A DNA stretch of 64,000 nucleotides, from assembly GCF_013376005.1 (NCBI RefSeq), contig NZ_JABMJK010000009.1, positions 62,001-126,000 on the forward strand, in the 5' to 3' direction. A program made the translations under genes and the position numbers. Numbering within the stretch: the first letter of the stretch is position 1; every line of letters starts with the position of its first letter. The stretch comes from Duganella sp. SG902 (GTDB taxonomy: Bacteria; Pseudomonadota; Gammaproteobacteria; Burkholderiales; Burkholderiaceae_D). Under the pieces are notes generated by a model, which was given only the letters and a program-made list of their open reading frames with translations, searched no databases and was not told the origin of the DNA. Positions 1-64,000 of this stretch are shown piece by piece.

Positions 1-1299
1 GTTGTGCACGCCCTGGCGGAACACTTCCTCGCCCAGCAAGTGGCGCAACTGCTTGAGCGTGGAGGCGCCCTTCGAGTAGGTGATGGCGTCGATGTTGTCG
101 AAGGCGTTGGCGGTGGACGCCACCGGCGTCTCGATCGCGTGCGTGGTCACACGCTGATCCTGCACGTAGGCGGCCTGCTTGCCACCCGAGTAGAAGCCCT
201 GCCACGCGTTGGTGAACTCGGTCGCCTCGGCGGTCGCCAGCGTGCCCATGAAGGAGGCGAAGCTCTCGTTCAGCCACAAGCCGTTCCACCACTTCATGGT
301 GACCAGGTCGCCGAACCACTGGTGCGCCATCTCGTGCATGATGACGCCGGCCAACGATTGCTTCTGCGCCGCCGTCATTTCCTCCTTGTGCAGGAAGCGT
401 CCCTCGGCGAAGGTGATGGCGGCGGCGTTTTCCATCGCGCCGTACAGGAAGTCCGGCACCAGCAATTGATCGTACTTCTCGAACTGATAAGGGATGCCGA
501 AATACTGGTCGAAGAAGCCCAGTCCCTGCTTGGTGTACTTGAACCAATCCTGCGGCGACACCTGCGCCGCCACCGACTGGCGCGCGAACAAACGCATCGG
601 GTATTTGCCGCTGTTGTCTTCCCATACCTTGTACGGGCCGGCGTGCATGGAGAAGTTGTACGGGCTCAGTTTCTTCGAGCGCGGGAAGGTCCAGCGCTTG
701 CCGCCGTCCACGTCCTGCACGCTGGTTTCGCGCATGGTAGATGACACCACCCAGTCGGCCGGCGTGCTGACGGTGATCTGGTAAGTGCCTTTCAGGTCGG
801 GCTGGTCGAACACCGGGAACATCTGGTGCGCGGCGGCCGGCTCGAAGTGCGTGTAGGTGTAGACGCGGCCATCGACCGGGTCGACCATCCGGTGCAAGCC
901 CTCGCCATTGGTGCTGTGCGGACGCGTGTAGGCGATGGTGATGGTGTTGCGGCCCGCCTTCAGATCCTGCGCCGCCAGCGTGATGAACCACTGGTTGTAC
1001 TGCGGCGTGACGGCCTTGCCGTTGACGGTGAGGCTGGTGATGGCGGCCTTGTCCAGATCGATGGTCAGCGCCTGCGAGGCGTCGTTCAGGTCAAAGCTGA
1101 CGGTGGTGGTGCCGCTGAAGGTTTCCTTGCCGGTCAGCGCGAAGTCCAGCGTGTAGTCGACGTTGCTGACGCGAGCCGCGCGGGCAGCGGCGTCCTGTTG
1201 CGAGAGGTAGGCGTTTTCGGCGCGCGGAGCGGGGGTGGGGGCGGCATGCACAGCGCCGACGGTCAGCGCTACCGCTGCCGCGATCAGATACTTTTTCAT
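1..1299 (-). CDS. M1 family aminopeptidase (partial, C-terminus off the left edge)
   Basis: Zinc aminopeptidase of the M1 (aminopeptidase N) family that removes N-terminal residues from peptides, probably in the periplasm or outside the cell. The 433 codons present start with a typical signal peptide (MKKYLIAAAVALTVGAVHA). The M1 exopeptidase motif GAMEN lies near residue 288 and the zinc motif HEMAHQWFG near residue 319, with the downstream glutamate ligand in the NESFA segment. GAGGATC upstream of the ATG supports the start. The C-terminal part is outside the window, so this is truncated by the window and not a broken gene. It lies next to a same-strand S9 peptidase with only a REP element between them. 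Confidence 0.93.
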   Translation of the reverse strand, partial: MKKYLIAAAVALTVGAVHAAPTPAPRAENAYLSQQDAAARAARVSNVDYTLDFALTGKETFSGTTTVSFDLNDASQALTIDLDKAAITSLTVNGKAVTPQYNQWFITLAAQDLKAGRNTITIAYTRPHSTNGEGLHRMVDPVDGRVYTYTHFEPAAAHQMFPVFDQPDLKGTYQITVSTPADWVVSSTMRETSVQDVDGGKRWTFPRSKKLSPYNFSMHAGPYKVWEDNSGKYPMRLFARQSVAAQVSPQDWFKYTKQGLGFFDQYFGIPYQFEKYDQLLVPDFLYGAMENAAAITFAEGRFLHKEEMTAAQKQSLAGVIMHEMAHQWFGDLVTMKWWNGLWLNESFASFMGTLATAEATEFTNAWQGFYSGGKQAAYVQDQRVTTHAIETPVASTANAFDNIDAITYSKGASTLKQLRHLLGEEVFRQGVHN

Positions 1300-1317
1300 G
1301 TGATCCTCGAAAGGCAA

Positions 1318-1381
1318 CCGTCATTCCCGCGCAGGCGGGAATCCATACTCGGCATGGGCTCCCGCCTGCGCGGGAGCGACG
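1318..1381. repeat. REP-like paired hairpins, copy 1
   Basis: Two short inverted repeats lie side by side. The first is ATTCCCGC-gcag-GCGGGAAT at 1323-1342 and the second is a GCTCCCGC/GCGGGAGC hairpin at about 1358-1378. The same architecture recurs near 31463, 41791 and 46174, always between genes. It lies between the S9 peptidase start... end region and the M1 gene and may act in mRNA stability or termination. Confidence 0.75.
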
Positions 1382-1392
1382 TGGTGGTGGGC

Positions 1393-3450
1393 TTACTTCT
1401 TCTTGGTGTAGGTATCGAGCCAGTCGATCACGGTGTGATGCCACAGCACCGAGTTGGCCGGCTTCAGCACCCAGTGGTTCTCGTCCGGGAAGAACAGGAA
1501 CTTGCTCGGGATGCCCCGGCGCTGCAGCGCGGTGAAGGTGCCCAGGCCCTGCGCGGTCGGGATACGGAAGTCCAGGTCGCCCTGCACCACCAGCATGGGC
1601 GTCTTCCAGTTCTTCACCTTCAGCGCCGGGTTGAACTTCTCATGCTGTTCCGGCACGTCGTAGTACGGGCCGCCGTTTTCCCACTCGGTGAACCAGATCT
1701 CCTCGGTGGAGTAAGCCATGCCGCGCGTGTCGAACACGCCGTCGTGATTGACGATGCACTTGAAGCCATCCGGCCAGTTGCCGGCGATCCAGTTCATCAT
1801 GAAGCCGCCGTACGAGGCGCCCAGCGCGCAGCTGTTCTCACGGTCCAGCCAAGGGAATTTCTGCACCGCGGCCGCCAAGCCTTTTTGCAGGTCTTCCAGC
1901 GGCTTGCCGCCCCAGTCGCCACTGATCGAATCGGTGAACTTCTGGCCGTAGCCGGTGGAGCCGTGGAAGTCGATGAACACGGTCGCGTAGCCGGCGCCCG
2001 CGTACACCTGCGGATTCCAGCGATAGCTCCACGAATTGCCGAAGCTGCCCTGCGGGCCGCCGTGCACCAGGAAGGCGACCGGATACTTCTGGCCCGGTTG
2101 CGCGTTCCATGGCTTCATCACATGGCCATACACCGTGTCGCCGTTGGCGCCGGTGAAGGAGAACTGCTCGTACTCGCCGAACCTGACGTCGGCCAGCGCG
2201 GCCTCGTTCAGGTGGGTCAGCTGCTCGGCCTTGTCGGCCGTGGCGCCCAGCTTGAACTTGTACAGCTGCGCGCCCGAGGCCAGGTTGGCCTGCGCCATCA
2301 CCACCGTGTCCCTGGCGACGTCGAAGCCGCTGACGTAGCCCTTGCCGGTCAGCGCGCTGACCTTGCCGCTGGCGGCGTCGATCGAGAACAGACGGTGCTG
2401 GCCGATGTCGTCGGCCACCGCCAGCACGGCCTTGCTGTCCGGGGTCCAGCGGAAGTCCGCGATCGAGCGGTCCCAGTTGTCGGCCACGGTGCGCTTCTTG
2501 CAGGTAGCGACGTCGATCAGCACCAGGTGGAAGCGGTCGGCCTCGAAGGTGGGCTTGTCCATGGCCACGTAGGCCAGCGTCTTGCCGTCCGGCGAGTAGG
2601 TGGCCTTGGTGTCCCAGGCCTGGTTGTCGGCGGTCAGATTCCGAGGCTCGCCGCCGGTGGCCGGCACGGTGTAGACATCGAAGTTGGTCGACCACGCCTC
2701 GGTGCGGCCGGCGATGCGGGCCGAGAAGGCCACGGTCTTGCCGTCCGGGCTGAAGTGGTATTCATCGTGGTCGCCAAACGGCTTGGACGGCACGTCGCCA
2801 TCGAGCTTGCCGCTCAGGCTGACCGGCTCCGCGCTGACCTTGCCGGCGGCGTCGATCGGCGCCGAGTACAGCACATTGTTGCGGCCATCGGCCCAGGTAT
2901 CCCAGTGGCGCACGAACAGCTTGTCATAGACCTTGCCGCTGGCCTTGACCTTGGCCTGCTCGTCGAGGCGCTTCTTGCTGCACGCCAGGTCGGCGCAGTC
3001 GCGGTAGACGGCCATGCTGAACAGCAGGCGGTCGCCCTGCGGCGACAGGCGGAAGTTATCGACGTCCAGCGGCAGGTCGGTCACCTTGCTGGCTTCACCG
3101 CCGCCCAGCGGCAGGCGCCACACCTGAGACGAGCCGGAGCGGCCGGACAGGAAGTAGATCGCGTCGCCGTTGGGCGACCACTCCGGATCGCTGGCGCTGG
3201 CGGCGGCCTGCGTCAGGCGCACTGGCGCCGCTTTCGGATGGCGCAGATCCAGCAGCCACAGCTGCGTGTTGCCGCGGTTCTTGTCCATGTCGGTGGTACG
3301 GACGGTGTACACCACGCGGGTCGCGTCGGGCGACAGCAGCGGGGTACCGACGCGCTCCATCTTGACCAGGTCTTCTACGGTGAAGCCGCGCGGCGCGGCT
3401 ACGGCGCTGGACGCCATCGCGGCGCCCAGCAGCAGCAGGGAAAATCTCAT
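1393..3450 (-). CDS. S9 family peptidase (prolyl oligopeptidase / acylaminoacyl-peptidase type), exported
   Basis: Serine peptidase of 685 residues. I chose the start at 3450 because MRFSLLLLGAAMASSAVAA is a clean signal peptide with GGAG just upstream; the 19-residue extension before it looks non-coding. The N-terminal half carries PD40/TolB-like beta-propeller repeats (several SPDGKT motifs), and the C-terminal third is the alpha/beta-hydrolase domain with the nucleophile in GASYGGFM, an Asp in VVQGDLDFRIP and a His in the ENHWVL stretch. It should cleave short peptides in the periplasm. It is one of five S9 peptidases in the window but is not in the tandem set at 52-58 kb. Confidence 0.93.
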   Translation of the reverse strand: MRFSLLLLGAAMASSAVAAPRGFTVEDLVKMERVGTPLLSPDATRVVYTVRTTDMDKNRGNTQLWLLDLRHPKAAPVRLTQAAASASDPEWSPNGDAIYFLSGRSGSSQVWRLPLGGGEASKVTDLPLDVDNFRLSPQGDRLLFSMAVYRDCADLACSKKRLDEQAKVKASGKVYDKLFVRHWDTWADGRNNVLYSAPIDAAGKVSAEPVSLSGKLDGDVPSKPFGDHDEYHFSPDGKTVAFSARIAGRTEAWSTNFDVYTVPATGGEPRNLTADNQAWDTKATYSPDGKTLAYVAMDKPTFEADRFHLVLIDVATCKKRTVADNWDRSIADFRWTPDSKAVLAVADDIGQHRLFSIDAASGKVSALTGKGYVSGFDVARDTVVMAQANLASGAQLYKFKLGATADKAEQLTHLNEAALADVRFGEYEQFSFTGANGDTVYGHVMKPWNAQPGQKYPVAFLVHGGPQGSFGNSWSYRWNPQVYAGAGYATVFIDFHGSTGYGQKFTDSISGDWGGKPLEDLQKGLAAAVQKFPWLDRENSCALGASYGGFMMNWIAGNWPDGFKCIVNHDGVFDTRGMAYSTEEIWFTEWENGGPYYDVPEQHEKFNPALKVKNWKTPMLVVQGDLDFRIPTAQGLGTFTALQRRGIPSKFLFFPDENHWVLKPANSVLWHHTVIDWLDTYTKKK

Positions 3451-3550
3451 TCGGGGGTTCTCCGATGTTATTAGAAAAATACCGGCTTGTGGCCGGGCAT
3501 CGAGCATGATACCAAGAGCGGCGGACCGGGCGTAGGCTTGTTACTTTATG

Positions 3551-4273
3551 CTACTTTCCGGAGCGCGCCTGACGCACCGCGTCCCAGTAGGCGTCGACCT
3601 GGGCCTGGTGCTTTTGATAGAACTGCTTGTTGACGATCAAATACATGGGCGTGACGATCAGCGGCGTCGGCAGCATCTCGATCTCGCCCTTGTACTTGTG
3701 GGCGATGATTTGCTCGCCCTCGCCCTGCTGCGTGACCACCGCCGCCACGCGGTTTTGCGCCAGCATGGCGAACGCCTGCTCCGGGCTGCCGGCGCTGTCG
3801 TTGATCACCACGTTGAGCTGGCGCAGCAACGACACGTGCAGCAAACCCGGCTGCGTGCCCACCGGCTGGCGGCCGAGATTGATGAACTGCCGGCCATCCC
3901 AGTCCACCGTGCCGCCGCGCCGGCGCGACACCGAGAAGTTGATCTCGCCGACGGCGCGGCTGACGTCGGGCTGCGATTCCCTCATCGGGAAGGCGGCGTA
4001 GGAGGTGCGGTCCTCGATGAAGGCGGCCAGCATGGCATCCACCTGGCCGGTGCGCAGCTGCTCCATGCACTGGAAGCGCGGCGCCACCACCGTGTGGATC
4101 TGGACCGGCTGCAGCCTGGAGGCGCGGCGCAGCACCTCCTGCGCCTGGCCCGAGCCATCGGGATAGGTCATGGGCGGGAACGCGTGGTCGAAGATGCACA
4201 TCCTCACGTCCAGCGGCGCGGCCTGCGCCAGCAACGGAAAACCCAGCAGCAATGACATCACACTCCGGCGCAC
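3551..4273 (-). CDS. periplasmic solute-binding protein (SBP_bac_3-like)
   Basis: Predicted periplasmic binding protein of 240 residues resembling the amino-acid-binding family 3 fold. The start is a GTG at 4273, supported by AAAGGAG six bases upstream; MRRSVMSLLLGFPLLAQA is a signal peptide. The mature part shows the family pattern of an early CIFDHAFPPMTY segment, a GQVDAMLAAFIEDRTSYAAF lobe motif and a late YLIVNKQFYQKH segment. No permease or ATPase gene is next to it, so it may be an orphan binding protein or a sensor. The ligand cannot be told from sequence. It is divergent from the TetR gene across a 92-bp gap. Confidence 0.75.
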   Translation of the reverse strand: MRRSVMSLLLGFPLLAQAAPLDVRMCIFDHAFPPMTYPDGSGQAQEVLRRASRLQPVQIHTVVAPRFQCMEQLRTGQVDAMLAAFIEDRTSYAAFPMRESQPDVSRAVGEINFSVSRRRGGTVDWDGRQFINLGRQPVGTQPGLLHVSLLRQLNVVINDSAGSPEQAFAMLAQNRVAAVVTQQGEGEQIIAHKYKGEIEMLPTPLIVTPMYLIVNKQFYQKHQAQVDAYWDAVRQARSGK

Positions 4274-4293
4274 GGCGCTCTCCTTTGCAAGTT

Positions 4294-4311
4294 GATAACG
4301 AATATCTTATC
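4294..4311. promoter_or_regulatory. inverted repeat GATAA-N8-TTATC in the divergent intergenic region
   Basis: A 5-bp inverted repeat (GATAA at 4294-4298, TTATC at 4307-4311) lies between the divergent binding-protein and TetR genes. It is short enough to be chance; it is listed as a weak operator candidate for the binding-protein gene. Confidence 0.25.
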
Positions 4312-4330
4312 GCTTCATTTAAAAAAGTTC

Positions 4331-4359
4331 TTGACTTCTTTAAGACGACCGGTCATATT
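4331..4359 (+). promoter_or_regulatory. promoter of the TetR gene with embedded GACCGGTC operator
   Basis: TTGACT (4331-4336) and CATATT (4354-4359) are separated by 17 bp. The spacer and -10 hold TAAGACGACCGGTCATAT (4341-4358), whose core GACCGGTC is a perfect palindrome. The identical 18-mer recurs at 4963-4980 upstream of the SDR gene. This placement suits autorepression by the encoded TetR protein. Confidence 0.65.
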
Positions 4360-4365
4360 ACACAC

Positions 4366-4944
4366 ATGGCTAAAGCAAACGTTAAAGAGCAAATCGTCGC
4401 CACCAGCTTGAACCTGCTGCACAGCAAGGGGTTCAACGCCACCAGCGTGCAGGACATCACCGACGCCGCCGGGGTGCCGAAGGGCTCGTTCTACAACCAC
4501 TTCTCCAGCAAGGAAGCGCTGGGGCTGGAAGTGTTGCAACGTTACACCGACGGCGTGGGCAACACGGCGGCGGTGCTGCAAGCGCGCGCACTGGCGCCGC
4601 GCGAGCGCATCCGGCAGTATTTTGAGCGTTTAATCGACGGCAACGCCGCCAATGAATTCAATTTTGGCTGCATGCTGGGCAACTTCAGCACCGAGCTGTC
4701 CAACCAGATCCCGGCCATGCGCAGCGCCATGCGCGAAGCGTTCCGCGTCTCGACCGGCGCGCTGGCGGCCGCGATCGCCGACGGGCAGCGGGACGGCAGC
4801 ATCCAGGCCGACGCTCCCGCCGAGGAACTGGCCGGCTTTGTCACCGACGCCTGGCAAGGCGCCGTGCTGCGCGCCAAGGCCGAGCAAAGCCGCGCGCCGC
4901 TGGAGCGTTTCGTGCGTGTGGTGCTGGGCCGCATCCTGCCCTGA
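4366..4944 (+). CDS. TetR/AcrR family transcriptional regulator
   Basis: DNA-binding repressor of 192 residues. I take the ATG at 4366 (MAKANVKEQIVATS...), because the promoter overlaps any upstream start; this leaves a very short leader of about 0-2 nt past the -10 region. The N-terminal helix-turn-helix is visible around residues 25-52 (TSVQDITDAAGVPKGSFYNHF), followed by a ligand-binding domain containing a GCMLGNFSTELS motif seen in regulators of reductase and dehydrogenase genes. It is 72 bp upstream of an SDR oxidoreductase that carries the same operator-like sequence, so it probably represses itself and that gene until an electrophile or substrate binds. The inducer is unknown. Confidence 0.9.
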   Translation: MAKANVKEQIVATSLNLLHSKGFNATSVQDITDAAGVPKGSFYNHFSSKEALGLEVLQRYTDGVGNTAAVLQARALAPRERIRQYFERLIDGNAANEFNFGCMLGNFSTELSNQIPAMRSAMREAFRVSTGALAAAIADGQRDGSIQADAPAEELAGFVTDAWQGAVLRAKAEQSRAPLERFVRVVLGRILP

Positions 4945-4962
4945 TTTTTTTTCGGCCGTTTT

Positions 4963-4980
4963 TAAGACGACCGGTCATAT
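4963..4980 (+). promoter_or_regulatory. second copy of the TetR operator, upstream of the SDR gene
   Basis: TAAGACGACCGGTCATAT here is identical over 18 bp to 4341-4358. The CATATT at its right end could again serve as a -10. I see no convincing -35. Confidence 0.65.
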
Positions 4981-5016
4981 TGTAGTTTTTTTATTCAACT
5001 CTCGAAAGGAAACATC

Positions 5017-5724
5017 ATGAACTTCAAAGACTCCGTCGTCCTCGTCACCGGCGCCAACCGTGGTTTGGGCAAAGCCCTGGCCGAGGCGGCCGTCAAAGCC
5101 GGCGCGCGCAAGGTGTACGCGGCCGCCCGCAACCCCGCCAGCGTCGACATCGCCGGCGTCACCCCGATCAAGCTGGACGTGACCAACGCGGCCGACATCG
5201 CGGCCGCCGTGCAAGCGATCCCCGACCTGAGCATCCTGATCAACAACGCCGGCATCCACGTGGTGGGCGGCGTGACCGGGCCGGAGGCGCTGAGCGCCGC
5301 CCGCGCCGAATTCGAGACCAACTTCTTCGCGCCGCTGGCGCTGAGCCACGCGTTCGCGCCGGTGCTGGGCCGCAACGGCGGCGGCGCCATCATCAACATC
5401 CTGTCGGCGCTGAGCTGGGCCAGCTTCCCGACCACCGGCACCTACAGCGCCTCCAAGGCGGCGGCATGGGGCCTGACCAACGGCCTGCGCAACGAGCTGC
5501 GGGCTCAAAACACCCAGGTGCTGGCGGCGCACATGGGCTATATGGACACCGACATGACGGCCGGCATCGACGCGCCGAAATCGTCGCCGGCCGTGATCGC
5601 CGCCGAAATCGTCAGCGCGCTGGAGGCCAACCAGGATGAAGTGCTGACCGACGAGCCCTCGCGCCAGGTCAAGGCCGGCCTGGGCGCGCCACGCGGCTTC
5701 TACCTCGGCGAAGCGCGCGCCTGA
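5017..5724 (+). CDS. SDR family oxidoreductase
   Basis: Short-chain dehydrogenase/reductase of 235 residues, cytosolic. The classical features are visible: the NAD(P)-binding TGANRGLGKA near residues 11-20, LINNAG near residue 85, a serine in ILSALSW, and the catalytic YSASK around residue 146. AAAGGAAA precedes the ATG. It resembles the classical SDRs of about 230-240 residues that reduce carbonyl compounds. Gene order and the shared operator suggest TetR control. The substrate is not predictable. Confidence 0.92.
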   Translation: MNFKDSVVLVTGANRGLGKALAEAAVKAGARKVYAAARNPASVDIAGVTPIKLDVTNAADIAAAVQAIPDLSILINNAGIHVVGGVTGPEALSAARAEFETNFFAPLALSHAFAPVLGRNGGGAIINILSALSWASFPTTGTYSASKAAAWGLTNGLRNELRAQNTQVLAAHMGYMDTDMTAGIDAPKSSPAVIAAEIVSALEANQDEVLTDEPSRQVKAGLGAPRGFYLGEARA

Positions 5725-5727
5725 AAT

Positions 5728-5814
5728 TCGGGGTCAGCTCTGACATTCGGACATCGGGGAACTAAAAATTTTGCAAAAGTTCCGCAAGTGTCCGATTGCC
5801 AGAGCTGACCCCGA
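5728..5814. repeat. GGGGTCAG inverted-repeat element, copy A
   Basis: A 26-bp left arm (5728-5753) begins TCGGGGTCAGCTCTGACA and matches the reverse complement of 5789-5814 at 24 of 26 positions. The 35-bp loop holds a nested GGAACT/AGTTCC stem. A second copy with the same arms but another loop is at 15887-15979. It begins 4 bp after the SDR stop codon. Confidence 0.85.
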
Positions 5815-6130
5815 CTGTTGAGGGCGATAGAAAATTTTTTCGGCCTCTGCAATAAATCGCGTATTTTCAATCGCGGAAACAAGGCATAATCGTCCTCTCA
5901 GCCAGGTGAAGCGTGCACGTTGTCCGCCGGCTTGACGTGCACGCAATTCGTTTTCCCCGCCGGTAATGCTTCGCTTTGTATTGCCTCACACGCAGTTGTG
6001 AACAATTGTAAATCGGCGTTGTATGAGCCTGTCGAGCGCGCTAAGGTAGCAGCTTCACCTCGGCGCGTTTTGGCTCCTCTGCGATGACCACCGCGCAGCC
6101 GAAGTCACATGGAATACGGGAAACGCCACT
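5815..6130. other. intergenic region without a recognised gene
   Basis: About 315 bp with no convincing ORF. It holds a perfect 9-bp inverted repeat (GCGTGCACG at 5911-5919 and CGTGCACGC at 5936-5944) and an AT-richer stretch around 5995-6015. It presumably carries the promoter of the following hemerythrin-like gene, but I cannot define one. Confidence 0.5.
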
Positions 6131-6697
6131 ATGCTTACTGCCACCTATGTCTTGTTGACACTATCTATCGAGCAAAAGAAAGAACGCCACTTCATTTCGC
6201 GTCTGCTGCAATATGTGCAGTCGATCGCGCGCCGTCCGCAGGAGATCGATCCTGTGTTCATCGAATCCCAACTCAAGCAACTGGCCAGCTTCGCCGAGGC
6301 CCGCCACCAGCGCAAGCTCGAGGCCTGCCTGATGCCGGCCGTGCGCGCCGCCGAACCCAATTGCACGCCGCTGCTGAACGACCTCGAATGCCTGAGCAAA
6401 CGCGGCAGCGCCATGCTCAACGCGGTCTACCGCTGCCTGCGCCGCGCCATGCGCCGCAGCGCCTCGCACAGCAAATTCCTGTGCAAGACGGTCGACCTGT
6501 ATTGTCAGAACCTGCTCAAGCGCCTCGACAAAGAGGAACAGGAATTGCTGCCGCTGGCGCAGAAAGTCATCTCCAGCGACGAGTGGTTTGAAATCGGCAG
6601 CAAGTTCCTGGCCCAGGACGACGATGACGCCGCCTCGCGCCCGGAACTGCGCCCGCGCCGCGACTACGGCGCCGGCCACCGCGCCGCTTCCGCCTGA
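6131..6697 (+). CDS. hemerythrin-like four-helix protein lacking several metal ligands
   Basis: Protein of 188 residues, cytosolic. The pattern FAEARHQRKLEACLMPAV (about residues 53-70) and the C-terminal LDKEEQELLPLAQKVISSDEWFEI resemble helices of bacterial HHE hemerythrins, but the usual second-site histidine (as in RRHxxKEE) is replaced by RLDKEE, so a normal di-iron site is doubtful. The tail after about residue 165 is acidic and then Arg-rich and probably disordered. Family assignment is from pattern similarity only. No clear Shine-Dalgarno is visible. An imperfect GC-rich hairpin follows the stop. Confidence 0.55.
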   Translation: MLTATYVLLTLSIEQKKERHFISRLLQYVQSIARRPQEIDPVFIESQLKQLASFAEARHQRKLEACLMPAVRAAEPNCTPLLNDLECLSKRGSAMLNAVYRCLRRAMRRSASHSKFLCKTVDLYCQNLLKRLDKEEQELLPLAQKVISSDEWFEIGSKFLAQDDDDAASRPELRPRRDYGAGHRAASA

Positions 6698-6734
6698 GAC
6701 GCTCTCACGCGTCCCCCCGCACCAAAAACGGGCA

Positions 6735-6776
6735 CGCGCCACGCCGCCGCAAGGCGGCGCCGGCGCGTTGTTGTTT
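6735..6776 (+). terminator. probable Rho-independent terminator
   Basis: GCCGCC (6743-6748) pairs with GGCGGC (6753-6758) over a GCAA loop. The stem continues through a small bulge with CGCGCC (6735-6740) and GGCGCG (6762-6767), and TTGTTGTTTT follows. It would end the hemerythrin-like transcript. Confidence 0.65.
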
Positions 6777-6802
6777 TGAATTCCGCCGCGCGCCGCTAAA
6801 GC

Positions 6803-6831
6803 TTGCACACGCCATATCGTGCGGATAATAT
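6803..6831 (+). promoter_or_regulatory. probable sigma-70 promoter of the MFS transporter transcript
   Basis: TTGCAC (6803-6808) is followed by GATAAT (6824-6829, 15-bp spacer) or TAATAT (6826-6831, 17-bp spacer). Transcription would start near 6836-6838, immediately before the ATG of the leader ORF. Confidence 0.5.
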
Positions 6832-6838
6832 CGGCCAT

Positions 6839-6961
6839 ATGCAGACCAATCCCGCCACCGACCTCGCACCGCTGGACGTACAACTGCCATGGCTGCCGGC
6901 AGCCAAGCCGGGCAAGCTATTTTCCGCCGCCGATACTCCGCAAAGGAAACCCGCACCATGA
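6839..6961 (+). CDS. possible 40-residue leader ORF overlapping the MFS start (ATGA)
   Basis: An ATG at 6839 opens a 40-codon frame (begins MQTNPATDLAPL, ends PQRKPAP) whose TGA at 6959-6961 overlaps the ATG of the MFS gene as ATGA. The predicted transcription start is within a few bases of the ATG, so it could be translated leaderless and couple translation to the transporter. Codon third positions are GC-rich like real genes nearby. It resembles nothing I recognise, and chance cannot be excluded. Confidence 0.35.
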   Translation: MQTNPATDLAPLDVQLPWLPAAKPGKLFSAADTPQRKPAP

Positions 6962-8355
6962 ACCAGGGCGCCAGGATATTGCATCTCCGTGGCGCCGCCG
7001 GCATGGACGCCATCTACCGCAAAATCAGCTGGCGGCTGCTGCCGCTGCTGATGTTGTGCTACGTGGTGGCTTATCTCGACCGCGTGAACGTCGGCTACGC
7101 CAAGCTGCAGATGGGCGCCAGCCTCGATTTCAGCGAACAAGTCTATACCTTCGGCGCCGCCGCCTTCTTTATCGGCTACTGCCTGTGCGCGCTGCCGGCC
7201 AATCTGCTGCTGGAGAAGCTCGGCGCGCGCAAGACCCTGCTGCGCCTGATGCTGTGCTGGGGCGCCATCGCCGCCGCCAGCGCGCTGGTGCGCGAGCCGG
7301 CGGAGTTCTACGCGCTGCGCTTCCTGCTCGGCGTGCTGGAGGCGGGATTCTTCCCCGGCGTGATCCTGTACCTGACCTACTGGTATCCGGTCGCGCGGCG
7401 CGCGCGCGTGTTCGCCATCTTCGCCTCCGCCGCGCTGCTGGCCGGCGTGGCGGCCGGTCCGCTGTGCGCCTTCACGCTCAAGCACTTACGCAACTACGGC
7501 ATGCTCGATGGCTGGCAGTGGATGCTGGTCACGCAAGGCTTGCCGGCCGTGCTGCTCGGCGTGATCGTCTGGCTTTACCTCGACGACAAGCCGGACGAGG
7601 CGCGCTGGCTATCCTCCTTCGAGCAGCAGATGGTGGAGCAGGACCTGGAGCGCGACGAGGCGGCGCTGAACGGCCATGCCGCCGGCAATGCGGCGGCAGA
7701 GCATGAGGAACCATCGGCGTTGGCCACCATCTGGTCGCTCTTGCGCGAACCGTCCATCAGCTTGCTGGCGCTGTCCAACCTGCTGCTGCTTGGCGCCAGC
7801 TACGCGCTGGTGTTTTGGTCGCCGGCGCTGATGCAGCGCTGGGGCGCGGGCAGCCATACGGAGCTGGGGTTGCTGACCACCCTGCCCAACCTGGTGGCCG
7901 CGGTGGGCATGATCCTGATCGGCTACGACTCCGACCGCCGCCGCGAACGGCGCGGCCACTTCATCGCCTGCATGGTGCTGGCGGCGGGCGGCCTTGGACT
8001 GGCCATCGCCGCCGACAACGGCCTCGCATGGTCGCTGGCCGGACTGGCGCTGGCGACGCTGGGCGTGGCGGCCGGCGCGCCACTGCTGATCGCCATCCTC
8101 ACTGGCATGCTCGATCGGCGCCGCATCGCCGCCGGCATCGCGCTGGTGGCCAGCCTTGGCCTGGTGGGCGGGGCGCTCGGCCCCACGCTCAGCGAACATG
8201 TGCTGCACTGGGGCGGCAGCGCCGGCATGCTGGCCGCGCTGATCGTGCTGTACATCGCGGCCGGCGCCATCCTGCTGTGGGCCTTGCGCGTCGCCCCGCG
8301 CCGCGGCGGTCCCGACGCCGGCCATGGCCAGACCGACAAGATGGCACGGAGCTAG
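6958..8355 (+). CDS. MFS transporter, anion:cation symporter-like
   Basis: Inner-membrane major facilitator of 465 residues with about 12 hydrophobic helices. The start at 6958 is preceded by AAAGGAAA; an upstream in-frame start would add 23 non-hydrophobic residues. The segment around residues 40-55 (AYLDRVNVGYAKLQM) is the hallmark of the ACS family (tartrate, phthalate, glucarate-type anion/H+ symporters). A hydrophilic central loop is rich in Glu and Ala (about residues 205-250). No catabolic genes are adjacent that would name the substrate. Confidence 0.88.
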   Translation: MNQGARILHLRGAAGMDAIYRKISWRLLPLLMLCYVVAYLDRVNVGYAKLQMGASLDFSEQVYTFGAAAFFIGYCLCALPANLLLEKLGARKTLLRLMLCWGAIAAASALVREPAEFYALRFLLGVLEAGFFPGVILYLTYWYPVARRARVFAIFASAALLAGVAAGPLCAFTLKHLRNYGMLDGWQWMLVTQGLPAVLLGVIVWLYLDDKPDEARWLSSFEQQMVEQDLERDEAALNGHAAGNAAAEHEEPSALATIWSLLREPSISLLALSNLLLLGASYALVFWSPALMQRWGAGSHTELGLLTTLPNLVAAVGMILIGYDSDRRRERRGHFIACMVLAAGGLGLAIAADNGLAWSLAGLALATLGVAAGAPLLIAILTGMLDRRRIAAGIALVASLGLVGGALGPTLSEHVLHWGGSAGMLAALIVLYIAAGAILLWALRVAPRRGGPDAGHGQTDKMARS

Positions 8356-8428
8356 CGCCTTGGGCTAGAATCTGGGGCGTGCCGCGATCCGGCGCCCCTG
8401 TTCACCCAACCTACAAGCGAAACTACCG

Positions 8429-10780
8429 ATGCGTTTTGTATTGCCACTCCTAGCGGCCGCCATCGCGGCCGGCGTCCAAGCAGCGCCCACACCGATCACC
8501 CTCGACCAGGCCATGGCCAACCCGGACTGGATCGGCAATCCCGTCGAATCGGCATGGTGGGGCTGGGACAGCAAACAGGTCTACTTCAAGCAAAAACGCA
8601 GCGGCTCCGCCGTCCGCGACATGTATCAGGTGAACGGCGCCGCCGTGAAACTGGTTGAAGAAAAACAGTTGGCCAATCTGGATAGCGCGGAGGTCATCTA
8701 CAACCGTGAGCGCACGCGCGCCGTCTTGCAGCGCAACGGCGACCTGTTTGAACGCGACCTGAAAACCGGCGCGCTGACGCAGATCGTGCGCGGCACCACG
8801 CCGGCGTCCGACGCACAGTACGCCGCCGACGGCAACCACGTGCAGTTCCGCGTGGGCAGCGACTGGTTCAGCTGGAGCCGCGCCGAGCGACTGGTCTCGC
8901 CGGTGGTCCTGCTGCGCACCGCGAAAGACCCGGACGCCGCACCGGACGCCGACTTCCGCCGCGACATGCAGCTGCGCCTGATGTCGACGCTGGCCCGCCT
9001 CAAGCAGGAGAAGGATGAAACGCGCGACCAGCGCAACGCCGACCGCGCCGCCGACGCCACCCGCGCGCCGCTGCCGGTGTACCTCGGCGAGAAAGTCACC
9101 ATCGAAACCAGCTCGCTGTCGCCGGACGGCCGCTACCTGCTGGTGGTCACCGCGGCCAAGGATGGCGACAAGCGCCGCGTCGGCAAGATGCCGAAGTACG
9201 TCACCGAATCGGGCTACGAGGAAACCGACGATGAGCGCAAGCGCGTGAGCGAGGCCGGCCCACTGCAGCATCAACTGAAACTGGTTGAAGTGGCGACGCG
9301 CAAGGTCACCGAGCTGTCGTTCGACGACCTGCCGGGCATCAAGGCCGATCCGCTGGCCGAGATGCGCGCCGCGCAGAAGCTCGATCCGCTGAAGGGCAAT
9401 CGCGGCCTGCGTTTCGAGGCCCGCGAGGAATCGATCCGCTGGAGCGCCAACGGCGCGCGCGTGGCGGTGATGGCGCAGGCCATCGACAACAAGGACCGCT
9501 GGATCGCCGGCGTCGACCTGGCCGCCGGCAAATTGAAACCGCTGCACCGCCTGAGCGACGCGGCATGGGTCAACAATCGCGGCAACGACTTCGGCTGGCA
9601 GCCGGACAACAGCACGCTGTGGTACGAGTCGGAGGAAAGCGGCTATTCGCACCTCTACCTGCAGGCGGCCGACGGCAAGACGCGCGCGCTCACCTCGGGC
9701 AAGTGGGAGGAGTCGAACGTGACGTGGTCGGGCGACGGCCAGACCGCCTACTTCATGTGCAACCCCAAGCTGCCGGGCACCTATGAAGTCTGCTCCACCA
9801 GCACCAGGGACGGCGCGCTGAAGGAACTGACCGCGCTGGGCGGCGTCGAAAGCTTCACGCTGTCGCCGGACGGCCGCAAGCTGCTGGTGCGCTACTCCAC
9901 CGCCTACATGCCAACCCAGATCGGCACCGTCAGCAGCGGCGGCGGCGCCGTCACCCAGCTGACCGACACCCGTACCGCCGAATTCAAGGCGCGCGAATGG
10001 ATCCAGCCTGAAATCGTCGCCGTGCCGTCGACCCACGGCGCCGATCCGGTATGGGCCAAGCTGTATCGCCCGGCCACGCTGGAAGCCGGCAAAAAATATC
10101 CGATCGTGATGTTCGTGCACGGCGCCGGCTACCTGCAGAACGTGACCAGGCGCTACCCGGTCTACTTCCGCGAGCAGATGTTCCACAACCTGCTGGTGCA
10201 GAAGGGTTACATCGTGCTGGACATGGACTATCGCGCCTCGCTGGGCTATGGCCGCGACTGGCGCACCGCCATCTACCGCCAGATGGGCCATCCGGAGCTG
10301 GAAGACTACATCGATGGCCTGAACTGGATGGTGGCCAACCAGCAGGGCGACGCCAGGAACGTCGGCATCTACGGCGGCAGCTACGGCGGCTTCATGACCT
10401 TCATGGCGCTGCTGCGCGCGCCGGAGCAGTTCAAGGCCGGGGCGGCGCTGCGTCCCGTCACCGACTGGACCACCTACAACCACGAATACACCGCCAACAT
10501 CCTGAACACGCCTGAACTGGACCCGCAAGCGTACAAGGTGTCGTCGCCGATAGAATACGCCGACAAGCTGCAAGGCCACCTGCTGATCGCGCACGGCATG
10601 ATCGACGATAACGTGTTCTATCAGGACTCCGTGCGCATGGCCCAGCGCTTCATCGAACTGAAAAAGGACAACTGGGAACTGGCGTCGTATCCGCTGGAGC
10701 GCCACGGCTTCGTGCATCCGGAAGCGTGGTACGACGAATACCGCCGCATCTACCAGCTGTTTGAACGCACCCTGAAATAA
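8429..10780 (+). CDS. S9 family peptidase, DPP-IV-like with N-terminal propeller, exported
   Basis: Serine peptidase of 783 residues. MRFVLPLLAAAIAAGVQA is a signal peptide. A long beta-propeller region follows, with SPDGRYLLVV and SPDGRKLLVRY blades. The C-terminal hydrolase domain has the nucleophile in YGGSYGGF, an Asp in HGMIDDNV and a His in ERHGFVHPEAW. The spacing fits dipeptidyl-peptidase-like S9 enzymes. It lies 8 bp upstream of the amylase gene and may be cotranscribed with it. Confidence 0.93.
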   Translation: MRFVLPLLAAAIAAGVQAAPTPITLDQAMANPDWIGNPVESAWWGWDSKQVYFKQKRSGSAVRDMYQVNGAAVKLVEEKQLANLDSAEVIYNRERTRAVLQRNGDLFERDLKTGALTQIVRGTTPASDAQYAADGNHVQFRVGSDWFSWSRAERLVSPVVLLRTAKDPDAAPDADFRRDMQLRLMSTLARLKQEKDETRDQRNADRAADATRAPLPVYLGEKVTIETSSLSPDGRYLLVVTAAKDGDKRRVGKMPKYVTESGYEETDDERKRVSEAGPLQHQLKLVEVATRKVTELSFDDLPGIKADPLAEMRAAQKLDPLKGNRGLRFEAREESIRWSANGARVAVMAQAIDNKDRWIAGVDLAAGKLKPLHRLSDAAWVNNRGNDFGWQPDNSTLWYESEESGYSHLYLQAADGKTRALTSGKWEESNVTWSGDGQTAYFMCNPKLPGTYEVCSTSTRDGALKELTALGGVESFTLSPDGRKLLVRYSTAYMPTQIGTVSSGGGAVTQLTDTRTAEFKAREWIQPEIVAVPSTHGADPVWAKLYRPATLEAGKKYPIVMFVHGAGYLQNVTRRYPVYFREQMFHNLLVQKGYIVLDMDYRASLGYGRDWRTAIYRQMGHPELEDYIDGLNWMVANQQGDARNVGIYGGSYGGFMTFMALLRAPEQFKAGAALRPVTDWTTYNHEYTANILNTPELDPQAYKVSSPIEYADKLQGHLLIAHGMIDDNVFYQDSVRMAQRFIELKKDNWELASYPLERHGFVHPEAWYDEYRRIYQLFERTLK

Positions 10781-10788
10781 GGAGCACC

Positions 10789-12081
10789 ATGAAAAAGCTT
10801 GCCGCCTCGCTGATACTGGCGACCTTGTTCACCGCCGCCCACGCCGAGCCGAAACACCCGGCGTGGACGCGCAGCTCGAACGTGTATGAAGTCAACCTGC
10901 GCCAATACAGCAAGGACGGCACGCTGAACGCGTTCACGGCCGACCTGCCGCGCCTGAAGGCGCTGGGCGTGGACATCATCTGGCTGATGCCGATCCACCC
11001 GATCGGCCAGAAGAACCGCAAGGGAACGCTGGGCAGCTACTACGCGGTGCAGGACTACACCGCCGTCAATCCGGAGTTCGGCGGCGTCGACGACGTGCGC
11101 AAGCTGGTGAAGCAGGCGCACGCGCTGGGCATGCACGTGATCCTCGACTGGGTGGGCAACCACACGGCGTGGGATCATCCCTGGGCCACGCAGCATCCGG
11201 ACTGGTACAAGAAGAACGACAAGGGCGAGATCGCCGCCGTCAGCTTCAAGAACGGCGCCGGCGAGACCGAGGAATGGGCCGACGTGATCGGCCTCGATTA
11301 CGGCAACAAGGAACTGTGGCCGGCAATGACGTCGGCGATGGCGTTCTGGGTCAAGGACGTGGGCGTGGACGGCTTCCGCGCCGACGCGGCCAGCATGGTG
11401 CCGGTCGAATTCTGGAACCAGGCGCGCGCGCAGCTGGACAAGATCAAGCCGGTGTTCATGCTGGCCGAAGCCGACGACGCCGCGCTGCACGACAAGGCCT
11501 TCGACGCCAGCTATGACTGGTCGCTGAACGGCATCATGAAGAAGATCGGCAAGGGCCAGGCCGGCGCCGCCGAGTTGCGCGCGTACGTGAGCAATCCGGC
11601 CAAAGGGTTTGTGCGCGACAGCTATCGTTTGCAGTTCACCAGCAACCACGACATCAACTCGTGGGAAGGCACGGACAAGGAACTGTACGGCCCGGCGTGG
11701 GGCGCGATGGCGGTGCTGAGCTACACGCTGCCCGGCATCCCGCTGGTGTACAACGGCCAGGAAGCAAAGCTGGACAAGAAGCTGGCGTTCTTTGAAAAGG
11801 ACGCGATCGAGTGGAACAACATCGACCTCGAATTGTTCTTCGCCGGCCTGAACGCGCTGAAGAAGCAGAATCCGGCGCTGTGGAACGGCGCGTCGGGCGC
11901 GCCGGCGCAGCTGCTGGACGTCGGCAACGAGAACCTGTTTGCCTTCAAGCGCCAGCAAGGCGCCAACAACGTGCGCGTGATCGTCAACACCACCGGCCAG
12001 CTGCAGAAGTACAAGCTGGCCGGCGACGAAGGCCAGGCGTTCCTCAAGCCATGGCGCTGGCGCATCGTGGTGCCTGAATGA
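10789..12081 (+). CDS. exported GH13 alpha-amylase family protein
   Basis: Glycoside hydrolase of 430 residues acting on alpha-glucans outside the cytoplasm. MKKLAASLILATLFTAAHA is a signal peptide and AAGGAG precedes the ATG. The GH13 regions are visible: VILDWVGNH (region I), GFRADAAS with the catalytic Asp (II), MLAEAD with the acid/base Glu (III) and TSNHDINS (IV). It ends with a short C-terminal beta domain. The TGA stop shares its last base with a large palindrome that may act as the transcript end. Confidence 0.93.
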   Translation: MKKLAASLILATLFTAAHAEPKHPAWTRSSNVYEVNLRQYSKDGTLNAFTADLPRLKALGVDIIWLMPIHPIGQKNRKGTLGSYYAVQDYTAVNPEFGGVDDVRKLVKQAHALGMHVILDWVGNHTAWDHPWATQHPDWYKKNDKGEIAAVSFKNGAGETEEWADVIGLDYGNKELWPAMTSAMAFWVKDVGVDGFRADAASMVPVEFWNQARAQLDKIKPVFMLAEADDAALHDKAFDASYDWSLNGIMKKIGKGQAGAAELRAYVSNPAKGFVRDSYRLQFTSNHDINSWEGTDKELYGPAWGAMAVLSYTLPGIPLVYNGQEAKLDKKLAFFEKDAIEWNNIDLELFFAGLNALKKQNPALWNGASGAPAQLLDVGNENLFAFKRQQGANNVRVIVNTTGQLQKYKLAGDEGQAFLKPWRWRIVVPE

Positions 12082-12169
12082 ACTCCGGGGTCAGGTCCTC
12101 CATTTCTACACGGCCTCAACAGCTGCGCTGTTGAGGCCGTGTAGAAATGGAGGACCTGACCCCGGAGTT
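12081..12169. repeat. perfect 43-bp palindrome with a 3-nt loop
   Basis: Positions 12081-12123 are the exact reverse complement of 12127-12169, with TGC as the loop. The ends read AACTCCGGGGTCAGGTCC, sharing the GGGGTCAG core with the elements at 5728 and 15887. It would form an extremely stable hairpin between the amylase stop and the ArsR promoter. Confidence 0.95.
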
Positions 12170-12177
12170 TGTGCTAA

Positions 12178-12199
12178 CATGTGAACACCTATTCATTTG
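12178..12199 (+). promoter_or_regulatory. ArsR/SmtB-type operator candidate
   Basis: CATGTGAACA (12178-12187) and TATTCATTTG (12190-12199) form an imperfect inverted repeat, 7 of 10 matched, centred on TGAAxA-N4-TTCA. This is the layout bound by SmtB/CzrA-type metal sensors. It ends 7 bp before the ArsR start, which suits autoregulation. Confidence 0.55.
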
Positions 12200-12205
12200 T
12201 TAGCA

Positions 12206-12535
12206 ATGATGAGCTGCCAACACGACTATTCCAACTGCGATCCGCAGATCGCCCAGCTGGCGGACCTGTTCCACCTGCTCGGCGACCCCACCCGCCTGCG
12301 CATCGTGCTGGCCTGCATGCCCCAGCCAATTGCCGTCGGCGAGATCGCCGCTACACTGGATTTGAGCGGCTCGCTGGTGAGCCACCACCTGCGCCTGCTG
12401 CGCGCGGCCCGCATCGTCAAGTCCGAGCGCCAGGGCAAGCAGGTTTTCTATTCCGCCGCCGACGCCCATATCAGCGGCGTACTCAACGATATGCTGGAAC
12501 ATATCGCCGAACCTTCCACCGGGACCGAAGCATGA
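12206..12535 (+). CDS. ArsR/SmtB family metal-responsive repressor
   Basis: Winged-helix repressor of 109 residues. The helix-turn-helix is around residues 45-75 (VGEIAATLDLSGSLVSHHLRLLRAARIV). Candidate metal ligands are an N-terminal CxHxxxxC (residues 4-11) and a C-terminal alpha-5 DAHISG...EH pattern typical of zinc or cobalt sensors. The ATG at 12206 or 12209 is preferred over the upstream TTG at 12197; no clear Shine-Dalgarno is present. Its stop overlaps the CDF exporter start (ATGA), so it very probably controls that exporter. Confidence 0.9.
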   Translation: MMSCQHDYSNCDPQIAQLADLFHLLGDPTRLRIVLACMPQPIAVGEIAATLDLSGSLVSHHLRLLRAARIVKSERQGKQVFYSAADAHISGVLNDMLEHIAEPSTGTEA

Positions 12536-13502
12536 GCAAGCACCACGATCACCACCACCATGATCACGATCATCACCACGGACATGATCACAGCCATGCC
12601 CACGGCCATCACCATCACGGCGATCCCAACACCATGGGCCGCGCGTTCGCCATCGCCATCGTGCTCAACACGGCCTTCGTGGCGATCGAGTTCTTCTATG
12701 GTTTCCTGGCCAACTCCACCGCCCTGATGGCCGACGCCGGCCACAACCTGTCCGACGTGCTGGGCCTGATGCTGGCCTGGGGCGCCGCCATCCTCGCCAG
12801 GCGCGCGCCCAACCAGCGCTACACCTACGGCCTGCGCAGCACCTCCATGCTGGCCGCCCTGTTCAACGCCATGCTGCTGATGGCCGCGTGCGGCGGCATC
12901 GCCTTCGAGGCGGTGCAGCAACTGCTGCATCCCGATCCGGTGGCCGGCCTGACGGTGTCGGTGGTGGCCGGCGTCGGCATCCTGGTCAATGGCTTCTCGG
13001 CCTGGCTGTTCATGGCCGGCAGCAAGGATGACATCAACATCCGCGGCGCCTACCTGCACATGGCCGCCGACGCCGCCATCTCGCTGGGCGTGCTGGTGGC
13101 CGGCGTGATCGTGCGCTACACGGCATGGAACTGGCTGGATCCGCTGGTCAGCATGATCATCGTGGCCTTCATCGTGGCCAGCACCTGGTCGCTGCTCAAG
13201 CAGTCGCTGCGCATGATGCTGGCTGCCGTGCCCGACAATGTGGACCGCGCCGAAATCGAGCAATTCCTGCGCAGCCGGCCGGGCGTGACCAAGGTGTGCG
13301 ATCTGCACATCTGGGCCATGAGCACCACCGAGAACGCGCTCACGGCGCAGCTGGTCACGCCGGCCGGCTATCCGGGCGACAACGTGATGGACGCCATCAG
13401 CAAGGAGCTGCGCGAGGAATTCTCGATCAAGCACAGCACCCTGCAGGTGCGCACCGGCGCCAGCGAGCAGGAGTGCTGTTTAAACGAGGCGGCGCACGCC
13501 CA

Positions 13503-13506
<4 letters not shown>
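12532..13506 (+). CDS. CDF (cation diffusion facilitator) metal exporter, His-rich N-terminus
   Basis: Inner-membrane divalent metal/proton antiporter of 324 residues, most likely exporting zinc or a similar metal. Eighteen of the first 30 residues are His. Six predicted membrane helices follow, with the metal site DAGHNLSD in helix 2 (about residues 68-75) and HMAADA in helix 5. The C-terminal cytoplasmic domain has the CDF ferredoxin-like pattern ending in a Cys-Cys-containing tail (QECCL). It overlaps the ArsR gene. Its TAG stop is shared with the convergent cysK through one CTAG. Confidence 0.94.
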
Positions 13507-14435
<929 letters not shown>

Positions 14436-14475
14436 GAGCAACCTCCGGGGTGGACGGAGGTTCCAGTCTACGCCT

Positions 14476-14964
14476 TTATTTGACGTCCACCAGCTCGACG
14501 TCGAAGATCAGCGCGGAATTCGGCGGAATGTTGCTGCCTGGCGAGGGACGCGAGCCGTAGGCGAGGTCGGATGGAATGATCAGCGTGCGCTTGCCGCCCA
14601 CTTTCATGCCCTTGATGCCCTGATCCCAGCCCTTGATTACGCGGCCGGCGCCCAGCACGAAGTCGAGCGGCTCGCCGCGCGGAATGGAGGAGTCGAACAG
14701 CTTGCCGTGCATATTCTTGGCCAGCGGACGGTACAGCCAGCCCGAGTAGTGCATGAACACGGTGGCGCCCACGGTGGCTTCCTTGCCGGTGCCGATCTTG
14801 GTGTCGGTGATGATCAGCTGTTCGGCGGCCGGGCCGGGCGTGGCCGAGCCCACCACCACCGGCTCGGCCGGCGCGGGGGCGGCCTCAGGTTGCGGCGCTT
14901 GCGCGCGGGCGGCGGCGGCGGCGGCGGCCAACAGCATGGCGGCGAAAACGGAACTACGCTTCAT
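14476..14964 (-). CDS. exported FKBP-type peptidyl-prolyl cis-trans isomerase
   Basis: Protein-folding helper of 162 residues. [21 protein letters not shown] is a signal peptide, followed by an Ala/Pro linker. The FKBP domain runs from about residue 48 to the end, with [31 protein letters not shown] and FDVELVDV in the usual order. It acts in the periplasm on proline bonds of exported proteins. It is 40 bp downstream of cysK's start on the same strand and may have its own promoter. Confidence 0.93.
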
Positions 14965-15012
14965 GTGGTTTTCTTTCGATGAGTTCTGTGGACAGCTCGG
15001 AATGATAGCAAA

Positions 15013-15849
15013 CTAGATGGCGTCCGGGGACGTTGTTGGCAATGCGCCATCGGCCAACTGGCGCAGCGCGTGGCCGGCGCACACCATGCCGAAGGTGGCG
15101 GTGACCACCATGGCCGAACCGAAACCGGCGCAATTCAGGCCGGTGACGCCGCCGCGGTCGTCGCCATCGACCGTGCACACCTCGCCGGTTTCCGGGAATT
15201 TCAGCGGCTCGGTGGAGAACACGGCGTCGATGTGGAACTTGGTCTTCTCGCCGCGCGGGAAACCGTACTGGGCGCGCATGATCTTGCGCACCTTCTTCAG
15301 CAGCGGTTCCTGTTCGGTCCTGGCCAGGTCGCGCACCGAGATTTGCGCGGCGTCGGTCTTGCCGCCGGCGCTGCCGATGGTGATCACCGGCAGATCGTGC
15401 CGGCGCGCCCAGGCCAGCATGGCGGCCTTGGCCTTGACGGAATCGGTGGCGTCGATCAGGTAATCGTACTTGCCGACGCCGATCATCTGTTCGATGTTGT
15501 CCGGATCGACGAATTCCTCGATCTGGTTGACCTTGCACAACGGATTGATCTGGGCGATGCGCTCGGCCAGCGCGGTGATCTTGGCCATGCCGACGGTGCT
15601 GCTCAGGGCCTGGATCTGGCGGTTGATGTTGGACTCGGCCACGTTGTCGAGGTCGATCAGCGTGAGCTGGCCGATGGCGCTGCGCGCCAGCGCCTCGACG
15701 ATCCACGAGCCGACGCCGCCCACGCCCACCACGCAGATGTGGGCGGTGCGGAAACGCGCCAGCGCGTGCGCGCCATACAGGCGGGCGATGCCGCCGAAAC
15801 GGCGTTCAAAGTCGACATCGTCGAAGTCAGGGGGAGAAATGCTGTTCAT
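15013..15849 (-). CDS. tcdA: tRNA threonylcarbamoyladenosine dehydratase
   Basis: E1-like, ATP-dependent enzyme of 278 residues that cyclises t6A37 to ct6A in tRNAs. The nucleotide loop GVGGVGSW is near residues 41-48, followed by DLDNVAESNINRQ, the E1-family adenylation motif. Length and the RFGGIARLYG N-terminus fit TcdA (formerly CsdL/YgdL) better than MoeB or ThiF. It is unlinked to sua5 at 26.6 kb, which makes the t6A precursor. Confidence 0.92.
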   Translation of the reverse strand: MNSISPPDFDDVDFERRFGGIARLYGAHALARFRTAHICVVGVGGVGSWIVEALARSAIGQLTLIDLDNVAESNINRQIQALSSTVGMAKITALAERIAQINPLCKVNQIEEFVDPDNIEQMIGVGKYDYLIDATDSVKAKAAMLAWARRHDLPVITIGSAGGKTDAAQISVRDLARTEQEPLLKKVRKIMRAQYGFPRGEKTKFHIDAVFSTEPLKFPETGEVCTVDGDDRGGVTGLNCAGFGSAMVVTATFGMVCAGHALRQLADGALPTTSPDAI

Positions 15850-15886
15850 GCCGCCATTTTAACGGACTGCGGCCCACCCCACCGAT

Positions 15887-15979
15887 TCGGGGTCAGCTCT
15901 GACATTCGGACAAATAAAAAACGTATTGATATTTCTCAAATACCGTGCGTCCGTGTCCGAATGTCAGAGCTGACCCCGA
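15887..15979. repeat. GGGGTCAG inverted-repeat element, copy B
   Basis: The 26-bp arms at 15887-15912 and 15954-15979 are perfect reverse complements and start TCGGGGTCAGCTCTGACA. The left arm equals copy A at 5728 over all 26 bp. The loop contains a GTATT/AATAC pairing. It lies between tcdA and the hemerythrin-PdxH gene. Confidence 0.9.
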
Positions 15980-16034
15980 ACTTGCTGGTGAGTTATTCTA
16001 AAATATCGTTGTTACCAGCCAGAGGCCCCACGCC

Positions 16035-17270
16035 ATGAGCAATTCCTTGTACGACACCGCCCCCGACTTCAGCCAGCCGATCGCTGTGCTGAAGCATTGC
16101 CACGACCGCATCCGCAAGCAGCTGGCCACCCTGCAAAACCTGCTGGCCCACCTGCCCAAGCATGGCGCCGATACCGACGCTCAAAAGGCCGCGCAAGCGG
16201 TGCTGAAATACTTTAACAACGCCGCCCATCTGCACCACCAGGACGAGGAGCAGAACCTGCTGCCGATGCTGCAGGCCACCGCGCGCGACGCCGATGCGCT
16301 GCTGCTGGCGGAGTTGACGCCCGGCATTCTGGCCGGTCACGAGCAAATGGATAGAGACTGGTCTATAATCAAATCGCAACTTGAGCAGATTGCCAATGGC
16401 GCCGGTTCCGCCCTCTCGGCCAGCGATGTCGCCCGTTTCTGCGACACCTACGCGGCCCACATGGTGGTGGAGGAGTCGCATATCGCGCCGATGGCCAAGC
16501 GCCTGTTCAGCGCCGAGCAAATGGCGCAGCTGGGCAGCGCGATGCAGGTGCGGCGCGGGATCACCCCCGACCTGCCAATCAGCCAGGTGCCCGAACAACA
16601 AACCGCGCCGGTCAACAACACGGTGGCCGACGGCGTGGTGCTGGCCGACCTGCGTCTCGACTACGGCCGCGCCAGCCTGACGGAACACGATGTGCTGGAC
16701 GATCCGATCGCCCAGTTTGGCAAATGGTTCGAGGAAGCCCTGCACGCCAAGGTCAACGAGCCCAACGCGATGAGCGTGGCGACGGTGGGCGCGGACGGCA
16801 AGCCGAGCTCGCGCATTGTCCTGATCAAGCAGTACGACCAGCGCGGCTTCACGTGGTATACCAATTATGAGAGCCAGAAAGGCCAGCAACTGCGCGCCAA
16901 CCCGCATGCCGCGTTGCTATTCTTTTGGAGTGAACTTGAGCGCCAGGTGCGGATCGAAGGTAAGGTGGTGCGAACCGCCGCCGAGGAAAGCGACAAGTAT
17001 TTTTACAGCCGGCCGGTGAAGAGCCAGATCGCCGCGATCGCCTCGCGGCAGAGCGCGCCCATCGCCAACCGGGAGCAGATGGAAGCCAATTACGAGGCGG
17101 CCGCCGCCGTCAGCGGCGAGCGTCCGCTGCGGCCGGCGCACTGGGGCGGTTACCGCCTCGAACCGGAGCGCATCGAGTTCTGGCAGGGCCGCCGCTCGCG
17201 CTTCCATGATCGGATTGTGTATGTCAAGCAGGCAGATGGCAACTGGATAAAGGAGCGATTGCAGCCGTAA
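16035..17270 (+). CDS. pdxH: hemerythrin HHE domain fused to pyridoxamine 5'-phosphate oxidase
   Basis: A single uninterrupted frame of 411 residues. Residues about 15-165 are a hemerythrin HHE bundle with ligand-type residues in HCHDR (21-25), HLHHQDEEQ (65-73), GHEQMDRDW (101-109) and HMVVEESHI (142-150). A linker (about 170-202) leads to a complete PNPOx domain (about 203-411): [51 protein letters not shown] and [13 protein letters not shown], matching the FMN- and PLP-binding order of E. coli PdxH. PdxH oxidises PNP/PMP to PLP using O2. No stop or strong internal ribosome site separates the parts. The role of the O2/iron-binding domain is unknown. Confidence 0.92.
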
Positions 17271-17278
17271 GCATGGCG

Positions 17279-17298
17279 CCTCCTTTTTTTTAAGGAGG
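17279..17298 (+). promoter_or_regulatory. hairpin sequestering the cfa Shine-Dalgarno
   Basis: CCTCCTT (17279-17285) pairs perfectly with AAGGAGG (17292-17298) across a loop of six T. AAGGAGG is the Shine-Dalgarno of cfa, so the stem would block ribosome binding until opened by heat, a small RNA or a passing ribosome. It starts just after the pdxH-fusion stop. Confidence 0.6.
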
Positions 17299-17303
17299 AT
17301 ATC

Positions 17304-18515
17304 TTGTTCGTACAGAATCAACTGAGCAACTGGATCGCCGGCATGCGCGAGCAGCTCACGCTGCCGCTGCGCATTGAGTTGTGGAACGGCCAGCACGTCG
17401 ACCTGTCCAGCGAGGCGCCGCGCGTGACCATCAAGCTGCCCAATGTGAAGGCGGCGCGCTACCTGCTAACGCCGTCGCTGTCCAATCTGGGCGCCGCCTA
17501 CGTCGAGGGCGCCATCGAGGTCCGCGGCAAGGCGCGCGACATGATCGCCGTGGTCAACGCGCTGGCCCGCACCTCGCTCAAGGCCGAGGGCAAGTTCGCG
17601 CGGCTGGCGCGCACCTTCCATCACAGCAAGCAGAAGGACGCCGAGGCGATCCGCTATCACTACGACGTCTCCAACGAGTTCTACCAGCAGTTCCTCGATC
17701 CCGACATGGTGTATTCCTGCGCCTACTTTGAGAACGGCGACGAGGACCTGGCCAGCGCGCAACTCAAGAAGATCGACCACATCCTGCGCAAGATCGAGCT
17801 GCGCCCCAACCAGACCCTGCTCGACATCGGCTGCGGCTGGGGCGCGCTGGTGATCCGCGCGGCCCGGCGCTACAACGCGCGCTGCGTCGGCGTCACGCTG
17901 TCGGAGAACCAGTACGCGCTCGCCAGGCAGCGCGTGCGCGAGGCCGGGCTGGAGCATCTGGTCGAGATCCGCCTGCAGGATTACCGCGACGTGCGCGGCC
18001 AGTTCGACCGCATCACCAGCGTCGGCATGTTCGAGCACGTGGGCCTGCGCCATTTGCCCGAGTATTTCTCCGCCATCCACAGCCTGCTGGCGCCCGACGG
18101 CGTGGTGATGAACCACGGCATCACCACCACCGATCCGGACAACGGCGAAACGCCCTACGGCGGCGGCGAGTTCATTGAAAAATATGTGTTCCCGCACGGC
18201 GAGCTGGCCCATATCGGCCACGTGCTGCGCGCCATGCAGCAGGGCGCGCTGGAGGTCAGCGACGTGGAAAATCTGCGCCGCCACTACGCCCGCACCTGCG
18301 CCATCTGGACCGACAATTTCGAAGCGCATGGCGACCAGGTGCGCGCGCTGGGCGGGGATAAGCGCTACCGCATCTGGCATGTGTACCTGGCCGGCTGCGC
18401 CTATGCGTTCGAGCAGGATTGGATCAGCCTGTACCAGATCGTCGGCCGCAAGGCGGGCCAGCGCTCGGCCGCGCTGCCGTGGTCACGCAAGCATATGTAT
18501 CCGGCCGCTACCTGA
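17304..18515 (+). CDS. cfa: cyclopropane-fatty-acyl-phospholipid synthase
   Basis: SAM-dependent enzyme of 403 residues that adds a methylene bridge to unsaturated membrane lipids. The start is a TTG at 17304, chosen because a perfect AAGGAGGAT lies five bases upstream; the next ATG is 13 codons in with no such site. The SAM loop LLDIGCGWG is at residues 172-180, followed by GVTLSENQ, MFEHVG and the YIFPGGELP-like segment (KYVFPHGELAH). Its end overlaps the convergent msrA by 8 bp. Confidence 0.93.
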   Translation: MFVQNQLSNWIAGMREQLTLPLRIELWNGQHVDLSSEAPRVTIKLPNVKAARYLLTPSLSNLGAAYVEGAIEVRGKARDMIAVVNALARTSLKAEGKFARLARTFHHSKQKDAEAIRYHYDVSNEFYQQFLDPDMVYSCAYFENGDEDLASAQLKKIDHILRKIELRPNQTLLDIGCGWGALVIRAARRYNARCVGVTLSENQYALARQRVREAGLEHLVEIRLQDYRDVRGQFDRITSVGMFEHVGLRHLPEYFSAIHSLLAPDGVVMNHGITTTDPDNGETPYGGGEFIEKYVFPHGELAHIGHVLRAMQQGALEVSDVENLRRHYARTCAIWTDNFEAHGDQVRALGGDKRYRIWHVYLAGCAYAFEQDWISLYQIVGRKAGQRSAALPWSRKHMYPAAT

Positions 18516-19032
18516 TGCGGCTGGCGTAGGTCTTGCGGAATTTCTCCAGCTTGGGCGCCACCACGAAGGCGCAGTAGCCTTGCAGCGGGTGCTGGCGGAA
18601 GTAGTCCTGATGGTAGTCCTCGGCCTTGTAGAACGTCTGGGCAGGGGCCAGCTCCGTCACGATCGGCGCGTCCCACACATGCGCCATCTCGGCGATCACC
18701 TGGCGCGCCATGGCTTCCTGCTGGGGCGACTGGTAATAGATCACCGAGCGGTACTGGGTGCCGACGTCATTGCCTTGCCGGTTGAGGGTGGTCGGGTCGT
18801 GGATGGTGAAGAAGATTTCCAGCAGGTCGCGGTAGCTGATCACCGCCGGGTCGAATTCCAGCCTGACCACCTCGGCGTGGCCGGTGTCGCCGGCGCACAC
18901 CTGCTCGTAGGTCGGATGCTCGACATGGCCGCCGGTGTAACCGGATTCGACCGACGTGACGCCCTTCACCTCCATGTACACCGCCTCGGTGCACCAGAAG
19001 CAGCCGCCGCCCAGTATCGCCGTTTCCGTCAT
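18508..19032 (-). CDS. msrA: peptide methionine sulfoxide reductase A
   Basis: Repairs methionine-S-sulfoxide in proteins; 174 residues, cytosolic. The catalytic GGGCFWC is at residues 8-14, followed by SGYTGGHVEHPTYEQVC and the EDYHQDY motif. The ATG at 19032 has AAGGAG upstream. Its last codons overlap the end of cfa on the other strand (18508-18515). The resolving cysteine normally near the C-terminus is absent, so reduction may rely on other cysteines. Confidence 0.95.
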   Translation of the reverse strand: MTETAILGGGCFWCTEAVYMEVKGVTSVESGYTGGHVEHPTYEQVCAGDTGHAEVVRLEFDPAVISYRDLLEIFFTIHDPTTLNRQGNDVGTQYRSVIYYQSPQQEAMARQVIAEMAHVWDAPIVTELAPAQTFYKAEDYHQDYFRQHPLQGYCAFVVAPKLEKFRKTYASRIR

Positions 19033-19120
19033 GATCCGCTCCTTCTCCACCATGCCGCAACTGTAACGCAAACGTGGCCAATTCGCTACGGCCGCGCAAA
19101 CTTTGGCATAATGACAGACC

Positions 19121-19624
19121 ATGAACACCACTTCACCACGCGCCGACGAGCGCAGCTTCGACACCGCCCACTTCCGCCAGGCGCTGGGCCAGTTCGCCAC
19201 CGGCGTGACCATCATCACCACCCGGCTGGCCGACGGCAGCTTCCGTGGCCTGACGGCCAGTTCCTTCAACTCGGTGTCGCTGGACCCGCCGCTGGTGTTG
19301 TGGAGCCTGGCCAACGGCGCCAACAGCATGCCCATCTTTACCGGCAATTCGCACTACGTGATCAATGTGCTCAACGCCGAACAGGCCCATCTGGCCAAGC
19401 GTTTCGCCACCCGGGGCATCGATCCGTGGGAAGGCGTGGAATACGAGCTGTCGCGCACCGGCCAGCCGGTCATCAAGGGCGCGTCGGCGTGGTTCGAGTG
19501 TCATAACCGCAGCCGCTATCCCGAGGGCGACCACGTGATTTTTGTTGGCGAAGTGGAATTCTGCGAGTTTTCGCCCTCGCCGCCGCTGATTTTCCATGGC
19601 GGCCAGTTCGCCGGCCTGGGCTAA
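19121..19624 (+). CDS. flavin reductase family protein
   Basis: Flavin reductase-like protein of 167 residues (split-barrel FMN-binding fold). The pattern FATGVTIITTR, GLTASSFNSVSLDPPLVLW and a C-terminal GDHVIFVGEVE segment is that of NAD(P)H:flavin reductases that supply reduced flavin to two-component monooxygenases. No partner oxygenase is adjacent. It is read toward gcdH, 91 bp away. Confidence 0.9.
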   Translation: MNTTSPRADERSFDTAHFRQALGQFATGVTIITTRLADGSFRGLTASSFNSVSLDPPLVLWSLANGANSMPIFTGNSHYVINVLNAEQAHLAKRFATRGIDPWEGVEYELSRTGQPVIKGASAWFECHNRSRYPEGDHVIFVGEVEFCEFSPSPPLIFHGGQFAGLG

Positions 19625-19676
19625 AAACGGAAATTGGTGTCGCTCTTTGAAAAGCCGGCACCGGGGCGGCGGCATA

Positions 19677-19693
19677 GAATGCTGGCAGCATTC
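19677..19693 (+). promoter_or_regulatory. inverted repeat upstream of gcdH
   Basis: GAATGCT (19677-19683) and AGCATTC (19687-19693) form a perfect 7-bp inverted repeat around GGC. It overlaps a TAGAAT that could be a -10, and lies 23 bp before the gcdH start. Its position fits a repressor site; no regulator gene is adjacent. Confidence 0.45.
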
Positions 19694-19715
19694 ATCATCA
19701 TAATGAGAGACTATC

Positions 19716-20900
19716 ATGAGCCAAGCCCGCGCCCACTTCCACTGGGATGATCCCCTGCTGCTGGACCAGCAACTGACCGACGACGAGCGCATGGTGCGCG
19801 ACGCCGCCGCCGCCTACTGCCAGGACAAGCTGCAGCCGCGCATCCTGGAAGCCTTCCGCCACGAGCAGATGGACACCTCCATCTTCCGCGAGATGGGCGA
19901 GCTGGGCCTGCTGGGCCCGACCATCCCCGAGCAATACGGCGGCCCCGGCCTGAACTACGTGGCCTACGGCCTGATCGCGCGCGAGGTCGAGCGCGTCGAT
20001 TCCGGCTACCGCTCGATGATGAGCGTGCAATCGTCGCTGGTGATGGTGCCGATTTACGAGTTCGGCACCGAGGCGCAAAAACAGAAATACCTGCCCAAGC
20101 TGGCCACCGGCGAGTGGATCGGCTGCTTCGGCCTGACCGAGCCCAACCACGGTTCCGATCCCGGCTCGATGATCACCCGCGCCAAAAAGGTGGCCGGCGG
20201 CTACGCGCTGACCGGCGCCAAGATGTGGATCACCAATTCGCCGGTGGCCGATGTGTTCGTCGTGTGGGCCAAGGACGATGAGGGCGCGATCCGCGGCTTC
20301 GTGCTGGAGAAGGGCATGGCCGGCCTGAGCGCGCCGGCCATCCACGGCAAGTTCGGCCTGCGCGCCTCGATCACCGGCGAAATCGTCATGGACAATGTGT
20401 TTGTGCCGGAGGAGAACGCCTTCCCGGACGTGCGCGGCCTGAAGGGCCCGTTCACCTGCCTGAACTCGGCGCGCTACGGCATCGCCTGGGGCGCGCTGGG
20501 CGCGGCCGAGTCGTGCTGGCACACCGCGCGCCAGTACGTGATGGACCGCGTGCAGTTCGGCCGGCCGCTGGCCGCCAACCAGCTGATCCAGAAGAAGCTG
20601 GCCGACATGCAGACCGAGATCACGCTGGGCCTGCAGGGCTGCCTGCGCCTGGGCCGCATGAAGGACGAGGGCACGGCGGCGGTGGAAATCACCTCGATGA
20701 TGAAGCGCAACTCGTGCGGCAAGTCGCTGGACGTGGCGCGCATGGCGCGCGACATGCTGGGCGGGAACGGCATTTCGGACGAGTTCGGGATCATCCGCCA
20801 CATGGTGAACCTGGAGGTCGTGAACACCTACGAGGGCACGCACGACATCCACGCGCTGATCCTGGGCCGCGCCCAGACCGGCATCCAGGCGTTCCAGTAA
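19716..20900 (+). CDS. gcdH: glutaryl-CoA dehydrogenase
   Basis: FAD-dependent acyl-CoA dehydrogenase of 394 residues that converts glutaryl-CoA to crotonyl-CoA in lysine/tryptophan breakdown. The segment [15 protein letters not shown] carries the arginine that binds the glutaryl carboxylate and sets this family apart from other acyl-CoA dehydrogenases. The FAD motif [14 protein letters not shown] and the catalytic glutamate in [17 protein letters not shown] are present. GcdH regulators or CoA-transferases are not adjacent. Confidence 0.94.
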
Positions 20901-20904
20901 GCGC

Positions 20905-22488
20905 CTACAGCAGGGCGACGGCCTTGGGGTAGGACAGCCCGGCGGGCATGCCGCCGAGCTTGAACACCGACACCATCTGCGACAGCCTGGTGGCCTGCTG
21001 CTTCATCGCCTCGGAGGCGGCGGCCGATTCCTCCACCAGCGCCGCGTTCTGCTGCGTCACCTGATCCATCTCCGTCACCGCCTGGTTGATCTGCTCGATG
21101 CCGGCCGACTGTTCCCGGCTGGCGTTGGTGATGTCCTGCATCATGTCGGTCACCTGGCGGATGCTGTCCACCACCTCGCGCATGGTGCTGCCGGCCTGCT
21201 CGACCAGCTGGCTGCCGGCGTCCACCTTCTGCACCGAGTTGTCGATTAACACCTTGATTTCCTTGGCCGCCGCCGCGCTGCGCTGCGCCAGCGTGCGCAC
21301 CTCCGACGCCACCACCGCGAAGCCGCGCCCCTGCTCGCCGGCGCGCGCCGCCTCCACCGCCGCGTTCAAGGCCAGGATGTTGGTCTGGAACGCGATGCCG
21401 TCGATCACGCCGATGATGTCGGCGATCTGGCGGGCCGAATCGTTGATCGAGCCCATCGTGCCCACCACCTGCGACACCACCGCGCCGCCCTTGACCGCCA
21501 CCTCGGCGGCCGCCAGCGCCAGCTGATTGGCCTGGCGCGCGTTGTCGGCGTTCTGCCTCACCGTCGCGGTCAGCTGTTCCATCGACGAGGCGGTCTCCTC
21601 CAGCGAGCTGGCCTGCTCCTCGGTGCGCGAGGACAGGTCGGCCGCGCCGAAGGCGATCTGCTGCGACGCCGAGGCGATCATGTCGGTGCCGCCGCGCACC
21701 TCGCCCACCATCACCACCAGGCCGGTGTTCATGTCCTTCAGCGCCTGCAGCAATTGGCCGGTCTCGTCCCGGCTGGTGACCTCGATGTTGCTGGTCAGGT
21801 CGCCGGCGGCCACGGTCTGCGCCACCTTCACCGCCGCGCCCACCGGACGCACGATGGAGCGCGTGATCAGCCAGGCGATGAGCGCCCCCAGCACCACCGC
21901 CGCCAGGGTGAACAGGCCCATCTGCAGGCGCGTGCGCTGGTAGATCGCCCGCGCCTCGGCCACCGACTTGGCGGTGTTCTCGTTCTGGAACTGGGTCAGC
22001 GCGTCGAGCGCCGCGTACCACTGGTCCTGCGCCGGACGCACCTGGCCCATCAACACGCTGGTCGCCTCGGCGTCGCTGTCGGCCTGGGCCAGGGCGATCG
22101 CCTTGTCCATCAGCACCGCCGCCTCGGCGCGCCGCGCCTCGATGTTGGCCAGCAGTTCCTTGCCTTTCGCGCGCGTCACCAGCCCGGTCAGCTGCTGATA
22201 GCTCTTCTCGTAGCGGGCGCGCTGTTCGGCGATACGTTTGACCTCGGGCGCGCGCTGGACGTCGTCGGAAAACAGGATCACATTGCGCACCGCGACGGAA
22301 TTCGTCTGGATCGCATCCCCCATGTCGGTGAGCAGCGCGATCTTCACCATGTTGGCGTTCACGATCTCCTCAAACTGATCCTCGACCTTCGCCATGCTCG
22401 ACAAGCCGACCAGCGCCAGCGCCAACATCAGGGTTAGCACCACGGCGAACCCCAGCCCGAGGCGGCCTCCAATTTTAATGTTCTTCAT
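20905..22488 (-). CDS. methyl-accepting chemotaxis protein
   Basis: Chemoreceptor of 527 residues. The start at 22488 (MKNIKIGG) is preferred to an upstream TTG. There is one membrane helix at about 10-32, a helical periplasmic domain without a recognised ligand pocket (four-helix bundle type), a second helix around 185-205 and a HAMP domain. The signalling domain contains the conserved hairpin tip ([35 protein letters not shown]; only its pattern is noted). No C-terminal CheR/CheB-tethering pentapeptide is visible. Convergent with gcdH, 4 bp apart. Ligand unknown. Confidence 0.94.
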
Positions 22489-22564
22489 TTCATCCCAGTA
22501 TTTTATTAACAACAATCGATGCTCAAAGATAACGCTAACCGAGCGCTGAATTAATTCATATCAG

Positions 22565-22609
22565 CATCTCCTGATGTGCTTGTAGGGAAATCCCTCGCCA
22601 CCTCTGGCG
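22565..22609. other. three short hairpins between ompW and the chemoreceptor gene
   Basis: CATC/GATG (22565-22576), AGGGA-AA-TCCCT (22584-22595) and CGCC/GGCG (22596-22609) follow one another and are directly followed by a strong terminator. Together with it they form a run of four stems. A small RNA or processed 3' end is possible. Confidence 0.4.
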
Positions 22610-22615
22610 GCGCGC

Positions 22616-22648
22616 AAAAAAAAACCCCGCCTTCGAAAAGGCGGGGTT
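22616..22648 (-). terminator. Rho-independent terminator of ompW
   Basis: AACCCCGCCTT (22623-22633) pairs perfectly with AAGGCGGGGTT (22638-22648) around CGAA. On the minus strand the stem is followed by a run of nine T (A run at 22616-22624). It lies about 45 bp after the ompW stop. Confidence 0.92.
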
Positions 22649-22693
22649 GCTGGACTGCGACGCGGCCGCCCTGGCGGGCGGCGCCGGCGGCGG

Positions 22694-23374
22694 TCAGAAG
22701 CCCTTGAAGTTGTAGCCCACGCTGACGTTGACCGCCAGCGGATCGAGGCGCACGTCCTGCACCTGGCCGGTCGAGTAATGCGCCTTGGTCTTCAGCCTGG
22801 TCTTGATGACCGAGGCGTCCAGGAACCATTTCTCGTTGATCTTCACCGTGCCGCCGATCTGGAAGCTGGCGGCCACCTTGTCATCCAGCTTGAAGGTCGC
22901 GCCCGGGCCGCCGGTGTTCAGCACCGCGGTCAGCTGCCCCGAACCGCGCTCCTTCTGGAACATGGCGTAGGTGATGCCCAGGCCGACGTAAGGACGCACC
23001 ATCGCGTCCGGCTTCAGGAAGCGGTACTGGATGAAGGCGGTCGGCGGCAGCACTTCGGCGGTGGCCAGCTTGCCGGTGCCGTTGATGGAGCCGGCGCCGT
23101 ACAGGTCGTGCTTGTACGGCAGGCCCAGGTCCAGCTCGGCCGAGATGTTATCGGTCAGCATGTAGGCGATGGTGAAGCGCGGCTTGGTGTCCGAGCCCAC
23201 GTCGGTCTTGGTGTTCGGCAGCGCCGGCGCCGACACGTTGCCCGAGTCCACTTTCGGGGTGATTTTGTTGACGCCCAGCGTACCGATCCAGGTGCCGGCG
23301 CCTTGTTGTGCCGAGGCGGCCGAGGCCACCGTCATCGCGGCGGCCAGCGCCAGCAGTTTTACCGTGTTTTTCAT
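22694..23374 (-). CDS. ompW: OmpW family outer membrane protein
   Basis: Eight-stranded beta-barrel of 226 residues in the outer membrane. MKNTVKLLALAAAMTVASAASA is a signal peptide. Typical OmpW features are the early TWIGTLGVNKITPK strand, KPRFTIAYMLTDNISAELDLGLPYKHD, PPTAFIQYRF and VRPYVGLGITYAMF, ending in an aromatic residue (GYNFKGF). It may pass small hydrophobic compounds. A strong terminator follows. Confidence 0.94.
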   Translation of the reverse strand: MKNTVKLLALAAAMTVASAASAQQGAGTWIGTLGVNKITPKVDSGNVSAPALPNTKTDVGSDTKPRFTIAYMLTDNISAELDLGLPYKHDLYGAGSINGTGKLATAEVLPPTAFIQYRFLKPDAMVRPYVGLGITYAMFQKERGSGQLTAVLNTGGPGATFKLDDKVAASFQIGGTVKINEKWFLDASVIKTRLKTKAHYSTGQVQDVRLDPLAVNVSVGYNFKGF

Positions 23375-23399
23375 AGTGTCTCCGAATAGTGATGTGTGA

Positions 23400-24776
23400 T
23401 TACAGCCAGCCCTTGGTCACCAGCGCCATCGACACGTAACGCGCCAGCAGCAGGTTGTTGTACGGGGTTGGGTGCACATCGTCGGCGAACGACCAGTGGC
23501 TGACATCGCCCGACTTCAGGTTGCCGCCGTTGCAGGTCAGCGAGCTGCCCAACGGGTTCTTGGCCAGGCTGAGGTCGCAGGCCGGTTCGGAAACATTGGT
23601 CAGGCCATACGGGCCGGGATTGGTGGCCTGGTCGTGGCTCACGGCGAACACGTCCACCAGCAGCACCTTCGCCTCGCCGCTCAAGCCATTGCTCAGCGCG
23701 GTGTTGAACGCGGCCACCATGGCGTTGATCAGGGCCTGGGTGGCGGCATCCCTGGCGCGACCGGCCGGGGTGGTGGCCACGTCCGGCAGGTTATTCACCA
23801 CCACGAAGTTGGCGCCGTTGGCGATCAACTGGTTTTTCACCAGCGCCACCAGCTCGGTGCCGGCTTGCGCCATCGCGGTGACCAGTTCCGGGCCGTGGGC
23901 AGCGGCGTAGTCCGCGCCCGCCTTGTTGCCGGCGGCGGTGGCGTCGGCGGTGGCCTTGGTCACCATCGGACCGTAGACGGCGGGCGAGGCGACCGCCGAG
24001 TTACCCGGCTGCACGGCCGCCGCGCCGATCGCGGCCTGGGTGATGGTGGTCTGGGTCGCGCCCGGCTGGGCGGCGGCCGTTTGCGCGGCGGCGCCGATGG
24101 CCTGGGCGGCGGTCAGCGGGCTGGTGGCGCCGGCGGCCAGCTGGCTCACCAGGCTGCTGACATAGGCGGTGTTGCCCGCCGCCGTGCCGGCGGCGGTGGC
24201 GGCGCTGCTCAGCGCGCCCAGCTGGAACAGCGCGTCGTTGCCGCCGGCCATGACCAGCACCAGCTCGTCGCCCTTGAATTTGCCGCCGACGGCCTTCAGG
24301 TGGTTGGCGATCTGGGTGGCGACCGGGTAGGTCAGCGCGCCCAGCGCGCTGCCGGTCAGCTTGTTGTTGGGGCCGACCGGATTGGTCACGCGCGAGCCGC
24401 CCATGGCGTAGCCGTAGCAGCCGGCGTTGGCTTTGGCCGGCACCGAGAAGCCTTTGCTGGCGTCGCCATCGAGGCCGGTCACGGCGGCGCACGGCGCGGC
24501 CACGCCGATCTGGGCGGCCAGCAGCTCGGTCCAGTTCTTGCCGGTGAACGTGGGGTTGATCGCGGTGTTGTCGCCGTTGATGGTGAACTTGCCGCCCTTC
24601 AGCGCGGCAACGGTACCCACGGCGTACGAGCCGACGTCGGACAGGCTGTCGCCGAACGACACCTGCGCGCTGTACTTGACTTTGACGGATTGGTTGCCCG
24701 GCGCCGGATCGGTGCCGCCGCAACCCGCAAGGACGGCCAGGGCCATTGCAGCAAGTGCAAATTTGGTGTGACGCAT
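23400..24776 (-). CDS. GDSL/SGNH-family esterase, probable lipoprotein
   Basis: Serine esterase/lipase of 458 residues. The start at 24776 has AGGAG upstream; MRHTKFALAAMALAVLAGC gives a lipobox with Cys19. GDSLSDVG (42-49) is block I with the nucleophile, GGND (near 170) is block III and DDVHPT near the end supplies the Asp/His pair. A low-complexity Ala/Thr-rich stretch (roughly residues 185-290) interrupts the hydrolase fold. The long upstream in-frame extension is not coding, since it precedes the signal peptide. Confidence 0.9.
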   Translation of the reverse strand: MRHTKFALAAMALAVLAGCGGTDPAPGNQSVKVKYSAQVSFGDSLSDVGSYAVGTVAALKGGKFTINGDNTAINPTFTGKNWTELLAAQIGVAAPCAAVTGLDGDASKGFSVPAKANAGCYGYAMGGSRVTNPVGPNNKLTGSALGALTYPVATQIANHLKAVGGKFKGDELVLVMAGGNDALFQLGALSSAATAAGTAAGNTAYVSSLVSQLAAGATSPLTAAQAIGAAAQTAAAQPGATQTTITQAAIGAAAVQPGNSAVASPAVYGPMVTKATADATAAGNKAGADYAAAHGPELVTAMAQAGTELVALVKNQLIANGANFVVVNNLPDVATTPAGRARDAATQALINAMVAAFNTALSNGLSGEAKVLLVDVFAVSHDQATNPGPYGLTNVSEPACDLSLAKNPLGSSLTCNGGNLKSGDVSHWSFADDVHPTPYNNLLLARYVSMALVTKGWL

Positions 24777-24949
24777 ATTGTCTCCTCTAGATATTTTGTA
24801 ACTTCCGATACGAACGGCCGTGCTATTCGCAACCCAACTAATATGCCAGCCAGAACCGCTTCTGTATAGAGGAACACCACTAAAATCCGGGGTTTGTGAG
24901 CAAAAAAGAACGCTTGCTCGGCGACTGTTAATCCAGATCAAATCATGAC

Positions 24950-26491
24950 TCACCGCGATGGTGCAGAATCGAAAAAGGCGCGCGCCTCGCGCAGGCAGAA
25001 AGGCGCCACCAACCCGGCGTGGTAGGCGTCCTTGACGGCCTGGTCGGCGGCGGCCGGGGTGGCGCCCTGGTCCAGCGCCGCCCGCCGCACCAGCGCCTTG
25101 GCGGCGGCGAAACCGGCGCGGGTGCTCAGGTAGGGACCGGTGAGCGCCGTGTCGTCGACGTTCAGCACGCTCAACTGCAGGCTGGCGGTGTTTTGCGCGC
25201 GGAAGTAGGCGGCGGTGGCGGTCGTGTTGGCATACGGCACCAGCGGATCGGCGTCGCCGCCGCACAGGAACAGCGGCACGGTGGGCGCGTACGTGCGCAA
25301 GTCATTCTTCAGCAACCACTTGCGCAGCGATTGCGCCGGCGCGCAACTGAGCGGCGCGGTATTGCCGCCGTTGCAGGGATTGGCCTTCAGGTCCGCCAGA
25401 TAGCTGTCGCGGTAGCTGGTCTTGATCAGGTGGTCCGGGCCGAAGAAACCACCATAGCCGGGCGCCTGCGGCAGCGAGTCCGAGGCGAACAGCACATCGT
25501 TCGGCAACTTGCCGGCCGCCACCAGGTCGCCCAGGCTTTGCGTGCCCGGCAGCAGGGTGTCGATGCCGCTGGCGTATTTGGACTCATAAATATCGCCGGT
25601 GCTGTTGTACAGCGCGGCGCCGGCGCGCTGGCCGGCATTGATCAGCATCGGAATGAACGCGGCCGAACCGGTGGTCGGCGCGCCGTTGAAGATGCTGTCG
25701 CCAAACAAGGTCAGCGCGTACGGGCCGGACAGCGGCGCCGCCGCCGTCACCGCGAACTCGCTCGGGTATTTGGTCTGCATGGCGCGCTGGGTGGCCAGCG
25801 CCACGAAGCCGCCCTGCGAGTAGCCGGTCACCATCAGCCGGGCCGAGGCGCTGGCGTTGATGCTGCCGAACACGCTGCGGGCGGCGCGCAAGGCGTCGAT
25901 CATGTCGGCCGACTGCTGCTCGGCGTCCAGGTAGGGATGGTAGCCGGCGGTGGAGCCGGCATAGCCGACGTAGTTGGGCGCCACCACGATGTAGCCTTGC
26001 GCCGCGAACATGGCGGCGATCAGGCGCGGTTCGTTGGAGGACAGGTTGGCCATGTTGGTGCTCTTCTGCACCGAGGTGCCGTGCGCATACAGCATCACCG
26101 GACGGCCGCCCTGGCAGGCGGTGTTGGCGCCGGAGGGCACATAGATGGCGGCGCCGGCCTGGGTGTCGGCGGCCAGGGAATCGATGGTGTGGTACTTGAG
26201 CGCGTAGACCGTGATGGCGCAGGTGGGCGTGCCGGTGACGGTGCTGCCGAAATCGGTCTGGGCATCCACCAGCGCCTTCAGCGCGGCCGGCTCCACCGTG
26301 CTGACCGACACCCCGGGGCTGATCGTGACCGGCGCCACCGTGGCGCTGCCGATCACCTGCCCGCGCAGCGACACCGGCGGTGCGGGCGGCGTCACCGACA
26401 CCCCGCCGGTCTGGCTGCCGGCGCTGCCGCCGCCACCGCAGGAAGCCAATAACATCGCCAGGGGAATCAGTGCCAATCGTGCGTTACGCAT
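24950..26491 (-). CDS. secretory lipase-like lipoprotein
   Basis: Alpha/beta-hydrolase of 513 residues resembling secreted LIP-type lipases. MRNARLALIPLAMLLASC gives a lipobox with Cys18, followed by a Gly/Pro-rich linker. The oxyanion segment MLYAHGT is near residue 133, the nucleophile is Ser225 in GYSQGG, and CGGDADPLVP carries the acid. AAGGA precedes the start at 26491. It is 173 bp upstream of the GDSL esterase gene, so the two surface lipolytic enzymes may form one unit. Confidence 0.88.
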   Translation of the reverse strand: MRNARLALIPLAMLLASCGGGGSAGSQTGGVSVTPPAPPVSLRGQVIGSATVAPVTISPGVSVSTVEPAALKALVDAQTDFGSTVTGTPTCAITVYALKYHTIDSLAADTQAGAAIYVPSGANTACQGGRPVMLYAHGTSVQKSTNMANLSSNEPRLIAAMFAAQGYIVVAPNYVGYAGSTAGYHPYLDAEQQSADMIDALRAARSVFGSINASASARLMVTGYSQGGFVALATQRAMQTKYPSEFAVTAAAPLSGPYALTLFGDSIFNGAPTTGSAAFIPMLINAGQRAGAALYNSTGDIYESKYASGIDTLLPGTQSLGDLVAAGKLPNDVLFASDSLPQAPGYGGFFGPDHLIKTSYRDSYLADLKANPCNGGNTAPLSCAPAQSLRKWLLKNDLRTYAPTVPLFLCGGDADPLVPYANTTATAAYFRAQNTASLQLSVLNVDDTALTGPYLSTRAGFAAAKALVRRAALDQGATPAAADQAVKDAYHAGLVAPFCLREARAFFDSAPSR

Positions 26492-26596
26492 AGCGAATCC
26501 TTGCAAGATGGCCGGGCGAGTTTTTCGGCCGGCAACAAAAACATCTTAGCAGGTAAGCAATGCGCACACGACACCCCGCAGGGCAAGAATGTCAGC

Positions 26597-27670
26597 TTAT
26601 TTTTGCAGCAGCGCCTCGATCACACCGGCCGAGCCAAACACCGAGCGGCGCAGGCGGTCGTTGACGCCCAGCCAGTCGCTGTCCTGCGGCGGCGTTTCGA
26701 CCAGGATCAGGTCGGAGCCGGTCTGGTCCATGTCACGCAGGGCGGCGTACAGGCCATACGCGTAGCCCGCCGGGTCGGCCGGCAGCTTGCGCTGGGCCGA
26801 CACCAGCGACGGCAGGGCATGGCTGATCAGCGCCACCTTGATGCCCTTGGCCTGCAGATTGCCCAGCGCCGTGCGCAGCGCATCGGCGGCCAGCATGGTC
26901 ACCGGCGTGCGCGGCGCGTAGTGCGATTCCAGCGTGCCGGAGGCGCGCGGCGCGGCCTGGTCGGGCGCGGCCGGCAGCATGCCGATCACGTCGGCGATCT
27001 GCTGCGCCGTGATGTGGCCCGGGCGCAGCAGCACCGGGCCGTGCGTGGCCAGGCGCGACATGTCGACGATGGTGGATTCGATGCCGACTTGGCTGGGGCC
27101 GCCTTCCAGCACCACGCTGAGCGCGGAGGCCGAGCAGGCGGCGTCGCCGTTGAGGGCGCCGTCGTCGTGGGCGTCGAGGCCGAACTCATCGCGCACGTGC
27201 TGCGCGGTGGTCGGGCTGACGTTGCCGAACTTGTTGGCCGATGGCGCGGCCACGCCGCCCTTGCCGCCCTTGAAGGCGCTCAGCAAGGCGATCGCCACCG
27301 GGTGCGACGGGCAGCGAATGCCAACCGAATCCTGGCCGGCCGAGACGGCGTCCGGAATGCGCGGGTTGCGCTTGAGGATCAAGGTCAGCGGGCCGGGCCA
27401 GAACGCCTGCGCCAGCTGGCGCGCCTCGTCCGGCACCTCGGTGGTCCAGTAATCCAGATCGGCGCCGGGCGCCACGTGCACGATCACCGGGTGGTCGTGC
27501 GGACGGCCCTTGGCTTCGTAGATGCGCGCCACGGCGGCCGGATTTTCCGCGTCCGCGCCAAGGCCGTAGACGGTCTCGGTCGGGAAGGCGACCAGGCCGC
27601 CCTCTTCCAGCACGGCCGCCGCGTTGGCGATGGCCGCCTGGTCGGCAACGGTGGCAGCGGGCTGCTTCAC
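26597..27670 (-). CDS. sua5: L-threonylcarbamoyladenylate synthase (Sua5/YwlC type)
   Basis: Makes threonylcarbamoyl-AMP from threonine, bicarbonate and ATP, the first step of t6A37 tRNA modification. 357 residues: a YrdC domain (about 10-210) with [18 protein letters not shown] and [13 protein letters not shown], then a Sua5 C-terminal domain (about 240-350). The long form differs from the short TsaC of E. coli. It starts with GTG overlapping the purK stop (GTGA), so it is the last gene of a purC-purE-purK-sua5 unit. Confidence 0.93.
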
Positions 27671-28863
27671 GGCGCGATCCCGAGGATGGCGCAGGCGGCG
27701 TTGAGCTGCTGCTGCGCCTGCTCCAGCGTCGGCGCGATGAAGGTCAGGTGACCCATCTTGCGGGCGCGGCGAGGATCATCCTTGCCGTACAGGTGCAGGT
27801 TGGCGCCCGGCAGCGCGAGGATTTCATCCCACGCCGGTTCGCGCGGCTCGTTGCTGTCGCCCTCGAACCACACATCGCCCAGGATGTTCAGCATGACGGC
27901 CGGCGAATGCTGGCGCACATCGCCCAGCGGCAGGCGCGCCATGGCGCGCACCTGCTGCGCGAACTGGCTGGTGACGCAGGCGTCGATGGTGTAGTGGCCG
28001 CTGTTGTGCGGACGCGGCGCCATTTCGTTGACCACCAGCGAACCGTCGGTCAGCACGAAGAATTCGATGCACAGCACGCCGACGTAGCCCAGTTCAGCCA
28101 CGATGGCTTGCGCCGCCTTCTGCGCCTTCAGCGCGCTCTCGTCCGAGACGTTCGGGCCGGGCACGGTGGTGGTGAACAGGATGCCGTCGCGGTGAACGTT
28201 CTCGGCGATCGGGTAGACCACCGATTCGCCGTCGTGGCCGCGCGCGGTCAGCACGGACACTTCATACGCCAGCGGCAACATCTTCTCCAGCAGGCAGGTG
28301 ACCTTGCCCATGGATTCAAACGCGGCCTGCACGTCGGCGCGCGATTTCACGCGTACCTGGCCCTTGCCGTCGTAGCCCATGCGCACGGTCTTCAGGATGC
28401 CTGGCAGCAGGTTGTCATCGATGGCGTCGATGTCCGCCTGCGAGGCGATCACCTTGTGCGGGGCCGGCATCACGCCCGATTTGGGCGCGCAGCTGACAAA
28501 GAAGCTCTTTTCCGCGATGCGATCCTGCGCCACCGATACGCCATGCGCGTTGGGCGCCACGAACACCGATTGCGCCAGGCGCGACAGGCTGTCGGCCGGG
28601 ACGTTTTCAAACTCGGTGGTGACGGCGGCGCATTGCGCGGCCAGCGCGTCGAGGCCGGCGGCATCGCTGTAGCCGGCGTTGACCAGACGTTGCGCGACCT
28701 GGCCGGCCGGGCAATCTTCCGACGGCTCCAGCACGGCGACCTGATAGCCCATGGCTTGCGCGGCCTGGGCAAACATGCGGCCCAGCTGGCCGCCGCCCAT
28801 CACGCCCAGCCAGGCTGGCGGATTGGCTTGCGGCAGGATGGGTTTCAACTTCGTATCACTCAT
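27667..28863 (-). CDS. purK: 5-(carboxyamino)imidazole ribonucleotide synthase
   Basis: ATP-grasp enzyme of 398 residues that carboxylates AIR to N5-CAIR in purine synthesis. The N-terminus has the [14 protein letters not shown] nucleotide loop and the ATP-grasp core includes GYDGKGQ and the catalytic region [24 protein letters not shown]. It lies 3 bp after purE and overlaps sua5. Product is passed to PurE. Confidence 0.96.
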
Positions 28864-28866
28864 TGT

Positions 28867-29364
28867 TCACAGCGGCAGGGTCATGGCCTTGGCGGCCTCG
28901 GTTTGCGAAACGCGGAAGGCCTCCAGCTTTTCGGCCAGCGCGTCGTCGGTCGATGCGATCATGGCCACGGCGGTCAGCGCCGCATTGGCGGCGCCCGCTT
29001 CACCGATGGCGAAGGTCGACACCGGCACGCCCTTCGGCATTTGCAGGATGGACAGCATGGAATCCTCGCCGCGCAGGTACTTGGACGGCACCGGCACGCC
29101 CAGCACCGGCACGATGGTCATGGCGGCCACCATGCCCGGCAAGTGCGCCGCACCGCCGGCGCCGGCGATGATGGCGCGCAGGCCGCGCGCGCGCGCGCTC
29201 TTGGCGTAGGCGTACATCTCGTCCGGCATACGGTGCGCCGAGATCACCTGCGCTTCAAACGGCACGCCAAATTGCTTGAGGATGTTGACCGCGTTCTGCA
29301 TCACGTCCCAGTCCGAGGACGAGCCCATGATGACGCCCACCAGTGGTTTGTTCTGATCGCTCAT
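28867..29364 (-). CDS. purE: N5-CAIR mutase
   Basis: Converts N5-CAIR to CAIR; 165 residues. [10 protein letters not shown] (about 13-22), SAHRMPDEM with the catalytic histidine and [11 protein letters not shown] are all present. It is the short bacterial PurE class that works with PurK, encoded immediately downstream. Confidence 0.97.
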
Positions 29365-29367
29365 CGC

Positions 29368-30261
29368 TCAGGCCTTCAGCTTTTCGCCGGTCAGGCGTTC
29401 GATGGCTTCGAAGTACTTGGCCTGGGTTTTGTTGATGACGTCAGCAGGCAATGCTGGTGCCGGGGCGGTCTTGCCCCAATCCAGCGTTTCCAGGTAGTCG
29501 CGCACGAACTGCTTGTCGAACGATGGCGGCGAAATGCCGGTGGCGTAGGAATCGGCCGGCCAGAAGCGCGAGGAGTCGGCGGTCAGCACTTCATCCATCA
29601 GGTGCATGACGCCGTTTTCGTCCAGGCCGAATTCGAACTTGGTGTCGGCGATGATGATGCCGCGGGTGGCGGCGTATTCCGAGGCCTCGGTGTACAGCTT
29701 GATGGCGACGTCGCGCATCTTGGCGGCCAGTTCGGCGCCGATGCGTTTTTCCATTTCCTCAAAGCTGATGTTTTCGTCGTGCTCGCCCAGGTCTGCCTTG
29801 GCGGCCGGGGTGAAGATCGGCTGCGGCAGCTTCTCGGCCTGCTTCAGGCCTGCCGGCAGCTTGATGCCGCAGACCGAGCCGGTGTCCTGGTAGTCTTTCC
29901 AGCCCGAGCCGATGATGTAGCCGCGCACCACCGCCTCCACCATGATCGGCTTCAGGCGCTTGGCCACCACGGCGCGGCCCTTGACCTGATCCACCTCGTC
30001 GGCGGCCACCACCGATTCCGGCGCCACGCCGGTCAGGTGGCTGGGGACGATGTGGCCCAGCTTCGAGAACCAGAAATCGGTCATCTGGTTCAGCACCATG
30101 CCCTTGCCGGGAATCGGTTCATTCATGACAACATCGAAAGCCGACAGGCGGTCGGTGGTGACGATCAGGATCTTGTCGTCGCCGACAGCGTAGTTGTCGC
30201 GGACTTTGCCGTGGCCGAGGAGTGGCAGGGACTTGATGGAGGACTGGTAGAGGCTGTTCAT
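29368..30261 (-). CDS. purC: SAICAR synthase
   Basis: Joins CAIR and aspartate in purine synthesis; 297 residues, the longer class. [26 protein letters not shown] near the start and the [11 protein letters not shown] and [12 protein letters not shown] motifs identify the family. First gene of the purC-purE-purK-sua5 unit. A terminator-like hairpin lies 27-60 bp upstream of its start and there is no obvious Shine-Dalgarno, so control at this point is likely. Confidence 0.96.
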
Positions 30262-30278
30262 AGCAAGGAATGTAATGA

Positions 30279-30321
30279 AAAAGCAAAAACCGGCAAAAGA
30301 GGAAGTCCTCGATCGCCGGTT
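30279..30321 (-). terminator. terminator or attenuator between fba and purC
   Basis: AACCGGC (30288-30294) pairs with GCCGGTT (30315-30321), with a nested GAGG/CCTC stem. On the minus strand the stem is followed by T-rich sequence. It lies after fba and about 27 bp before the purC start. Confidence 0.65.
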
Positions 30322-30356
30322 GAAAGAGGTTAATCCAAAGGGACTAACCCGTTATT

Positions 30357-31421
30357 TTACTTCACAATCTGGGCCAGCTCGCCGGCCTTGTAGCGTTCCG
30401 CCATTTTTTCCAGCGGAATTGGCTTGATTTTCGACGCCTGGCCTTCGCAGCCGAAGGCCTGGAAGCGGGCGCGCACCACTTCTTCCGCCGCGACGCGGGC
30501 TGGCTTGAGGAAGTCGCGCGGGTCGAACTTCGACGGGTTCTGGAACATGAACTTGCGCACGGCGGCGGTCATGGCCAGGCGGATATCGGTGTCGATATTG
30601 ATCTTGCGCACGCCGTGACGGATGCCTTCCTGGATCTCTTCCACCGGCACGCCGTAGGTTTCCTTCATGTCGCCGCCGAATTCGCGGATGATGGCCAGCA
30701 GTTCCTGCGGCACCGACGACGAGCCGTGCATCACCAGGTGGGTGTTCGGGATGCGGGCGTGAATTTCCTTGATGCGGTCGATGGCCAGGATGTCGCCGGT
30801 CGGCTTGCGGGTGAACTTGTAGGCACCGTGCGAGGTGCCGATGGCGATGGCCAACGCGTCGCACTGGGTCTTCTGCACGAAGTCGGCGGCTTGCGCGACG
30901 TCGGTCAGCAGTTGTTCGCGGGTCATGGTGCCGTCGGCGCCGTGGCCGTCTTCCTTGTCGCCCTTCATGGTTTCCAGCGAACCGAGCACGCCCAGTTCCG
31001 CTTCCACGGTCACGCCGATGGCGTGCGAGAACTTCACCACTTCGCGCGACACTTCCACGTTGTACTCGTAGGAGGCGACCGACTTGCCGTCGGCTTCCAG
31101 CGAGCCGTCCATCATCACCGAGCTGAAGCCCGAGCGGATGGCGGCCATGCAGACCGCCGGCGACTGGCCGTGGTCCTGGTGCATGACGACCGGGATGTGC
31201 GGGTAGGCTTCGATGGCGGCGTCGATCAGGTGACGCAGGAAGGCCTCACCGGCGTATTTGCGGGCGCCGGCCGAGGCTTGCATGATGACCGGCGCGTTCA
31301 GCGCGTCGGCGGCGGCCATGATGGCCTGCACTTGTTCCAGGTTGTTGACGTTGAACGCAGGGATGCCGTAGCCGTTTTCAGCGGCGTGGTCCAGCAGTTG
31401 ACGCATGGATACGAGGGACAT
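30357..31421 (-). CDS. fba: class II fructose-bisphosphate aldolase
   Basis: Zinc-dependent aldolase of 354 residues interconverting FBP and two triose phosphates. HQDHG (81-85) carries zinc ligand and catalytic residues, and GTSHGAYKF and [11 protein letters not shown] follow. The start at 31421 ([13 protein letters not shown]) is preferred; the longer frame adds non-family sequence. The length and motif set match the Calvin-cycle-subtype class II aldolases of betaproteobacteria. It follows pyk on the same strand with a REP pair in between. Confidence 0.96.
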
Positions 31422-31462
31422 GGTAATACTCCAATAACAATAAAAAAACCTGTCGCGTCGTC

Positions 31463-31535
31463 GCCCCGGCACACGCCGGGGCCCATACGTCAGCTGCCCT
31501 TCAGGCGCAGCATGGGTTCCGGCCTGCGCCGGAAC
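31463..31535. repeat. REP-like paired hairpins, copy 2
   Basis: GCCCCGGC-acac-GCCGGGGC (31463-31482) and GTTCCGGC-ctgc-GCCGGAAC (about 31515-31535) face each other between pyk and fba. Same design as copies near 1323, 41791 and 46174. Confidence 0.75.
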
Positions 31536-31544
31536 GACAACGAC

Positions 31545-32993
31545 TTAACTAAATTCGCCGACCTTGACGATCCGCAACGCGTTGGTGCCACCCATCTGGC
31601 CCATCGGCGAACCCCAGGTGACCACGATGGTGTCGCCCTTCTTCACCACGCCATTGGCCACCAGCAGTTGCTCGGCCTTCTTCAGCACGGCGGTGCTGCC
31701 GCCTTCCTGCGCCAGACTATAGCCCTTGACGTTGCGGTACAGCGCCACCTTGCGCAGCGTCGTGGTCGACGGCGTCAGCGCGAAAATCGGCGTATCGATG
31801 TTGTGGCGGCTCATCCACAGCGCGGTCGAGCCGGACTCGGTCAACGCCACGATCGCCTTCACGTCCAGGTGGTGCGCGGTGAACAGCGCGCCGTAGGCGA
31901 TCGACTGGTCGATACGGGTGAAGGTCGCATTCACGAAGTCGGCGTCGAGCTTGTTGTACTCGGACTGCTCGGCTTCCACGCAAATGGCGGCCATCATTTC
32001 CACGGTTTCAATCGGGTAGCGGCCCGACGCGGTCTCGGCCGACGTCATCACGGCGTCGGTGCCGTCCAGCACGGCGTTGGCCACGTCCGACACCTCGGCG
32101 CGGGTCGGCACGGCGTTGAAGATCATCGACTCCATCATCTGGGTCGCGGTGATCGCCAGCTTGTTCGACTCGCGCGCCATGCGGATCATGCGCTTCTGCA
32201 GCGCCGGCACGGCGGCGTTGCCCACCTCCACCGCCAGGTCGCCACGCGCCACCATGATGCCGTCGGAGGCGTCGAGGATCTCCTGCAGCAGCGGGATCGC
32301 TTCGGCACGCTCGATCTTGGCGATCATCAGCGGCTTGTGGCCGAACGGCTCGCCGGCGATGTTGGCCAGCTGGCGCGCCATTTCCATGTCGGTCGCGCTT
32401 TTCGGGAACGAGATCGCCAGGTAATCGCACTGGAAACTCATTGCCGTCTTGATGTCTTCCATGTCCTTGGCGGTCAGCGCCGGCGCGGTCAGGCCGCCGC
32501 CCAGGCGGTTGATGCCCTTGTTGTTGGACAGTTCGCCGCCGATTTTCACGACGGTGTAAATCTCGCTGCCGATCACCTTCTCGACCACCAGCACGATCAG
32601 GCCGTCGTTCAGCAGCAGCTGGTCGTCCGGGCGCACGTCCTGCGGCAGCGCCTTGTAGTCCAGGCCCACGCGTTCCTGGTTGCCCAGTTCGCCGTTCTCG
32701 CCCCACTTGGCGTCGAGGATGAACTTGTCGCCCTTGGCCAGCTCGATCTTACCATTCTCGAATTTGCCGACGCGGATTTTCGGGCCCTGCATGTCGGCCA
32801 TGATGGCCACTTCACGGCCGCACTCGGCGGCTGCCTCGCGCACCAGGCGAGCGCGGTCGATGTGATCCTGCGCCTTGCCGTGCGAGAAATTCAGGCGCAC
32901 GACATCGACACCGGCCCGTATCATCTTGACGAGGACGTTGAAGTCGGTGGAGGCCGGGCCGATCGTTGCGACAATTTTGGTGCTACGAGACAT
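31545..32993 (-). CDS. pyk: pyruvate kinase
   Basis: Makes pyruvate and ATP from PEP; 482 residues. Catalytic lysine K226 in IAKIERAEA and MVARGDLAVEV (247-257) are the family signature; NFSHG and MADMQGPKIR mark the N-terminal part. Encoded downstream of pgk with a 183-bp structured gap, and upstream of fba. Confidence 0.97.
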   Translation of the reverse strand: MSRSTKIVATIGPASTDFNVLVKMIRAGVDVVRLNFSHGKAQDHIDRARLVREAAAECGREVAIMADMQGPKIRVGKFENGKIELAKGDKFILDAKWGENGELGNQERVGLDYKALPQDVRPDDQLLLNDGLIVLVVEKVIGSEIYTVVKIGGELSNNKGINRLGGGLTAPALTAKDMEDIKTAMSFQCDYLAISFPKSATDMEMARQLANIAGEPFGHKPLMIAKIERAEAIPLLQEILDASDGIMVARGDLAVEVGNAAVPALQKRMIRMARESNKLAITATQMMESMIFNAVPTRAEVSDVANAVLDGTDAVMTSAETASGRYPIETVEMMAAICVEAEQSEYNKLDADFVNATFTRIDQSIAYGALFTAHHLDVKAIVALTESGSTALWMSRHNIDTPIFALTPSTTTLRKVALYRNVKGYSLAQEGGSTAVLKKAEQLLVANGVVKKGDTIVVTWGSPMGQMGGTNALRIVKVGEFS

Positions 32994-33000
32994 AGTATTC

Positions 33001-33176
33001 CTTAGCGGTAGGTCATGCGAACAGTCCCCGCCTGTGGCGGGAACCAGGAAGCTGCGCTTTGTTGCGCGAAGGACATCAAATCTGTAGATTTGCTACATAT
33101 TTGCCATCCTTCGCTGGCATTAACACGATTCTACTGTTAATTTGCTACAAAGCACGACCGTGCTATTTACTACCCT
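33001..33176 (-). other. structured pgk-pyk intergenic region
   Basis: It holds four perfect or near-perfect stems: GTCCCCGCC/GGCGGGAAC (33024-33044), GCGAAGGA/TCCTTCGC (33066-33114) enclosing AAATCT/AGATTT (33078-33091), and AGCACG/CGTGCT (33151-33164). On the minus strand TGTAGCAAAT occurs twice. None has a clear U tail. It could be a pyk 5' leader or processing site. Confidence 0.4.
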
Positions 33177-34394
33177 TTACTTCGCTGCGGCGCGCTGGGC
33201 CAGGATCTCGACCGCCGGCAGGGTTTTGCCCTCCAGGAACTCCAGGAAGGCGCCGCCGCCGGTGGAGATGTAACCGACCTGCTCGCTGATATCGTACTTG
33301 GCGATCGCGGCCAGGGTGTCGCCGCCGCCGGCGATCGAGAACGCCCTCGACTGGGCGATGGCCAGCGCCAGCGTCTTGGTGCCTTCGGCGAACTGGTCGA
33401 ACTCGAACACGCCGACCGGGCCGTTCCACACGATGGTGCCGGCGGCGCCGATCTGGGCGGCCAGCTGGGCGGCGGTTTTCGGGCCGATATCGAGGATCAT
33501 GTCGTCATCCGCCACGTCCTTGACGTCCTTGACGGTGGCGGCGGCGGTGGGCGAGAATTCCTTGGCGCACACCACGTCGACCGGAATCGGCACTTGCGCG
33601 CCGCGCTTGGCCATCTTGTCGATGATGATTTGTGCGGCGCCCACCAGATCCGGCTCGGCCAGCGATTTGCCGATCTTCAGGCCGGCGGCCAGCATGAAGG
33701 TGTTGGCGATGCCGCCGCCGACGATCAGGTTGTCCACCTTGTCGGCCAGCGATTCCAGGATCGACAGCTTGGTCGAGACCTTGGAGCCGGCCACGATGGC
33801 CAGCAGCGGACGGGCCGGGGCTCCCAGCGCCTTGCCCAGCGCGTCCAGCTCGGCGGCCAGCAGCGGGCCGGCGGCGGCCACCGGCGCGAACTTGGCGATG
33901 CCGTGGGTGGAGGCTTCCGCGCGGTGCGCGGTGCCGAAAGCGTCATTGACGTAGATGTCGCACAAAGTGGCCATTTTCTGCGCCAGTTCATCGCTGTTCT
34001 TCTTTTCGCCCTTGTTCACGCGGACGTTTTCCAGCAGCACCACCTGACCGGCCTGCAGGCCTTCCAGGCCGGCGCCGTCCACCCAGTTCTGCTTCAGCTC
34101 AACCGGCTGGCCCAGCAGCTCCGACAGGCGCTTGGCGACCGGCGCCAGGCTGTCCTCCGGCTTGAACTCGCCCTCGGTCGGGCGGCCCAGGTGGGACGTG
34201 ACCATGACCTTGGCGCCAGCCGCCAGCGCCGCCTTAATGGCGGGAACGGAAGCGCGGATGCGCGTATCTTCGGTGATATTGCCGGCATCATCCTGCGGCA
34301 CGTTCAAGTCGGCGCGGATGAAAACGCGCTTGCCTTGCAACGCGTTTTGATCGATGAGGTCTTGCAGACGGATGAAGTTCAGAACAGCGGACAT
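33177..34394 (-). CDS. pgk: phosphoglycerate kinase
   Basis: Makes ATP from 1,3-bisphosphoglycerate; 405 residues. [11 protein letters not shown] near residue 24, GRPTEG, the central [14 protein letters not shown] segment and the GGGDTLAAI nucleotide motif near the C-terminus are present. First gene of the pgk-pyk-fba set on the minus strand. Confidence 0.97.
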
Positions 34395-34461
34395 GGCTAC
34401 CCAAGGTCGAGTTGTAAGAAGAGCGCTATTTTACCGCAACCGCAACATGATTTATCTGTTA

Positions 34462-34794
34462 TTAAGTTACATGAATCAGCCGTAATGCCGTGAAGAAAGC
34501 CATGCCGAACACAATGGTTTCCAGCATATTGCGTCGCAGCAAATAATAGATCGTGGCGACAATGCCGGACACCAGTTTCAGGTTGCTGGCGTCCAGCAGC
34601 GGCTGGCCATCGGCGGCCAGGATCAGGTCCGGCGCCACGATGGCCGCCAGCGCGCAGGCCGGCGCGTAGCGCAGCATTTCCTGCACCCGTTTCGGTATGG
34701 TGATGTGGTGGCCGACCAGCCAGAACGAGCTGCGCGTGCAGGCGGTCGCCAGCGCCAGCACCAGGATTACCAGCCAGATTTCCCAGTCAGCCAC
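34462..34794 (-). CDS. azlD: AzlD family branched-chain amino acid transport protein
   Basis: Small membrane partner of AzlC; 110 residues with about three or four hydrophobic segments. It forms the branched-chain amino acid exporter (BrnFE/AzlCD type). Its ATG overlaps the end of azlC by 8 bp. Confidence 0.88.
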   Translation of the reverse strand: MADWEIWLVILVLALATACTRSSFWLVGHHITIPKRVQEMLRYAPACALAAIVAPDLILAADGQPLLDASNLKLVSGIVATIYYLLRRNMLETIVFGMAFFTALRLIHVT

Positions 34795-35533
34795 GCTTGC
34801 CTCTCCATTTTTCAGCGGTTTCCTCGATGAGCATGGCGGTCAGCATGCCGACCAGCACCGCGATCAGCAGGCCCAGCTTGTACGGCAGCCCGGCCGCCAG
34901 CACCGAGATGGCGCCGGCCACCAGCACCCCGCACAGCGCGGGGCGGCCCACCATCAGCGGGATCATCACGCAAATGATCGCCAGCGTGCCGGCGAAGCTC
35001 AGGCCCCACTCGGGCGGCACCGCGCTGCCGAGGAAGATGCCGGCGATCGAGCCGACCTGCCACGAGGCCCAGTTGGGGTACAACAAGCCCTTCAGATACG
35101 ACAGTTTGCCGACCTGCGGCGCCTCGGACGGGTATTTCTGCAGGAACAGGGCCACCGTCATGTCGCCCGCCACGTAGCCCAACGTCAGGCGCTGGCGCCA
35201 CGGCAAATGGGCGAAATGCGGCGCCAGCAGGGCGGAAAAGATCACAAACCGCAGGTTCACCACCAGGGCCGTGGCGAAAATCACCCAAATCGGCGCATCG
35301 GCCGCGATCAGCGGCAAGGCGGCCAGCTGCGCCGAGCCGGCGAACACCACCAGCGTCATGCCCAGCGCCTGCGGAATGGTCAGCCCGGACTTGACCATGG
35401 CGATGCCAACCACCAGCCCCCACGCGCCGATGCCGAACAGCGACGGCATGCCGGTTTTGACGCCCTCGCGCCAGGAGGGTTCGTGGTGCGCCGCGACGCA
35501 GGGAAGGTCGGCTGTGCTGCTCGATTGGGTCAT
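34787..35533 (-). CDS. azlC: AzlC family branched-chain amino acid exporter, large subunit
   Basis: Membrane protein of 248 residues if it starts at 35533 (257 if at 35560). Motifs are typical of AzlC: GMPSLFGIGAWGLVVG, VFAGSAQLAALPL and LVVNLRFVIFSALLAPH. It works with AzlD. I cannot settle the start; neither ATG has a good Shine-Dalgarno, and the upstream one lies inside an inverted repeat. Confidence 0.88.
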   Translation of the reverse strand: MTQSSSTADLPCVAAHHEPSWREGVKTGMPSLFGIGAWGLVVGIAMVKSGLTIPQALGMTLVVFAGSAQLAALPLIAADAPIWVIFATALVVNLRFVIFSALLAPHFAHLPWRQRLTLGYVAGDMTVALFLQKYPSEAPQVGKLSYLKGLLYPNWASWQVGSIAGIFLGSAVPPEWGLSFAGTLAIICVMIPLMVGRPALCGVLVAGAISVLAAGLPYKLGLLIAVLVGMLTAMLIEETAEKWRGKRG

Positions 35534-35541
35534 GGATCGGT

Positions 35542-35559
35542 TGTGGCATTCCTGCCACA
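35542..35559. promoter_or_regulatory. inverted repeat TGTGGCA-N4-TGCCACA at the azlC start
   Basis: A perfect 7-bp inverted repeat with a 4-bp spacer overlaps the upstream candidate start codon of azlC. It may be an operator or a leader hairpin. Confidence 0.45.
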
Positions 35560-35668
35560 TGGTGGGCTGGACCGGGGTTGTAGAGGCGCTATTTTACCGA
35601 CGATTTTTGCTCGGTGCGCGAATCCGTTAAAATCGTGCTTTTCTCTCAGCCATCTGGAGCCACAAGAA

Positions 35669-35872
35669 ATGACCACCCCCAACGCCGCCAACGCCGCCAA
35701 CGCCGTAGAACTCGATGGCAAGGATTTGCCGGCCCACTGCCCCAACCCAGCCATGCCGCTGTGGTCGTCGCACCCGCGCGTATTCCTCGAATTCATCCAC
35801 GGCGAAGCCAAATGCCCCTACTGCGGTACCGCCTACCGCCTGAAGCCGGGCACGGTCGTCGGCCACCACTAA
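35669..35872 (+). CDS. small zinc-finger (CHCC type) protein
   Basis: 67 residues, beginning with an Asn/Ala repeat. HCPNPAMPLWSSHPRVFLEF and CPYCGTAYRL give the Cys/His arrangement of the zf-CHCC family (related to the mitochondrial complex I subunit NDUFS6). The protein presumably binds zinc. It is followed 27 bp later by the NTF2-like gene. Exact role in bacteria unknown. Confidence 0.88.
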   Translation: MTTPNAANAANAVELDGKDLPAHCPNPAMPLWSSHPRVFLEFIHGEAKCPYCGTAYRLKPGTVVGHH

Positions 35873-35899
35873 GCCACCACTCACCAGCCAGCGCCCACC

Positions 35900-36322
35900 A
35901 TGCCAGCCAAGAAAACGCACAACGGCAGCGCCGCCGAAACCGAAGCGGCCTTCTACGATGCCCTCAACCGTGCTGACCTGGAGGCGCTGATGGCCCTGTG
36001 GGCCGAGGACGACGAAATCGTCTGCGTGCACCCGGGCGGGCCGCGCCTGATCGGGCACGTGGCGATCCGCAACGCGTGGGCCGCCATCCTTGAGCATGGC
36101 GGGTTGCACATCTCGCCGTCGCAGCTGCACGAAACCCATACCTTGATGAGCTCGGTCCACACCGTGGTCGAGGGCGGCACGGCCGCCAGCGGCGAGCCGG
36201 CGCACCTGCTGGCCACCAACGTCTACGCGAAAACGCCGCGCGGCTGGCGCATCGTGCTGCACCATGTGTCGATCGCGCCCGGCCCGGCGCCGGTCGATAC
36301 GCCGTCGCAAATCCTGCACTGA
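35900..36322 (+). CDS. NTF2-like (SnoaL/YybH-type) protein
   Basis: Cone-shaped alpha/beta fold of 140 residues. ETEAAFYDALNRADLEALMALWAEDDEIVCVHPGG and a late GWRIVLHHVS strand are typical of the YybH group, often binding small ligands. No catalytic residues are clear. Eight bases separate it from the next gene. Confidence 0.82.
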   Translation: MPAKKTHNGSAAETEAAFYDALNRADLEALMALWAEDDEIVCVHPGGPRLIGHVAIRNAWAAILEHGGLHISPSQLHETHTLMSSVHTVVEGGTAASGEPAHLLATNVYAKTPRGWRIVLHHVSIAPGPAPVDTPSQILH

Positions 36323-36330
36323 TCGCTGTC

Positions 36331-37281
36331 GTGAAGTACACCGCACCGTTCTGGCTGCCCAGCGGCCATCTGCAAACCATTTATCCGGCCATCGCGATAG
36401 CCAAGCCGGCGGTGCGCTTCCGCCGCGAGCGCTGGGATACGCCCGATGGCGATTTCATCGACGTCGATTTTGTCGATGGCCAGCCGGACCGGCCATTCGT
36501 GGTGCTGTTCCACGGCCTGGAAGGCTCGTCCGACAGCCATTACGCGCGCGCGCTGATGGCGGACCTGCGGGCGCGCGGCTGGTCGGGCGCCGTGCCGCAC
36601 TTCCGCGGCTGCTCCGGCGAGGCCAACCGCGCGCCGCGCTTCTACCACTCGGGCGACGCGGCGGAAATCGACTGGATCATCCGCCGCCTGCACGCCGGCC
36701 GCGCGCCCGGCGCCGGCAAGTTCTACGCCACCGGCGTCTCGCTGGGCGGCAACGCCCTGCTGCGCTGGCTGGGCGAATCGCAGCATCAGGCCGGGTTTGT
36801 CGACGCCGCCTGCGCGGTGTCGGCGCCGCTGGACCTGGCGCAGGGCGGCGTCTCACTGTCGAGCGGCTTCAACATGGTCTACACGCGCATGTTCCTGCAG
36901 ACGCTGAAACCGAAATGCGTAGCCAAACTACAGCAATTCCCCGGCCTGTTCGACCTGGACGCCCTGCGCGCCGCGCGCGACCTGTATGCCTTCGACAACG
37001 TCGTCACCGCGCCGCTGCACGGCTACCGCGACACCGACGACTACTGGCACCGCGCCAGCGCCAAGCACGTGCTGAACGACATCACCGTGCCGACCCTGGT
37101 GCTGAACGCCAAAAACGACCCCTTCCTGCCGGGCCGCCATCTGCCGCAACGTGCGTCGTCGCGCGTGGTATTGGACTATCCTGAGCATGGCGGCCATGTC
37201 GGCTTCGCCGTCGGCGGGCCGCCGGGCCGCATCAACTGGCTGCCCAAGAAGCTGATCCACTTCCTCGAACAACATGGATGA
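36331..37281 (+). CDS. YheT family alpha/beta hydrolase
   Basis: 316 residues, GTG start. FHGLEGSSDSHYAR, the nucleophile in TGVSLGGNALLRW, and NAKNDPFLP and HGGHVGF (Asp/His) match the YheT/ABHD1-3 group of esterases/hydrolases. It overlaps the next gene by 8 bp. Substrate unknown. Confidence 0.9.
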   Translation: MKYTAPFWLPSGHLQTIYPAIAIAKPAVRFRRERWDTPDGDFIDVDFVDGQPDRPFVVLFHGLEGSSDSHYARALMADLRARGWSGAVPHFRGCSGEANRAPRFYHSGDAAEIDWIIRRLHAGRAPGAGKFYATGVSLGGNALLRWLGESQHQAGFVDAACAVSAPLDLAQGGVSLSSGFNMVYTRMFLQTLKPKCVAKLQQFPGLFDLDALRAARDLYAFDNVVTAPLHGYRDTDDYWHRASAKHVLNDITVPTLVLNAKNDPFLPGRHLPQRASSRVVLDYPEHGGHVGFAVGGPPGRINWLPKKLIHFLEQHG

Positions 37282-37861
37282 CATCGTCAAACAGGCACTG
37301 GCCAAATGGCCCAACGTGCCGCACTGCTACGGCTGGCTGGCGCTGGACGCGCGCGGCAACTGGCGCATGCGCGACGAGCGTGCCCAGCACTTCAACCTGC
37401 CCGGCGACAAGCTGACCAATGCGGCGCTGGTCGGCTTCATCAACCGCAACTACGCGGCGGACCAGCGCGGCTGCTGGTATTTCCAGAACGGGCCGCAACG
37501 GGTGTACGTGCAGCTGGAGGCAACGCCCTACATCGTGCGCACCGATCCGGCGGCCGGCTGGCTGCTGCACACCGGCGCGCCGCTGGGCGCGGTGGACGCG
37601 GTGCTGCTGACCGAGGCCGGCGCGCTGGTGCTGCGCAGCGGCGACATCGTCGCGCAACTGGACGACCGCGATTTCGCCCTCGTGCTGCCGCGCCTGCAAA
37701 TGGATGGCGCGCCGGTGGCGGATGAAGTCCTGCTGGGATGGATGGAGGGGCGCGGCGACGGCGTGCTCAGCCTGGACGGCGTGCTGGTCGAGCGCATCGC
37801 CGCCGACCGGCTGGCGGCGCGCTACGGCTTTGTCAGCGTACCGTCGGCCCCGGCTGCATAG
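37274..37861 (+). CDS. conserved protein of unknown function downstream of YheT
   Basis: 195 residues with no signal peptide or membrane helix. A WYFQNGPQRVYVQLE segment and a terminal LLGWMEGRGDG segment suggest a compact soluble fold. Its start overlaps the YheT hydrolase gene, so the two are likely co-translated. It overlaps the convergent M48 protease gene by 29 bp. I cannot assign a function. Confidence 0.75.
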   Translation: MDDIVKQALAKWPNVPHCYGWLALDARGNWRMRDERAQHFNLPGDKLTNAALVGFINRNYAADQRGCWYFQNGPQRVYVQLEATPYIVRTDPAAGWLLHTGAPLGAVDAVLLTEAGALVLRSGDIVAQLDDRDFALVLPRLQMDGAPVADEVLLGWMEGRGDGVLSLDGVLVERIAADRLAARYGFVSVPSAPAA

Positions 37862-39542
37862 GGTCGGTCAGCTTGCGCACGCGGTCGAACGGGTTGGCGT
37901 ACGGATTCTTACTGTTGTCCTCGACGCCGGACTTGAGCTCGGCCTTGAAGGCCGGGCGCGATTCCGCCATATCCTTCTTGCCCTTGTCGCCCATCTCCTC
38001 GCGGCGGCGGGCCTGCCATTCGCGCTCGCGCGCATCGATCAGCGACTGATCGTAGAACGAGGCGTCGGGCGCCTTGCGCGCCAGCGCCAGCTGATCCAGC
38101 GCCGACAAGGTGCCGCCCTGCAAGGCGTACGATTCCGCCAGCGCGATGTGCTGCAGCGCCAGCTTGCCCTGCTTGGAATACACGCGCGCCAGGATGTCGT
38201 AGATCTCGATATCGTCGCGGTACAGCTGCGCCTGATCACGCAGGTAGACGGCGGCCTCCTCCAGCTTGTCGGCCGCCAGCAGCGCCTCGCCGTACTGATG
38301 CGCGATGCCGCGCGACAGCGGAAACTTCTGGTGCGCCGCGTCCGCCTCCACCACGGCCTTGGCCAGCACCGTCTTGTTGTCCGGTTGCGCCAGCTTGATC
38401 TCGATCGAGGTGGCGGCAAAAATCGCTTCCGCCTTGCTGCGCGGCGAAGCGCCAAACACGCCGGTCGGCGGCGGCCGGTTGACCGTGGCTTGCGCCTGCT
38501 CCAGCCAGGTCTGCGCGGCGGCGGTGTCGCCCTGCTTCATGCTCAGGAACGCCATGCCGTACTGGCCGGCGGCCTTCTGCTGCCAGCTGTCCTGCAGGAT
38601 TTGCGCCTGGAAGAACTGCCTGGTCTCGGCGTAGCCGCTGGAGGTCTGGTCCTGCAGCACGCGGGCGCGCGAGCGCACCAGATAAAAGTCCAGGCTGTCC
38701 ACGCGCTGCTTGTACGGCTGCTCGCGGATGCGCGCCTGGATGTCGGCGATACGCTCGGTGGTGAGCGGGTGGGTCAGCAGCCAGGCCGGCACGAGGTCGC
38801 TGTAATTGCGGGTCGAGTTCTGCATCTGCTGGAAGAACGCCACCATGCCCGAGGTGTCAAAACCGGCCTCGCCCATGATCTGGAAACCGATGCGGTCGGC
38901 CTCGCGTTCAGCCTCGCGGCCGAAGTTCAACTGGCGCTGGATGGCCAGGCCCTGGCCGCCGAGGAACACGCCCATGGCCGCGTCGCCGCCCTGGCGCGAC
39001 GCCAGCGCGGCCAGGATCATGGCCGCCAGCGGGATCAGCGCGTCCTGCTTCTGCTGGCCGATCGAGCGGGCGATGTGACGCTGCACCACGTGGCCGATCT
39101 CATGGCCCAGCACCGAGGCCAGTTCGGATTCATTCTGCGCCTGCAACAGCAACGCCGAGTGCACGGCGATGAAACCGCCCGGCAGCGCGAACGCGTTCAG
39201 CTGCGGATCGCGCACCACGAAGAAGAAGTAATCGTACTTGGCCTCGCCACGCGCGCCGGGGCGGGCGTCCACCAGCGCGTTGCCGAAGTTGTTCATGTAT
39301 TCGAGGATGGGGCCGTCGTCGAGGTAATCGCGGTCGCGCCGGATATCGCGCATGATCTCCTCGCCCAGCTTGCGCTCCATCAGCGGCGACAAATCCTGGT
39401 TTTCCGTGCCGCCGAGCGCGGGCAGATTCGGGATCTTGGCGGGCGCGAGCGCGTTCTGCGCCATGGCCATCGGCATGGTCAGCAACAGGGCGGCGGCAAC
39501 GGCGCGCATGCGGCCAGAGTAGGAGGAACGTTTTGCTTTCAC
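37833..39542 (-). CDS. exported M48 metalloprotease with C-terminal TPR repeats (BepA-like)
   Basis: 569 residues. The signal peptide ends near residue 29 (MPMAMAQ). Zinc site HEIGH at 147-151 with a third ligand in AEREADRIGF. The second half contains helical TPR-like repeats. The layout is that of BepA (YfgC), a periplasmic protease/chaperone for outer membrane protein assembly such as LptD. It overlaps the convergent upstream-strand gene by 29 bp. Confidence 0.92.
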   Translation of the reverse strand: MKAKRSSYSGRMRAVAAALLLTMPMAMAQNALAPAKIPNLPALGGTENQDLSPLMERKLGEEIMRDIRRDRDYLDDGPILEYMNNFGNALVDARPGARGEAKYDYFFFVVRDPQLNAFALPGGFIAVHSALLLQAQNESELASVLGHEIGHVVQRHIARSIGQQKQDALIPLAAMILAALASRQGGDAAMGVFLGGQGLAIQRQLNFGREAEREADRIGFQIMGEAGFDTSGMVAFFQQMQNSTRNYSDLVPAWLLTHPLTTERIADIQARIREQPYKQRVDSLDFYLVRSRARVLQDQTSSGYAETRQFFQAQILQDSWQQKAAGQYGMAFLSMKQGDTAAAQTWLEQAQATVNRPPPTGVFGASPRSKAEAIFAATSIEIKLAQPDNKTVLAKAVVEADAAHQKFPLSRGIAHQYGEALLAADKLEEAAVYLRDQAQLYRDDIEIYDILARVYSKQGKLALQHIALAESYALQGGTLSALDQLALARKAPDASFYDQSLIDAREREWQARRREEMGDKGKKDMAESRPAFKAELKSGVEDNSKNPYANPFDRVRKLTDPMQPGPTVR

Positions 39543-39612
39543 GGTGATATGATACCCGCAACTGGGTTGCTAAAGCTTAGCGCCAGATTATGACTCATTT
39601 TACGCCGCCACC

Positions 39613-40098
39613 ATGACCACCGAACACCTGACCCACTTCGACGCCACCGGACAAGCCCACATGGTGGACGTCGGCGCCAAGGCGGACACCCACCGCATCG
39701 CGCTGGCGACCGGCTCGATCCGCATGAAGCCCGAGACCCTGGCCATCATCCTGAGCGGCACCGCCAAGAAAGGCGACGTGCTGGGCATCGCCCGCATCGC
39801 CGCCATCATGGCCGCCAAGCGCACCAGCGACCTGATCCCGCTGTGCCACCCGCTGGCCCTGACGCGCGTGGCGGTCGAGTTTGAAACCGACGAAACCAAT
39901 TCCAGCGTCCACTGCAAGGCGCAGGTAGAAACCTATGGCAAGACCGGCGTCGAAATGGAAGCCCTGACCGCCGTGCAAATCGGCCTGCTGACCATTTACG
40001 ACATGTGCAAGGCGGTGGACCGCGGCATGGTGATGTCCAACATCCGCGTCACCGAAAAGCACGGTGGTAAAAGCGGCGATTGGAGCGTGACGAGCTAG
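39613..40098 (+). CDS. moaC: cyclic pyranopterin monophosphate synthase accessory protein
   Basis: Second step of molybdenum cofactor synthesis; 161 residues. [32 protein letters not shown] and [11 protein letters not shown] are the MoaC signature. No other moa gene is adjacent. Confidence 0.96.
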
Positions 40099-40131
40099 GT
40101 AACTAATTCGGTCGGCGGCGATGTCGCCGTA

Positions 40132-40553
40132 TTACCTGCCACCCGCTTTAGTCGACTTACGATTGTCTACAAACGTTTCCATCAGTTTAATCAACTTAGC
40201 CGTCTGAACGTCCTCAATATCAATAGCATCGAATCCCTTCTCTAGCATTTCATCAAACATCGCTGCATTAAAGTCCTCATAAGCCGCCCAGATCGCCTGT
40301 GGACCATCTTCACCGCCGATAATATTATCGATCCACTGGCGAACCACGCGCACAGCTCGCAATGAGTCATTGCCATGCACCCCGATGTCGGTCCCAGCAA
40401 TATCGGACAGCGCCTTTTCCCAGAATCTATCCGCTCAGTTGCAATTCGCGGCTTTAAGCCGTGATAGATGATCGTAAATAGTATCGGGTGAAGGATTTTC
40501 TTGAAGTCACGGTCAAAGGGGCAATTAATGAACACATTGGTTTCAAAGGGCAT
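40132..40553 (-). pseudogene. decayed gene of the ETNVFINCPFD family (internal deletion, frame change)
   Basis: The start (ATG at 40553, MPFETNVFINCPFDRDF...) runs about 45 codons to about 40419. The frame then loses family character, while a second frame from about 40417 to 40132 carries on with EKALSDIAGTDIGVHGND and a C-terminal VVRQWIDN region. I recall intact relatives as about 70 residues longer in the middle (a SIHDLSR region), so the two halves look joined by an internal deletion that also shifts the frame. Function of the family is unknown to me; the VFINCPFD start resembles TIR-like or other Rossmann-type folds (inference). It follows the DUF2188 stop by one base. Confidence 0.65.
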
Positions 40554-40554
40554 G

Positions 40555-40795
40555 CTATTGCTTTCCCTTGACACTTGGATGCGGATCATTCGTTGCGTAA
40601 GAATCCTTACTCAATACCCGGCCATCTTTGCCGTGGATATATACGCCTGCGCTGGCATTCCTCGCCAATGTGCGGGCATGGCTGACAGCGAGTTCCTTGG
40701 ATTGAAATACCTTACTCGCTTTTTCTGCCCCGGTACTTCGGACGGCCCAATTGCCGTCAGCACTGCGAACCACGCTGATCTTTTTTGGTGCTCAT
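40555..40795 (-). pseudogene. DUF2188 protein, frameshifted near its start in an A6 run
   Basis: An ATG at 40795 has a good GAGGAT site upstream. It would give the DUF2188 N-terminus if the run had five A, but the six A (T run 40781-40786) shift it, ending at a TGA after 12 codons. The remaining frame opens with GTG at 40773 (72 residues: VVRSADGNWAVRS, GVYIHGKDGRVLSKDSY). Either the gene is inactive, the GTG is used, or slippage restores the frame. The downstream gene is also broken. Confidence 0.6.
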
Positions 40796-40958
40796 ACGGT
40801 ATCCTCGTCAGGCTGCGGAAGTACCAATTCTAGCAGCACGCGTGTCGCCACGATGGCAGCAAACGCAAGTCATGGTCGCGGCCGGGATGTACAACTCTGC
40901 CGAAACAGCTAACAAACGTTGTATGGATGACCGATTGGTAAGGTGTTGTATTGTCTGA
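40796..40958. other. intergenic spacer before the PilZ gene
   Basis: No ORF or repeat is convincing here. It separates the decayed gene pair from the PilZ promoter. Confidence 0.5.
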
Positions 40959-40987
40959 TTGTTACCCAAACTTGGCGGGTATATAAT
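40959..40987 (+). promoter_or_regulatory. sigma-70 promoter of the PilZ gene
   Basis: TTGTTA (40959-40964) and a consensus TATAAT (40982-40987) are spaced by 17 bp. Transcription would start near 40994, about 32 bp before the ATG. Confidence 0.7.
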
Positions 40988-41025
40988 TAATGCGCAGGGA
41001 CAATTTTTTCACGAGAAAGAGCTGA

Positions 41026-41739
41026 ATGAGTAGCAACCCTCCGCCGAGCGAAGCCAAGACTCAGGAATATGAGTTCGAGCAAATGAACCTGCAGGTGGGC
41101 GGCAGGATTCAGTTCATTACCCATCGTACGATCAAACCCATCCAGCATTTCTCTACCCTGATCGGCTGGGTCAAGGATGAGTACATGATCGTCAAGGTGC
41201 CGTTCGAGAACGGCGCGCCGATCGCGCTCAACGAGGGCGACAAGCTGACCATCCGCGTGTTTTCCGGCGTGAACGTGTGCTCGTTCTCGTGCGTGGTGCA
41301 GCGCGTGTTCCCGCGGCCGCTGTTTTACGCCCACCTGAGTTTTCCGGTGTCGATCCAGGGCACCAGCCTGCGCGCGGCGATGCGGGTCAAGGTCGATATC
41401 CCGGCGCAGGTGACCACCGCCGCCGGCACCAGCACTTCCGTGTTCCTGGTCAATCTGAGCGTGTCGGGGGCGTTGATCGAGTCGCCCAAGCAGTTGTCCG
41501 ATGGCGACGCCCAGGTGGCGCTGTCGTTTTACCTGATCGCCCAGCCCGGCAACCGCCAGGTGCGGGTCAATCCGAATGCGACGATACGCAATATCAATGT
41601 GGTTACGCCGGCCAGTGGCGACAAGCCGCTGGTGTTTACCTACGGCGTGCAGTTCATCGATCTCGATCCGATGCACTACACCATGCTGCAAAACCTGACC
41701 TACGAGGCGTTGATTGCCGACCGCCAGAAGATCGTTTGA
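41026..41739 (+). CDS. YcgR-like PilZ domain protein (c-di-GMP effector)
   Basis: 237 residues, cytosolic. The N-terminal half (about 15-105) fits the YcgR N-domain; the PilZ domain follows with the c-di-GMP motif R116xxxR120 and NLSVSG at 143-148. YcgR proteins bind c-di-GMP and slow flagellar rotation. It is next to a type IV pilin gene, so a role in motility choice is likely (inference). Confidence 0.92.
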   Translation: MSSNPPPSEAKTQEYEFEQMNLQVGGRIQFITHRTIKPIQHFSTLIGWVKDEYMIVKVPFENGAPIALNEGDKLTIRVFSGVNVCSFSCVVQRVFPRPLFYAHLSFPVSIQGTSLRAAMRVKVDIPAQVTTAAGTSTSVFLVNLSVSGALIESPKQLSDGDAQVALSFYLIAQPGNRQVRVNPNATIRNINVVTPASGDKPLVFTYGVQFIDLDPMHYTMLQNLTYEALIADRQKIV

Positions 41740-41790
41740 GTAAACGAACAAGCCCGCCAACTGCCGTGATGCCGTTCAGTCAGGCCTGTC

Positions 41791-41871
41791 GTTCCGGCGC
41801 AGGCCGGAACCTATAGAACGCATGCATCGTATGAACGCATACTGTCCATGGATTCCGGCCTGCGCCGGAAT
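41791..41871. repeat. REP-like paired hairpins, copy 3
   Basis: GTTCCGGC-gcag-GCCGGAAC (41791-41810) and ATTCCGGC-ctgc-GCCGGAAT (41852-41871) lie between the PilZ gene and pilA, which are convergent. Confidence 0.8.
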
Positions 41872-41937
41872 GACGTATCGACCGCTAACTTAACCGCATC
41901 ACGCCGGTTGGCGGGCTGCTTACATCAACTCAGATCA

Positions 41938-42405
41938 TCAGTTGTTCTTGACCAGGGCGTCCTTGGCGGCCGTGTTGGTGACCGCGTCGGCATTTACGGT
42001 CCAGCGGACGTTGGTGGCGCCTGCCGCCACAGTCGGGGTGATGGTCACAACAGCGCCGTCCACGCCGCTACCCACACCGCTGGCAGCAAAGGTCATGGTG
42101 ATCACGCCCGCCGCGACGTTGGCCGAGGCCACTTCCTTGGTCGGGGTGAACGCGGCCGGGATGCCGTTGGAACCCATGTTGCAATCGGTCAGCGTGCCGC
42201 CGGCTTCCTGGGCGCACAGCGCCACCGCGGTCTTCAGCGAATCCACCGCGCCCTGGGCGTTGGCGACTTTGGCCTTGACGGTGTAGTTGCTGTAGGCAGG
42301 AATCGCCACGGCGGCCAGGATGCCGATAATCGCGACCACGATCATCAGTTCGATCAGGGTAAAGCCGGCCTGTGCTTGTTGCTTCATCATTTTCATGGAT
42401 TTCAT
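41938..42405 (-). CDS. pilA: type IV pilin major subunit
   Basis: 155 residues. The prepilin peptidase site is G14|[24 protein letters not shown], preceded by a 14-residue leader starting [10 protein letters not shown]. The first ATG has a GGAG site. Two cysteines in the mature part (at [15 protein letters not shown]) form a plausible disulfide loop. It is transcribed from a sigma-54 promoter. Confidence 0.95.
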
Positions 42406-42454
42406 TTTGCGACTCCTTAATTAAACACGTTGTTGGGTGCTACATCTCCCTTAG

Positions 42455-42470
42455 TGCAAGGGGTGTGCCA
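42455..42470 (-). promoter_or_regulatory. sigma-54 promoter of pilA
   Basis: On the minus strand TGGCAC-N5-TTGCA matches the RpoN consensus with GG at -24 and GC at -12. Transcription would start near 42443, about 38 bp before the pilA ATG. PilR is the expected activator from established knowledge of pilA genes. Confidence 0.9.
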
Positions 42471-42520
42471 GCCGGTTTTTGCCTAAAATTTCAGCAAACC
42501 GGGCCAAAAAGTGCCGTTTT

Positions 42521-42577
42521 TTGTCAGCCGCCACCGCCACAATTTGTCATGCCACGCCCGACTGACAATTATTGTCA
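42521..42577 (-). promoter_or_regulatory. TGTC-type activator sites upstream of pilA
   Basis: TTTGTCA sequences occur at 42522-42526 and 42545-42549, and TGACAATTATTGTCA (42563-42577) is a perfect palindrome. They lie 50-110 bp upstream of the -24 element, where PilR enhancer sites (TGTC half-sites) are expected. The palindrome overlaps the last codon of the FHA gene. Confidence 0.55.
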
Positions 42578-43153
42578 GGCGATGCGGAAGGCCAGCGTCG
42601 TGCCGCTGAGGTCGATGGCATCGCCATGACTGAGGCGCTCGGCCACGCCCGCGTCCAGCGCCACGCCGTTGAGCAGCGGCGCCACCCCGCCCTCGGTGTG
42701 GGTGATGGTGTAGAAGTCCGGATGACGGTGGATCACCACCACTTGCACGCCCGCCCGGCCCAGCGTGGTCCGCGGCTTGGTCAGCGCCACATGCTTGCCG
42801 GCGTTGTTGCCATTCAGGATAGAAATTTCAGCCAGCACCGGCTGCGCGGCGGCCAAGGGGCGGATGCCATCGGCCACAAAAGTCAGCTCGAACTTGGCCA
42901 TCCTGATCACGTCCTGATGCTGCAGGAAATGCTTGCCGATGCGGTGGCCATTCACAAAGGTGCCGTTGGTGCTGTGCAGGTCTTCCAGGAAGGAATCGTC
43001 GAGGATGGTGACGATGGCCGCGTGCTCGCCGCTCACCGCCGGGTGCGCCAGGATGATGTCGTTGCGCGGATGACGGCCCAGCGTCATGCGCTCCTTGCTC
43101 AGTTGAATCTGCTGCTCGACCTGTCCATTGCGCGAGATGATGAGCTTGGCCAA
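42575..43153 (-). CDS. FHA domain protein
   Basis: 192 residues, no enzymatic domain. An N-terminal phosphothreonine-binding FHA domain shows LGRHPRNDI, HPAVSGEHA and LHSTNGTFVNGHRI. A second, degenerate FHA-like region follows (TLGRAGVQVV... LLNGVAL). Such proteins recognise phosphorylated partners in signalling or secretion. Its end carries part of a pilA regulatory palindrome. Confidence 0.9.
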   Translation of the reverse strand: MAKLIISRNGQVEQQIQLSKERMTLGRHPRNDIILAHPAVSGEHAAIVTILDDSFLEDLHSTNGTFVNGHRIGKHFLQHQDVIRMAKFELTFVADGIRPLAAAQPVLAEISILNGNNAGKHVALTKPRTTLGRAGVQVVVIHRHPDFYTITHTEGGVAPLLNGVALDAGVAERLSHGDAIDLSGTTLAFRIA

Positions 43154-43172
43154 CCTGCACTCTCCATAAACG

Positions 43173-43203
43173 AAAAAAGGGAGCCCGCAGGCTCCCCTTT
43201 ATT
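43173..43203 (-). terminator. Rho-independent terminator of sucCD
   Basis: GGGAGCC (43179-43185) pairs with GGCTCCC (43190-43196) around CGCA, with a T run on the minus strand (A run from 43173). It lies about 20 bp after the sucD stop and just before the FHA gene. Confidence 0.9.
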
Positions 43204-43218
43204 ATTCCACAACCGAAA

Positions 43219-44100
43219 TTACAGCATGGCTTTCAGCAGACGTGCCATTTCCGATGGGTTTTTGGTGGCTTTGATGCCGCACTCTTCCATGATGTCCAGC
43301 TTGGCTTGCGCGGTGTCGGCGCCGCCCGAGATCAGCGCGCCGGCGTGGCCCATGCGCTTGCCTGGAGGAGCGGTAACGCCGGCGATGAAGCCAACCACCG
43401 GTTTCTTCATGTTGTCCTTGACCCAACGCGCGGCGTTGGCTTCGTCCGGACCGCCGATCTCACCGATCATGATGACCGCGTCGGTATCTGGATCGTCGTT
43501 GAACATCTTCATCACGTCGATGTGCTTCAGGCCGTTGATCGGGTCGCCGCCGATGCCGACTGCCGACGATTGGCCCAGGCCCAGGGCGGTCAGCTGACCC
43601 ACCGCTTCATAGGTCAGGGTGCCCGAACGCGACACCACGCCGATACGGCCTTTCTTGTGGATGTGGCCTGGCATGATACCGATCTTGATTTCGTCAGGGG
43701 TGATCAGGCCTGGGCAGTTAGGGCCCAGCAGCAGGGTCTTCGAACCGGCCTTGGCCATGCGATCCTTGATTTCCATCATGTCGCGGACCGGGATGCCTTC
43801 GGTGATGCAAATCGCCAGTTCCAGTTCAGCTTCCACAGCTTCCCAGATCGCGGCGGCCGCGCCTGCTGGTGGCACGTAGATCACCGACACGGTGGCGCCG
43901 GTTTCCGATGCGGCTTCCTTCACCGAACCGAAAATTGGAATGCCTTCGAAATCTTCGCCGGCTTTCTTCGGGTTCACGCCGGCGACGAAGGCGTTTTTGC
44001 CGTTCGCGTATTCGCGGCACATGCGGGTGTGGAACTGACCGGTTTTACCGGTGATACCCTGGGTGATGACTTTGGTGTCTTTGTTGATCAGAATAGACAT
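43219..44100 (-). CDS. sucD: succinate-CoA ligase alpha subunit
   Basis: TCA-cycle enzyme subunit, 293 residues. TGKTGQFHTR, LLGPNCPGLI and GHAGALISGG (the phosphohistidine) are present. It follows sucC by 13 bp. Confidence 0.97.
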   Translation of the reverse strand: MSILINKDTKVITQGITGKTGQFHTRMCREYANGKNAFVAGVNPKKAGEDFEGIPIFGSVKEAASETGATVSVIYVPPAGAAAAIWEAVEAELELAICITEGIPVRDMMEIKDRMAKAGSKTLLLGPNCPGLITPDEIKIGIMPGHIHKKGRIGVVSRSGTLTYEAVGQLTALGLGQSSAVGIGGDPINGLKHIDVMKMFNDDPDTDAVIMIGEIGGPDEANAARWVKDNMKKPVVGFIAGVTAPPGKRMGHAGALISGGADTAQAKLDIMEECGIKATKNPSEMARLLKAML

Positions 44101-44113
44101 ATCGGTTCCTTAA

Positions 44114-45280
44114 TTATTTACCAGCAGCAGCGGCAACAACGCTCTTCGCTGCGTCTTCCATCGTGTCGGCGGAGATGATCGGCAGGCCGGAGTCAGCCAG
44201 CATTTTCTTGCCCAGGTCTTCGTTGGTGCCCTTCATGCGGACCACCAGCGGTACTTGCAGCGAAACCGCTTTCGAGGCGGTGATCACGCCTTCGGCGATC
44301 ACGTCGCAACGCATGATGCCGCCGAAGATGTTCACCAGGATGGCTTTCAGGCCTGGGTTCTTCAGCATGATCTTGAACGCTTCGGTCACTTTCTCAGCCG
44401 TGGCGCCACCGCCCACGTCCAGGAAGTTGGCTGGCTCGCCGCCGAACAGTTTGATGGTGTCCATGGTCGCCATGGCCAGGCCGGCGCCGTTCACCAGGCA
44501 GCCGATGTTGCCGTCCAGCGAGATGTAGGCCAGGTCGAATTTCGATGCTTCGACTTCGGCTGGATCTTCTTCGTCCAGGTCGCGGTAGGCAACGATTTCC
44601 GGGTGACGGAACAGGGCGTTGGCGTCGAAGTTGAACTTGGCGTCCAGGGCGATGACTTTGCCCGAACCGGTCAGGATCAGCGGGTTGATTTCGGCCAGCG
44701 AGGCGTCGGTTTCCCAGTAAGCCTGGTACAGGCCCTTCAGGTTGGTGACGGCGTCAGCGATCGAGCCTTCCGGTACGCCAATCTTGGCGGCGATGCCGGC
44801 GGCTTCCGCGTCGGTCAGGCCAACGGCTGGGTCGATAGCGATCGAGTGGATTTTTTCTGGGTGGGACTCAGCAACTTCTTCGATGTCCATGCCGCCTTCC
44901 GACGAGGCCATCAGCACAACGCGCTGGGTCACGCGGTCGGTCACCAGCGATACGTACAGTTCTTTCTTGATGTCCGCGCCTTCTTCGATCAGCAGGCGGC
45001 GTACTTTCTGGCCTTCCGGGCCGGTCTGGTGGGTCACCAGCTGCATGCCCATGATCTGGTCGGCGTATTCCTTGACTTGTTCCAGCGACTTGGCGACTTT
45101 CACGCCACCGCCTTTACCACGGCCACCGGCGTGGATCTGTGCTTTCACAACCCAGACTGGGCCGCCCAAGGTTTCAGCAGCTTTGACTGCCTCTTCTACG
45201 GTCATGCACGGAATACCGCGCGGTACCGTCACTCCGAATTTTCGGAGGATTTCTTTGCCTTGATACTCATGGATTTTCAT
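44114..45280 (-). CDS. sucC: succinate-CoA ligase beta subunit
   Basis: ATP-grasp subunit of 388 residues, partner of Suc[31 protein letters not shown] and [16 protein letters not shown] are typical. It converts succinyl-CoA to succinate with nucleotide synthesis. GAAGGGAA precedes the start. Confidence 0.97.
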
Positions 45281-45700
45281 GCTGGCTTCCCTTCTGATGC
45301 TGATGTGTAGTAAATCGGTTGAATGATTAAGCAGATGATGTTGCTACGCGCTACCCGGTGCTGCTTTGTCCACCCAGCGCGGGTAAAACTGAGCCGCTGC
45401 GCCGCGTTGGGGGCACAGAGCGAGGAATGTGGGGTGCTTGATGCAGAGGGGGCCGCCAATATCCCGCGCGCCATCCTTGCTGGGGACAGCACTTGCGCGC
45501 GTGAGCCGCGGCGCACGTCGGATAACTGGAGTTAACAAAGACATAAGATCGATACCGCTCTCGCGGCATTTATATTAGTTAGCAGCCTGGCGCATTTCTC
45601 TTATTAAAAACGCACGTTGCCGCAGCTTCTACGGACAACCACCGCACCCGCGGTGCTGCAAAAACTCGTAGAGTGTAGCACACCCGCAAGCTTAGGGAAA
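45281..45700. other. intergenic region between recX and sucC, no recognised gene
   Basis: Several short overlapping ORFs occur here, none with a ribosome site or family look. It contains a short inverted repeat TAACT-GG-AGTTA (45523-45534) and GC-rich segments. The sucCD promoter must lie in it on the minus strand, but I cannot place it. Confidence 0.5.
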
Positions 45701-46153
45701 TTACTCGTCGAGCTCAGCGCCTTTGATGACTTTCTGCACAACACGTTGCGAAAAGCCACGCTGCAGCAGAAAGCGGATCTGTTTATTGCGCTCCTGGGGA
45801 TCGTTGGCGACCACGCCAAATTTGCGCTGCCAGATCTCCAGTGCGCGCTCGAGTTCGGTATCGGCCAGATGGGATTTGAGGTCCTGCAGCGCTTCACCGT
45901 TGACGCCGTGGCTTTGCAGCTCGGCCACGATGCGGCTGTTGCCGTAGCGCGCGGCACGGCGGTGGATGAGGGATTCGGAAAAGCGTTCTTGCGACAGCCA
46001 GTTGTTTTTTTCCAGCAGGTCGAGCAGGGCGTCGACGTCGTCGCCCTCCTCGGCATATTTGGCCAGCTTGCGGCCCAGTTCCAGACGGCTGTGCTCACGC
46101 AGGGACAGAAAGCGCAGCGCGCGGGCCTTCAGGCTGAGTGGTGATGCAGGCAT
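45701..46153 (-). CDS. recX: regulatory protein RecX
   Basis: 150 residues, inhibitor or modulator of RecA. Helical repeat motifs such as [19 protein letters not shown] and the [17 protein letters not shown] segment fit RecX. It lies about 105 bp downstream of recA on the same strand, separated by a REP pair. Confidence 0.93.
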
Positions 46154-46173
46154 AAATCCTCCGCGGCGCGTCG

Positions 46174-46236
46174 CCCCGGCGCAGGCCGGGGTCCATGGAA
46201 CGCTTGCTCAGCATGGATCCCGGCCTGCGCCGGGAT
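46174..46236. repeat. REP-like paired hairpins, copy 4
   Basis: CCCCGGC-gcag-GCCGGGG (46174-46191) and ATCCCGGC-ctgc-GCCGGGAT (46217-46236) lie between recA and recX. Readthrough past this structure may set the recX level. Confidence 0.8.
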
Positions 46237-46258
46237 GACGTGGGCAGCGCCAATGACG

Positions 46259-47347
46259 TTAGGCGGCGTCGGCTTCAGGCTTGGCCGGCTTGAGCTTGAC
46301 CACGGTGTTGTCGGTGGCCAGTGGCGGCAGCGCGCGCACGCCCAGCGATTCGCGCACCTTGTTTTCGATTTCCCACGCCAGCTCCGGGCGCTCTTGCAGG
46401 AACAGACGGGCGTTGTCCTTGCCCTGGCCGACGCGCTCGCCGTTGTAGCTGTACCACGAACCCGACTTCTCGACGATTTTGGCTTCCACGCCCAGGTCCA
46501 GGATCTCGCCTTCGCGCGAGGTGCCGGCGCCGTACAGGATGTCGAAGTGCGCTTCCTTGAACGGTGGCGCGATCTTGTTCTTCACCACCTTGACCTTGGT
46601 CTCGTTGCCGATCACCTCGTCGCCGGACTTGATCGAGCCGGTGCGGCGGATGTCCAGACGCACGGAGGCGTAGAACTTCAGCGCGTTGCCGCCGGTGGTG
46701 GTTTCCGGCGAGCCGAACATCACGCCGATCTTCATGCGGATCTGGTTGATGAAGATGACCAGGGTGTTGGTGCGGTTGATGGAGCCGGTCAGCTTGCGCA
46801 GCGCTTGCGACATCAGGCGCGCCTGCAGGCCTGGCAGGGCGTCGCCCATGTCGCCTTCGATTTCCGCGCGCGGAGTCAGCGCCGCCACCGAGTCGACCAC
46901 CACCAGGTCCACCGAGCCGGAACGCACCAGCGCGTCGCAGATTTCCAGCGCCTGCTCGCCGGTGTCCGGCTGCGAGATCAGCAGCTCGTGCAGGTTGACG
47001 CCCAGCTTTTGCGCGTAACCCACGTCCAGCGCGTGTTCGGCGTCGATGAAGGCGCAGGTGCCGCCCAGTTTCTGCATTTCCGCGATGGTTTGCAGGGTCA
47101 GCGTGGTTTTACCCGACGATTCCGGGCCGTAGATTTCCACCACGCGGCCGCGCGGCAGGCCGCCGACGCCCAGCGCCACGTCCAGGCCCAGCGATCCGGT
47201 CGACACGACCTGCACTTCTTCGATAGGGGCACTGGCGTCCATGCGCATGACGGAACCTTTGCCGAATTGCTTTTCGATCTGGGCCAGCGCCGCAGCCAGC
47301 GCCTTGGCTTTTTCAGATGCAGGTACTACGCCTTTTTTCTCGTCCAT
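46259..47347 (-). CDS. recA: recombinase A
   Basis: Homologous recombination and SOS co-protease, 362 residues. Walker A GPESSGKT at 74-81; the family motifs [12 protein letters not shown] and ALRKLTGSI are present. I take the ATG at 47347 because GGAAAG lies upstream; the 14-residue extension is non-coding. A LexA box lies in the promoter. Confidence 0.98.
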
Positions 47348-47388
47348 AATGTGCTTTCCGCCAGTGGGGTTGTTCGATACAGGTAGCA

Positions 47389-47404
47389 CTGTATAAAAAA
47401 ACAG
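47389..47404 (-). promoter_or_regulatory. LexA (SOS) box of recA
   Basis: CTGT-N8-ACAG exactly, within a longer GCACTGT...ACAGTGC palindrome (47386-47407 region). On the minus strand TTGCAT and TATACA flank it as a probable -35 and -10, so LexA would block transcription. Confidence 0.93.
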
Positions 47405-47491
47405 TGCTTAATGCAAGCGGGTTTTTGTATTTCTTTGAGATTGCACAAAAACTCGCCAAAATAGTGGCTCGTGTAGCCGGAGTGTTTTTCA

Positions 47492-48205
47492 ATGCGTATT
47501 TTACTTGCCGAAGACGATAGCGTCCTGGCCGACGGGCTGACCCGCTCCCTGCGCCAGTCCGGCTATGCCATCGACTGCGTAAGAAACGGGCAGGAGGCCG
47601 ATACCGCCCTCTCGACCCAGGAATTCGACCTGCTGATCCTCGACCTCGGCCTGCCCAAGCTGTCCGGACTGGAAGTGCTGCGCCGCCTGCGCGCGCGCGG
47701 CTCGCTGCTGCCGGTGCTGATCCTGACCGCCGCCGATTCGATCGAGCAGCGCGTCAACGGCCTCGACCTCGGCGCCGACGATTACATGGCCAAGCCCTTC
47801 GCCCTGTCCGAGCTGGAGGCGCGCGTGCGCGCCCTGACCCGGCGCGGCGCCGGCGGCGGCGCCACCGTCATCAAGCATGGCCCGCTGAGCTACGACCAGG
47901 TCGGCCGCAGCGCCTACATCAACGAGCAGATGCTGGACTTGTCGGCGCGCGAGCTGGGCCTGCTGGAAATCCTGCTGGCGCGCACCGGCCGCCTGGTGTC
48001 CAAGGAGCAGCTGGTCGACCACCTGTGCGAATGGGGCGAGGAGGTCAGCAACAACGCCATCGAGGTGTATGTGCACCGGCTGCGCAAGAAGATCGAGGTG
48101 GGCGGCGTGCGCATCGCCACCGTGCGCGGCCTCGGCTACTGCCTGGAGAAATTCAATGAGGCCGCCGCGCGCGCCAGTGCCGAGGCCGGGGACAGCCACA
48201 AGTGA
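47492..48205 (+). CDS. OmpR/QseB-type response regulator
   Basis: DNA-binding regulator of 237 residues. Receiver domain with acidic pair EDD (7-9), phosphoacceptor D51 in LILDLGLP and K near 101; winged-helix output from about 130. Its TGA overlaps the kinase GTG (GTGA). Likely activates the downstream symporter genes. Confidence 0.94.
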   Translation: MRILLAEDDSVLADGLTRSLRQSGYAIDCVRNGQEADTALSTQEFDLLILDLGLPKLSGLEVLRRLRARGSLLPVLILTAADSIEQRVNGLDLGADDYMAKPFALSELEARVRALTRRGAGGGATVIKHGPLSYDQVGRSAYINEQMLDLSARELGLLEILLARTGRLVSKEQLVDHLCEWGEEVSNNAIEVYVHRLRKKIEVGGVRIATVRGLGYCLEKFNEAAARASAEAGDSHK

Positions 48206-49722
48206 ACCCCGCGCAGGAAGCCGCCGAGCTCGAGTACCAACCGCCGCCGCCCGAGGCGGACGAAGATATCCAACACTCCCTGTTCGGTGAAATCCTGGAC
48301 TGGATGCTGGCGCCGCTGCTGCTGCTGTGGCCGATGAGCATCGCCATCACCTACCTGGTCGCCAAGTCGATCGCCAACCAGCCGTTCGACCACGCGCTGG
48401 AGGACAGCGTGACCGTGCTGGCGCAGCAGGTGCGCTCGGTGGACGGCAAGATCATCAAGAGCCTGTCCGGTTCGGCGCGCGACATCCTGCGCGCCGACGA
48501 CATCGACAATGTCTACTTCCAGATCCAGGGCCCGCGCGGCGAGCACATCGACGGCGACCGCGACATGCCGCAACCGGTGCTGGACGACGAGGACAAGAGC
48601 AGCGCCGGCGGCGTGCGCTTCCGCAACGACACCATGCACGGCACGCCGGTGCGCATCGCCTTCGCCTACGTGCAGCTGGAGCGCCACGACGGCCACGCGC
48701 CGCAGCTGGCGCTGGTGCAGGTGGCGGAAACCCTGGAAAAGCGCGCCCAGCTGGCCAACGCCATCATCAAGGGCGTGATCCTGCCGCAGTTCATCGTGCT
48801 GCCGGTGGTGCTGGCCCTGGTGTGGTTCGCGCTGGCGCGCGGGCTGTCGCCGCTGGCGCAGCTGCAGGAACGCATCCGCGCGCGCAGCCCGGAGGACCTG
48901 AGCCCGATCGCCTCCAACCAGGTGCCGGAGGAAATCACGCCGCTGGTGCGCTCGCTCAACGAGATGCTGTCGCGGCTGTCGCAGACCATCGACATGCAGA
49001 AGCGCTTCATCGCCGACGCCGCGCACCAGATGCGCACCCCGCTGGCCGGCATGCGCATGCAGTCCGAGCTGGCGCTGCGCCAGACCGACAAGCAGGAAAT
49101 CCATCGCTCGCTGGAACAGCTGGCCAAGAGTTCGGAGGCGGCCACACGCCTGGTCAACCAGTTGCTGGCCCTGGCGCGCGCCGAGAACCAGCAGCCGTCC
49201 GGCAGCGCCATGCAGCCGCTGGACCTGGGCGAGCTGGCGCGCAACGTGGTGCAGGACTGGGTGCAGGCCTCGTTCTCGCACCGCATCGACCTGGGGTTCG
49301 AGGCGCCGCGCGAGCCGCTGACCATCACCGGCAATCCCACCATGTTGCGCGAATTGCTGTCCAACCTGATCGACAACGCGCTGCGCTACACGCCGGCCGG
49401 CGGCAGCGTCACCGTGCGCGTGCGCTGCGACGAGCTGGAGCACGCCTACCTGGAGGTGGAGGACACCGGCCCCGGCATCGCGCCGGCCGAGCGCGAGCGC
49501 GTGTTCGAGCGTTTCTACCGCATCCTCGGCAATACCGCCGAGGGCAGCGGCCTGGGCCTGGCCATCGTGCGCGAGATCGCGCAGCAGCACGGCGCCGAGG
49601 TCGACATCTACAGCAACCCGCGCGCCACCCAGCCCAAGCTGCCGGGCGCGCTGTTCCGCCTGACCTTCCCGCTGCCGCCGGCGCCGCCGGAGCCGGAGGA
49701 GGAGGCACCGCACTATGGATAA
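48202..49722 (+). CDS. TctE/QseC-like sensor histidine kinase
   Basis: 506 residues. First membrane helix about 36-55, a periplasmic 2CSK-type sensor region, second helix about 190-212, HAMP, H-box with H275 (ADAAHQMRTP), and ATPase motifs NLIDNALRYTP and GSGLGLAIV. The GTG start overlaps the regulator stop. It probably senses a carboxylate and phosphorylates the adjacent regulator. Confidence 0.94.
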   Translation: MNPAQEAAELEYQPPPPEADEDIQHSLFGEILDWMLAPLLLLWPMSIAITYLVAKSIANQPFDHALEDSVTVLAQQVRSVDGKIIKSLSGSARDILRADDIDNVYFQIQGPRGEHIDGDRDMPQPVLDDEDKSSAGGVRFRNDTMHGTPVRIAFAYVQLERHDGHAPQLALVQVAETLEKRAQLANAIIKGVILPQFIVLPVVLALVWFALARGLSPLAQLQERIRARSPEDLSPIASNQVPEEITPLVRSLNEMLSRLSQTIDMQKRFIADAAHQMRTPLAGMRMQSELALRQTDKQEIHRSLEQLAKSSEAATRLVNQLLALARAENQQPSGSAMQPLDLGELARNVVQDWVQASFSHRIDLGFEAPREPLTITGNPTMLRELLSNLIDNALRYTPAGGSVTVRVRCDELEHAYLEVEDTGPGIAPAERERVFERFYRILGNTAEGSGLGLAIVREIAQQHGAEVDIYSNPRATQPKLPGALFRLTFPLPPAPPEPEEEAPHYG

Positions 49723-50011
49723 ACCCAACCAGCCCGCCAGCGCCGGCACGCCCGGCGACATGCCACGCCAGCCGCGCCTGTCGCGCGCCGCGCACTGGCG
49801 GCGCGCGCGGCGCCTGACCGCGCTGCTGTTGTCGCTGTGGCTGCTCACCGGCTTTTGCGCCGCCTTCTTCGCGCGCGAGCTGGCCGGCCTGAGCGTGTTC
49901 GGCTGGCCGCTGTCGTTCTACCTGGCGGCGCAGGGCGCCTCGCTGGTCTACCTGGCCATCCTCGGCTGCTACGCCTGGCGCATGCGCAAGCTCGACAAGG
50001 ACGCCGCGTGA
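49715..50011 (+). CDS. DUF4212 small membrane subunit of a sodium/solute symporter
   Basis: 98 residues with two membrane helices (about 33-52 and 66-86). DUF4212 proteins are regularly encoded just before SSS-family symporters. It overlaps the kinase gene by 8 bp and the symporter by GTGA. Confidence 0.88.
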   Translation: MDKPNQPASAGTPGDMPRQPRLSRAAHWRRARRLTALLLSLWLLTGFCAAFFARELAGLSVFGWPLSFYLAAQGASLVYLAILGCYAWRMRKLDKDAA

Positions 50012-52065
50012 AGCCGGCCCGCACCTACTTCCAGCGCCTGCGCTATTACTACAGCCTGTTCACGGCCGGCTTTGGCGGCTTCCTGATCGCGCTGGCCGCG
50101 CTGGAACAGGAGGGCATGCCGCGGGTGTGGATCGGCTACCTGTTCATGTTCGCCACCATCGTGCTGTACGCCCTGATCGGCGTCATCAGCCGCACCTCCA
50201 ACGTGCTGGAATACTACGTGGCCGGACGGCGCGTGCCGGCCATGTTCAACGGCATGGCCACCGCCGCCGACTGGATCTCGGCCGCCAGCTTCATCAGCCT
50301 GGCCGGCGGGCTGTATCTGCACGGCTTCGACGGCCTGGCCTACATCATGGGCTGGACCGGCGGCTACTGCCTGGTGGCGCTGCTGATCGCGCCCTACCTG
50401 CGCAAGTTCGCCCAGTACACCATCCCCGACTTCCTGGCCGAGCGCTACGGCGGCGCCGAGCAGGCCGGGCACGGCGGCCGCGCGGTGCGCATCCTGGCCG
50501 TGATCGCCACCATCATGGTCTCGTTCACCTACGTGGTGGCGCAGATCTACGCGGTGGGCCTGATCGCCTCGCGCTTCACCGGCGTCGATTTCTCGGTCGG
50601 CATCTTCCTCGGCCTGGCCAGCATCCTGGTGTGCTCCTTCCTGGGCGGCATGCGCGCCATCACCTGGACCCAGGTGGCGCAGTACATCATCATCCTGGTG
50701 GCCTTCCTGATCCCGGCCATGTGGCTGTCGGCCAAGCATTCCGACAATCCGATCCCGCAGGTGGCCTACGGCAAGCTGCTGCCCAAGCTGAGCGCGCGCG
50801 AGCACGTGCTGCAGGAGGATCCGAAGGAGGCCGAGGTGCGCGCCATCTACCGCCAGCGCGCCGCCGACTACGAGGCCCGCCTCAGGTCGCTGCCATCGTC
50901 GTGGGAGGCCGGCCGCATCGAGGTCCAGCGCAAGCTCGACAGCGTGAAGGCGCGCAACGCCTCGCTGCTGGAGATCCGCGGCGCCGAGCGCGAGCTGGTG
51001 GCCTATCCGAAGAACGCCGAGGAGGCCGAACGCATGTGGGCCGAGGCGCGCGAGCAGAACCTGCTGCACGCCGAGCCCATCACCCCGCACGCCACGCCCT
51101 ACCCCGGCGACCCGGCCAGCTCCGACATCAAGCGCAACAACTTCCTGGCGCTGGTGTTCTGCCTGATGCTGGGCACGGCCGCGCTGCCGCACATCCTGAT
51201 GCGCTCCTACACCACGCCGTCGGTGCACGAGACGCGGGTGTCGGTGTTCTGGACCCTGTTCTTCATCCTGCTGATCTACCTGACCATCCCGGCGCTGGCG
51301 GTGCTGGTCAAGTACGACATCTACAGCTCGCTGGTCGGCATCGACTACGCCCACCTGCCCAACTGGGTGTCGTACTGGACCAACGTCGACAAGCTCAATC
51401 CGCTGTTCAGCATCAACGACGTCAACCGCGACGGCGTGGTGCAGCTGGCCGAGATCAGCATCGACGCCGACGTGCTGGTGCTGGCCACGCCCGAGATCGC
51501 CGGCCTGCCCTACGTGATTTCCGGGCTGGTGGCGGCCGGCGGGCTGGCGGCCGCGCTGTCCACCGCCGACGGCCTGCTGCTGGCCATCTCCAACGCGCTG
51601 TCGCACGACGTCTACTACAAGCTGGTCGACCGCGGCGCCTCGACCCAGAAGCGCGTGACCATCTCCAAGCTGCTGTTGCTGGCGGTGGCCTTCATCGCCG
51701 CCTACGCCGCCTCGACCAAGCCGGGCGACATCCTGTCGCTGGTGGGCGCGGCCTTCTCGCTGGCCGGCTCGACGCTGTTCCCGGCGCTGGTGCTGGGCGT
51801 GTTCTGGAAGCGCGCCAACCACCAGGGCGCGATCGCCGGCATGACGGTCGGCTTTTTAGTATGCATTTACTACATGCTGCACACCAACCCGGTGCTGGGC
51901 GGCAGCGCGGCCCACCAGTGGTTCCACATCGCCCCCATCTCGGCCGGCATCTTTGGCGTGCCGGCGGGCTTGCTGACGATTATCGGCGTCAGTTTGCTGA
52001 CGCGCGCGCCGGGGCCGCAAAGCGCCGCGCTGGTCGATTACATCCGCGCGCCGGAGCAACAATAG
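50008..52065 (+). CDS. SSS-family solute:cation symporter (acetate-type, VC_2705 subfamily)
   Basis: 685 residues from the GTG at 50008. Multiple hydrophobic helices with SSS patterns (NGMATAADWISAASFIS, GLAAALSTADGLLLAISNAL). It carries two unusual inserts: a charged helical segment at about 265-350, which may form a coiled coil, and an EF-hand-like DVNRDGVVQLAE loop at 471-482. Substrate is probably acetate or another short carboxylate (inference). It is the last gene of the regulator-kinase-DUF4212-symporter operon. Confidence 0.92.
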   Translation: MKPARTYFQRLRYYYSLFTAGFGGFLIALAALEQEGMPRVWIGYLFMFATIVLYALIGVISRTSNVLEYYVAGRRVPAMFNGMATAADWISAASFISLAGGLYLHGFDGLAYIMGWTGGYCLVALLIAPYLRKFAQYTIPDFLAERYGGAEQAGHGGRAVRILAVIATIMVSFTYVVAQIYAVGLIASRFTGVDFSVGIFLGLASILVCSFLGGMRAITWTQVAQYIIILVAFLIPAMWLSAKHSDNPIPQVAYGKLLPKLSAREHVLQEDPKEAEVRAIYRQRAADYEARLRSLPSSWEAGRIEVQRKLDSVKARNASLLEIRGAERELVAYPKNAEEAERMWAEAREQNLLHAEPITPHATPYPGDPASSDIKRNNFLALVFCLMLGTAALPHILMRSYTTPSVHETRVSVFWTLFFILLIYLTIPALAVLVKYDIYSSLVGIDYAHLPNWVSYWTNVDKLNPLFSINDVNRDGVVQLAEISIDADVLVLATPEIAGLPYVISGLVAAGGLAAALSTADGLLLAISNALSHDVYYKLVDRGASTQKRVTISKLLLLAVAFIAAYAASTKPGDILSLVGAAFSLAGSTLFPALVLGVFWKRANHQGAIAGMTVGFLVCIYYMLHTNPVLGGSAAHQWFHIAPISAGIFGVPAGLLTIIGVSLLTRAPGPQSAALVDYIRAPEQQ

Positions 52066-52148
52066 AATACAAAGCCATACAAACCCAAGTGGCGGATTTG
52101 ATAACTTGGTGCTATTGTGCTTGAGTTACCAATTTCATAAGCAAGGCC

Positions 52149-54164
52149 ATGCGTTTCCCTTCCTTCCTGCGCGCCGCCGCCCTGGCCGGCGCCATCCTGT
52201 GCGGCCATGCGCCGGCCGCCGAACCGGCCAAGCCGCCGCCCGCGCTGGCCGACTTCTTCAACAACCCCGACTTCAGCGACGCCGAACTCTCGCCCAGCGG
52301 CAAATACCTGGCCGTGCGCGTGGGCGGCAAGAACAAGCGCGACATGCTGGGCGTGGTGGAGCTGGCCAGCAACGCGGTCAAGGTGGTCGGCAATTTCTCC
52401 GACGCCGACATCGGCAACTTCGCCTGGGTGAACGACAACCGGCTGGTGTTCACCGCCACCGACCGCGACCTGGCGCAGGGCGACATGCGCTACGCGCCGG
52501 GCCTGTACGCTATCAACCGCGACGGCAGCGGCTTCCGCCAGCTGGCCATGCGCAACGGCAAGCCCTTCATCACCAACGGCAGCAGCAGCACCAGCCGCGA
52601 GCTGCTGCCCTGGCACACCTACCTGCTGGACGACGACGGCGCCCAGGACTCGGACTACATCTACGTGCAGGACCGCGACATCAGCTACCCCGGCCAGCTC
52701 AACCACGTCGACCTGCTGCGCCTGAACACCGTGACCGGGCGCACCGCCGCCACCGTCAAGCGCCCCGGCGACAGCCACTACTGGCTGCTCGACTACCAGG
52801 GCGAGCCGCGCCTGACCATCACGGTCGACAAGGGCACCAGCAGCATGTACTACCTCGACCCGGCCACCAAGGAGTGGCGCAAGCTGGGCGAATACGACAG
52901 CTACACCGGCAAGGGTGGACGGTTCCGCCCGCTGGCCTTCGGCCCCGACGGCACGCTGTACGTGACCTCGAACAACAAGGGCAACTTCTCGGCGGTCTAC
53001 ACCTACGACCTGGCCACCGGCAAGCTGGGCGACAAGCCGCTGGTCAAGCTGGATGGCTACGACTTTCGCGGCCGCCTCATCATGAACAAGGACAAGCTGG
53101 TCGGCGTGCGCCACCTGACCGACGCCTGGAGCACCACCTGGCTCGACCCGGCCATGAAGGCGATGCAGGACAAGATAGACGCCATGCTGCCCAACACCAT
53201 GAACCTGCTGACCCTGCCCAAGCGGCCGGAGTCGCCCTGGGTGCTGGTGACCGCCTACGCCGACATCTGGCCGCGGCGCGTGATGCTGTACAACAGCGAG
53301 ACCGGGAAGCTGACGCTGGTCGGCTCCGCCCACCCGGCCATCGATCCCAGCCAGATGGCGCGCCAGACCCTGGTCCACTACCAGGCGCGCGACGGCCTGG
53401 ACATCCCGGCCTGGCTGACCGTGCCGCAGGGCGGGCGCAAGAACCTGCCGATGGTGGTGCTGGTGCATGGCGGCCCGTTCGTGCGCGGCGACAGCTGGGA
53501 ATGGTCGGCGGACGCGCAATTCCTGGCCTCGCGCGGCTACGTGGTGCTGCAGCCGGAGTATCGCGGCAGCACCGGCTTCGGCCTCAAGCACTTCGTCGCC
53601 GGCTGGAAGCAGTGGGGCCTCAAGATGCAGGACGACATCGCCGACGGCACGCGCTGGGCCATCGCCCAGGGCTACGCCGACCCCAAGCGCATCTGCATCG
53701 CCGGCGCCAGCTACGGCGGCTACGCCACGCTGATGGGCCTGATCAACGACCCCGACCTGTACCAGTGCGGCGTCGAATGGGCCGGCGTCACCGACATCAA
53801 CCTGATGTACGACGGCACCTGGAACTTCGCCTCCGACCTGCCGGACGGCTACAAGCAATACGGCATGCCGCAGCTGGTGGGCGACCAGGTCAAGGACGCC
53901 GAGCAATTGAAAGCCACCTCGCCGCTGCTGCAGGCGGCCCGCATCAAGCAACCGCTGCTGCTGGCCTACGGCACCGCCGACCTGCGCGTGCCGCTGCCGC
54001 ACGGCACCAAGTTCTACAAGGCGGTCAAGCAGACCAATCCCAACGTCGAGTGGATCGAGTACGAGGAGGAGGGCCATGGCTGGAAGCTGCCGAAGAACCG
54101 CATCGACTTCTGGGGCCGGGTGGAGAAATTCCTCGATAAAAACATCGGAGCCGGCGCGCAATGA
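52149..54164 (+). CDS. S9 family peptidase, tandem copy 1
   Basis: Exported serine peptidase of 671 residues with signal peptide MRFPSFLRAAALAGAILCGHAPAA. Propeller N-terminal half with LSPSGKYLAVR, then the hydrolase domain: VLVHGGPFVRGD, nucleophile in GASYGGYATLMG, Asp in YGTADLRVP and His in EEGHGWKLPKNRIDFW. The stop overlaps the next gene (ATGA). The hydrolase domain is nearly identical in motif to copies 2 and 3. Confidence 0.94.
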   Translation: MRFPSFLRAAALAGAILCGHAPAAEPAKPPPALADFFNNPDFSDAELSPSGKYLAVRVGGKNKRDMLGVVELASNAVKVVGNFSDADIGNFAWVNDNRLVFTATDRDLAQGDMRYAPGLYAINRDGSGFRQLAMRNGKPFITNGSSSTSRELLPWHTYLLDDDGAQDSDYIYVQDRDISYPGQLNHVDLLRLNTVTGRTAATVKRPGDSHYWLLDYQGEPRLTITVDKGTSSMYYLDPATKEWRKLGEYDSYTGKGGRFRPLAFGPDGTLYVTSNNKGNFSAVYTYDLATGKLGDKPLVKLDGYDFRGRLIMNKDKLVGVRHLTDAWSTTWLDPAMKAMQDKIDAMLPNTMNLLTLPKRPESPWVLVTAYADIWPRRVMLYNSETGKLTLVGSAHPAIDPSQMARQTLVHYQARDGLDIPAWLTVPQGGRKNLPMVVLVHGGPFVRGDSWEWSADAQFLASRGYVVLQPEYRGSTGFGLKHFVAGWKQWGLKMQDDIADGTRWAIAQGYADPKRICIAGASYGGYATLMGLINDPDLYQCGVEWAGVTDINLMYDGTWNFASDLPDGYKQYGMPQLVGDQVKDAEQLKATSPLLQAARIKQPLLLAYGTADLRVPLPHGTKFYKAVKQTNPNVEWIEYEEEGHGWKLPKNRIDFWGRVEKFLDKNIGAGAQ

Positions 54165-56182
54165 GATTCCCCCTCCCCCTGGCCGCCGGCCTGCTGCTGG
54201 CGGCCTGCCTGGCGCCGCTGGCGGCGCACGCCGCCGAGCCGCCGCCGGCCAGCGCCTTCTTTGAAAACAGCCGCTTCGGCAGCCCCAAGCTCTCGCCCAG
54301 CGGCCGCTACCTGGCCACCCGCGTCTCCATGCCCGGCCAGCGCGACCGCCTGTCGGTGATCAACCTGGCCGACATGAGCGTGAAGGTGGCCGCCACCTTT
54401 GGCGACGCCGACATCGCCTACTTCGAATGGGTCAACGACAACCGGCTGGTGTTCAACAGCACCGACCGCCGCGTCAGTTACAGCGACGACCGCCTGGCGC
54501 CCGGCCTGTTTGCCGTCAACCGCGACGGCAGTGGCTTCCGCCAGCTGACGCGCACCAGTTACCGCGAGGGCGACCAGGCCGACACCGGCAGCCTGCTGAA
54601 GGACCGCATGTTGGACTGGAATCACGTCCTGCTGGGCCAGCCGGGACGGCAGGACAGCGACGAGGTCTACATCATCCGCGATCAATACAACGCCAGCTAC
54701 ACCGAGATCACCAACCACGTGCTGCTGCGCCTGAACACGGTGACCGGCCGCACGGTTGCCGTCAACAGTCCGGGCCGCGCCAGCAACTGGCTGCTCGACC
54801 AGCAGGGCGAGCCGCGCCTGGCCATCAACGATCTCGGCAAGCGCCACGAAGTCTACCTGCGCGAAGGCGACACCTGGAACAAGCTGCTGGACAGCGAGGC
54901 TTACGGCAGCGCCAGCTTCCACCCGGTCGGCTTCGGTCCGGACGGCGCGCTGTACGTGGCGGCCCGCCGCAACAGCGACAAGACCGCGCTGTACCGCTAC
55001 GACGTGGCCAGGCAGCAGACCGCCGCCGAACCGCTGGTCGGCATGGACGATTACGACTTCCTGCCGGACATGGACGGCGCCGACGAGGACAGCCTGGTCG
55101 TGCGCGACAACAAGCTGATCGGGGTGCGCTACAGCGCCGACGTGCAGGGCGTGGCCTGGCTGGATGCCCGGTCCAAGGCCTTGCAGGAGAAGGTCGACCA
55201 GCTGCTGCCCGGCCTGGTCAACCTGATTACCCTGCCGCGCCGGCCGGAAGTGCCTTGGGTGCTGGTCACCAGCTACTCCGACGTGCAGCCGCTGGTCTAC
55301 CTGCTGTACAACACCGACAGCGGCAAGCTGGCCAAGATCGGCGGCAATCATGACGCCATCCGTCCCGAGCAGATGGGCCGGCAGGAACTGGTGCGCTACA
55401 AGGCGCGCGACGGCCTGAGCGTCCCGGCGCTGATCACCTACCCGCGCGGCGCGGCGAAGCAGAACCTGCCGCTGGTGGTGCTGGTGCACGGCGGCCCATA
55501 TGTGCACGGCAGCGACTGGGGTTGGAATCCCGACGCCCAGTTCCTGGCCTCGCGCGGCTACATGGTGATGGAGCCGGCCTACCGCGGCAGCACCGGCTAC
55601 GGCTGGCGCCATTTCCATAGCGGCTGGAAGCAATGGGGCCTGAAGATGCAGGACGACATCGCCGACGGCGCGCGCTGGGCCATCGCCCAAGGCCTCGCCG
55701 ACGGCAAGCGCGTGTGCATCGCCGGCGCCAGCTACGGCGGCTACGCCACGCTGATGGGGCTGGTGAACGACCCCGATCTGTACAAGTGCGGGGTCAACTG
55801 GGCCGGCGTCACCGACATCAAGCTGATGTACACCGGCGCGTGGAGCGCCACCTCCGACCTCAGCGACCGTTGGAAGGCGCTGGGCATGCCGTTGATGGTG
55901 GGCGACCTGCAGAAGGACGCCGCCCAGCTGGAAGCCACCTCGCCGCTGGCGCAGGCGTCCCGCATCAGGCAGCCCCTGCTGATGGCCTACGGCGGCGACG
56001 ACCACCGCGTGCCGCTGTACCACGGCGAGAAATTCCTGGCCGCCGTCAAGGCCGTCAATCCGAATGTGGAGTGGATCGTGTACGACAAGGAGGGCCACGG
56101 CTGGCGCCTGCCAGAGAACCGCATCGATTTCTGGACCCGCGTCGAGAAATTCCTCGGCAAGCAGATTGGAGCCGCACGTTGA
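54161..56182 (+). CDS. S9 family peptidase, tandem copy 2
   Basis: 673 residues with signal peptide ending near AAHAAE. Same domain order as copy 1; nucleophile in GASYGGYATLMG, Asp in YGGDDHRVP and His in KEGHGWRLPENRIDFW. GGAG lies ten bases before the ATG, which is shared with the stop of copy 1. Its own stop overlaps the start of copy 3 (TTGA). Confidence 0.94.
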   Translation: MRFPLPLAAGLLLAACLAPLAAHAAEPPPASAFFENSRFGSPKLSPSGRYLATRVSMPGQRDRLSVINLADMSVKVAATFGDADIAYFEWVNDNRLVFNSTDRRVSYSDDRLAPGLFAVNRDGSGFRQLTRTSYREGDQADTGSLLKDRMLDWNHVLLGQPGRQDSDEVYIIRDQYNASYTEITNHVLLRLNTVTGRTVAVNSPGRASNWLLDQQGEPRLAINDLGKRHEVYLREGDTWNKLLDSEAYGSASFHPVGFGPDGALYVAARRNSDKTALYRYDVARQQTAAEPLVGMDDYDFLPDMDGADEDSLVVRDNKLIGVRYSADVQGVAWLDARSKALQEKVDQLLPGLVNLITLPRRPEVPWVLVTSYSDVQPLVYLLYNTDSGKLAKIGGNHDAIRPEQMGRQELVRYKARDGLSVPALITYPRGAAKQNLPLVVLVHGGPYVHGSDWGWNPDAQFLASRGYMVMEPAYRGSTGYGWRHFHSGWKQWGLKMQDDIADGARWAIAQGLADGKRVCIAGASYGGYATLMGLVNDPDLYKCGVNWAGVTDIKLMYTGAWSATSDLSDRWKALGMPLMVGDLQKDAAQLEATSPLAQASRIRQPLLMAYGGDDHRVPLYHGEKFLAAVKAVNPNVEWIVYDKEGHGWRLPENRIDFWTRVEKFLGKQIGAAR

Positions 56183-58158
56183 TCATTTCCCGCAAGCTAC
56201 TGGCGGCCCTGCTGCTGGCGGCCGCCCACGCCCACGCCGCGCCGCCGCCGGTTGCCGCCTTCTTCAATAACTCCGCCTTCAACGGCGCCATGCTGTCGCC
56301 GGACGGCCGTTACCTGGCCGCCTTCATCGGCGGCAGCGACAAGCGCGACGGCCTGGCCGTGGTCGAGCTGGAGACGTTGAAAGCGACCATGGTGGCGCAG
56401 TTTTCCGACACCGACATCGGCCAGGCCCAATGGGTCAACAACGAACGCCTGATGTTCAGCACCATGGACAAGGCCAAAGGCCGGCGCGACCAGCGCTACG
56501 CGCCCGGCCTGTACGTGGTCGACCGCGACGGCAAGCATTACCGCCAGCTGGCGCTGCGCCGCGACGAATTCCTGCGCAGCAGCGACGACAACCGCGAGCT
56601 GCTGCCGTGGCACACCTATATGCTGGACCAGCCCGGCGCCCAGGACAGCGATTACGTGTACGTCACCGACGCCGGCTTCAGCGGCGGCGGCGCGCTTGAA
56701 TCGGAAGACTTGCTGCGCCTGAACACCCGCAACGGCAGCTCCAGCCCGGTCGACCATCCGGGCACCGCGCGCAGTTGGCTGCTGGATCAGAACGGCGAGC
56801 CGCGCCTGCTGCAAACGCTGGACAAGAATGTCGCCAGCCTGCGCTACCTCGACCCGGCCACCCGCCAATGGCGCACCCTGCTGACCTACGATGGCTACAC
56901 CGGCGAGGGCGGCGACTTCCATCCGCTGGCCTTCGGTCCGGACGGCGCGCTGTACGTGGTCAGCAGCGAAGGCCGCGACAAGAGCGCGCTGTTCCGCTAC
57001 GACCTGAAGAACAACAAGCTGGCGCCCCGGCACCTGGTGGAGCTGGACGGCTTCGACTTCCGTGGCGAGCTCATCATCAGCAAGCAGCGCCTGCTGGGCG
57101 TGCGCATCCATGCCGACGCCGAGGGCACGGCGTGGTTCGACCCCGGCATGAAGGCGCTGCAGGCCCAGATCGACGCCCGCCTGCCCGGCCTGATCAACCT
57201 GATCACGCCGCCGGTGCGGCCGGAAACCGCCTGGGTGCTGGTGGAATCGTACTCCGACCGCCAGCCGCGCCGCTTCCTGATCTACAACACCGAGAGCAAG
57301 CGCCTGAGCGAAGTGGGGCGCATGGCGCCGCAGATCCAGGCCGCCGACATGGGGCCGCGCGAGCTGGTCTACTACAAGGCGCGCGACGGCCGCCAGATCC
57401 CGGCATGGCTGACGCTGCCGCCGGCGGGCGCGCAGAAGAACCTGCCGATGGTGGTGCTGGTGCACGGCGGCCCGTGGGTGCGCGGCGGCAGCTGGCACTG
57501 GGATGCCGAGGCCGAGTTCCTGGCCTCGCGCGGCTACGCCGTGCTGGAGCCGGAATTCCGCGGCAGCACCGGCTACGGCCAGGACCATTTCCACGCGGGC
57601 TGGAAGCAATGGGGCCTGGCCATGCAGGACGACATCGCCGACGGCACGCGCTGGGCCGTGGCGCAGGGCTACGCCGACGGCAAGCGCGTGTGCATCGCCG
57701 GCGCCAGCTACGGCGGCTACGCCACCCTGATGGGGCTGATCAAGGACCCGGACCTGTACCGCTGCGGCGTGGAATGGGTGGGCGTCACCGACATCAACCT
57801 GATGTACGACGGCGGCTGGTTCTACAGCTCCGACCTGTCGAGCGGCTGGAAGCAGTACGGCATGCCGCACCTGATCGGCGACCCGGTCAAGGACGCGGCG
57901 CAGCTGCAAGCCACCTCGCCGCTGGCGCAGGCGGCCCGCCTCAAGCAGCCGCTGCTGATGGCCTACGGCGGCGCCGACGTGCGCGTGCCGATCAACCACG
58001 GCCTCAAGTTCCGCGACGCCGTCGTCAAGGCCGGCAACCAGAACGTCGAATGGGTCGAATACAACGAGGAGGGCCATGGCTGGTCGCTGCCGCACAACCG
58101 CATCGACTTCTGGGGCCGGGTGGAGCGCTTCCTCGACAAGAATATCGGCAAGCCCTGA
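56179..58158 (+). CDS. S9 family peptidase, tandem copy 3 (TTG start)
   Basis: 659 residues from the TTG at 56179, the only start that gives a signal peptide (ISRKLLAALLLAAAHAHA). GGAG lies about nine bases upstream. Nucleophile in GASYGGYATLMG, Asp in YGGADVRVP, His in EEGHGWSLPHNRIDFW. Longer upstream frames overlap copy 2 and are discarded. The PFK gene starts 46 bp later. Confidence 0.92.
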   Translation: MIISRKLLAALLLAAAHAHAAPPPVAAFFNNSAFNGAMLSPDGRYLAAFIGGSDKRDGLAVVELETLKATMVAQFSDTDIGQAQWVNNERLMFSTMDKAKGRRDQRYAPGLYVVDRDGKHYRQLALRRDEFLRSSDDNRELLPWHTYMLDQPGAQDSDYVYVTDAGFSGGGALESEDLLRLNTRNGSSSPVDHPGTARSWLLDQNGEPRLLQTLDKNVASLRYLDPATRQWRTLLTYDGYTGEGGDFHPLAFGPDGALYVVSSEGRDKSALFRYDLKNNKLAPRHLVELDGFDFRGELIISKQRLLGVRIHADAEGTAWFDPGMKALQAQIDARLPGLINLITPPVRPETAWVLVESYSDRQPRRFLIYNTESKRLSEVGRMAPQIQAADMGPRELVYYKARDGRQIPAWLTLPPAGAQKNLPMVVLVHGGPWVRGGSWHWDAEAEFLASRGYAVLEPEFRGSTGYGQDHFHAGWKQWGLAMQDDIADGTRWAVAQGYADGKRVCIAGASYGGYATLMGLIKDPDLYRCGVEWVGVTDINLMYDGGWFYSSDLSSGWKQYGMPHLIGDPVKDAAQLQATSPLAQAARLKQPLLMAYGGADVRVPINHGLKFRDAVVKAGNQNVEWVEYNEEGHGWSLPHNRIDFWGRVERFLDKNIGKP

Positions 58159-58204
58159 AGTTCGCGCTATAGTGAGCGCATCAGTTCACCTGGGAGGAGC
58201 GAAC

Positions 58205-59419
58205 ATGGCGTCGGGAAAAATCTTGGTGGCACAGGGAGGCGGGCCGACCGCCGTCATCAACCAGTCGCTGGCGGGCGTGGTGCTGGAGGCGCGCCGCTTC
58301 CGCGACGTCACGCGGGTGTATGGCGCGCTGCACGGCGTGCGCGGCATCGTCAACGAGGATCTGGTCGACCTCACCCGCGAGACCAGCCACAACCTCGAGC
58401 TGGTGGCGGCCACGCCCTCCTCCGCGCTCGGCTCCACGCGCGACAAGCCGGACGAGGCGTATTGCCAGGAGATCTTCAAGGTGCTGCAGGCGCACCAGAT
58501 CGAGCAGTTTTACTACATCGGCGGCAACGATTCGTCGGACACCGTGCGCATCGTCAGCGAGCAGGCGCAGGCGGCCAATTACGCGCTGCGCTGCATGCAC
58601 ATCCCCAAGACCATTGACAATGACCTGGTGGGTAACGACCACACGCCCGGTTTCCCGTCGGCGGCGCGCTTCGTGGCGCAGGCCTTCGCCGGCGCCAACC
58701 TGGACAACGCCTCGCTGCCGGGCGTGTACGTGGGCGTGGTGATGGGCCGCCACGCCGGCTTCCTGACCGCCGCCGCCGCGCTCGGCAAGAAATTCCCGGA
58801 CGACGGTCCGCACCTGATCTACCTGCCGGAGCGTGTGTTTTCTCTTGAACAGTTCCTGGCCGATGTGAAGGCGGTGTACGAGCGTTACGGCCGCTGCGTG
58901 ATCGCGGTCTCGGAAGGCATCCACGATGCCAGCGGCGAAGCGATCGCCTCCTTGCTGGCGAAAGAAGTGGAGCGCGACGCCCACGGCAACGTGCAGCTGT
59001 CCGGCACCGGCGCGCTGGCCGACCTGCTGTGCGACGAGATCAAGGCCAGGCTCGGCATCAAGCGCGTGCGCGGCGATACGTTCGGGTACTTGCAGCGCTC
59101 CTTCATCGGCTGCGTGTCGGACGTGGACCAGCGCGAAGCGCGCGAGGTGGGCGAGAAGGCGGTGCAGTTCGCCATGTGGGGCGACCGCGACGGCTCGGTG
59201 GCAATCAAGCGCACCGGCTTCTACTCGGTCGACTACGAACTGCTGCCGCTGAGCGCGGTGGCCGGCAAGACGCGCGTGATGGAGGACGAATTCATCGCCG
59301 CCAACGGCACCGACGTCACCGACGCCTTCCGCATGTACCTGCGTCCCCTGCTCGGCTCCGGCCTGCCCGACGCATTCCGCCTGCGTCCGGCGCCGGTGGA
59401 GAAAATCCTCAAGCGCTGA
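58205..59419 (+). CDS. pfp: 6-phosphofructokinase, probably PPi-dependent
   Basis: 404 residues. The start at 58205 follows GGGAGGAG. GGGPTAVINQSL binds phosphate. GGNDSSDT replaces the GGDGS of ATP-PFKs, and PKTIDNDL has Lys after Pro where ATP enzymes have Gly; both are marks of PPi-using enzymes from established knowledge. PPi-PFK works reversibly in glycolysis and gluconeogenesis. Confidence 0.88.
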   Translation: MASGKILVAQGGGPTAVINQSLAGVVLEARRFRDVTRVYGALHGVRGIVNEDLVDLTRETSHNLELVAATPSSALGSTRDKPDEAYCQEIFKVLQAHQIEQFYYIGGNDSSDTVRIVSEQAQAANYALRCMHIPKTIDNDLVGNDHTPGFPSAARFVAQAFAGANLDNASLPGVYVGVVMGRHAGFLTAAAALGKKFPDDGPHLIYLPERVFSLEQFLADVKAVYERYGRCVIAVSEGIHDASGEAIASLLAKEVERDAHGNVQLSGTGALADLLCDEIKARLGIKRVRGDTFGYLQRSFIGCVSDVDQREAREVGEKAVQFAMWGDRDGSVAIKRTGFYSVDYELLPLSAVAGKTRVMEDEFIAANGTDVTDAFRMYLRPLLGSGLPDAFRLRPAPVEKILKR

Positions 59420-59501
59420 TTTACCGTGCTTTACAGCGCCTTGACCGCGGCTAACAGATGGGCGCAAGATAATGGCAGCTCATTGTTATCAGGGGATTTG
59501 C

Positions 59502-59792
59502 ATGAAGTTGATGAAACACTGGATGCTGTGCGCGGCCCTGGCCGCCTGCGCGGCGGGCGCCTCGGCGCAAAATGGTCCGCGTCCGGACGGCCAGCGTGGG
59601 GATGGCCCGCCGCCAGGTCCGCCGCCGGAAGCCATCGCCGCCTGCAAGGGCAAGGCCGAAGGCGCCAAGGCCGAATTCAAAGGCCGCCGCGGGGAAACCG
59701 TCAAAGGCACCTGCAAGAAATTGCGCGAAGCCTTCGCCGTCCTGCCGGACGGCGCCCCGCCACCGCCACCTCCGCCGCAGGATCGCAAATAA
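59502..59792 (+). CDS. small secreted Pro-rich protein of unknown function
   Basis: 96 residues from MKLMKHWMLCAALAACAAGASA (AGGGGA upstream). The mature part has a Gly/Pro/Asp-rich start, two Cys, a basic Lys-rich middle and a polyproline end. Possibly periplasmic. No family recognised. Confidence 0.6.
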   Translation: MKLMKHWMLCAALAACAAGASAQNGPRPDGQRGDGPPPGPPPEAIAACKGKAEGAKAEFKGRRGETVKGTCKKLREAFAVLPDGAPPPPPPPQDRK

Positions 59793-59821
59793 AAAAAGCG
59801 GACCATCAAGGTCCGCTTTTT
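59791..59821. terminator. bidirectional terminator between the small gene and purM
   Basis: GCGGACC (59798-59804) pairs with GGTCCGC (59810-59816) across ATCAA, flanked by an A run on the left and a T run on the right. It serves convergent transcripts. Confidence 0.93.
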
Positions 59822-59838
59822 CATTCAGCCATCGCCAG

Positions 59839-60882
59839 TTACACGACGATGGTCTGGTGCTCGTCGCCCACGCGGGCGCGGATCTTGCCGATGGTGTAGA
59901 CGGTCTCGCCGGCCGCTTCCAGCTGGGCCTTGGCCGCCGCCGCGTTGTCCGCCGAGACGATCACGGTCATGCCGATGCCACAGTTGAACACGCGGTGCAT
60001 CTCGGCATCGGCCACGCCACCGTGCTGTTGCAGCCACTGGAACAGTGGCGGCAGGGTCCACGACTTCGAGTCCAGCTCGGCCACCAGGCCAGGCTGCAGC
60101 ACGCGTGGAATGTTTTCCACCAGGCCGCCGCCGGTGATGTGCACCATGCCTTTGACTTCAATCGACTCCATCAGCGCCAGCAGCGGCTTGACGTAGATGC
60201 GGGTCGGCGCCATCAGCACGTCGGCCAGCGGACGGCCGTGGAAGTCGCCCTGCAGATCCGGCTTGGACACTTCAATGATCTTGCGCACCAGCGAGTAACC
60301 GTTCGAGTGCACGCCCGACGAGGCCAGGCCCAGCACCACATCGCCCGGCGCGATCTTGGTGCCGTCGATGATTTTCGATTTTTCCACCGCGCCCACCGCG
60401 AAACCGGCCAGGTCGTACTCGCCGTCCGGGTACATCGATGGCATCTCGGCGGTTTCGCCGCCGATCAGCGCGCAGCCGGCCTGCTCGCAACCCTGGGCGA
60501 TGCCCTTGATCACGTTGGCGGCGGTCGCCACGTCCAGCTTGCCGCAGGCGAAGTAGTCGAGGAAGAACAGCGGCTCAGCGCCCTGCACCAGGATGTCGTT
60601 CACGCTCATGGCCACCAGGTCGATGCCGACGGTGTCGTGGCGGTTCAGCTCAAACGCCAGCTTCAGCTTGGTGCCTACGCCGTCCGTGCCGGACACCAGC
60701 ACAGGCTCCTTGTACTTTTTGCTGATCTCGAACATCGCACCGAAACCGCCCAAGCCGGCCAGCACGCCTTCGCGCATGGTGCGCTTGGCGTACGGCTTGA
60801 TTGCTTCGACTAAGGCATCACCGGCGTCGATATCGACGCCGGCGTCACGGTAGGACAGGGAAACATTAGTAGTTTGGCTCAT
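59839..60882 (-). CDS. purM: phosphoribosylformylglycinamidine cyclo-ligase (AIR synthetase)
   Basis: Makes AIR in purine synthesis; 347 residues from the ATG at 60882. [35 protein letters not shown] and [13 protein letters not shown] are typical. PurM provides the substrate that PurK and PurE at 27-29 kb use next. Confidence 0.97.
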
Positions 60883-61033
60883 GGTGTATTTCGCAGCGGA
60901 GGCGGTAAAATAGAAGGCGGAGACCGATTTCGTGACAAAAACGCACGAAAATATGCAATAAAACCCGGTCAATCCGCTATTTTATCAAAATTGCCCCGTC
61001 CAACCGCCTTTTTAACCATCGAATTCATCCCCC

Positions 61034-62119
61034 ATGCCATTTCCCCTCACGGTAGAGCAAAAGCAAACGGCATTCTGGTTGGCGGTCTGGGCTGCGTTCT
61101 TCTTCCTGCTGGTGACGCTGGGGCCGGTGCTGACGCCCTTCCTGGCCGCCGCCATCTTCGCTTACGCCCTCAATCCCGGTGTCGACCGCCTGGACCGCAT
61201 CCGCTTCGGCCGCCGCCTGACCATGCCGCGCGCGCTGTCGGTGCTGATCGTGGTGACGCTGTTCTTCGCCGCCATCACCGCGCTGGTGCTGATCGTGGTG
61301 CCGGTGCTGCAGAAGGAAATCCCGCTGCTGCAGGCGCAGATCCCGGCCTTTCTGGTCAAGATCAACGACCTGCTGGCGCCAAGGCTGCGCGACCTCGGCC
61401 TGAACGTGCGGCTGGACAGCGCCGGCATCAAGCAGCTGGCCTCCGACCAGCTGGCCGCCTCCGGCGACGCCATCTGGGCCGCCGTGCTGAATTCCGCCCG
61501 CGTCGGCGGCACCGCCGTGCTGGGCTGGCTGGCCACCGTGGTGCTGGTGCCGGTGGTGCTGTTCTACCTGCTGCTGGACTGGCACGCCATGCTGGCGCGC
61601 ATCGCCAACTGCGTGCCGCGCCGCTACATCGTGGCCACCATGGGCATGGCCAACGAGGTCGACACCCTGCTGGCCCAGTACCTGCGCGGCCAGCTGCTGG
61701 TGATGCTGGTGCTGGCGATTTACTACTCGGTGGCGCTGGCCATCGCCGGCTTCGACGTCGCCCTGCCGGTCGGCATCCTGACCGGCCTGCTGGTGTTCAT
61801 CCCCTACCTGGGCTTCGGCCTGGGGCTGGTGCTGGCGCTGATTTCGGCGGTGCTGCAATTCACCGACTTCAGCGGCCTGATCGCTGTGGCCGTGATCTAC
61901 GGCTTCGGCCAGGTGCTGGAGGGCTTCTTCCTGACCCCGCGCCTGGTGGGGGAGCGCATCGGCCTCAACCCGCTGGCCGTGATCTTCGCCCTGCTGGCCT
62001 TCGGCCAGCTGTTCGGCTTCGTCGGCGTGCTGCTGGCCCTGCCCGCGTCGGCGGTGCTGATGGTGGCGTTTAAGCACCTGCGCCGCCACTATCTGAGCAG
62101 CAGCTTTTATAATGCATGA
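61034..62119 (+). CDS. AI-2E family (PerM-type) permease
   Basis: Inner-membrane protein of 361 residues with about seven or eight helices. The PFLAAAIFAYALNPGVDRL start and the GLLVFIPYLGFGLGLVLAL region mark the AI-2E/PerM family, some members of which export small molecules or drive Na+/H+ exchange. It is divergent from purM, 151 bp apart, and read into hda. Confidence 0.93.
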   Translation: MPFPLTVEQKQTAFWLAVWAAFFFLLVTLGPVLTPFLAAAIFAYALNPGVDRLDRIRFGRRLTMPRALSVLIVVTLFFAAITALVLIVVPVLQKEIPLLQAQIPAFLVKINDLLAPRLRDLGLNVRLDSAGIKQLASDQLAASGDAIWAAVLNSARVGGTAVLGWLATVVLVPVVLFYLLLDWHAMLARIANCVPRRYIVATMGMANEVDTLLAQYLRGQLLVMLVLAIYYSVALAIAGFDVALPVGILTGLLVFIPYLGFGLGLVLALISAVLQFTDFSGLIAVAVIYGFGQVLEGFFLTPRLVGERIGLNPLAVIFALLAFGQLFGFVGVLLALPASAVLMVAFKHLRRHYLSSSFYNA

Positions 62120-62164
62120 TGTGAAACAAAAAAACGTTATGCAAAAGACCACAAGGCGAACGCC

Positions 62165-62851
62165 ATGAAACAGCTGGTGCTCGATTTAGGCGCGGAACCC
62201 ACGCACAGCCTCGCATCGTTCGAGGTAGGACAGAACGCCGAGGCGGCGGCGCTGATGCGGCAGTTCGCCAGCCGCACGTCGCGCGAGCATTTCGCCTACC
62301 TGTGGGGCGCGGTCGGCGTCGGCAAATCGCACTTGCTCAAGGCGCTGGCCAGCGCCGGCAGCGAGGAAGACCAGCTGCGCGCGCGCTATATCTCGCCGTT
62401 CTCGATCGAGTCGGAATTCGTCTACTCGCCGGACGTGGACCTGTACCTGCTGGACGACTGCGAGAAGCTGTCGCCGGTGGCGCAGATCGACGCCTTCGCC
62501 CTGTTCAATGAAATCCGCGCCAACAACGCCTTCATGGTCTGCAGCGGCAACGTGGCGCCGGCCGTGCTGCCGGTGCGCGAGGACCTGCGCACGCGCATGG
62601 GCTGGGGCCTGATCTACCAGATCCACGGCCTGACCGACGACGAGAAGAGCGCCGCCCTGGCGGCGGCGGCGGCGGCGCGCGGCTTGACGCTGTCGGCCGG
62701 CGTGATACCCTACTTGCTGTCTCACTTCCAGCGCGACATGCGGTCGCTGTCGACCATCCTCGATTCGCTGGACCAGTATTCCCTTGAAACCCAACGCCCC
62801 ATCACTCTGCCGCTGCTGCGCGAGTGGCTGCAGGCGGAAGCGAAAGAATAA
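62165..62851 (+). CDS. hda: DnaA regulatory inactivator Hda
   Basis: AAA+ protein of 228 residues that promotes hydrolysis of DnaA-ATP. The clamp-binding QLVLDL is at residues 3-8. A P-loop GAVGVGKSHLL at 48-58 and DDCEKL (Walker B) follow. It overlaps the HAD gene as TAATG. Confidence 0.94.
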   Translation: MKQLVLDLGAEPTHSLASFEVGQNAEAAALMRQFASRTSREHFAYLWGAVGVGKSHLLKALASAGSEEDQLRARYISPFSIESEFVYSPDVDLYLLDDCEKLSPVAQIDAFALFNEIRANNAFMVCSGNVAPAVLPVREDLRTRMGWGLIYQIHGLTDDEKSAALAAAAAARGLTLSAGVIPYLLSHFQRDMRSLSTILDSLDQYSLETQRPITLPLLREWLQAEAKE

Positions 62852-63522
62852 TGAAACTCGCCCTTTTTGACCTCGACCACACCCTGCTGCCGATCGACTC
62901 CGACTTCGAATGGGGTCAGTTTTTGGTGCGCATCGGCGCCGTGGACGCCGCCGAATTCGACCGCCGCAACCGCGAGTTCTTCGCCCAATACCAGGCCGGC
63001 ACGCTCGATCCGGTAGAATACCTGGAGTTCGCGCTGGGTACCCTGGCCGGCTTCCCGCGTGCGAAGCTGGAGGCGATGCAGGCCCAGTACATGGCCGAAG
63101 TGATCGAACCGGCCCTGCGCCCAGCGGCGCGCGCGCTGCTGCAAAAGCACCTGGACGCCGGCGACCTGGTGGCCATCGTCACCGCCACCAATCACTTCGT
63201 GACGGCGCCGATCGCCAAGGCGCTGGGCGTGGAGCACCTGATCGCGGCCATGCCGGAAGTGGACGCCGAGGGCAACCTGACCGGCAAGCTGCTGGGCACC
63301 CCGACCCAGGGCGCGGGCAAGATCGTCCACACCAAGGCGTGGCTGGAAAAAATGGGCAAGAAGCTGGAGGACTTTGAGACCGTCCACTTCTACAGCGATT
63401 CGCACAACGATTTGCCGCTGATGTCCATCGTCAGCCATCCGGTGGCGACCAACCCCAATGAAAAACTGAAAACGCACGCCGCCGCCAACGGCTGGCAATT
63501 AATTGAGCTGTTCAATGATTAA
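62851..63522 (+). CDS. HAD-IB family phosphatase (SerB-like)
   Basis: 223 residues. DLDHTLLP has the catalytic Asp pair (8 and 10), VTATNHF the second motif and SDSHNDLPL the metal-binding Asp residues. It may act on phosphoserine or histidinol phosphate-like substrates; the substrate is not clear. The long in-frame extension at the front is dropped because it overlaps hda. Confidence 0.9.
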   Translation: MKLALFDLDHTLLPIDSDFEWGQFLVRIGAVDAAEFDRRNREFFAQYQAGTLDPVEYLEFALGTLAGFPRAKLEAMQAQYMAEVIEPALRPAARALLQKHLDAGDLVAIVTATNHFVTAPIAKALGVEHLIAAMPEVDAEGNLTGKLLGTPTQGAGKIVHTKAWLEKMGKKLEDFETVHFYSDSHNDLPLMSIVSHPVATNPNEKLKTHAAANGWQLIELFND

Positions 63523-64000
63523 GAAACTGATCCGCAAAATCCTCGGCACCAAGAGTAAAGCGGCCCGCGACGCAAACACGCCGGTGGTGCTGGGGCCAGA
63601 AGCCCACGGCATCGACCCGCGCCTGCTGTCCAACAACGCCATCCGCGTCACCAGCACGCTGCAGGAAGCTGGCTACGAAGCCTTCGTGGTGGGCGGCGCG
63701 GTGCGCGACCTGCTGCTGGGCGTGAAGCCGAAAGACTTCGACATCGCCACCAACGCCACGCCGGAGCAGGTCAAGCGCCTGTTCCGCCGCGCCTTCATCA
63801 TCGGCAAGCGCTTCCAGATCGTGCACGTCATGTTCGGCAACGACCTGCTGGAAGTGACCACCTTCCGCGGCACCACCTCGGCCAACGCGCCCAAGGATGA
63901 ACACGGCCGCGTTTTGCGCGACAACACCTTCGGCTCGCAGGCGGAAGACGCGGAGCGCCGCGACTTCACCATCAACGCCATGTACTACAACCCGGCCAAC
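63515..64000 (+). CDS. pcnB: poly(A) polymerase I (partial, right edge)
   Basis: The first 162 codons of a class II nucleotidyltransferase. GGAVRDLLLG and DFDIATNATPEQV carry the catalytic Gly and Asp residues, and RRDFTINAMYY follows. PcnB adds A tails to RNAs for decay. It overlaps the HAD gene by 8 bp and continues past the window. CCA-adding enzyme is the alternative, but the order hda-HAD-pcnB is typical of the group. Confidence 0.9.
   Translation, partial: MIKKLIRKILGTKSKAARDANTPVVLGPEAHGIDPRLLSNNAIRVTSTLQEAGYEAFVVGGAVRDLLLGVKPKDFDIATNATPEQVKRLFRRAFIIGKRFQIVHVMFGNDLLEVTTFRGTTSANAPKDEHGRVLRDNTFGSQAEDAERRDFTINAMYYNPAN

Follow-up and report, generated by a model that had tools for sequence, protein, structure and literature searches.

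A hemerythrin-like HHE domain fused in frame to the pyridoxine-5'-phosphate oxidase PdxH in Duganella and related bacteria

Introduction

PdxH uses FMN and O2 to oxidise PNP or PMP, releasing H2O2, and the PLP that it makes is needed by many enzymes. Reactions with O2, NO or H2O2 are known from hemerythrin-like diiron sites. In Duganella sp. SG902 both kinds of domain appeared to be encoded by one gene, which raises the question of whether such a fusion is real, how it arose, and what a hemerythrin-type domain might do beside this oxidase. We addressed this question in a stretch of 64,000 nucleotides, called the window below (contig NZ_JABMJK010000009.1, positions 62,001 to 126,000, forward strand), to which all positions refer, and in the genomes of related bacteria.

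Results

The fusion gene and its layout

The hhe-pdxH fusion is a single open frame on the forward strand of the window (16035-17270, stop included), with an ATG start, 411 amino acids and no internal stop. A ribosome-site-like motif, GAGG (16022-16025, forward strand), can be read from the sequence 9 nt upstream of the ATG. Residues 1-174 (16035-16556) form the hemerythrin/HHE domain and its C-terminal helix, a helical bundle in the AlphaFold model, of which residues 15-154 matched the Pfam profile Hemerythrin PF01814 with 45.4 bits, the cut-off being 25.3. The motifs HCHDR (21-25), HLHHQDEE (65-72), GHEQMDRD (101-108) and HMVVEESHI (142-150) lie in this domain. It is followed by a variable linker, residues 175-202 (16557-16640), where model confidence is low from residue 185 on, and by the PdxH domain, residues 203-411 (16641-17267), in which profiles and alignment recognised an N-terminal lid motif of its own (R207, Y210) and the FMN/substrate residue set. 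Pfam placed PNPOx_N at residues 233-357 (98.4 bits) and PNP_phzG_C at 370-411 (71.6 bits), and the NCBIfam pdxH equivalog TIGR00558 was matched over its full model (1-190 of 190) by residues 223-411, with 261.3 bits against a cut-off of 180. An earlier note, made from the letters of this DNA, had described an in-frame fusion with a complete PdxH and hemerythrin ligand motifs; the open frame, the Pfam and NCBIfam profiles and the motif positions bear it out on all three points. The fusion is real: a single protein joins an HHE domain, a loose linker and PdxH.

The AlphaFold model of the fusion comprises a confident HHE bundle and a confident PdxH barrel. Confidence was low for residues 1-9, 185-213 (pLDDT below 50, lid pair included) and 386-390, and the pTM was 0.50, so that the model does not fix how the two domains are arranged relative to each other.

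The same note had advised looking for a standalone pdxH elsewhere, and no second PdxH was found in the genome of Duganella sp. SG902; another PF10590 match, on contig C26, reached 13.1 bits, below the cut-off of 27. The fusion is therefore expected to make the cell's PLP. HHE matches above the Pfam cut-off numbered six in this genome, the fusion's own HHE included.

Downstream of the fusion, 33 bp away on the same strand and behind an AAGGAGG, lies a cyclopropane-fatty-acid-synthase-like (CMAS) gene (17304-18515), possibly co-transcribed with it. Of the 37 named fused loci, 35 likewise have a CMAS-type gene next on the same strand, and 25 have a gene for methionine sulfoxide reductase nearby, in flanks of up to 4 kb. 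This neighbourhood gives a mild hint as to function. On the upstream side, between a ThiF-family gene and the fusion, we observed a palindromic repeat element (15886-15980; 26-bp arms at 15886-15911 and 15955-15980) that ends 54 bp before the ATG and recurs at window positions 5730-5812 and at locus L171. With up to 2 mismatches allowed, the 23-base core of the arm has 35 forward and 36 reverse copies in the genome, most of them in facing pairs; between the arms of one pair, about 1 kb apart, lies a Y1_Tnp transposase gene. From these facing pairs, one with its Y1_Tnp gene, the element looks like a member of a REP/RAYT-type family. In the stretches examined of the named relatives (L033-L070), a search allowing up to 3 mismatches did not find the arm.

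Distribution of fused and unfused forms

The whole fusion protein was searched against 392 genomes of the window's family. The initial search listed 150 match rows, all of them full-length (from residue 1-9 to 411) and stop-free, and 223 genomes were rescored in sets of 68, 75 and 80, two of the 68 being also among the 150 full-length rows. Some match was present in 372 genomes and none in 20. The fusion has an open frame in 172 of the 392 genomes and a broken frame in two (G222, and G238, which is 48% complete). In 86 genomes hhe lies directly upstream of pdxH on one strand as a separate gene, a number that includes 23 rows read through a stop and the partial or damaged copies of G046, G088, G102, G308 and G332. 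A pdxH without detected hhe was scored in 110 genomes (110 of the 372 with a match), some of which may reflect contig breaks (G016, G095). One genome has hhe alone (G087) and one was left unclassified (G261). The 110 genomes with pdxH and no detected hhe indicate that HHE is not required for PdxH as such.

With 172 open-frame copies, one per species genome, a frameshift or an assembly artefact is ruled out, and no stop or frameshift of the kind that the earlier note had named as fatal to the fusion is seen in these assembled copies. The named fused loci (n=37, L033-L069) belong to Duganella, Rugamonas, Pseudoduganella, Massilia and two records named only Oxalobacteraceae; the nearest named relative among those listed is Duganella radicis, at 95% identity.

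In the genus codes where the fusion prevails (g1, g4, g6, g12 and g19), no adjacent unfused pair was seen except the frame-broken G222 and G238. Two g6 genomes whose fellow members are fused, G342 and G354, carry pdxH alone, at 56-57% identity to the window's PdxH, which implies that a fusion may lose its HHE part or be replaced as a whole gene; for these two genomes the candidate causes are loss of HHE, substitution of a different pdxH and a binning error. Three other cases were recorded on the way. G019 carries a diverged fusion of 54% identity (C141:16441-17658, L107) together with a standalone pdxH (C181:51685-52314). All 13 genomes of genus code g7 (e.g. G006, G049, G073; 1.2-2.6 Mb) lack a PdxH or HHE match. 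At locus L114, in a family genome of 1.7 Mb (G102), stops lie inside or near hhe and pdxH is open, perhaps a decaying hhe beside a retained pdxH.

Outside the family, 18 of 106 members of the order had both kinds of match, and in none of the 18 were they adjacent; a class sample of 114 genomes contained no fused or adjacent case except the window itself. A linkage of hhe and pdxH as an order-wide feature was thus not seen.

Origin of the fusion

In the unfused pairs that were examined, no more than 108 bp separate the stop of hhe from the PdxH core codon. Some pairs overlap by an ATGA (e.g. L129), and others are in the same frame with a single stop between them. In Undibacterium terreum, hhe (177 aa) and pdxH (211 aa) are 28 bp apart, with a ribosome-site-like motif.

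Two trees were built. On the tree of HHE and PdxH combined, which comes from a quick search and is unrooted, without outgroup, with the 59 fused rows thinned to 33 and L114 and L115 left out, one branch of moderate support (SH-aLRT 83) splits the 33 fused from the 36 adjacent rows. A single change of state is thus needed, against a mean of 23 when the labels were shuffled. The PdxH-only tree (99 rows, 24 of them fused after thinning) is weakly resolved, and there the fused rows need two changes, because the pdxH-only rows L116 and L121 fall beside fused rows. The states "pdxH only" and "adjacent" alternate on this tree, each changing 11 times, a pattern consistent with hhe having been lost repeatedly. 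A single origin of the fusion is the simplest reading, given moderate tree support: judging from the tree, one fusion event would have joined the neighbouring genes when the stop that separated hhe from pdxH was lost.

Translation as one polypeptide

The linker measures 8 to 46 aa (median 28) among 58 distinct fused copies, and is rich in Ala, Val, Pro and Gln. We searched 58 distinct fused junctions, left after 27 of 85 fused loci had been dropped as duplicates, for a start of translation ahead of PdxH. In none of them do the 25 codons upstream of the PdxH core contain an ATG preceded by a ribosome-site-like motif, compared to 26 of 39 adjacent loci (rows that include the frame-broken fusion L115, the damaged hhe of L114 and one genome twice, as L119 and L136). 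Such a motif precedes a GTG in 7 of the 58 fused junctions and a TTG in one. The window's own linker has no internal ATG, and its GTG codons, at residues 185, 197, 201 and 202, are without the motif. Lacking an ATG with ribosome site before PdxH, the fused copies most likely produce PdxH only as the fusion. That PdxH is translated on its own, from a start inside the frame, was raised by the earlier note as a possible objection and is not supported, though 8 of the 58 junctions keep a GTG or TTG with the motif; the test on ATG starts, at 0 of 58, leaves the fusion standing.

Over eight pairs, dN/dS was 0.10-0.28 for HHE, 0.18-1.06 for the linker, which is short, and 0.06-0.11 for PdxH. As judged from these comparisons, both domains are under purifying selection.

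The PdxH domain

The FMN and substrate positions of human and E. coli PNPOx were placed on the fusion by alignment. R260, K265, K282, R303, S330, Q339, S340, W383, R389, H391 and R393 are identical in all 59 fused rows, as is the lid residue R207. Y210, Y322 and R326 are kept in 58 of 59 (with Phe, Asn and Gln, respectively, in one row each), and Q281 is variable. The fusion model fitted E. coli PdxH (1jnw) with a Foldseek TM score of 0.91 by target length, at 41% identity. These residues suggest that pyridoxine-5'-phosphate oxidase activity is intact.

The HHE domain and its predicted iron site

Ligand conservation was counted in 59 distinct fused rows and 38 adjacent rows. Ten HHE residues, H21, H23, H67, H68, E71, E72, H102, H142, E146 and E147, are identical in all 59 fused rows, and the adjacent rows, 38 in all, show at most one departure per residue (a gap, and a Lys in place of E72). 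Six of them, H23, H68, E72, H102, H142 and E146, are probable iron ligands and sit on four helices of the HHE-only model (mean pLDDT 93). The YtfE diiron ligands are residues 84/129/133/160/204/208 (PMC9268430). The spacing in the fusion, 23/68/72/102/142/146, agrees with this 4-His/2-Glu pattern of RIC/YtfE, an agreement of pattern with iron being predicted. We infer from these residues that the HHE domain would hold a YtfE-like diiron site.

Similarity to the RIC family by profile is weak. The HHE domain scored 25.1 bits on TIGR03652, below its cut-off of 204.7, and 15 of 16 members of set A2 matched this profile at E 0.001 or better. The PA2171 profile also gave a weak match, far below cut-off. 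No ScdA_N, a domain present in most RIC/YtfE members, was found in the N-terminal half, where Hemerythrin is the only Pfam match (E up to 0.01).

The signature of O2-binding hemerythrins, H-HxxxE-HxxxH-HxxxxD (PMC9388753), is absent from the domain. Residue 106 is Asp in 47 and Glu in 12 of the 59 fused rows, never His, and the last position is occupied by Glu147, five after H142, not by Asp. Among the 38 unfused rows, residue 106 is His in 4. The domain was rejected as an O2-carrier hemerythrin on account of this ligand set. The idea that it binds O2, also in the earlier note, is weakened accordingly, the invariant residues fitting RIC/YtfE instead (PMC9388753, PMC9268430).

Two glutamates, E125 and E159, are key to iron donation by YtfE (PMC8117158). 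By spacing, a presumed mapping, the place of E125 is taken by Ala64, invariant in 97 of 97 rows. That of E159 is taken by residue 101, where Glu stands in 27 of 38 unfused and 5 of 59 fused rows. The invariant Ala64 and the scarcity of Glu at 101 in fused rows do not favour iron donation by the fusion. Residue 101 (16335-16337), just before H102, was seen as Asp in 27, Gly in 18, Gln in 9 and Glu in 5 of the 59 fused rows; this shift is possibly a change beside the iron site after fusion, counted in rows that ignore kinship.

Discussion

A proposed working of the fusion

The structural and evolutionary part of our best explanation we regard as almost certain. As to function, the strongest evidence for a link is that the two genes lie side by side, unfused, in 86 genomes of the family. 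Of the readings considered, we favour one in which a diiron HHE domain is held beside PdxH, which takes O2 and releases H2O2, and would react with this peroxide, or with O2 or NO nearby. Such a reaction would protect the cell, the flavin or the PLP that is made. The flexible tether would place the putative diiron site next to the source of peroxide, and a linker that is long, variable and poorly ordered makes a tether more plausible than a rigid conformational switch. A precedent for H2O2 chemistry is the hemerythrin-like protein of Mycobacterium kansasii, a NO peroxidase and weak catalase (PMC8913304). The whole chain, from one fusion event through an intact oxidase to a diiron HHE tethered to the H2O2-making PdxH and reacting with peroxide, O2 or NO, is possible, yet on balance somewhat doubtful. 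More broadly, HHE-PdxH may be an iron- and redox-aware B6 oxidase, its HHE destroying the H2O2 of PdxH or gating PdxH by oxidation state, so that the last step to PLP would depend directly on iron, peroxide or NO; we hold this to be only just short of probable. A putative tie of PLP synthesis to oxygen supply is possible.

Alternative explanations

Of two main rivals, the first has the redox or iron state of HHE control PdxH, by analogy with signalling enzymes linked to hemerythrin. There are known fusions of hemerythrin with an enzyme in which catalysis depends on redox state (PMC9388753), and since HHE precedes the PdxH lid, with R207 and Y210 kept, contact between them could affect access of substrate. 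However, a variable linker of 8-46 aa with low model confidence is poorly suited to a rigid switch, HHE and PdxH are separate proteins in 86 genomes, and the canonical sensor ligand set is not found here. Such gating we consider unlikely. The second main rival is that the fusion reflects co-expression and nothing more: two adjacent genes lost the stop between them and the product was tolerated, each domain working alone. Where unfused, the two genes do lie close together, at some loci in one frame and separated by a single stop, the linker resembles spacer sequence, and neighbour pairs and fusions can arise from co-expression by itself. Yet there should be a reason why 86 genomes of the family retain the pair unfused, when it is adjacent in 0 of 18 outside the family. 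The fused genus codes g1, g4, g6, g12 and g19 are also without an adjacent unfused pair, bar the frame-broken G222 and G238, but pdxH stands alone in G342 and G354 of g6. On this evidence co-expression as the sole explanation does not seem likely.

Two further roles start from the iron site. The cysteine desulfurase IscS needs PLP, and HHE might donate iron as YtfE does, with PdxH supplying the PLP of IscS, in the service of iron-sulphur assembly. YtfE binds IscS and IscU and donates iron (PMC8117158), HHE weakly resembles the RIC profile (E 0.001 or better for 15 of 16 members of A2), and 27 of 38 unfused rows have Glu at residue 101, the presumed counterpart of YtfE E159. Among the 59 fused rows, however, only 5 have this Glu; the presumed counterpart of E125, crucial for iron release, is Ala64 in 97 of 97 rows, and the RIC profile gives 25.1 of 204.7 bits. 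We therefore find this role very unlikely. Finally, HHE might bind O2 and feed the flavin oxidase at low oxygen, as was suggested for single-domain hemerythrins with oxygenases or respiratory oxidases (French 2008, as reported in PMC2556348). Against this, the O2-carrier motif is missing: residue 106 is Asp (47) or Glu (12) in the 59 fused rows, and His in 4 of 38 unfused rows. Delivery of O2 thus appears extremely unlikely.

Comparison with known systems

In the open literature, covered by titles and the starts of abstracts, no paper was found that joins hemerythrin with PdxH in one protein; domain-architecture databases were outside the scope of this search, and an earlier listing there is possible. 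PMC4694148 (sigF regulon) and PMC12604733 (infection screen) contain both terms, and by title neither is about such a protein. The main text of a survey of PLP pathways (PMC9997740) has no word beginning with "fusion" or "hemerythrin", and that of two hemerythrin surveys (PMC2556348, PMC4919030) has no "pyridox"; their architecture figures and tables, among them the 56 architectures of the S2 figure of PMC4919030, were only partly covered.

The oxidase half of HHE-PdxH resembles PdxH proteins (TIGR00558; E. coli 1jnw and 1g76; human PNPO 1nrg) in its whole domain, its active-site residues and its fold. The solved relatives listed are without HHE, whereas in the fusion HHE and a linker precede PdxH. 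For the other half, the closest solved structure is NMB1532 of Neisseria meningitidis (2p0n; E 1e-14 by sequence, TM 0.93 by target length, rmsd 1.4), whose residues align with HHE at the probable ligand positions. Unlike the fusion, NMB1532 is a chain of 172 residues without PdxH, with no assigned function. The RIC family (YtfE, ScdA) has in common with HHE the 4-His/2-Glu pattern and a like spacing (PMC9268430). It differs in that the fusion is without ScdA_N, scores below the profile cut-off and has not kept the iron-channel Glu; by fold, ScdA ranks low (E 1.6). In the bacterial hemerythrin-enzyme sensors Bhr-DGC and Bhr-HD-GYP, a hemerythrin domain is followed by an enzyme, as in the fusion (PMC9388753). 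These are signalling enzymes with a canonical 5-His/Glu/Asp set, whereas the fusion carries a biosynthetic flavoenzyme and another ligand set.

HHE-PdxH thus belongs to the known hemerythrin-enzyme chimeras, and its combination of HHE with PdxH is new as far as the literature was searched. It also points to a candidate role for hemerythrin-like proteins of the NMB1532 kind, which have a solved structure and no assigned function. We know of no other biosynthetic flavoenzyme with a dedicated hemerythrin-type partner, so that HHE-PdxH would be the first, if it is indeed iron- and redox-aware. It would then have evolved from a two-gene pair whose unfused form survives for comparison. The fused lineage, together with relatives that keep the genes side by side, makes a natural experiment on how B6 synthesis is tied to oxygen, peroxide or iron.
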